DNA of 32,211 nucleotides, taken from contig JAISGX010000105.1 of the NCBI GenBank assembly GCA_031262805.1, forward strand, positions 1 through 32,211, given 5' to 3'. This DNA comes from Verrucomicrobiota bacterium. Its GTDB lineage: Bacteria; Verrucomicrobiota; Kiritimatiellia; CAIQIC01; Lenti-01. This document shows, in pieces, positions 1 through 32,211 of this stretch (positions within the stretch are counted from its first letter, which is position 1; every line of letters starts with the position of its first letter). A program made the position numbers and the translations under genes. Under the pieces are notes generated by a model. The model had not been told where the DNA came from, ran no database searches, and saw only the letters and a program-made list of their open reading frames with translations.

Positions 1-573
1 CGCATTGCCGATGTTTCGGGCAACATCACCCCTGCTGAACTGATGATGATTGCCGCACTCGTCAAACAGCGCGCACCCCTGATCTGCTTTGAAATCGGCA
101 CATTCGACGGCCGCACCACGGAGAATATGGCGGCCAACCAGCCGGAAGGAGGCGTCTGCTATACCTTGGATCTTCCTCCCCAGGGAGCAGACCAGGCGGC
201 CCTTCCTTTGGCAGCCGGTGATTTGACGTACATTCGCAAATCCGCTTCCGGCACCCGCATTTCCCCGCAACAGGCTAGGCAAGGACGAATCACCCAGCTC
301 TACGGCGATTCCGGTAGCTTTGATTTCAGCCCCTACTATGGCCGGGTGGATCTCATGTTCGTAGATGGCTCGCATAGTTATGAATATGTTCTCTCGGATA
401 CGGAGCAGGCCTTTCAAATGGTCAAGCCCGGCGGAATCATCCTGTGGCACGATTACAACAGCCGCTGGTGGCCGGGCGTCACCCGTGCCCTCAACGAGTT
501 TCACCGGGATGAGCGTTTTCGAGAAATCCGTAATATTGAAAACACGGCTCTGTGTTTCATGGTGCGGGAATGA
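1..573 (+). CDS. class I SAM-dependent methyltransferase (Methyltransf_24-like), 5' truncated by window edge
   Basis: Frame is open from base 1 through the annotated ATG at 43. Motifs FEIGTFDGRTT and VDLMFVDGSHSYEYVLSDTEQAFQMVKPGGIILWHDY are typical of the SAM-binding fold. Confidence 0.85.
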   Translation, partial: RIADVSGNITPAELMMIAALVKQRAPLICFEIGTFDGRTTENMAANQPEGGVCYTLDLPPQGADQAALPLAAGDLTYIRKSASGTRISPQQARQGRITQLYGDSGSFDFSPYYGRVDLMFVDGSHSYEYVLSDTEQAFQMVKPGGIILWHDYNSRWWPGVTRALNEFHRDERFREIRNIENTALCFMVRE

Positions 574-1751
574 CGGCGCACAAGGCAAAGGCCGCCGAGG
601 CGGAAGCCGACACAGGGGACGGCCATGCACCAATTTTCCTGGTTTATGGATCCGACGATTTGTCCGCCCTGCGCAAGGCGGACCACTTGGTGGCGTCGTT
701 GTGCCCTCCGGAGGAACAGGCTTTCGGCCTAGAGGTCATCCATCCCGAGGGCGGCGAAAAAACGGCGGATGCCGTCTGCGCCATTTTGCGAAATACCATT
801 GAAGCCCTCTTGACGGCTCCCTTTCTGGGGGGGCGCAAAACCGTCTATCTGAAGGGCGCGCCCTTTTTCGACCCCCTTTCCGAACCCGGCCGCTTTGCCG
901 ATGTGAAGGCGGAAACCGCCCGGCTGGAGGAGGTGTTGAAAAACCGTCTGCCGGACGGGGTCTGCTTCGTCCTGTTGACCTCCAAGGTGAATAAATCCAC
1001 GGCCTTCTATAAAACGTTCAAAAACCGGGGCGAGGTCTTCGTTTTTGAGGAACCGGAAAAAGAAAAAGACGCCCGAACGGACTTTTATCCCCGTGTGGAA
1101 GAGGCACTGAAAGAGCGAGGGCTGAAGCTGTCCGGCGATGTTCTCAACGCCTTGATCGGCCGTACAGGCTACAACCTGCGCCAAGTGGAAATGGAGCTGG
1201 AAAAGCTCTCCCTTTATCTGGGCGAACGCACGACCGCCACGCTGGAGGATATCCAGCTGATGGTGGCGCCCGTCACCGAAAGCAGGTTCTGGGATTTTGC
1301 CGATTCCTTTTGTACCCTGAATCTGGCGAAAACGCTGGCCGTCATGCGGCGGATGTTCATCCAAGGGATCTCCCCCGTGGCGCTGATCGCGAACCTGCAG
1401 ACCACCCTTCGCGACATGGTGGTGTTTTCCGACTGCCTCAAACGTGGCTGGGCACGGCTGAGTGGCTCGCCCGATTGGCCGAAGCTGTCCTGGTTGGTTC
1501 CCCCCGAAGGAGAAGGCGTCCTGGCCGCCCTCGATAACCATCCGCAGAAGATGAATCCGTTTCGTTCCGCGCACGTGGCGGGAAAAGCCAACCGCCTTCC
1601 GTCCGCCCGCTGGTTCCGTTGGCTGAATGCCGCCGTGGATGCTCAATCGGACATGACCGGGGGAGCCGCCGTGGATCCGGCCCTGGTGCTGGAGTTGTTC
1701 GTCATGCGGACCCTCGGCGAGCTGAGTGTGGACAAGCCCGTTTCCCGTTGA
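570..1751 (+). CDS. holA: DNA polymerase III subunit delta
   Basis: HolA-like domain pattern (IFLVYGSDDL, LLTSKVNKSTAFYK, LIGRTGYNLRQVEMELEKLSLY, ISPVALIANLQTTLRDM). ATG at 570 overlaps the upstream TGA (ATGA), favoured over the GTG at 552. Confidence 0.85.
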   Translation: MTAHKAKAAEAEADTGDGHAPIFLVYGSDDLSALRKADHLVASLCPPEEQAFGLEVIHPEGGEKTADAVCAILRNTIEALLTAPFLGGRKTVYLKGAPFFDPLSEPGRFADVKAETARLEEVLKNRLPDGVCFVLLTSKVNKSTAFYKTFKNRGEVFVFEEPEKEKDARTDFYPRVEEALKERGLKLSGDVLNALIGRTGYNLRQVEMELEKLSLYLGERTTATLEDIQLMVAPVTESRFWDFADSFCTLNLAKTLAVMRRMFIQGISPVALIANLQTTLRDMVVFSDCLKRGWARLSGSPDWPKLSWLVPPEGEGVLAALDNHPQKMNPFRSAHVAGKANRLPSARWFRWLNAAVDAQSDMTGGAAVDPALVLELFVMRTLGELSVDKPVSR

Positions 1752-1955
1752 ACAGCGCACCCATGCCTCCCGGCTTTCCTCGGGCCCATGCACCGCAACC
1801 GGCAAGCCTTCCGCCCCACATGAGTGGCTCGCCATACACCGGGCCATCTGAAAGAGGAAATCCGGCACATTCTGGACTCAACACGCAAAGGCGCTATTTT
1901 CCAGAACGATTCAGGGAGAATCACCGGGGCGGCGACGGAAATCTTCGCCCGGGGA

Positions 1956-1984
1956 TTGACGAACCTCCATTTCGTGCGTATCGT
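1956..1984 (+). promoter_or_regulatory. putative sigma70-like promoter for grpE
   Basis: TTGACG (1956-1961), 17-nt spacer, TATCGT (1979-1984), just upstream of the grpE ATG at 1996. Confidence 0.35.
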
Positions 1985-1995
1985 TTCCCCGTATT

Positions 1996-2568
1996 ATGAG
2001 CAAGAGCAAGAAAACCCATTCGCCCCATGCCTCGCCTTCATCCGCGAAGGAGCAGGCGCCCCCTCCTCCCACCGAGGACTTGCCGGAGGTTCTTGAGCCC
2101 GAAGAGGTCCTGAGCGCCGAACCCGCGCTCTCGCAGGAAGAGGTGTTGAAAGACCGGTTGTTGCGCCTGCAGGCGGATTTTGACAACTACCGGAAGCGCA
2201 TGGACCGCGAAAAGAAGGACTGGGTGGCCTATGCCAGCGAAAAATTGGTGACGGAACTGCTGCCCATTTTGGACCATTTCGAGTTGGGGCTGGTCAACAG
2301 CCGAAAGAACGAAGCCCCGGATTCCTTGGTCGAAGGCTTCCAGCTGATCTATAACCAGCTGCAGGCCGCTGTGGCCAAAGCCGGTGTCGAACCCATTGAT
2401 GCAGAGGGCCAGGCCTTCGATCCCACCCTACAGGAAGCCATCACCCATATGCCGTCGGAGGACGTCCCGGAAGGCATGGTGATTGCTCAGGTCCGCCGTG
2501 GTTACCGGATGGGCGACAAGCTCCTCCGCGCCGCCCAAGTGGTGGTCTCCTCGGGCCCGGCGGACTAA
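1996..2568 (+). CDS. grpE: nucleotide exchange factor GrpE
   Basis: LQADFDNYRKRMDREKKDW...LLPILDHFELGL...GVEPIDAEGQAFDPTLQEAI; followed by dnaJ. Confidence 0.95.
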   Translation: MSKSKKTHSPHASPSSAKEQAPPPPTEDLPEVLEPEEVLSAEPALSQEEVLKDRLLRLQADFDNYRKRMDREKKDWVAYASEKLVTELLPILDHFELGLVNSRKNEAPDSLVEGFQLIYNQLQAAVAKAGVEPIDAEGQAFDPTLQEAITHMPSEDVPEGMVIAQVRRGYRMGDKLLRAAQVVVSSGPAD

Positions 2569-2624
2569 CCTCCGCCTCCCGCCTGTTTCTTTTTTCCCAA
2601 AAACCCCGGAATCCCTGAGCCCCG

Positions 2625-3830
2625 ATGAGCAAAAAACGCGATTGTTATGACGTTCTGGGCGTGCCGCGCACCGCCTCCGACGAACAAATCAAAAAAGCCT
2701 ATCGCAAACTGGCGATGAAGTATCATCCCGACCGGAACCCCGGCGACAAGGAAGCGGAAGAAAAGTTCAAGGAGACCACCGAGGCCTATGAAATTTTGTG
2801 CCGCGTGGAAACCCGCCAGCGCTACGACCAGTTCGGTTGGGAGGCCTTCGAGCGCGGCCGAAGCGGGTTTGGCGGCATGGGCGGCGGCGGCATTGACCTG
2901 GAAGAGGCCCTTCGCGCCTTTGCGTCCGCCTTCGGCGGGGGCGGCATGGGCGGCGGTATTTTCGAATCCTTTTTCGGCGGCATGGGCCGCAGCGGAACAC
3001 GGCATTCCACCGGTCCCACCCGCGGGGCCGACCTGCGTTATGATATGGAAATCGATTTTGAGGAAGCCGCTTTCGGCTCCAAACGCGAGTTGTCGCTCCA
3101 GATTGTGGAAGACTGTCGGGAATGCAAAGGCACCGGCGCCGCCGGCAACAGCAAGCGCGAAACCTGCCGCCACTGCCGCGGCCAGGGCATGACGATTTCC
3201 TCCAATGGCTTTTTTCAGGTGCGCCAGCCCTGTCCCCATTGCGGCGGCACTGGAGAGGTCGTCAAAACCCCCTGCACGGCCTGCCATGGCGAAGGCCGCG
3301 CCAAAGCGGCACGCAAGCTGGAACTCAGTATCCCGGCGGGTGTGGACACCGGCGCACGCCTGCGCCTTACCGGCAAGGGGGAAGGCGGGGCGCACGGCGG
3401 AGAAGCAGGCGACCTGTTCGTCGTCCTGCACGTTCGCGAGCATGAGCTGTTCAAGCGTGACGGAATGGACACCTTCTGTGACGTGCCCATTCCCTTCCAT
3501 ATTGCCGCTCGCGGTGGTGAGGTGCAGGTGCCCACCCTCCGTGGGGATGTGCCCCTGAAGATTCCGGCCGGCACCCAGGGCGGCAAAACCTTCACCCTTC
3601 CCGGCCTCGGCATGTCCGATGTGCGCGGCCGTTCCACGGGCGACCATCATGTCCGGGTGGGCATCGAAGTTCCGGTGGATCTGCCCCGAAACGCCGGCGA
3701 TCTGCTGGCCGCTTTCGGCGCCTCCCTCACCGAAGCCCAGCATCCCCAATTGGGCAAGGTCCGAAAAAAAGCGAAAAAATTCTATGAACGAAGGGAAGTC
3801 ATGGCTTCCGCAACCGGGAAAACCTCATGA
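2625..3830 (+). CDS. dnaJ: chaperone DnaJ, class I (J domain, Gly-rich region, zinc finger)
   Basis: J domain with HPD ([10 protein letters not shown]); four CxxCxGxG repeats ([32 protein letters not shown]); C-terminal domains. Confidence 0.97.
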
Positions 3831-5473
3831 GCGAATCCTCTCCAGCCAAAACCATGCACTTCATCCGCGAGATCATTGCAGAGGACCGGAGGAGCGGGAA
3901 ATACGACGGGAAAGTCGTCACACGCTTTCCTCCCGAGCCCAACGGCTATCTCCATATCGGCCACGCCAAGGCGATTTGCCTCGATTTCGGCATGGCCATG
4001 GAAAACGGCGCCACCTGCCATTTACGCATGGACGACACCAACCCGGTCAAGGAAGACATCGAATACACCCAGGCCATCCAGGAGGATGTTCGCTGGCTGG
4101 GATTCGACTGGGGCGAGCATTTCTTTTACGCCTCGGACTATTTCGACACCATGTATGAGTTGGCCTGCACCCTCATCCGCGACGGCAACGCCTATGTCTG
4201 CGCCTTGACCGCCGAACAGTGGAAAGAATACCGCGGCACCCCCACCGAGCCCGGACGGGAGTCCCCCTGCCGCAACCGGCCGCCGGAAGAAAGCCTGGCC
4301 CTCTTTGAACGAATGCGCAAAGGAGAGATCCCGGACGGCGAGCTGGTCCTGCGCGCCAAAATCGATATGGCCTCCCCAAACTTGCACATGCGTGATCCCG
4401 TGCTGTACCGCATCCTCCATGCCGCCCATCCCCACACCGGCGACAAGTGGTGCATCTATCCCATGTATGACTTCGCGCATCCCATCGAGGATGCGATCGA
4501 ACAGGTGACCCATTCGCTTTGCACGCTGGAATTCGAAGTGCACCGTCCGCTCTACGACTGGGTCATCGCGGCCTGCAAGATTTTCCCCTCCCGCCAGATT
4601 GAATTTGCCCGCCTGTCGCTCACCTATACGGTCATGAGCAAGCGCAAGCTGCTCGAACTGGTGCAGGGCCGCTATGTCAACGGCTGGGACGATCCGCGCA
4701 TGCCCACCCTTTCCGGCATGCGCCGCCGCGGCATCCCTCCTGCCGCCATCCGGGAATTCTGCGAACGCATCGGCGTCACCAAATATGATTCTCTGACGGA
4801 TGTCGCCCTGCTGGAGCACTGTGTGCGGGATGAACTGAACCATTCGGCGCAGCGCGTCATGGCCGTTCTGGAGCCCCTCCGGCTGGTCATCGAAAATCCG
4901 GAGGATCTTCCCGCCGCCGTTTTCGGCCCCGTCAATCCGGAAAACCCGGAGGCCGGAGAACGTGAAATTCCATTTGAGGCGGAACTGTTCATCGAGCGTG
5001 GAGATTTCGAAGAAGTGCCGCCGCCGAAATACTTCCGCCTATCTCCCGGCGCATCCGTCCGGCTACGGTATGCCGGCTTCTTCACCTGCACCCGCTTCGA
5101 CAAGGAGGCGGACGGACGGGTGAGCGCGGTATACGGACGTTTCACGCCCATGACAGAAAAGGTGAAAGTCAAAGCCACCATCCACTGGGTGCCGGCCACG
5201 GCCGCCAAACCGGTGGAAGTCCGGTTATACGACCGCCTTTTCTCCGTTCCGGAGCCCGATGGCGACAAAGAGGTCGATTTCAAAACCTATTTGAACCCCG
5301 ATTCCCTGAAAACAGTGACGGCCATGGCCGAATCCTCCCTGCTGGAAGCTCTGCCCGGCGATGTCTTCCAGTTCGAACGTCTCGGTTATTTTGCCGCCGA
5401 TCCGGATTCCATGCCCGGCGCACCGGTTTTCAATCGGACCGTCACCCTCAAGGATTCCTGGAAGGTCAGCTAG
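3827..5473 (+). CDS. glnS: glutaminyl-tRNA synthetase
   Basis: Class I signatures [10 protein letters not shown] (HIGH) and VMSKR (KMSKS-like); anticodon-binding beta-barrel C-terminus; ATGA overlap with dnaJ stop. Confidence 0.96.
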
Positions 5474-5601
5474 ACTCCCACGGGCTGATATCCATTGTGG
5501 TCGCCCAGAGCCCCCACTCTCTCAACTAGGCGTGCCCAAATTTTCCGGAGCTACGGCCTCTATCTCGACAAACCAGCGGATATGCAAAAAAAGCCTCTGC
5601 T

Positions 5602-5619
5602 GAACGGTACCGACCGTTC
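5602..5619. other. short hairpin in convergent intergenic region (possible weak terminator)
   Basis: GAACGGT-ACCG-ACCGTTC, perfect 7-bp stem. A T7 run occurs on the - strand about 9 nt beyond the stem, so not a canonical intrinsic terminator. Confidence 0.3.
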
Positions 5620-5645
5620 CTCTGCCGGAATGGCATGATTCCCGC

Positions 5646-7328
5646 TCAGTTCTTGGCGGGTGGTGCTTCGTTCCCGCTCTGCTGGCGGATCGCGCTGTGG
5701 CGGATTTTGCCGGAGGCCGTCTTGGGCAACGCGTCCACGAATTCTATCAGGCGGGGATATTTATACGGCGCGGTGATGCGCTTGACGTGGTCCTGTAGCT
5801 CGCGGACCAGCTCGTCGCAAGGTTCATATCCCCGGCCCTTCGCCAAGACAATCGTCGCCTTCACCACCTGGCCTCGCGTCGGGTCCGGCGCCGCCGTCAC
5901 CGCACATTCCAATACGCTCGGATGCTCCATCAGCGCGCTTTCCACCTCGAAGGGACCAATGCGGTAGCCGGAGCACTTGATGATGTCGTCCGAGCGGCCC
6001 ACAAACCAGATGTAGCCGTCGCCGTCACGCCAGGCCATATCCCCCGTGTCATACGTGCCCGCCGGCCAGGAGGCCGCCATGGCCGCCGGATCGCGGTAAT
6101 ACTCGCGAAACAAGCCGAGGGGATGCCGCTTGTCGGTATGCCGAACCACAATCCGCCCCACCACGCCATCTTCGCATGGACGGCCGTTTTCATCCACAAT
6201 TTCCGCATCATACAGAGGCGAAAACATGCCTGTGGACCCCGGTTTGATGGGGTCCCACCCGAAATTGGCAATCAACACGGAGGTTTCTGACTGGCCGAAC
6301 CCCTCCACCAGCTCCATGCCCGTCAGCTTCTTCCATTGGTTGAACACTTCCGGATTCAACGGTTCCCCTGCAATAGAGCATTGCTTGATCGAGGAAAAAT
6401 CATACTTCGCGAGGTCTTCCTTGATCAGGAAGCGGTACAAGGTGGCCGGTGCACAGAACGTCGTCAGCTGGAGCGTTTCCATCACATGCAGCATATGGAG
6501 CGGGTCGAACTTGTTGGTGTCATAGGCCGCCACCACGGCCCCACAGATCCATTGGCCATAGATCTTCCCCCAGCCGAACTTGGCCCAGCCGGAATCGGAT
6601 GCCGTCAAATGAAGACCTCCCTCTTCCACATGCTGCCAGTATTTGGCCGTCACAATGTGTCCGAGAGGATGTGTGCAGTCATGCAAAATCATCTTCGGCA
6701 TGCCCGTTGTTCCCGAGGAAAAATAAATCAGCATCGGATCGTTCCCGCCTGCAAAATCTGCGGGTTTTTCCCACTCCGGCGAAGCTTTTTCCAGCTCCGC
6801 ACGATAATCCAAGAATCCATCCGGCACATTCCCGCCCACAATGGCGCATGTCAGACTCTTGGGACAATCCGGCAGGGCTTCCATGAGGTGGGCCAGGATT
6901 TCCGCATCATCCACGGCCACAATCATGCGGATATCCGCCGCCTTCACGCGGTACACAATGTCCTTCGCCGTCAGCAGGAAGGACGCCGGAATCACCACCG
7001 CGCCGATTTTGTTCAGCGCCAGCATGGTGATCCACACCTCCGGCCGCTGGCGGAGGATCAGCATCACCACATCCCCCTTGCGGATGCCCTGCGCCGCCAG
7101 TAGGTTTGCCGCCTGGTTCGAGAGGCGCTTCAACTCGCCGAAACTGTAGCGCTGGATGTGGTCCTGGTCATCCATCCAGACCAGCGCCGGCTTCGCGTCG
7201 TCCTGTTCCGCCCAGCCATCCACCACATCATAGGCAAAATTGAATCGGGGCGGCACATTCACGGCATAATGAGCCTTGAAATCCTCATACGAGGAAAAAT
7301 CGGTGTGGGGAAGATAGCGTTCGATCAT
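5646..7328 (-). CDS. AMP-forming acyl-CoA synthetase (medium-chain/MACS type)
   Basis: A3 motif YFSSGTTGMPK, YDTGDMAWRDGDGYIWFVGRSDDIIKCSGYRIGP, and PKTASGKIRHSAIR with the catalytic Lys. Confidence 0.93.
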   Translation of the reverse strand: MIERYLPHTDFSSYEDFKAHYAVNVPPRFNFAYDVVDGWAEQDDAKPALVWMDDQDHIQRYSFGELKRLSNQAANLLAAQGIRKGDVVMLILRQRPEVWITMLALNKIGAVVIPASFLLTAKDIVYRVKAADIRMIVAVDDAEILAHLMEALPDCPKSLTCAIVGGNVPDGFLDYRAELEKASPEWEKPADFAGGNDPMLIYFSSGTTGMPKMILHDCTHPLGHIVTAKYWQHVEEGGLHLTASDSGWAKFGWGKIYGQWICGAVVAAYDTNKFDPLHMLHVMETLQLTTFCAPATLYRFLIKEDLAKYDFSSIKQCSIAGEPLNPEVFNQWKKLTGMELVEGFGQSETSVLIANFGWDPIKPGSTGMFSPLYDAEIVDENGRPCEDGVVGRIVVRHTDKRHPLGLFREYYRDPAAMAASWPAGTYDTGDMAWRDGDGYIWFVGRSDDIIKCSGYRIGPFEVESALMEHPSVLECAVTAAPDPTRGQVVKATIVLAKGRGYEPCDELVRELQDHVKRITAPYKYPRLIEFVDALPKTASGKIRHSAIRQQSGNEAPPAKN

Positions 7329-7345
7329 GGCCGGATCCCGGAGAA

Positions 7346-7903
7346 TTAGTTTTCAATAACCGTCAGAAACGTCGCCGGAGCGCCCTCGGCCAATTGCCGA
7401 TGGGGCGTCTGCGAATCAAAATATATGGAATCGCCCTTGTGGAGGACGAACGAATGCCGACCCAGCTCGACCCGGATGCTCCCCTCCATCACCAGATTGA
7501 ATTCCTGCCCGTGGTGCGTCACACGGGAAGCTTTTTCATCCTCCTTCTGGTCCGGCGACACCGTCACCAACAGCGGCTCCATGTGGCGGTGGATGAAGTT
7601 CGACGCCAGCGATTCAAACCGATAGCCCGGGAAACGCTCCACATGCGCCCCCTCGCCCGCACGGACCACGGTATACGCCTCCATTCTCGGGGACTCGCCC
7701 GTCAACAGCGCCGTGACATCCACCTGAAAGGCCTCCGCCAGTTCATACAGGACGCCGATGGGCATGGATTCCGCGCCATCTTCATACGCCCGGTATTGTG
7801 CCGCCGGAATGCCGATCTTCTCCGCCACCGCGTCAGGCGAGAGCTCTAGGATTCCCCGCAACTCCCGCACACGGGTCAAAATCAGTTCGGATTGTTTATT
7901 CAT
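7346..7903 (-). CDS. XRE-family transcriptional regulator with C-terminal cupin domain
   Basis: N-terminal HTH (LRGILELSPDAVAEKIGIPAAQYRAYEDG); C-terminal cupin (HHGQEFNLVMEGSIRVELGRHSFVLHKGDSIYFDSQTPHR). Directly upstream of the acyl-CoA synthetase on the same strand. Confidence 0.9.
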   Translation of the reverse strand: MNKQSELILTRVRELRGILELSPDAVAEKIGIPAAQYRAYEDGAESMPIGVLYELAEAFQVDVTALLTGESPRMEAYTVVRAGEGAHVERFPGYRFESLASNFIHRHMEPLLVTVSPDQKEDEKASRVTHHGQEFNLVMEGSIRVELGRHSFVLHKGDSIYFDSQTPHRQLAEGAPATFLTVIEN

Positions 7904-8005
7904 AAATCACCTTGTTTCATCGCAGAAACATCCTATCTCATGGTCTCTGGACATGCCAAGAAGGAAAGCCCCGCTTCTCGGGCATCCACCCGCCTCCATG
8001 CAAGT

Positions 8006-9712
8006 CTATACCCGAAAGACGGCGCCGAGCTTCTTGCCCAGCAACAGGCTACTGCCAACGAGGGTGGTGGTGAGGAAGGCCATGGCCCAGACCCCGAGCG
8101 CAGCGGCGACGTATTTGCCGGTGCCGAGAAGCTGGAAGAGTTCGAAGATGGCCTTAGTGATGGGCATATAGTCGGCCTGCTGGGCAAGCATCAAGCTGTC
8201 GCTGACTTCTAGCATGCTGAAGGCAAAAGTCAACAAGGCGCCGGCGATCAGATTAGCCAAGATGAGGGGGATTGTGATTCGGCGAAGGGTGGTGGCCGCA
8301 GAGGCGCCCATGTTCCACGCGGCTTCCTCGAAGGTCACACTGGTCTGCTGCAGACCGGCCACGGCGCTACGCACCATGTAGGGCAAACGCCGGACGGAAT
8401 AGGCCAGCACAAGGAAAAGGGTCGGATTGGTCCGCACGTCCACCAGGTTCTGCCAGCCCTCCCAGTCCGCAAAGACCTTCAAATTGCTCAGCCAAGAACT
8501 GACGCTCAAAAAACCGAAGGCCATGACCAAGCCAGGAACGGCCAGCGGAATCATGGAGACGGCATCCAGCACGCCCCTCACCCGGAGAGTGGAGCGGACA
8601 ACGACAAACGCGATGGCTATGCCGACCACGATGTCGAAGAGAACGGCCAGGGAGGAAAAGAGCAGGCTGTTGCGGATGCTGCTGACGGTCATGTCGTGGC
8701 CGAGGGCTTCCAAGTAGTTGCCGCCGGTCCATTCCTGCGGCAGAACGCTCTGATACCAGCTACCGGGTGCGGCAAAACTGGTGAGGACGACGCCCAGATG
8801 CGGCAGCAGAGCCAAGCCGACCACCAAGGCAAACGGCAGCGCGGCTAGCACGCCTTTCATCCCGATGAGTTTCCGGGAGGCGCTTTGCGTGCTGGCTTTG
8901 CTCTGCATGGCATAGGCCCGCCCCCCGAAGAGCCATTTGCTGATGGCATACAGTCCGGTGCTGACGACGAGCATGACCATCACCAGGGCATAGGGAAACG
9001 GATTGGAACCGATTTCCTTTAAGGAGTCGTACACCTGGACAGAGGCGCACCGCGTGTAGTTCATGATCAACGGCGTTCCGAGTTCGGTGAAGCTCCAGAT
9101 GAAGATGAGCGTGCCGCCGGCAAAGAGTCCCGGCGCCATTAACGGCAGCGTGATGCGAAAAAAACGCCGTAGCCGAGTGCCGCCCAGATTGGCGGCGGCT
9201 TCCTCCATGGCGGGGTCGATGTTGGCGAGGGAGGCAACGGCATTGAGGTAGAGGATCGGATAGAGCGACAACGTTTGCAGGAGCACCACGCCGACATACT
9301 GCCCTCCCCCGAGCCAGTCGATGGGCCCTAGGCCGAAGAGCGTGTTGATCATGCCGTAGGCGCCGAACATCTGCTGGAAACCGATGGCGCCGACAAAGGG
9401 CGGCAGGATCATCGGCACAAGCACCAGCGAGGAAAAAACGGCTTTTCCGCGGAATTCAAATTGGTTGGCCAGCCACGCCAGCGGTAGGGCCACGAGCATG
9501 GCCAGCCCGGTGGTACCGAGGGCAATCTTCAAACTGTTGAACAAGCCTTCGACATAAATGGGATTTTCAAACACGCCAAACAGATAGCGGAAGGTCAAGC
9601 GACCATCCACCCAGAACCCGCCGGAGACCACCTTCCAAAGAGGCCAGAAAAAGAGAATGCCCAGAATGCTGACTGTGGCGGTGAAAATGAACCACGCGGT
9701 GCTTTTTTTCAC
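8006..9712 (-). CDS. ABC transporter permease, two fused permease domains (Fe(III)/FbpB-like)
   Basis: Two BPD_transp_1-type EAA loops (EEAAANLGGTRLRRFFRITLPLMAPG and EEAAWNMGASAATTLRRITIPLILANL). GTG start at 9712 overlaps the upstream stop (GTGA). Confidence 0.9.
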   Translation of the reverse strand: MKKSTAWFIFTATVSILGILFFWPLWKVVSGGFWVDGRLTFRYLFGVFENPIYVEGLFNSLKIALGTTGLAMLVALPLAWLANQFEFRGKAVFSSLVLVPMILPPFVGAIGFQQMFGAYGMINTLFGLGPIDWLGGGQYVGVVLLQTLSLYPILYLNAVASLANIDPAMEEAAANLGGTRLRRFFRITLPLMAPGLFAGGTLIFIWSFTELGTPLIMNYTRCASVQVYDSLKEIGSNPFPYALVMVMLVVSTGLYAISKWLFGGRAYAMQSKASTQSASRKLIGMKGVLAALPFALVVGLALLPHLGVVLTSFAAPGSWYQSVLPQEWTGGNYLEALGHDMTVSSIRNSLLFSSLAVLFDIVVGIAIAFVVVRSTLRVRGVLDAVSMIPLAVPGLVMAFGFLSVSSWLSNLKVFADWEGWQNLVDVRTNPTLFLVLAYSVRRLPYMVRSAVAGLQQTSVTFEEAAWNMGASAATTLRRITIPLILANLIAGALLTFAFSMLEVSDSLMLAQQADYMPITKAIFELFQLLGTGKYVAAALGVWAMAFLTTTLVGSSLLLGKKLGAVFRV

Positions 9713-11481
9713 GGCCGACCTCCCTTCCCTGCGGCCAGGCGGGCGGCTTCGGCATATTGCGTGCGGTACTGCACGGTCCATTCCCGTAGCAGGTCCAACC
9801 GGTCGTATCGGCTGTAGAGGGTTAGACCGCTGGTCCATGTGAGGGGCTCGGGAACCTGCGGCAGGCGCTCCAACATGGCCACGGCATCCGGACAGGCGTC
9901 CGGTCCACCGGCATCGGCGATCGCCTTCCATGCGTGTTTAAGCTCCACGGCGGAGTCCATGCACATCACGCGGATCAAATCGCGCAGGAGGGTGTAATAG
10001 CCGCCAGTCCAGCGGGCATGGTACACATATTCCCCGGCCAACTGGTAGGCATTGAGGGTCGGCGTGCCCAAATCGTCGGTGGTGTGCGGCCGGTGCCGTT
10101 CATAGGCGGCCTGCAACTCCGGATGCTCCGCGGAAGGGTAAAAATCCCGCCGGATGGGAAACCGTTGCAGGGCATATTTGACGGGCCCACCGGGCTCTCC
10201 GACGCGATAGCACCAGAGCTGCTGGCCTTCCGGGCTAAGCAGAAATTCGATGAAGCGCTGCGCGATTTCCCGGTGAGGTGCGCCGCGCAGAATGGAGATG
10301 GGGTCGGCGCTGACCCCGGATCCGCCGAGGGGCGTGACATAGGCCATGGATTCCACGGGCCGCCCCCCATTGCTGATGACGGCCTCAAAACGGCCGTAAA
10401 AGTCGATGCACAGCCCGGCGGCGGCATTCCCCATGCCGACATCCAGCGGAACCTTGCTGGCGCTATCGGTGAAGTAGCGGGCGTTGGCTCCGATTTTCTG
10501 AACCAGCCGCAGGCCGGCGGCCCAACCGCGCTCCACAGCCTCCTGATAGGCCACGGGGACGCCTTCGGGCATTTCGCCAGCGGGAAGATGGGCAGCGGCA
10601 ATGGCGGCTTCGTATGCCTCGATGTGGTCACGGAATCCGGCGGCTTCCACGGCCTTCCGGCACTGCACCTGAACGATGGTTTCAAAGGCTTTAGCAATGC
10701 TACCGCTCTTGGTGGGATCGGCCACGCCGAGGGTTCCGAACCAGCGGACATCCGCGAGATCCTCCCAGTGTCTTGGCTCGCGGGAAATGCCTTGGGCGGC
10801 CATACGGTCGCGGTTGTAGCAGATGCCGAAGGTGCTCAGCGTGGTGCCGTAATAGGTGGGCGTACGCCAGGTTTCTCCGCTCATGCCGGGGGGGATCAGG
10901 ACGGTTCCATCCGGGGTTTCCAGCAGGCCGGTGGGAACCTCCGAGGGCGCCCACGCGGGAACAAGTAGCCCTTGGCGGGTGGCGTTGTCGCCGTCGTAGG
11001 CGCCGCCGCCGAAATACATGTCGATCTGGCTGGAAAACTCGGTGGGGTCGTCGGTATTGCGGAAGGCTAGGTATAGGTCGCACTGCTCCTGCCAATCCTC
11101 CTCCGAAACATTGTCCGGCCGCCGGTCGGGATGAAACGACCGACTCAGAATGATGGAAGCGCCGTCTGGACGCCAACGGCGGCCCTGGCCGGTCCACCAG
11201 GCACGGAAGCTGGAGACGAATTCACTGGTGAGGTAGCGGGAAATTTCGGAGGAGCCGCCGATGTTGCGCCAGTCCACCTTGACGGGCGCGCCGAAGTGCT
11301 CAACGTGCCATGCGGAAAACGCCAAAGCGTATTCGTAGCGGATGGCTTCATTCATGGGGGTGATGACAACCAGCACCGGATCGCCTTCGCGCCATTCGCG
11401 CACACCGGTTTGCCGACGGAAGAGGAAGGGAAGCGCCACCACCGTGGCCAAGAGCATCAAAATGACAATGTTACGCATCAT
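9709..11481 (-). CDS. extracellular solute-binding protein of ABC importer, large form (about 590 aa)
   Basis: N-terminal hydrophobic segment MMRNIVILMLLATVVALPFLF, then a periplasmic-binding-protein fold (VLVVITPMNEAIRYEYALAFSAWHVEHFG; VADPTKSGSIAKAFE; FLLSPEGQQLW). Lies between ATPase and permease genes. Confidence 0.85.
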   Translation of the reverse strand: MMRNIVILMLLATVVALPFLFRRQTGVREWREGDPVLVVITPMNEAIRYEYALAFSAWHVEHFGAPVKVDWRNIGGSSEISRYLTSEFVSSFRAWWTGQGRRWRPDGASIILSRSFHPDRRPDNVSEEDWQEQCDLYLAFRNTDDPTEFSSQIDMYFGGGAYDGDNATRQGLLVPAWAPSEVPTGLLETPDGTVLIPPGMSGETWRTPTYYGTTLSTFGICYNRDRMAAQGISREPRHWEDLADVRWFGTLGVADPTKSGSIAKAFETIVQVQCRKAVEAAGFRDHIEAYEAAIAAAHLPAGEMPEGVPVAYQEAVERGWAAGLRLVQKIGANARYFTDSASKVPLDVGMGNAAAGLCIDFYGRFEAVISNGGRPVESMAYVTPLGGSGVSADPISILRGAPHREIAQRFIEFLLSPEGQQLWCYRVGEPGGPVKYALQRFPIRRDFYPSAEHPELQAAYERHRPHTTDDLGTPTLNAYQLAGEYVYHARWTGGYYTLLRDLIRVMCMDSAVELKHAWKAIADAGGPDACPDAVAMLERLPQVPEPLTWTSGLTLYSRYDRLDLLREWTVQYRTQYAEAARLAAGKGGRP

Positions 11482-11500
11482 GGGAAGGTCTCCGTGGGCC

Positions 11501-12574
11501 TTATTCCCCCAGAACCTGGACATCGCCGGGGTTGATCCACAGGCGGACCTCCGCACGCTCGTCATCCCGCGCCACCACCCTGGGCCGCATTTCCAAGGCC
11601 TTGAGGATGACGCCGCCTGCCAGCGCCACCGCATGCTGGGCAACTTCCCCCAGATACACCGTGGCGTGCAGCTGGCCGGTGAACAGATTGGCCCCCTCCT
11701 GCCGGTCGGTATGCAACCGGACGGCTTCGGGACGGATGGACAGCCAGACGGTGCGTCCCTCCGTCCAAGGCGTCTCCGTTTCCGCTTCCCAATCCCCCGT
11801 GGCGGTTTCCACCACTATCCGGCCCTTCCCCCGAGCCTTCACCGTGCCTTCCACAAATGTGGTTTCTCCGATGAATTGGGCCACAAACCGGCTGTTCGGC
11901 CGGATATAGACCTCCTGCGGGGTTCCGACCTGCAACAGGCGGCCTTGGTCGAGAATGGCCACACGGTCGGCAATGGAGAGTGCCTCCTTCTGGTCGTGGG
12001 TCACATATATGGCGGTCAAGCCCGCCTCCTTGCAAATTCGCCGGATTTCCGTCCGCATTTCAATGCGCAATTTGGCATCCAGATTGGAGAGGGGCTCATC
12101 CAGCAACAGGCATTGCGGTTCAATCACCAACGCACGCGCCAAGGCCACCCGCTGTTGCTGCCCGCCGGAAAGTTCATTGGGTTTGGAGTCGGCTCGGTCG
12201 GCCAATTTGACCATTTCCAACGCCTTCCTCACGCGGGGTTCGGCCTCCGCCTTCTTCACGCCGCGCATTTCCAATCCAAACGCGACGTTTTCGCGGAGGG
12301 TCATATGCGGCCACAGGGCGTAGCTCTGAAACACCATGCCCATATCGCGTTTGTGCGGTGGCAGATGCGTGACATCGCGCTCGCCGGCTAGAATACGGCC
12401 GCCGTCTGGTTCGTTCAAACCCGCCACGGCCCGCAGCAGGGTAGTTTTGCCGCAACCGGAGGGACCCAGCAGGAAGAACAATTCGCCGGCCGCGATCTGC
12501 GCACTGATGCCTTTGAGCACTTGGTTTGCACCAAAATTTTTCGTCACGTTCTCGATGGTGATGGGTACGGGCAT
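11501..12574 (-). CDS. ABC transporter ATP-binding protein (sugar/iron/polyamine type with TOBE region)
   Basis: Walker A GPSGCGKTT, signature LSGGQQQR, Walker B LLLDEP, C-terminal TOBE-like segment. ATG 12574 is preceded by AAGGAG. Confidence 0.96.
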   Translation of the reverse strand: MPVPITIENVTKNFGANQVLKGISAQIAAGELFFLLGPSGCGKTTLLRAVAGLNEPDGGRILAGERDVTHLPPHKRDMGMVFQSYALWPHMTLRENVAFGLEMRGVKKAEAEPRVRKALEMVKLADRADSKPNELSGGQQQRVALARALVIEPQCLLLDEPLSNLDAKLRIEMRTEIRRICKEAGLTAIYVTHDQKEALSIADRVAILDQGRLLQVGTPQEVYIRPNSRFVAQFIGETTFVEGTVKARGKGRIVVETATGDWEAETETPWTEGRTVWLSIRPEAVRLHTDRQEGANLFTGQLHATVYLGEVAQHAVALAGGVILKALEMRPRVVARDDERAEVRLWINPGDVQVLGE

Positions 12575-12697
12575 GGTTCTCCTTCCGCTTCGTCCTCTTT
12601 TTATAGCAAACCCCTTCCCCACGGACAGCCTTAAATCGCCCCCCGGACAGGCTTTTTCCCGCCATCCTTCCTTTCCTCTTCTTCCGGCAAAAAGCTA

Positions 12698-12727
12698 TTT
12701 ACGTCTCTACTGGAGCGGGATTATAGT
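12698..12727 (+). promoter_or_regulatory. putative sigma70-like promoter
   Basis: TTTACG (12698-12703), 18-nt spacer, TATAGT (12722-12727), upstream of the small exported protein gene. Confidence 0.35.
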
Positions 12728-12750
12728 GGTGCTTTTATAAGGAGATGCTG

Positions 12751-13035
12751 ATGAGAAAGGTCCTGCTTCCACTGTGCTTGATTCTCGTGGGGGGAAATGG
12801 CGCCATCGGCTCCACACCTCCTTCCGCTTCGGAAGTTGTGAGCCGGGATGTCCGGGACATGGAAGAGCGCTTGGAGGAGCTCCGGCAGGAAGTCGGCGAT
12901 CTACAAGCGCGGCTGGCGGAGGTGGAAAACCGTCTGGGCCCCGCCTTCCGGCCGACTTCCGCGTTCAACACCGTGGAACAGCGGCTGGATGACCTTCAAA
13001 ACGATGTGGACCACCTGAAACGGAATGCCCGGTAG
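12751..13035 (+). CDS. small exported coiled-coil protein of unknown function
   Basis: Signal-peptide-like MRKVLLPLCLILVGGNGAIGS, then heptad-rich RDMEERLEELRQEVGDLQARLAEVENRL. AAGGAG immediately upstream gives correct spacing for the ATG at 12751 rather than 12745. Confidence 0.7.
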   Translation: MRKVLLPLCLILVGGNGAIGSTPPSASEVVSRDVRDMEERLEELRQEVGDLQARLAEVENRLGPAFRPTSAFNTVEQRLDDLQNDVDHLKRNAR

Positions 13036-13090
13036 ACGGGGAAGGCCGCCGGATCGAAACGATAGATGTGGGCTGGAGCAATGAAAAACC

Positions 13091-14131
13091 ATGAAATATC
13101 TTGATTATTATGCCGTTTTGGGCGTCGCACGGGATGCAACGCCGGAGGTCATCAAAAAAGCATACCGGAAGCTGGCGCGGCAATATCATCCGGACGTGAA
13201 CAAGGAGCCGGGCGCGGAAGCAAAGTTCAAAGAGATCAACGAGTCGTATGAAGTGCTCTCCAATCCGGAAAAGCGGAAGCGTTACGATACATTGGGTGCC
13301 AACTGGAAGGCGGGGCAGGATTTCACCCCTCCGCCGGGATTCGGCGGATTTGGCGGCGGCCCCGGAGGACGCGGCGGGCAGTCGGGCGGCATTCATTTTG
13401 ACTTCGGCGGCAATGGGGCCGATGCCGGGGATTTCAGCGATTTCTTTTCCGCCATTTTCGGCAACATGGGCGGCGGGGGCGGACGGTCCCACCGCGGCGG
13501 ACGACGGACGGCGGGAGGTGCCAACCCCTTCGAACCCTTTGGTGGATTCGGCGGTGGATTCGGCGGCATGGATGAATCCTTCACTCCGCACGGCCAGGAT
13601 TTTGAAGCTAATTTCCCGGTAACCATCGAAGACCTGTACAACCGCGAACAAAAAAGCATCACGCTCCAGGTTCCCCATGTGGAGGCCAACGGCAGCGTCA
13701 CCCACCAAGCCAGAACGTTCAAGGTGCGGATTCCACAGGGCGCCACGGATGGCACGCGCATCCGCCTGTCGGGCCAGGGCGAAGCGGGCGGCAACCTCTA
13801 CCTCAATTTGCGCATTCTTCCCCATCCGGTGTTCCAACTGAATGGGACGGATTTGGACCTCACTCTCCCGCTGACTCCCTGGGAGGCGGTTCTGGGCGCC
13901 AAGGTCCGCATTCCCACACTGGATGGGACGGCTTCGCTCACCATTCGGGCGGGCACCCAAGGCGGCGCACGCCTGCGCCTGACGAAAAAGGGCCTGCCGG
14001 ACAAACATGGGGATCGCGGAGACATTTTTGTCAACATCCGGATTGCCATTCCGGAACATCCCACGGCCAAGGAAAAAGATCTCTTCGAGCAGCTGGCCCG
14101 CACCTCCACGTTCCAGCCCCGGCCGGTATAG
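13091..14131 (+). CDS. DnaJ C-terminal domain protein, class II (CbpA-like, no zinc finger)
   Basis: J domain with HPD ([11 protein letters not shown]), long Gly-rich linker, C-terminal substrate-binding domains; no CxxCxGxG repeats. Confidence 0.93.
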
Positions 14132-14158
14132 TCGGCGGCCAAACGGGTGGAACCAGCT

Positions 14159-14578
14159 CTACGGCGTTTTGTTTCCGGTGATTGGACTGGGCGTCAGGCG
14201 CAGGTTCTGTGTGCCGCCCTTGTTGTCCAGCAGTACACCGGCGGCGGCGTTGCCGCCGGAGTGGAACGTGAGGGTGCCCCAATAGGATTCCCGCTCAAAA
14301 ATCATGGAAAATTCCGCGACATATCCATCCATCACACCGGAAAGTTGAGCGGTGGCTCCGGCATCGGTGAGCATCGTGCCTTTCAAAATCCCATTGTCTC
14401 CGACATCCAGCACCATAACGCCCAGATGGGTGCCGTCAACCGTGGTGTCCCAGTTTCCGGTGACGGAAACCGCCGGATGGTGGCCGGGATCGTCGGCGTC
14501 GTCATTTTTGTCGTTGTGGCATGCCGCCAAGGCCAGCACCATCACCACCGCACAACCCATCATTCCCATTCGCTTCAT
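14159..14578 (-). CDS. small putative lipoprotein, unknown function
   Basis: Signal with lipobox MKRMGMMGCAVVMVLALAAC followed by an Asp/Asn/His-rich linker and a predicted beta-rich domain. Confidence 0.7.
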   Translation of the reverse strand: MKRMGMMGCAVVMVLALAACHNDKNDDADDPGHHPAVSVTGNWDTTVDGTHLGVMVLDVGDNGILKGTMLTDAGATAQLSGVMDGYVAEFSMIFERESYWGTLTFHSGGNAAAGVLLDNKGGTQNLRLTPSPITGNKTP

Positions 14579-14598
14579 GCTGCTCTCTTTCCTGTTTT

Positions 14599-15615
14599 TT
14601 AGGCCCAGATTCCAGCACAAATTGTGCCGCAGGCCAAGCATTTCCCCTCTTCATCCATTCCTAGCCGATTCACACGGAAACCATTACGGGCAATCAACAT
14701 CCGCCCGCAAGCCTTGCAGAGGGTGTCCACCCCTCCATCGACGCCGTGGACATTGCCAAGATAGACATAATGTAGACCGTTACGTACCGCCTGCTGTTTG
14801 GCCCGGAGCAGGGTCGAAAGGGGCGTGTCCTCCCCGGCCGACATATCGCTCGCACCATGAAAACGGCTGAAATGTAACGGCGTATCCGGGCCCAGCTCCT
14901 CGGCCACCCAGGCGGTCAGTTCGTCCACTTCCGCCTCCGAATCATACCAACCGGGAATCAACAGGGTGGTCACCTCCAGCCAGCAAGCCGTTTCCCGGCG
15001 GATATAGACCAGCGTCTCCAACACGGGCGCTAAGCGGGCGCCGCACAGGTTCCGGTAGAATGAATCGCGGAAGGATTTCAAATCCACATTGGCCGCATCC
15101 ATGCGGCGGAAAAATTCCCGGCGGGCTTCCCCCTGGATATATCCCGACGTCACCGCCGCCATGCGAAGGCCGCGGGCATGGACGGCATCAGCAAGATCCA
15201 TGGCATATTCCGGCCACACCGCCGGCTCGTTGTAGGTGGCGACCACCATGGGAATCTGTTCCCGGACCGCTAGGGCGGCGAGTTCTTCGGGGGAAACCAG
15301 CGGACCTGCCCCACCCTCGCCCTGCGGACGGCTCAAGGAATCATTTTGGCAGAACCGACAGGCCAGATTGCACCCGAGGGTGCCGATGGACAGCACGGAT
15401 GTGCCCGGCAGCACATGATAGAGGGGTTTCTTTTCCACCGGGTCCACAGCCAAGGCGGCGGGTCTTCCCCATGCGGCAGAGACAAGCCGTCCCTCCCGGT
15501 TGAGACGCACAAAACAGCGGCCCCTGGCTCCTTCAACCGGACGGCAGCCGTGCGGGCAGGCATCGCATTGAACACGGCCGTCTTCCACCGGCGTCCAGAA
15601 GCGGGCGGTGCTCAC
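14599..15615 (-). CDS. amrS: AmmeMemoRadiSam-type radical SAM enzyme (AmrS/PflA-like)
   Basis: CDACPHGCRPVEGARGRCFVR N-terminus; CX3CX2C radical SAM motif (CNLACRFCQN); C-terminal Cys pairs. GTG at 15615 overlaps the upstream stop (GTGA). Confidence 0.88.
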   Translation of the reverse strand: MSTARFWTPVEDGRVQCDACPHGCRPVEGARGRCFVRLNREGRLVSAAWGRPAALAVDPVEKKPLYHVLPGTSVLSIGTLGCNLACRFCQNDSLSRPQGEGGAGPLVSPEELAALAVREQIPMVVATYNEPAVWPEYAMDLADAVHARGLRMAAVTSGYIQGEARREFFRRMDAANVDLKSFRDSFYRNLCGARLAPVLETLVYIRRETACWLEVTTLLIPGWYDSEAEVDELTAWVAEELGPDTPLHFSRFHGASDMSAGEDTPLSTLLRAKQQAVRNGLHYVYLGNVHGVDGGVDTLCKACGRMLIARNGFRVNRLGMDEEGKCLACGTICAGIWA

Positions 15616-16016
15616 AGGGCTTTTCCGATGGCCTGCCACACTAGGCGCGCACAGTGGATACGAGAGGGATACTGCTCGATGCCATTGAAGGCCTGAGCAT
15701 CCCCCCAGGCGGCATCAAAACCTTCCTTGCCGATGCGGGATTCAAACGCCTCCCTCAGTGCCCGGATTTCCTGACAGGTTTTCCCCGCCAGCCGGACAGC
15801 CGCCATGGAAGCCGACGCCCGGCTGACGGCGCAGCCGTGCAGCTCATAGATCAGCCGCTCCAACCGTCCATCCTCCCGCCAATGGAGGCGAAGGCGGATT
15901 TCATCCCCGCAGGCGGAATTAAAGGCTTCCGCATCCTCAGTGCCACGCGGTACGCTCCCCACACCCACGGGATTGCGTGCATGGTCCATCAGGGCGGCTT
16001 GATACAAGTTTTTCAT
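15612..16016 (-). CDS. sufU: SufU/NifU-like Fe-S cluster assembly scaffold
   Basis: LYQAALMDHARNPVGVG; three conserved Cys contexts NSACGDEI, GCAVSRASASM, RIHCARL. Confidence 0.92.
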   Translation of the reverse strand: MKNLYQAALMDHARNPVGVGSVPRGTEDAEAFNSACGDEIRLRLHWREDGRLERLIYELHGCAVSRASASMAAVRLAGKTCQEIRALREAFESRIGKEGFDAAWGDAQAFNGIEQYPSRIHCARLVWQAIGKAL

Positions 16017-17251
16017 TATACAAAGAATTCCCGGGCCGCTCGGACGCCTGCCAGCAAAGCCTCCACATCAGCCCGCGTGTTATAGGACGCGAAACTGGCC
16101 CGAACCACCGCTTCCACGCCCAGACGCCGTAGCACCGGCTGGGCGCACATGTGGCCGGCGCGGACCGCCACAGCATGGTCGTCCAGAATTTGTGCGACAT
16201 CGTGCGCATGAATGCCGTCCAGCGAGAAGGTGACGAGCGACAAGGCGTCCGGATGGCTCCAGATGCGGACGCCGGGAATGGCGGCCAGCCCTTCCTGCGC
16301 CATCCGTACAAGTTCCCGCACGTGTTTGTGGGCGGCGGAAGGGAGCGCCTCCAGCCACCGGATGGCGGCGCGCAGTCCAATCGCACCGGCGGCATTCGGC
16401 GTGCCACCCTCGAAACGGTACGGCACATCTGCCCAGGTCGCGCCTTGCTCGTCCACACGGGTCACCATCTCGCCGCCGAGCATCACCGGCTCCATCTCCG
16501 CCAACAGTTCCGGCCGCCCCCATAGCGCACCAGTCCCCATTGGAGCGAACATCTTGTGGCCGGAAAAGGCAAAAAAGTCGCAGTCCCATTCCGATAGCTC
16601 CACAGGGGCGTGGGCCACACCCTGGGCGCCATCCACCATCACGCGGGCCCCGGCGGCATGGGCCAGGGCGGTCAGCGTCCGGATGTCATTCATACCGCCG
16701 AGCACATTGGAGACCCAGGAGAGGGCCACCCATTTGGCGTTCCCCCTCCGGAGGCCCTGTCGGAAGGCGTGCTCGTCCAAGCGGCGTCCCGCAGTGAGGG
16801 GAATGATGCACAGCTCCGCACCGGCCGCTGTGGCGGCGGCGGCCCAGGGCACCCCATTGCTATGGTGCTCCATGGCGGACACCCAAACCGCATCGCCGGG
16901 AGCCAGCTGCTTGCGAGCCAACCCGGAGACGACCAGATTGATGGCGGCAGTGGCGCCGGACGTCAGCACCACTTGGTCCGGCGACGGCGCCCGGAGAAAG
17001 GCGGCGACATCCCGCCGGACCTGCTCATAGGCGGCGGAGGCTTCCGCGCCCAGGCGGTGCACGCTCCGCCGCACATTGGCGTTGTGAAAACGGGAAAACT
17101 CATCCATGGCGGCCAAGACGGTTTCCGGCCGCTGGGTGGTGGCGGCGTTGTCCAGCCAAGCCACACCCCTCTGCAGAAAGGCGAATTCCTGACGCATCAC
17201 CGCCGGATCAAACGTCCCGGTTTCTTTCTGCTGTGCATCCACCTGCTTCAT
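16016..17251 (-). CDS. sufS: cysteine desulfurase, SufS family
   Basis: AFLQRGVAWLDNAATTQRP, PLP lysine FSGHKMFAPMGTG, catalytic Cys RAGHMCAQP. Stop overlaps the sufU ATG (TAATG). Confidence 0.95.
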   Translation of the reverse strand: MKQVDAQQKETGTFDPAVMRQEFAFLQRGVAWLDNAATTQRPETVLAAMDEFSRFHNANVRRSVHRLGAEASAAYEQVRRDVAAFLRAPSPDQVVLTSGATAAINLVVSGLARKQLAPGDAVWVSAMEHHSNGVPWAAAATAAGAELCIIPLTAGRRLDEHAFRQGLRRGNAKWVALSWVSNVLGGMNDIRTLTALAHAAGARVMVDGAQGVAHAPVELSEWDCDFFAFSGHKMFAPMGTGALWGRPELLAEMEPVMLGGEMVTRVDEQGATWADVPYRFEGGTPNAAGAIGLRAAIRWLEALPSAAHKHVRELVRMAQEGLAAIPGVRIWSHPDALSLVTFSLDGIHAHDVAQILDDHAVAVRAGHMCAQPVLRRLGVEAVVRASFASYNTRADVEALLAGVRAAREFFV

Positions 17252-17293
17252 TCTCGTTGCCCTTTCGTATCATCATGCTACATTCCTCCTGTT

Positions 17294-17545
17294 ATGCGCA
17301 AGAACATCGGCTGGCAGGAACACCAAGACGAAACCAAGTACGAAATCCGCGTGCTCTTCGACGGGGGGGACCGCATCCTCTGGCGTCGAAAAACCAAACA
17401 AATGGAACGCTGGGAACCCTTCGATCCCCTGCCGGAGCATTGGGCACTCCTGCTCCAGAAGACCCATGCGCGCTATGTCCGCCGTCAGGCGCCCTATAAG
17501 GATCTGCAGCTGGTCGAACGATTGGCGGCGCGGGCCGCCTCCTGA
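17294..17545 (+). CDS. short hypothetical protein (83 aa)
   Basis: MRKNIGWQEHQDETKYEIRVLFDGGDRILWRRKTKQMERWEPFDPLPEHWALLLQKTHARYVRRQAPYKDLQLVERLAARAAS; plausible amino-acid composition; ORF fills the gap divergent from sufS. Confidence 0.6.
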   Translation: MRKNIGWQEHQDETKYEIRVLFDGGDRILWRRKTKQMERWEPFDPLPEHWALLLQKTHARYVRRQAPYKDLQLVERLAARAAS

Positions 17546-17599
17546 CATTCTCTTCACCGGCGGCTGTTCGCCTGCCGAAACTTGTGCTACAACTCCGGT

Positions 17600-19018
17600 A
17601 TGTTGTCGATCCGGCCCATTTTTGCCATTGCCCAGCTGGCGTTGCGGAACACCTTCCGCTCGCGAATCGTGTTGTTGCTGCTGATGATGCTGGCGGGTAG
17701 CGTTCTGCTACTTCCGACGGCGGTCCGAAGCGACGGCACGGTGGAGGGGCTAATCCGCCTGCACTTGTCCTATACCCTCGGCTTGGCCCTCTTCCTGCTA
17801 ACGCTGGCCACCCTGTGGGCGGGATGTTCCAGCGTATCGCAGGAAGCGGATGCCAAAACCCTGCACCTGCTGCTGGTGAAACCGGTGCCGCGCTTCCAGA
17901 TCTGGCTGGGCAAATGGCTGGCGCTGGTGGTGCTGGATTTTGTCTTGTTGGCGTTTGTGATGGGGCTTTCGCTGGGCACCCTCCACTGGAAGCTCCACCG
18001 GTGGAATGCCGATCCTGCGGACCTGCGGCGGGGCATGGCGATCACTCTGGCCTCGCTGGAAACGCGGTATGCCCCACTGCCCGATGTGGAGGCCCGGGTG
18101 GAGGAGGAAACGGAACGCCTTCAGGCCGAGACCCTGTTGCCGGACCTGCCGGAAGACATCCTGCGCGGCCAAATCCGCCGCGCCATCCTGACCCGCTTGT
18201 ATTCCATTCCGCCGAACGAATCACACACCTGGCGCTTCGAGCTTCCCTCCCACCATGCCGAACAGCCGTTGCCGCTGATTCAGTTCCGCTGCGCTTCCTC
18301 CATCCTCGGCGCGGCGGAAATCCATGCCACCGTTTCCATGGCGGATCTCCATACGGACCTCCGCCTAATGCCCGGCACCTTGCAAACGGTATATTTCCCC
18401 AAGGAAAACCCCACCCTTTCCGGAGCGGTTGATGTGACGGTGCTCAACCACGGCGAACAGGGAGCCACGCTCTTTTTTGAACCGGTGGACGGCCTGGTCC
18501 TGCGGCAGCCCCACGGCACGTTTGCGGGAAATTATGCTCGCGGCTTCTTCCAGCTCTTCCTACGGCTTTCGCTGTTTGCCGCCCTCGGAGTCACCCTCGG
18601 AACGTTGTTCACCCTTCCCGTGGCGACGTTCCTCACCCTGGTCCTGCTGTTGCTGATGTCCCTGTTCGGGTTTGTGAGCGAGGCGGCCCAGACAGACCGG
18701 GAGACGTTTGTGGAGGGCGTGGCCTCCTTCGGTGCGGGCTCCCACAGCCACGGCGAAGAAGAGGTAGACGAGGACCCTTCCGCCCTGGCGCGGGGCACCG
18801 CCACCATCTTGTATTACGTGTATCGCGGCACCTATCTCACGCTGGGGCCTTTTCTGGAGAACACCACCCTAGACCGGCTAACAACCGCCACCCGGATCCC
18901 CCCCGGAGAAATTGGACGCAACCTCCTCCAACAGGGGTTGCTGTTGCCGCTACTGCTGGGTCTGGCTTCCACCTTCATCCTGCGCCGCCGTGAATGGGCG
19001 CTTCCCACGAGGAGTTGA
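17600..19018 (+). CDS. ABC-2-type transporter permease
   Basis: Multiple hydrophobic helices; N-terminal AQLALRNTFRSRIVLLLLMMLAG, then CSSVSQEADAKTLHLLLVKPVPRFQIWLGKWLAL typical of ABC-2 permeases. Confidence 0.8.
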   Translation: MLSIRPIFAIAQLALRNTFRSRIVLLLLMMLAGSVLLLPTAVRSDGTVEGLIRLHLSYTLGLALFLLTLATLWAGCSSVSQEADAKTLHLLLVKPVPRFQIWLGKWLALVVLDFVLLAFVMGLSLGTLHWKLHRWNADPADLRRGMAITLASLETRYAPLPDVEARVEEETERLQAETLLPDLPEDILRGQIRRAILTRLYSIPPNESHTWRFELPSHHAEQPLPLIQFRCASSILGAAEIHATVSMADLHTDLRLMPGTLQTVYFPKENPTLSGAVDVTVLNHGEQGATLFFEPVDGLVLRQPHGTFAGNYARGFFQLFLRLSLFAALGVTLGTLFTLPVATFLTLVLLLLMSLFGFVSEAAQTDRETFVEGVASFGAGSHSHGEEEVDEDPSALARGTATILYYVYRGTYLTLGPFLENTTLDRLTTATRIPPGEIGRNLLQQGLLLPLLLGLASTFILRRREWALPTRS

Positions 19019-19019
19019 G

Positions 19020-19895
19020 ATGCGGCCTTCTTCTCTCTCTCCCCCCCCCACCCGTGGCGGCGCGGCCGTCCGAACGGTGGCCTGGGGCCTGGCCTGCGCC
19101 GCAGCGCTGGCCGCCGCCGGCCTCTTCAACGAGCGCCTACTGGACCTGCGGGGGGACCTAGAGCTGACCCAAGCGCCGCCCACGGAAAACATGCCCCCCA
19201 TGGTGGCGTTCACCACCGTGGCACTGGGCGGCTTCCGCGGCATTCTGGCGGACATCCTGTGGATGCGCTCAGGCACGCTGCAGGAGGAAGGACGCTACTT
19301 TGAACTTGTGCAACTCTCCGACTGGATTGCCAAACTCCAGCCGCGCTCCTCGGCAATCTGGACCTACCATGCCTGGAACATGGCCTATAACCTCTCCGCG
19401 CTAATGCCAACGCCGGAAGAACGCTGGCACTGGGTCCGAAACGGCCTGTCACTGCTCCGGGACGAGGGCATGGTTTACAACCCCGGATCGGCACGGCTCC
19501 ATCAGGAACTGGCCTGGATGTTCCTCCACAAACTGGGCACGGCAGACGACACGGCCGCACCGTATTACCGGGAACAATGGAAGCGGGAGTCCCTCCAGGC
19601 CAACCTTCGACTGAATGCCGATGTCATGGCACAACTTTCGAAAGAGGTGGCGCCGCTGGATTGGAGCACGCCCCAGGCTCAGGCGGTCTATTGGGCCTAT
19701 ACGGGCCTGCCGTTCGCCCGGACGGAGTTTGAAGACCTGGCGCTCCGGCGCATCCTCTATCAAGCACTGCTACAGCTGGTGCAGCAGGGGCAACAGGAGA
19801 TGATCCCCCATGCCATCCGCGCCGTGGAAGACACTCAGCGGCGTCATCCAAACACGGCGCCCCTGCAGGGCGTCCTCGATCGGCTACAGGAGTGA
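19020..19895 (+). CDS. membrane-anchored hypothetical protein, possibly helical-repeat domain
   Basis: Single N-terminal TM segment (VAWGLACAAALAAAGLF) then a Trp/Tyr-rich helical region. ATG is 1 nt after the permease stop, so likely coupled. Confidence 0.65.
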   Translation: MRPSSLSPPPTRGGAAVRTVAWGLACAAALAAAGLFNERLLDLRGDLELTQAPPTENMPPMVAFTTVALGGFRGILADILWMRSGTLQEEGRYFELVQLSDWIAKLQPRSSAIWTYHAWNMAYNLSALMPTPEERWHWVRNGLSLLRDEGMVYNPGSARLHQELAWMFLHKLGTADDTAAPYYREQWKRESLQANLRLNADVMAQLSKEVAPLDWSTPQAQAVYWAYTGLPFARTEFEDLALRRILYQALLQLVQQGQQEMIPHAIRAVEDTQRRHPNTAPLQGVLDRLQE

Positions 19896-19913
19896 CGCCC
19901 TGCGGTTGCACGC

Positions 19914-21032
19914 TCAGCGCAATCGGCCCCAATGGGGGCCGAACGGCCAATAAACGAAAAAAGCCGGACCGACTAGGGCTTTTTCAGAGACGGGGCCGAA
20001 ATAGCGCCCGTCGAGGCTGGAATACGTATTGTCGCCAAAGGGAAGAAACTGCTTGTCCCCCACCTGGATGCTGGAGGCGCTGGAATTCAAGATGGCTCCC
20101 ACGCGGGTGACATAGCCCCGGTATCCCGGCTCCAGCACCTGCCGGGCAAAAGGATAGGGCTCCTCCACGGGGCGGCCGTCCACCACTGCATACCGGTCCC
20201 GGATGGAGACGGTTTCCCCGGGCAGGCCGACAAGCCGCTTGATGTAGAAAGTGTCCGCCATGATGTGGAGGCGTTCCTTGTGGGGAATGAAATTGGTGTC
20301 GAAGACAATGATCTGCCCGCGTTTGGGGCGGGTGAAGTGATACATCACCTTGTTGACGAACACTTGGTCGCCTCGAATCACGCGGCCGGTGGCCAGCAAC
20401 TGGCCTTTTTCCACCCGGTCACCCGGTTGCACATGGAACTGCATGCTTCGGGCCGGGTCATACACCGCAGAGTCCGGCAGGGGTGTCATCCGGATGGGAT
20501 GCGGAATGCCGCCGATGGAAAAGGCGTATTGATCTTTGAACGGCAACGGGCCGCCGACGATGCCGGAGGTTTTGGCCCTGACTTCCGTGTAGTATTCGCC
20601 GAACACAGCCAGCTTGAGGAGGTTGAACGGCGGATAGTCGCTCCAGGCCCGCCCTTCCTGGGGATAGGCCAGAATGCCGTTGAGCGTGGGCTGCATGGAG
20701 CCGGTGGGAATTTTAAAGGGCTGGATGAAAAAGCACTTGCAGGCCATGGCGAGCGAGATGGCCACAACGAACACCTCGATGTTTTCGCGCCACCGGGGAA
20801 AGGCTCTGGGCGGCTGCAACCGATCGATTGTTTTTTCCGCCGACTCGCAGGCGGGAGCAAGGCGCTTCCAGTCCCGGGAAGCCCATAGGGTCCGCAGGGC
20901 CACATCCGCCTCCACGGCCGCCTCCACATCGGCGGCCGAGGCCACATCCTCACGCATATTGAGGGCATGCCGGAGCTGGTGCCGGGTGCTTTGGACCCGC
21001 TTCTTCCATCGTCGTTTTTCACCATACGTCAT
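19914..21032 (-). CDS. lepB: signal peptidase I
   Basis: Catalytic Ser motif IPTGSMQPTL; GDQVFVNKVMYHFTRPKRGQIIVF with catalytic Lys region; FGDNTYSSLDGRYFGPV C-terminal box. Confidence 0.93.
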   Translation of the reverse strand: MTYGEKRRWKKRVQSTRHQLRHALNMREDVASAADVEAAVEADVALRTLWASRDWKRLAPACESAEKTIDRLQPPRAFPRWRENIEVFVVAISLAMACKCFFIQPFKIPTGSMQPTLNGILAYPQEGRAWSDYPPFNLLKLAVFGEYYTEVRAKTSGIVGGPLPFKDQYAFSIGGIPHPIRMTPLPDSAVYDPARSMQFHVQPGDRVEKGQLLATGRVIRGDQVFVNKVMYHFTRPKRGQIIVFDTNFIPHKERLHIMADTFYIKRLVGLPGETVSIRDRYAVVDGRPVEEPYPFARQVLEPGYRGYVTRVGAILNSSASSIQVGDKQFLPFGDNTYSSLDGRYFGPVSEKALVGPAFFVYWPFGPHWGRLR

Positions 21033-21039
21033 GACGTTC

Positions 21040-22926
21040 TCACTTTTTTGATTTCAACACGGCAATGAAGGCTTCCTGGGGAATGCCCACCTTGCCGAAC
21101 TGCTTCATCCGCTTCTTGCCTTCCTTTTGCTTTTCAAGCAGCTTGCGTTTGCGGGAGATGTCGCCGCCGTAGCACTTGGCGGTCACATCCTTCCGGAAGG
21201 GGCGCACCGTGGTGCGGGCAATAATCTTGGCACCGAGGGCGGCCTGGATGGCAATGGGAAACTGTTGCGGCGGAATCAGGTCCACCAACACATCGCAGAT
21301 CTGGCGGCCGCGGGCCTCGGCCTTGTCGCGGTGGACGATGCAGGAGAAGGCTTCGACGGCTTCACCGTGCACCAGGATGTCAAGCTTGACCAAATCGTCC
21401 TCGCGATAGCCGGCATGCTCGTAATCCATGGAGGCATATCCGCGGGAGAGGCTTTTCAGCTTGTCGTGGAAATCAATCAGAATTTCGTTGAGGGGCATGG
21501 CGCAGGTGAGCATGACGCGCCTGGCATCCAGGCTTTCGGTTTTTTCAATGGCGCCTCGCTTGTCGAGCACCAGCTTCATCATGTCGCCGATCTGCTCGCC
21601 GAGGCAGATGATGAAGGCGTTCACCATGGGCTCTTCGATGCGGTCGATCTCCGTCGGGTCGGGCAAAAAGACGGGGTTGTCCACCTCCTTCATGCTGCCG
21701 TCGTTGAGGAAGACGTGGTAAACCACGCCTGGATAGGTGGCGATGATGTCGCAGTCGTATTCCCTTCGGAGCCGCTCCTGCACAATTTCCATGTGCAACA
21801 GCCCCAGGAAGCCGCACCGGAAGCCGAAGCCGAGCGCCACGCTGGATTCTGTTTGATACTGGAAGGAGCTGTCGTTGAGGGATAGTTTTTCTAGGGCGTA
21901 CTTCAATTTTTCATAGTCGTCCGAATCGATGGGATACAGGCCGGTGAACACCATCGGGTGCATGGCCTTGAAGCCGTCGAGCGGATGGGAGGTGGGCCGA
22001 CGGGCGGCCGTGACGGTGTCGCCGATCCGGATTTCGGTGGCGTTTTTGATGTTGGCCATGAAATAGCCCACCTGCCCTGCCTGGAGAACGTCCGTCGGGC
22101 ACAGTTTCGGATTGAACACACCGACTTCTTGGATTTCATAATCCTTGTGGGTGCCCATCAGGCGGATACGCTCACCCCGACGGATGGCGCCGTCGAACAT
22201 TCGGACATAAATGATGCCCCCACGGAAGGTGTCGTATTCCGAATCGAACACCAGAGCGCGCAGTTCATCTGGATGCTCTGATTTTGGCGGCGGAATGCGC
22301 TCCACCAGCGCTTCGAGCACATCGGCCACGCCTTGACCGGTCTTGGCGCTCACGAAAAAGCATTCTTCTCGCGGAATGGCGAAAATGTCCTCGATCTGGC
22401 GGGCCACGGTGTCCACATCGGCTGCGGCCATGTCTACCTTGTTCAGCACGGGAATAATTCGGATGTTGTGCCCAGCGGCCAGGAAGGCGTTGGCGACAGT
22501 CTGGGCCTCCACGCCTTGGGTGGCGTCCACCACCAGCAGGGCGCCCTCGCAGGCGGAGAGGCTACGGCTGACTTCATAGGAAAAATCCACATGGCCGGGC
22601 GTATCAATGAAGTTGAATTCATAGACTTTTCCGTCCCGCGCCTTGTAGCGCATGGTGACGGGATGGGCCTTGATGGTGATGCCGCGCTCGCGCTCGAGGT
22701 CCATGTCGTCCAGCAACTGGTCGCGCTGGTCGCGCTTGGAAATTGCACCGGTCAATTCGAGCAAGCGGTCAGAGAGCGTGGTTTTGCCGTGGTCAATGTG
22801 CGCGATGATGCTGAAGTTGCGGGTGCGCGCTAGGGTATGGTCCACCGGGCCGCAGGAGGGCACGGACGCCCGGGCCGGACCCTGGGCTTCCGAATCGTCC
22901 TTCTCTTTGTAAAACATGGTTGCCAT
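21040..22926 (-). CDS. lepA: elongation factor 4
   Basis: GTPase motifs AHIDHGKTTL, DTPGHVDF, NKVD; full-length EF4 with CTD ending KRMKQFGKVGIPQEAFIAVLK. Start 22926 (MATMF) or 22917 favoured over 23016. Confidence 0.97.
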   Translation of the reverse strand: MATMFYKEKDDSEAQGPARASVPSCGPVDHTLARTRNFSIIAHIDHGKTTLSDRLLELTGAISKRDQRDQLLDDMDLERERGITIKAHPVTMRYKARDGKVYEFNFIDTPGHVDFSYEVSRSLSACEGALLVVDATQGVEAQTVANAFLAAGHNIRIIPVLNKVDMAAADVDTVARQIEDIFAIPREECFFVSAKTGQGVADVLEALVERIPPPKSEHPDELRALVFDSEYDTFRGGIIYVRMFDGAIRRGERIRLMGTHKDYEIQEVGVFNPKLCPTDVLQAGQVGYFMANIKNATEIRIGDTVTAARRPTSHPLDGFKAMHPMVFTGLYPIDSDDYEKLKYALEKLSLNDSSFQYQTESSVALGFGFRCGFLGLLHMEIVQERLRREYDCDIIATYPGVVYHVFLNDGSMKEVDNPVFLPDPTEIDRIEEPMVNAFIICLGEQIGDMMKLVLDKRGAIEKTESLDARRVMLTCAMPLNEILIDFHDKLKSLSRGYASMDYEHAGYREDDLVKLDILVHGEAVEAFSCIVHRDKAEARGRQICDVLVDLIPPQQFPIAIQAALGAKIIARTTVRPFRKDVTAKCYGGDISRKRKLLEKQKEGKKRMKQFGKVGIPQEAFIAVLKSKK

Positions 22927-22985
22927 CGTATGGTGTTCTTTCCCTGCTGAATCGTTCTGCCCCCCCGGCTGACCCCGCCCGTCGG

Positions 22986-23678
22986 CTATTTCCCTTCCAT
23001 CCCATTGCCCTTCCACGCGGCCTGCGCCTTCCAGCGCATATCTGCAAGGGTGTCGCGCATATCTGCGGCCTTGAACAAAAAGGAACCCGCCAGCAACACA
23101 TTGGCCCCTGCCGCCGCGCAGCGCGCACCGGTTTCCGTGGTGATGCCGCCATCCACCGCAATATCCACCGTTGGCAGGCGGCGGGCGATGGCTTCGATTT
23201 TCGCCAACCCGGATTCCATGAAGGCCTGTCCGCCGAAACCCGGGTGCACGGTCATGACGAGCACTTCATCCAGCACATCCTCATATCCATCCAGCGCGGA
23301 CACCGGGGTTTCCGGGCACAGCGTCAGCCCCGCCCGCCTTCCGGCGGCGCGGATGCCTTCCAGCGTCCCCCGCAGATCGCCTTCCGCCTCCACATGGATC
23401 AACACGGTGTCCGCACCGGCCTCCATGAAGCGGGGGGCATACAGATCGGGACGCATAACCATCAGGTGGACATGCAGATCCGCCTCCGGCAGGTCTTCTC
23501 GGATGGCACGGAGGATGTCCGGCCCCATGGTCAGGTTCGGAACAAACCGGCCGTCCATGATGTCCACATGCAGACCGGCCGCCCCCGCCGCCATGGCCCG
23601 GCGGCAGTCCGCCGCCAGGAAGCCCATGCGGGCCGACAAAATCGACGGCATCACGATGATTTCTTTTCCGCTGCTCAT
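22986..23678 (-). CDS. rpe: ribulose-phosphate 3-epimerase
   Basis: MPSILSARMGFL, HVDIMDGRFVPNLTMGP, VMTVHPGFGGQAFM, VDGGI. Confidence 0.96.
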   Translation of the reverse strand: MSSGKEIIVMPSILSARMGFLAADCRRAMAAGAAGLHVDIMDGRFVPNLTMGPDILRAIREDLPEADLHVHLMVMRPDLYAPRFMEAGADTVLIHVEAEGDLRGTLEGIRAAGRRAGLTLCPETPVSALDGYEDVLDEVLVMTVHPGFGGQAFMESGLAKIEAIARRLPTVDIAVDGGITTETGARCAAAGANVLLAGSFLFKAADMRDTLADMRWKAQAAWKGNGMEGK

Positions 23679-23902
23679 ACTTCCCGTCCACCGTATCCAA
23701 GCCAGCCCTTCCGGTCAAGGAAAGGTGCGCAAGAAGAAGCCCGAAGCGGCGGAGGCCGCAGAAGGCTTCGCACTCCCCGCCGGGCAAACCACGCTTCCGC
23801 TGGATATAAGCCGCTACTCCCTGCTTGTCTTCTCCAAAGTCCGCCCGCCCCTCCTTCCCGCAGCCGCCCTCCACCGCCGCATCCCGGAAGCCCACCGCCG
23901 GG

Positions 23903-23974
23903 TTTTCCACTCATTGGAAAAAATGATCGGGACTTTTCCACTCATTGGAAAAATTGTTTCCACCCGATGGAAAC
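23903..23974. repeat. three imperfectly tandem palindromes TTTTCCA-N5-TGGAAAA type
   Basis: Copies at 23903-23921, 23934-23952 (TTTTCCA CTCAT TGGAAAA) and 23956-23974 (GTTTCCA CCCGA TGGAAAC). Each has perfect 7-bp arms. Confidence 0.85.
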
Positions 23975-24330
23975 CTCCGGCTTCACACTCGTGGAGCTGC
24001 TTGTCACACTGGCGGCGGCGGCCCTGCTGGCCACCGTGGCCGCCGGAATATACCCCGCCGCCCTACAAGGCCGCTCAGGCGGCAAGTTGCCGCTCCAACC
24101 TCCGCCAACTGGCCGCCGCCAACCACGCCTATGCCCTTGACCATGGCCGCTTCGTCGCCGCCGCCTCGGATGTGGATGGAAACAACCGCATGCGCCGGCA
24201 CGGCATGCGCCGCGGCTCTTCTTTTGACGCCACAGACGGACCGCGGACTCCCTATCTGGGGGGCAAAGCAAGCAGCGAAGGCCTCGGCTGGTTCGGGCCC
24301 GACGCCGACAGCCTCTTTGCCCCCTTTTGA
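23967..24330 (+). pseudogene. type IV pilin/pseudopilin-like N-methylation protein, frameshifted and 3' truncated
   Basis: METSGFTLVELLVTLAAAALLATVAAGIYPA in one frame; continuation KAAQAASCRSNLRQLAAANHAYALDHGRFVAAASDVDGNN...FDATDGPRTPYLGGK in another. Homology-like signal switches frame at about 24060-24075. Confidence 0.75.
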
Positions 24331-24344
24331 CTCATCCCCCCCCG

Positions 24345-24387
24345 GCGCGTCTTTGGATATCTGGCGGGTTGATGGCGACCTATTCAT
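24345..24387 (-). pseudogene. 5' fragment of an unidentified gene at the edge of the mobile-element remnant
   Basis: GGAGGTGA Shine-Dalgarno upstream of ATG 24387 (MNRSPSTRQISKDAP...); continuing frame is antisense to the prepilin remnant, implying truncation. Confidence 0.3.
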
Positions 24388-24426
24388 TCGCTCACCTCCA
24401 GTCAAATCCTTCAATGAACTCTGTAA

Positions 24427-24801
24427 TCATGGGGAATCCTTATCCTCGATCTCCCCGATAATCCTGTCAAAATCGCTCTGGAATAGCCGGTCCTGTATAA
24501 CGCGGTACTTCTCAAACTCGCTTTCGGCGTGGGCTTTGGCGATTTCGGCAGATATGCGCCCGGAGTTTTCAAGTAGGGCGTTACCGTCCGCTTGAAGGAT
24601 AAGGTCAAGGTGTTTCGCCCACGCTTCCATCGTCATGGGGACGTGCCCACGGGCGCGGCGTTCTGCCAAATCCAAATAGGCGCCCACGAGCATGGCAAGA
24701 CTGTCCAATTCCTCGCAGGTCAGATAGTTTTTGGAGATTGAAACGTCGCTTTTGAGAATTTTCCCGTCTGGGCTATTCGCGGCATAGGCGCAACTGGCCT
24801 T
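24427..24801 (-). pseudogene. C-terminal fragment of RhuM-family virulence protein
   Basis: Frame open from after TAG (24802-24804): ...NSPDGKILKSDVSISKNYLTCEELDSLAMLVGAYLDLAERRARGHVPMTMEAWAKHLDLILQADGNALLENSGRISAEIAKAHAESEFEKYRVIQDRLFQSDFD, matching the RhuM C-terminal pattern; N-terminal part absent. Confidence 0.75.
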
Positions 24802-24862
24802 CTATGCTTTGATCCGTCTGGTGAGGGCCGTTGCTATATCGGGCGTAAATTACGGCGTTCAT
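24773..24862 (-). pseudogene. N-terminal fragment of serine recombinase (resolvase/invertase family)
   Basis: Manual translation: MNAVIYARYSNGPHQTDQSIEGQLRLCRE*. Catalytic Ser in YARYS and the SIEGQ motif are present; frame ends after 29 codons. Confidence 0.8.
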
Positions 24863-25848
24863 TCGCCTTCACCTTCCATAAGCATATCGAAGAAGACGTT
24901 TTCGGAGATTATTTCAATATCCTGTCCTTTTAGCTTCAACTGTTCAGCCTTTTTGTGCTTTGAGCTTTTACCGTCTTTGAGAGCCATTCTGTAGGAACCG
25001 TTTCCTAAGACAAGGAAGTCAACGTTTTTGTTCACGCTATCGGCGCAAAGGCCACCAGAATTCACCACAAGTTGGGCGGCCTCCGCACGAACCATTCTTT
25101 CAAGCACTCCAGTAAAAACAAAGGTTCTTCCATAAATAGAAGTGCTTGGGTCGATATCGTCCGCTTCGGGCGTGAGTTTATGGAGCGGGGAATAATCGTG
25201 ATGCCTTTCCCGCTTGACGGATAGACATATTCCGTTTTGTTTTATATATTTAGACATATATTCATAACATAAAACAGTGTTGTTCACGTCGGAAAGGGAA
25301 CGGTGCTCAACTTCGCACGGGATACCAAACCGAAGAACAAGGTCTTTAAGCCTATGGTGGCGCTCTTCCTTGAAGACATTTCGACTAATTCGCATAGTAT
25401 CAATAAAATCATTGTTTAGCGGAGAAAGACCACAACGGATAGAATTATCATACAGGAAATTTATGTCAAAATTAGCATTGTGCGCAACAAGTACAGAAGA
25501 ACCGACAAAAGAAAGAAACTGCGGAAGGACTTCGCGAATCGGCGGGGCGGTAGAAAGCATTTCATCCGTTATACCCGTTAAGTCCGTAATAAAGGAATCG
25601 AGACTATGACCGGGGTTTACGAGACTAGAAAATGATTTGGAAACCGATCCAGCATGGACGCGCACGGCAGCAAGCTCTATTATATCGTCGTATTCGGGAT
25701 CAAAACCTGTCGTTTCAATGTCTACACACATATAATCACTGCCAAGATCAAGCAAACTTTTTCCCTTAAAGGGGCGCGAGGGAGCTTGCTTTGCTTCATC
25801 CTTGGCATACGTCACTTCGCCGGAATGAATGTCGATAATGCTCTTCAT
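24859..25848 (-). CDS. DnaQ/PolIII-epsilon-like 3'-5' exonuclease with C-terminal BRCT domain
   Basis: Exo I DIETTGFDPEYDDIIELAAV, Exo II VAHNANFDINFL, Exo III HRSLSDV; BRCT-like YGRTFVFTGVLERMVRAEAAQLVVNSGGLCADSVNKNVDFLVLGN. AAAGGAG upstream; stop overlaps the recombinase ATG (ATGA). Confidence 0.9.
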   Translation of the reverse strand: MKSIIDIHSGEVTYAKDEAKQAPSRPFKGKSLLDLGSDYMCVDIETTGFDPEYDDIIELAAVRVHAGSVSKSFSSLVNPGHSLDSFITDLTGITDEMLSTAPPIREVLPQFLSFVGSSVLVAHNANFDINFLYDNSIRCGLSPLNNDFIDTMRISRNVFKEERHHRLKDLVLRFGIPCEVEHRSLSDVNNTVLCYEYMSKYIKQNGICLSVKRERHHDYSPLHKLTPEADDIDPSTSIYGRTFVFTGVLERMVRAEAAQLVVNSGGLCADSVNKNVDFLVLGNGSYRMALKDGKSSKHKKAEQLKLKGQDIEIISENVFFDMLMEGEGE

Positions 25849-25896
25849 TGCAAATGCTCCTTTATTTTATCATACCCGCAACTGGCGGCCTTTTCT

Positions 25897-26046
25897 TTAG
25901 CTCACCGTTGCGGAAGTTTCCATGTTGGGAACAAAATCAGCTTTTTTATATGTGTTCAGCGCAGCAACCATCGTTTGCCGAATGAATTCCTTTGGCTCTC
26001 CTCCCGAAGTCGTTGAAATGGTATAATTGACCTGAGGTGAAGGCAT
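25897..26046 (-). CDS. 49-aa ORF of unknown function (not in ORF track)
   Basis: Manual codon-by-codon translation: MPSPQVNYTISTTSGGEPKEFIRQTMVAALNTYKKADFVPNMETSATVS*; lies upstream of and co-directional with the exonuclease gene. Confidence 0.5.
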   Translation of the reverse strand: MPSPQVNYTISTTSGGEPKEFIRQTMVAALNTYKKADFVPNMETSATVS

Positions 26047-26170
26047 GGAATTTCAGGCAGAGAATTTTGGACAGATGCTGGCAGGGTCATTGGGACTGAC
26101 GGAGCCATGGTACATTGAGAAGGTAGACTTTAACGCGGAAGAGGCGGCGGCGCACATATACATAGCCGTG
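26045..26170 (+). pseudogene. N-terminal fragment of ISL3-like transposase
   Basis: MEFQAENFGQMLAGSLGLTEPWYIEKVDFNAEEAAAHIYIAV resembles the ISL3 transposase N-terminus (LGL..PW.i..v.Fd.e...l.I.i). Similarity ends at the 3' end of the aminotransferase gene; GAGGTGAAGGC precedes the ATG. Confidence 0.65.
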
Positions 26171-26174
26171 TGCG

Positions 26175-27344
26175 TTAGCTCCGCAGGGTGCCGACAAACA
26201 CGGAGAGGCGTTTCATGGCTTCGCGAAGGTTGCCCATGCTGGTGGCATAGGCGCACCGCAGGAAGCCGATGCCCGAGCGGCCGAAGGCATCGCCCGGCAC
26301 AGCGGCCACGTTTTGCGTTTCCAGCAAGCGCATGGCGAAGTCCCGAGAGGAAAGGCCGAAACCGCCGATGTACGGGAAGGCGTAAAACGCGCCAGCTGGG
26401 GTGTGGCAGGGAACGCCCATTTCCTCGAAGGCGGAAATCAAGTAATTCCGGCGGCGGTTATATTCTGCCACCATGGCGGCGACGGCCTGCTCGCCGTGCT
26501 CCAGGGCTTCGGCGGCGGCGCGCTGGCCCGTGGTGGGCGCGCTCATGATGGCATACTGGTGCAGCTTCATCATGTTCTCTGAAATGTCGAACGGGCAACA
26601 GGCATAGCCGATGCGGAAGCCGGTCATGGCCCAGGCCTTCGACATGCCGTGCAGGAAGATGGTGCGCTCCCGCATGCCGGGGACGGAGATGAAGCTGACA
26701 TGTTTGCGCTCGTAGGTCAGCTCGGCATAGATTTCATCCGTCAGCAGCAACAGATCGTGCCGGATGCAGAAATCGGAAATGTCCTCCACATCCTCCCGGG
26801 AAAGCACGGCGCCCGTCGGATTGCACGGAAAGTTCAGCATCAAGACGCGGGTGCGGGGCGTCACGGCTTGTTCCAGCATGGGGCGTGTGAGGCGGAACTC
26901 GTCCTCCCGGCGTGTTTCCACGCAGACGGGCGTTCCACCGGCGAGGAGGATGCTCGGGCGGTAGCTCACGAAACAGGGCTCGTGATACAGCACTTCTTCG
27001 CCGGGGTTCAGGATGGTCCGCAGGGCGATGTCGATGGCTTCGCTCACGCCGACGGTGACGAGCACCTCCTTTTCCCAGTCATAGTCCGCACCAAATTCAC
27101 GCGAGACATAGCGGGCGATGGATTGGCGGAGGCCTGGATCTCCGCGGTTGGAGGTGTAATGGGTTTCGCCGCGCTCCAGCGATCCGATGGCGGCTTCGCG
27201 GACGGCGCCGGGGGCGTCGAAATCCGGCTCCCCCACGCCCAGGGAAATGATGTCCTTGCGCGTGGCGACAATATCAAAAAAGGTGCGGATGCCTGAGAAC
27301 GGAAGATCCCGGACATGTTTGGCGACTCTACTTTGGGGGTTCAT
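26175..27344 (-). CDS. PLP-dependent aminotransferase, class I/II fold
   Basis: ISLGVGEPDFDAPGAV, NFPCNPTGAVLSREDVEDI, PLP-Lys GMSKAWAMTGFRIGYACCP. Confidence 0.94.
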   Translation of the reverse strand: MNPQSRVAKHVRDLPFSGIRTFFDIVATRKDIISLGVGEPDFDAPGAVREAAIGSLERGETHYTSNRGDPGLRQSIARYVSREFGADYDWEKEVLVTVGVSEAIDIALRTILNPGEEVLYHEPCFVSYRPSILLAGGTPVCVETRREDEFRLTRPMLEQAVTPRTRVLMLNFPCNPTGAVLSREDVEDISDFCIRHDLLLLTDEIYAELTYERKHVSFISVPGMRERTIFLHGMSKAWAMTGFRIGYACCPFDISENMMKLHQYAIMSAPTTGQRAAAEALEHGEQAVAAMVAEYNRRRNYLISAFEEMGVPCHTPAGAFYAFPYIGGFGLSSRDFAMRLLETQNVAAVPGDAFGRSGIGFLRCAYATSMGNLREAMKRLSVFVGTLRS

Positions 27345-27379
27345 GTGAGGATTTTTTACTTGAATGCAGGAAAATAAGG

Positions 27380-27862
27380 TTACGGACTGACCTGCAAGCG
27401 GTCATCCGCCCGTTCCGCTTCCATCAGGACGCCGTCTTCCTTATAGGTCTGGAGCATGAAATGGGTGCCCGTCGAAAGCACGCCGTCGAGTGTGGCCAGC
27501 CGCTCGGTGATGAAGGACGCCACGTCACGCAGGGTTTTGCCTTCCACGAACAGTAGCAGGTCATATTTGCCCGACATGAGGTACATGTTCACCACTTCGT
27601 CAAAACTGCGGATGCGCCGGGCGATATGGTTGAAACCGCCTTCGCGCTCGGGCTGGACCTTCACTTCGATCACGGCGGTCACGCCGCTTTCATCGGGAAG
27701 CCGGTCGGTGTTGATGAGGGTGCGGTAGCCGCGGATGATGCCGTCGCGCTCATATTGCCCGATGCGCGAGGCCACCTCCGCCGGAGAAAGGCGGAGCATT
27801 TTCGCCGCTTCTTCCACAGGGGTGCGGGCGTTTCGTTTCAACAAGCTCAATAGTTCATCCAT
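27380..27862 (-). CDS. Lrp/AsnC-family transcriptional regulator
   Basis: HTH (AKMLRLSPAEVASRIGQYERDGIIRGYRTLIN) and RAM/AsnC ligand domain. GGAGGTGG precedes ATG 27862. Confidence 0.9.
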   Translation of the reverse strand: MDELLSLLKRNARTPVEEAAKMLRLSPAEVASRIGQYERDGIIRGYRTLINTDRLPDESGVTAVIEVKVQPEREGGFNHIARRIRSFDEVVNMYLMSGKYDLLLFVEGKTLRDVASFITERLATLDGVLSTGTHFMLQTYKEDGVLMEAERADDRLQVSP

Positions 27863-27999
27863 GATTCCACCTCCGGCATTTCGTCGATCGAAAAGCCGCA
27901 TCCTAGTGCGGAACCGGCGGAAATACCAATTCTTTGTCGCTTTTCCTCCATGGGGAGAGCCAGACGCCGCCCTCTCCCCCCAGCGGCAACCGAATGCCA

Positions 28000-28029
28000 A
28001 AACACCCGCCTGAATCCAGGCGGGTGTTT
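28000..28029 (-). terminator. Rho-independent terminator of the V-ATPase operon
   Basis: AAACACCCGCCTG-AATC-CAGGCGGGTGTTT: perfect 13-bp stem, 4-nt loop, short T-run on the - strand, 20 nt after the subunit K stop. Confidence 0.85.
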
Positions 28030-28049
28030 CCGTCGACGGGACAAAGGGA

Positions 28050-28511
28050 CTAGAGGCCCATCATGCTGAAGACCAGGACAAACAAGGCCACGGTTTCCAC
28101 CACGCCAAGAGTCATCAGGTAGTTTCCGAATCCCTGGCCGGTTTCCGCCAGCGCATCCGCGCCGGCCGCACCGGCCTTGCCCTGGAACCAGGCGGAGGTC
28201 CCCAGACCCATACCGCCGAAGATGCCGGCAAACAGACACGCCGCCCAACTGGCGGCCGCGCGCTCGGGATCCGCCGCGACGCCGCTGATGGTGGTCATGA
28301 GAATCATGCCGTAAATCGTCTGCGAGAGCGGAGCACCGATGAAGGTGATCAGGATGAACGGAGCCGCCTTGCCCTGGGCATAGCACTTTTTCCATGCACC
28401 GATTGCCGACGCACCGGCCAAGCCCGACCCAATGGCGGAACCTACCGCACCCAAGCCCAGCGCCGCGAGGCCCCCGGCCTTTGCCAATGCCATCATTACA
28501 CTTTGATCCAT
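28050..28511 (-). CDS. ntpK: V-type ATP synthase subunit K (membrane rotor proteolipid)
   Basis: Four hydrophobic helices, duplicated hairpin; VVETVALFVLVF ion-binding Glu; downstream of subunit I. Confidence 0.95.
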   Translation of the reverse strand: MDQSVMMALAKAGGLAALGLGAVGSAIGSGLAGASAIGAWKKCYAQGKAAPFILITFIGAPLSQTIYGMILMTTISGVAADPERAAASWAACLFAGIFGGMGLGTSAWFQGKAGAAGADALAETGQGFGNYLMTLGVVETVALFVLVFSMMGL

Positions 28512-28564
28512 TTTTCTCTCCTCCAGTTTGGGCGAACCCGCCCGTATTTTTAATTGTTTTTCTT

Positions 28565-30376
28565 TCAGGCGGCGGCATCCGGCTTGGCGAAGGGCCGGTA
28601 CGGCGTGCCGCTCCATGTGATTCCCTTGTGATTCGAAAACTCCAGCGTATTCAACCGGATGGCATGCACCAGCACACCCATCACCGCCAAGAGAATGTTC
28701 AGCACATGGGCGAAGAACACCAGCACAGCGCCGATGATGCCCCACCACCATGTGATGGTTCCGCCAAAGATCATGGTGTTGAAGGCATTGGCCACGGCAA
28801 AACCCGCAGCGCCCACGGCATACAGGCGGACATAGGAAACCACATCCGTAAAGTTGTTCACCAAGTTCAGCGGCAACAGCGCCATGTTGAACCAGCCGTC
28901 CTTGAACTCCGCGGGCTTCATCATGAACAGGACGATCAGCACGATGCCGATGAGGACCATGTAGTCCGCCGCGGATCCTGTGAAGGGCACCAACGCGGCG
29001 GGGCTTCCAATATAGGAGACCATGTTGCCGCGCAGCACCATGTGGTCCGCGAGGAGGAACATGTACCATGTGGTCAGAATCCACCCCAGCTGCTCCAACG
29101 CCTTCACGCGTTTCTCCCGCAGCAGGTCCCACACGTTCCAAGCATGGCCGATGGTGATCTGGGCAGCGCCGATCAGAAAACACAGACCCATCAGGTTTTC
29201 GGCGGAGCGGCTGTTGGTCAGGAACGGCAACTGGATTTTGTCCAGCCCGGCTTTGGCGAGAATCTCCGGCGAGAGGCCGAAGACATCCCCGCTCAGCAGG
29301 CCCCAGAGGATGGTGCAGATGCTGGTGACCATCAGGAGGTTGGAGGCGTTCTGCGGTAGCTTTTTCCGTAGCAGAAGGGTCAGGAGCAGGAAAATGGTCC
29401 CGTAGCCGGCATCGCCCACGATCATGGCGAAGAACAGGGAAAAGAACACCATGAACACGCCGCTCACATCGGCTTCGTTGTAGGCGGGCAGAATGTTGAT
29501 GCCCTCGAAGATGGCCTGGATGGGCTTGGCCCAGCGCAGCGGCTTCAGCTTGACGGGCGCATCGTCTTCGGGCCCCGGATCGTTCACCACCACGCCCCAG
29601 CCGTGAGCGGCGGAGGCGTCGTGAACCTTGTGCACGTCTTGGGCGGGAACGAACCCTTCCAGATAGGCAATATTCTCTTCCCGGCCCATGCCGGCGCGGA
29701 CTTCCTCGTATTTGGCGGCGGCTTCCGCATGCGCCAGCAACTTCTGAAGGGCGCGACGGTCTCCGGCGGAATGGGACAGTTCCCTTTCCCCGGCGGCAAT
29801 CTGCTCTTCTAGGCCGGCCACCGTGCCATACAACTCGTCGAGAGAGGCGGTGGGCGGGCGGAGCTCTTCGGCTCCCTCCCAATCAAAGGGTTGGGCGGCA
29901 AACAGGGCCCAGTAGCCATCGTTTTTCCGAACGGCCAGATGCTCGGCGCTCACGCCTTTTGGCAAATCGGGGGTCTTCTTAAGGGGGGCGCGATAGAGCT
30001 TGAGCGTGATACCCTTGTCCGCCAGCGCCTGGATGGCGGCGGGGTCAAAGGATCCGAACGGTTCGATGCGGAAGGCTTCGGCCTTCAATGCTTCAATCTG
30101 GTTCTGCTTGGTTTTCTGCTCGTCCAATAGCTTGGCCAAGTCATGGGCCAGTTCCCGGACATCACGGCCGGAGGGTTCCGCCGTGGTCGTTTTCGGCAGC
30201 CGGGCGATCACCCGGTTGAGGACTTCCACCTTTTCACGGGCCTGATCCAGATCGGCCCCGCGCGGCGCCACCACGGGCCTGACGTGCAGGACGCCCAGCT
30301 TCTGGAGCTCCGAGAGGGCGGCGGCCCGATCCTGCTCCATGGTCAGGATCATGACTTTTTTCATTTTGACGATCAT
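28565..30376 (-). CDS. ntpI: V-type ATP synthase subunit I
   Basis: MIVKMKKVMILTMEQDRAAALSELQKLGVLHVRP; C-terminal membrane domain with FFSLFFAMIVGDAGYGTIFLLLTLLLRKK. Confidence 0.95.
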   Translation of the reverse strand: MIVKMKKVMILTMEQDRAAALSELQKLGVLHVRPVVAPRGADLDQAREKVEVLNRVIARLPKTTTAEPSGRDVRELAHDLAKLLDEQKTKQNQIEALKAEAFRIEPFGSFDPAAIQALADKGITLKLYRAPLKKTPDLPKGVSAEHLAVRKNDGYWALFAAQPFDWEGAEELRPPTASLDELYGTVAGLEEQIAAGERELSHSAGDRRALQKLLAHAEAAAKYEEVRAGMGREENIAYLEGFVPAQDVHKVHDASAAHGWGVVVNDPGPEDDAPVKLKPLRWAKPIQAIFEGINILPAYNEADVSGVFMVFFSLFFAMIVGDAGYGTIFLLLTLLLRKKLPQNASNLLMVTSICTILWGLLSGDVFGLSPEILAKAGLDKIQLPFLTNSRSAENLMGLCFLIGAAQITIGHAWNVWDLLREKRVKALEQLGWILTTWYMFLLADHMVLRGNMVSYIGSPAALVPFTGSAADYMVLIGIVLIVLFMMKPAEFKDGWFNMALLPLNLVNNFTDVVSYVRLYAVGAAGFAVANAFNTMIFGGTITWWWGIIGAVLVFFAHVLNILLAVMGVLVHAIRLNTLEFSNHKGITWSGTPYRPFAKPDAAA

Positions 30377-30389
30377 GAGTCCGTCCTCA

Positions 30390-31010
30390 TCATGCCGCCT
30401 CTTCTTCCGAGGCTTCGGCTTTCTTGACGCTCTTGTTCTTGGCCATCTTCGAGCGCACGACCGCACTCGTGTTTTCATCGCCCAAGAAAATACGGATGCG
30501 CCGGATGTTTTCCGACGTTTCCGGAATCTTCACTTTTTCGAACAAATTCACGCGCTGGCTGGTGGTGCGCAACTCCTTGGCGAGCAGCCGGTGCTGTTCT
30601 TCCAGCAAGCGGCGTTCGATGCGCAGGCGGAACAGGGCTTCCAGCGTGGAGAGGCCTGCATCCACCCAGGCGGGTGTACCCCAGAGATCGGGGGCGGTTC
30701 GCTTGAAGGAGAGGTCCTTCAGGGTCCGCACGGCCACACCGGCGACATTGCCGTGTTCCACGTCGATGGAATCGACGGAAAGGAAGGAGAGGTAGTCCAG
30801 ATCGTCGGAATAGAGCTTCACCCAGTCGGAGAGTCCGGAGCGGGAGGCTTCTTCTTCCGCCTTCTTCTCGTCAAGGCGGTGCTCCACCTGCCGGATTTCC
30901 ATCTGGAGCTGCTGCTGCTTCAGGATGAGCGTCGGCAGATAGCGCTGATAACGCTTCAGGGCGTCCCGTTGCGTTTTCAGTTCGGTCTTGGTGTTTTTAA
31001 CCTTGGGCAT
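30390..31010 (-). CDS. ntpD: V-type ATP synthase subunit D
   Basis: MPKVKNTKTELKTQRDALKRYQRYLPTLILKQQQLQMEI; position between B and I. Confidence 0.94.
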   Translation of the reverse strand: MPKVKNTKTELKTQRDALKRYQRYLPTLILKQQQLQMEIRQVEHRLDEKKAEEEASRSGLSDWVKLYSDDLDYLSFLSVDSIDVEHGNVAGVAVRTLKDLSFKRTAPDLWGTPAWVDAGLSTLEALFRLRIERRLLEEQHRLLAKELRTTSQRVNLFEKVKIPETSENIRRIRIFLGDENTSAVVRSKMAKNKSVKKAEASEEEAA

Positions 31011-31021
31011 GGCCGTTGCGC

Positions 31022-32211
31022 CTATTTTCCATCCTTGGGAGCGGCCCCATCTTCCGGCGCTTCCTCAGGAGTTTGTGCATCCTGTTTTTCGGCTTCCGGA
31101 GATTCGGCTCCCGCCTTCCCGGGCCAGAATTGGTCAATCAGCTTGGAGGGGATGCCCGTTTCTTCGGGGTCAAAGCTGTCGGCCATGATCTGCCAGCCCA
31201 GATCGAGGGCCCTCTCGAGGGGGATGTTGACGGACAAATCCATCATTTCCTTCTCGAAGCGTTCGCCGTAGCGCAGGAGCTTCCTGTCCCATGCGCTCAT
31301 GCGGAAGCCCATGGACTGTTTCTCCAAGGTTTCCTTGTAGGAGGCGTAGAGCTGGATCATGGTGTTCATGACGGTGCGGTGGTCTTCGCGTGTCTTGCCG
31401 TTCACCTGCTGCTTCAGGCGGGAGAGGGAGCCGAAAGGTTCGATGCGGCCGTTGCGGAGGTAGAACTGCCCTTCCGTGATATAGCCGGTGTTGTCGGGCA
31501 CGGGATGGGTCACATCGTCACCGGGCATGGTGGTCACCGCCAGGATGGTGATGGAGCCGGCGCCTTCAAAGTCCACTGCCTTTTCATAGCGGGAAGCGAG
31601 CTGGGAATACAAATCGCCGGGATAGCCGCGGTTGGCGGGAATTTGTTCCATGGTAATGGCGATTTCCTTCAGGGCATCGGCAAAGCTGGTCATGTCGGTC
31701 AGCAGCACGAGCACGCGCTTGTTTTGCAGGGCGAACTGCTCGGCCACGGCGAGGGAGATGTCGGGCACCATCTGGCATTCCACGGTCGGATCGGCGGCGG
31801 TGTGGATGAAGAGGATGGAACGAGAGAGGGCGCCATTGGCTTCCAGGGTGTCGCGGAACTGGAGATAGTCGTCGTGCTTCAGGCCCATGCCGCCGAGGAT
31901 GATGATGTCCACTTCGGCCTGCAGGGCAATGCGTGCGAGCAGTTCGTTGTAGGGCTCGCCGGCGGCGGCGAAAATCGGCAACTTCTGGGATTCCACCAAG
32001 GAGTTGAACACGTCAATCATGGGAATGCCGGTGCGGACCATCTTGCGCGGGATGATGCGCTTGGCTGGATTGACGGAGGGGCCTCCAATGGGAAAGCGGT
32101 TTTCATCCAGCACGGGACCGTTGTCGCGGGGCTGGCCGGAACCGTCGAACACGCGCCCGAGCAAGGCATCGGTGAAGGAGACGTCCATCTTGTGGCCGAG
32201 GAAACGAACCT
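31022..32211 (-). CDS. ntpB: V-type ATP synthase subunit B, 5' truncated by window edge
   Basis: [73 protein letters not shown]. Frame stays open to base 32211 (VRFLGHK before the internal Met). Confidence 0.96.

What the first reader, a model, noticed from the sequence alone, without database searches (positions are those of the whole stretch)
23903..23974. Three spaced palindromes, with the prepilin start codon inside the third
Copies 1 and 2 are identical (TTTTCCA-CTCAT-TGGAAAA). Copy 3 is GTTTCCA-CCCGA-TGGAAAC, where both outer bases changed so that pairing is kept. Centre-to-centre spacings are 31 and 22 bp, close to 3 and 2 helical turns, as expected for a dimeric DNA-binding protein on one face. 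The ATG of the prepilin-like gene (23967-23969) lies in copy 3, spanning the loop/arm boundary, so bound protein or an RNA hairpin could block initiation. This looks like an operator or RNA switch, and possibly a dispersed genome-wide motif.
Basis: partly seen in the sequence, partly recalled or inferred. Interest (0 to 1): 0.6.

Follow-up and report, generated by a model that had tools for sequence, protein, structure and literature searches.

The report
Genome-wide helically phased DNA-binding palindromes
The three spaced palindromes are not a switch for one pilin gene but one of dozens of near-identical clusters scattered over this bacterium's genome and over many relatives, set 2 or 3 turns of the DNA helix apart, which points to an unidentified chromosome-wide DNA-binding protein.

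Summary
The palindromes are real and far beyond chance: 3 exact matches in the window against 0 in shuffles, and 116 in the genome against 0 for the reversed control. The prepilin switch reading fails: of 8 prepilin-like starts in the sampled DNA only this one has a site upstream, and the ORF is a 57-codon, probably frameshifted fragment. The motif always contains NTGG, so a start-like codon inside it is expected.

What is there is a dispersed site, TTTCCA-NNSNN-TGGAAA, with a gap of exactly 5 and a central C/G in 99% of array sites. It clusters at centre spacings of 22, 30-32, 41-42 and 51-53 bp, that is 2, 3, 4 and 5 helical turns. Such pairs occur in 38 of about 98 sampled genomes of the class (Kiritimatiellia-type) and in 1 of about 190 elsewhere in the phylum. 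Prevotella MAGs carry the same palindrome at 22 bp only. Arrays ignore gene orientation. In one complete genome 72 of 119 sites lie inside genes, and in its genus the arms are more conserved than random positions (0.885 against 0.751).

Best explanation: cooperative binding sites of an unidentified homodimeric protein acting chromosome-wide. The protein and its role are not shown. DNA self-recognition at uptake and a global regulator or insulator remain open.

The parts
23903..23921 (.). Palindrome 1, TTTTCCA-CTCAT-TGGAAAA (centre 23912)
23922..23933 (.). Spacer between palindromes 1 and 2; differs between most loci, length held so that centres are 31 bp apart
23934..23952 (.). Palindrome 2, TTTTCCA-CTCAT-TGGAAAA (centre 23943)
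23953..23955 (.). Short spacer of the 22-bp pair, within an A-rich junction TGGAAAAATTGTTTCCA (elsewhere TGGAAAAAAAGTTTCCA)
23956..23974 (.). Palindrome 3, GTTTCCA-CCCGA-TGGAAAC (centre 23965); holds ATG 23967-23969
23967..24140 (+). Short ORF METSGFTLVELLV... (57 aa) with prepilin-type N-terminus; probable frameshifted gene, neighbour only
   Evidence: pilin-like continuation in another frame to 24330
22986..23678 (-). Neighbouring gene, ribulose-phosphate 3-epimerase by my own reading of the translation; its orthologues in 13 family genomes have no array nearby

Best explanation
The three palindromes are one cluster of a genome-wide family of binding sites for a single, still unidentified, homodimeric DNA-binding protein. 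Each dimer reads two TTCCA half-sites 10 bp apart around a central C:G pair. Neighbouring dimers sit 22 or 31-32 bp apart, on the same face of the helix, and so bind cooperatively, probably touching or bridging. Because clusters are scattered around the chromosome, ignore gene orientation and tolerate coding sequence, the most likely role is chromosome-wide (nucleoid-associated or architectural) rather than control of the adjacent prepilin-like ORF. Shown: motif, abundance, gap specificity, phasing, taxonomic range, arm conservation. Inferred: the dimer, the cooperativity and the architectural role.
For: 116 sites against 0 control. N5 gap only: 153 sites against at most 5 for any other gap in G122. 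162 non-redundant arrays with spacings 22 (78), 30-32 (292), 41-42 (5), 51/53 (2), and only 2 between 23 and 29 and none from 33 to 40; centre base C/G in 99% of array sites. Orientation of flanking genes equals background. 72 of 119 sites inside genes in G122, with the same phasing for in-gene pairs. Arms conserved above random positions across the genus, 0.885 against 0.751, none of 20,000 resamplings reaching it (one search shows one site inside or next to a cysteinyl-tRNA-synthetase-type gene, named, kept in 10 of 13 species). Loops and spacers differ between loci, so arrays are not simple copies of one element. Found in 38 of about 98 class genomes.
Against: No binding protein was identified and no family was found to track the sites. 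Copy number varies a lot between related species (0 to 95 array pairs within one family), odd for an essential architectural factor. In the window's order clusters are almost all intergenic, in another family mostly genic. The conservation test rests on 10 sites in one 20-kb stretch. Gene calls come from a home-made codon-usage finder.
Confidence: 0.55

Rival explanations
1. Self-recognition sequence for natural transformation: the sites are uptake signals like DUS/USS, accumulated by biased uptake and recombination.
For: Hundreds of copies, many inside genes, no orientation rule, near-absent from viral contigs (13 stretches among 2.9 million contigs), a 120-kb site-poor block (4 sites) whose scanned genes look accessory in G122, ComEC in 122 of 126 class genomes.
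Against: ComEC does not discriminate genomes with and without sites. Conserved genes show no excess of sites (weak test). Known DUS/USS are not palindromic and strict helical phasing of clusters is not explained by uptake alone. G021 keeps 244 sites but no ComEC hit (may be an assembly gap).
Confidence: 0.17
2. Operators of a global transcription regulator (or insulators/roadblocks at gene boundaries) with a very large regulon.
For: Clusters are mostly intergenic in the window's order, with median distances of 33 bp to gene ends and 84 bp to gene starts.
Against: Same orientation proportions as background between convergent, tandem and divergent genes, many sites within genes in G122, no recurrent flanking gene family, positions not conserved at orthologous genes.
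Confidence: 0.18
3. Mobile or selfish palindromic repeat (REP/BIME or MITE) spread by a transposase.
For: Intergenic, patchy between species, species-specific loops; two arrays in the own genome share spacers (L017, L021).
Against: No GTAG/CGTC tag in the logo. Y1 transposase (PF01797) absent from the own genome and from G183 (95 pairs) and abundant in array-less G044 and G215. Spacers and loops diverge while arms and phase are kept.
Confidence: 0.06
4. Local operator or RNA hairpin switch of the prepilin gene, as first proposed.
For: Start codon lies in palindrome 3; the 96-nt RNA folds better than shuffles (z -2.8).
Against: 1 of 8 prepilin starts; any palindrome gives a good z-score and the minimum-energy fold does not use palindrome 1 as a hairpin; the motif always carries NTGG; the ORF is frameshifted.
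Confidence: 0.02
5. By-product of DNA methylation or restriction-modification acting on CCAN5TGG, like the cyanobacterial HIP sequences.
For: The core contains CCAN5TGG, a known type II site type (own knowledge); HIPs are linked to methyltransferases (PMC4390886).
Against: The outer TT/AA and central C/G are conserved too, and spacing is quantised by helical turn, neither expected from methylation of CCAN5TGG.
Confidence: 0.02

Closest known systems
HIP1 (highly iterated palindrome, GCGATCGC) of cyanobacteria
   Same: Palindromic, chromosome-wide, lineage-specific and patchy, function unsettled (PMC6604393, PMC4390886)
   Different: HIP1 is a contiguous 8-mer containing methyltransferase sites, about one per 1131 bp in Synechocystis 6803; here an interrupted 17-mer with 10 bp between half-sites, rarer, in helically phased clusters
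DNA uptake sequences (DUS/USS) of Neisseriaceae and Pasteurellaceae
   Same: Hundreds to thousands of copies, genic and intergenic, lineage dialects (PMC3630211)
   Different: DUS/USS are not palindromic; no 22/31-bp phased arrays known to me; uptake role untested here
REP/BIME repeats (GTAG and CGTC families)
   Same: Short palindromes, often intergenic, clustered, patchy (PMC3733652)
   Different: No GTAG/CGTC tag, no link to Y1 transposases, spacing follows the helical repeat
Dispersed sites of chromosome-organising proteins (parS/ParB, matS/MatP, SlmA and Noc sites; own knowledge)
   Same: Palindromic sites of a dimer, many per chromosome, not tied to particular genes
   Different: Those are usually single sites with regional bias; here phased arrays of up to 8 sites and no regional restriction evident in G122; no homologue identified

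Membership tests
REP/BIME (RAYT-mobilised palindromes) | GTAG or CGTC tetranucleotide at one end | tested here: not met
   Logo of 549 sites shows no tag within 12 bp
REP/BIME (RAYT-mobilised palindromes) | Cognate Y1 (RAYT) transposase in the genome | tested here: not met
   None in the own genome (86% complete, 116 sites) nor in G183 (95 pairs); many in array-less genomes
DNA uptake sequence (DUS/USS) | Many copies genome-wide, in genes and between them | tested here: met
   484 sites in G122, 72 of 119 sampled core sites in genes; in the own order mostly intergenic
DNA uptake sequence (DUS/USS) | Competence machinery present | tested here: inconclusive
   ComEC in 122 of 126 class genomes with or without sites
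DNA uptake sequence (DUS/USS) | Accumulation in core/conserved genes | tested here: inconclusive
   No excess in conserved genes (5 of 89 genic sites on 7% of gene length); a site-poor block carries accessory-looking genes
DNA uptake sequence (DUS/USS) | Site-bearing DNA is preferentially taken up | not testable with these tools
   Needs a transformation or uptake assay
HIP-type iterated palindrome | Palindrome over-represented chromosome-wide in a lineage | tested here: met
HIP-type iterated palindrome | Methyltransferase recognising the core | not tested
   No methylome data; a C5 methylase gene lies near a site in G122 but its specificity is unknown
Cooperative dimer-binding sites (chromosome-organising or regulatory protein) | Dyad symmetry with half-sites one helical turn apart and helical phasing of neighbours | tested here: met
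   N5 gap only; 22, 30-32, 41-42, 51-53 bp spacing
Cooperative dimer-binding sites (chromosome-organising or regulatory protein) | A protein that binds the site | not testable with these tools
   No binder identified
Intrinsic transcription terminator | GC-rich stem followed by a T run, at gene 3' ends | tested here: not met
   Arms are TTTTCCA/TGGAAAA, A-rich after the stem; between divergent genes at background frequency
Prepilin operator / RNA switch | Enriched upstream of prepilin-like genes | tested here: not met
   1 of 8 starts

The most novel reading that the evidence does not exclude
A class-specific chromosome-organising or self-marking system: hundreds to over a thousand 17-bp palindromes bound by an unknown dimer that assembles along one face of the helix in 2- and 3-turn steps, with the same motif at 2-turn spacing in Prevotella, suggesting transfer or convergence between phyla.
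Probability: 0.4. Interest if true: 0.85.

Novelty: new variant of a known kind. Interest (0 to 1): 0.63.

Why it matters
Nothing in the papers searched describes this motif. If it marks a chromosome-wide protein in a barely cultivated class, it gives a direct handle (a 72-bp probe) on nucleoid organisation or DNA self-recognition there. The strict 2/3-turn quantisation offers a clean natural case of helical-phase selection, including inside coding sequence. A related isolate record (Pontiellaceae B12227, 71 phased pairs in its genome) may make it testable.

Tried and rejected
Prepilin operator: no enrichment. RNA hairpin or terminator: wrong A/T polarity, spacing follows B-DNA, arms invariant. 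RAYT/REP: no correlation with Y1_Tnp. Recurrent flanking gene family: none, at most 3 members. Conserved position: no arrays at 13 rpe orthologues, and orthologous gene ends in G021 and G025 lack them, though gene order also differs. BrickBuilt MITE of Porphyromonas: different unit (PMC4596501). DnaA boxes: own-genome loops CACAC resemble TTWTNCACA but other genomes' loops do not. ComEC as discriminating gene: universal. Enrichment in conserved genes: not seen. Literature searches for the motif in Kiritimatiellae or Prevotella found nothing.

Full report
OBSERVATION. The window holds three exact copies of TTTCCA-N5-TGGAAA at 23904, 23935 and 23957, with centres 31 and 22 bp apart. None is expected by chance (0 in 100 shuffles). 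The 'prepilin gene' is weaker: the frame from 23967 ends after 57 codons, and a pilin-like continuation lies in another frame up to 24330.

GENOME-WIDE. The window's own genome (1.98 Mb in 154 contigs, 86% complete) has 116 such sites and none of the reversed control. With the gap allowed to vary from 2 to 12 the count rises only to 130. In stretches of three genome sets the gap N5 is essentially the only one used: 62 sites against at most 2 for any other gap (own genome), 61 against at most 1 (G017+G020), 153 against at most 5 (G122). In the own genome the sites come as singles, pairs and triplets with spacings 22 (21 times) and 31 (9 times), plus single cases of 21, 30 and 32.

PHASING. Over 162 non-redundant arrays (549 sites) the spacings are 22 (78), 30-32 (292), 41-42 (5), 51/53 (2) and 62-66 (5), with only 2 between 23 and 29 and none between 33 and 40. 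In the genome-contig scan any spacing from 22 to 32 was eligible, yet almost only 22 and 30-32 occur. Some arrays alternate 31, 32, 31. The largest have 8 sites. The central base is C or G in 99% of array sites. Loops are genome-specific and spacers mostly unrelated, except for a few recent copies such as L017 and L021. This is the signature of dimers bound on one face of B-DNA, not of an RNA structure; it is an inference from sequence.

RANGE. Phased pairs occur in 38 of about 98 sampled genomes of the window's class, with 1 to 724 pairs each, and in 1 of about 190 genomes of the rest of the phylum, with a single match. Named records hit by the array scan are Kiritimatiellae, 'Lentisphaerae' and Verrucomicrobia MAGs, including a Pontiellaceae isolate record. 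The one outside group seen is Prevotella/Prevotellaceae, with 8-30 pairs per genome; the listed Prevotella arrays use 22 bp, mostly with GTTCCA...TGGAAC arms. By matching contig lengths and sites, G004 of the window's family is the sheep-rumen MAG RGIG6649 and G017 is LaPlata-15m-a_bin-260. The class name is inferred from these record titles.

CONTEXT. Around arrays the orientation of flanking genes (75 tandem, 13 convergent, 24 divergent) equals background (268, 53, 92), which argues against promoter or terminator roles. No flanking gene family recurs more than three times. In G122, a single-contig genome with 484 sites, 72 of 119 core sites in 340 kb lie inside predicted genes and 47 between them (coding fraction 0.875), and pairs inside genes keep the 22/31 phasing. 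Gene calls are from my own codon-usage finder and carry some error.

EVOLUTION. Positions turn over: no array lies near rpe in the 13 other family genomes where it was found, and orthologous gene ends in G021 and G025 lack the G017 arrays, although gene order also differs. Within genus g28, where orthologues align, the arms are more conserved than random positions of the same alignments: mean 0.885 over 10 sites against 0.751, with none of 20,000 resamplings as high. The clearest case, at position 10569 of L305, keeps a perfect site in 10 of 13 species, and the site 31 bp away keeps it in 3 of 13. This supports selection on the DNA sequence, though on one 20-kb region only.

PREPILIN LINK. Of 8 prepilin-like starts in about 2.1 Mb of sampled DNA only the window's own has a site upstream. 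The motif always contains NTGG, so an ATG, GTG or TTG inside it is expected. The 96-nt RNA folds better than shuffles (z -2.8), as any palindrome would, but the minimum-energy fold does not form hairpin 1.

RIVALS. RAYT/REP: Y1_Tnp is absent from the own genome and from G183 (95 pairs) and frequent in array-less genomes, and the REP tags are missing (PMC3733652). Uptake signal: compatible with abundance, genic location and near-absence from viral contigs, and G122 has a 120-kb block with only 4 sites whose scanned genes look accessory; but ComEC is nearly universal, conserved genes show no excess, and phasing is not explained. Global regulator or insulator: possible for the intergenic clusters of the window's order, less so for sites inside genes. 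HIP-like methylation by-product: the extra conserved positions and phasing speak against it.

CONCLUSION. I am confident (about 0.85) that these are cooperative binding sites of a dimeric protein, and moderately confident (combined 0.55) that its role is chromosome-wide and architectural. The protein is unknown.

Noticed in passing
window 23967-24330: Prepilin-type ORF appears frameshifted near 24057: METSGFTLVELLV in one frame, NLRQLAAANHAYALDHGRF in another; pseudogene or assembly error.
   Followed up: partly
L021:7480-7560, L024:7720-7745, L027:7479-7670, L036:3519-3600, L038:5056: A second dispersed repeat (GTGCCAATGAAAATGAGACACAAAGC... and CTCGTTC.CCGAGGC...TTGAGACACTTTCGATTCCATTT) lies within about 30-120 bp of palindrome sites in several own-genome loci.
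   Followed up: partly
L336-L341 (G122:C1:100001-220000): A 120-kb stretch with only 4 sites where about 35 are expected; scanned genes include histidine kinases, GH38, sulfatase, AcrB-type pump and secretin, with normal GC.
   Followed up: partly
L070, L074, L100, L108, L128, L134, L144, L148, L165: Prevotella/Prevotellaceae MAGs carry the same palindrome in arrays spaced 22 bp, mostly with GTTCCA/TGGAAC arms and a central C/G.
   Followed up: partly
L308:9673-10785: A C5 cytosine methylase gene starts 233 bp from a palindrome site in G122; its specificity is unknown.
   Followed up: no
G042 versus G080/G122 (genus g28): G042 has 112 sites but only 5 phased pairs, while G122 has 484 sites and 56 pairs, and G080 has 84 pairs: single-site and array-rich states exist in one genus.
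   Followed up: no
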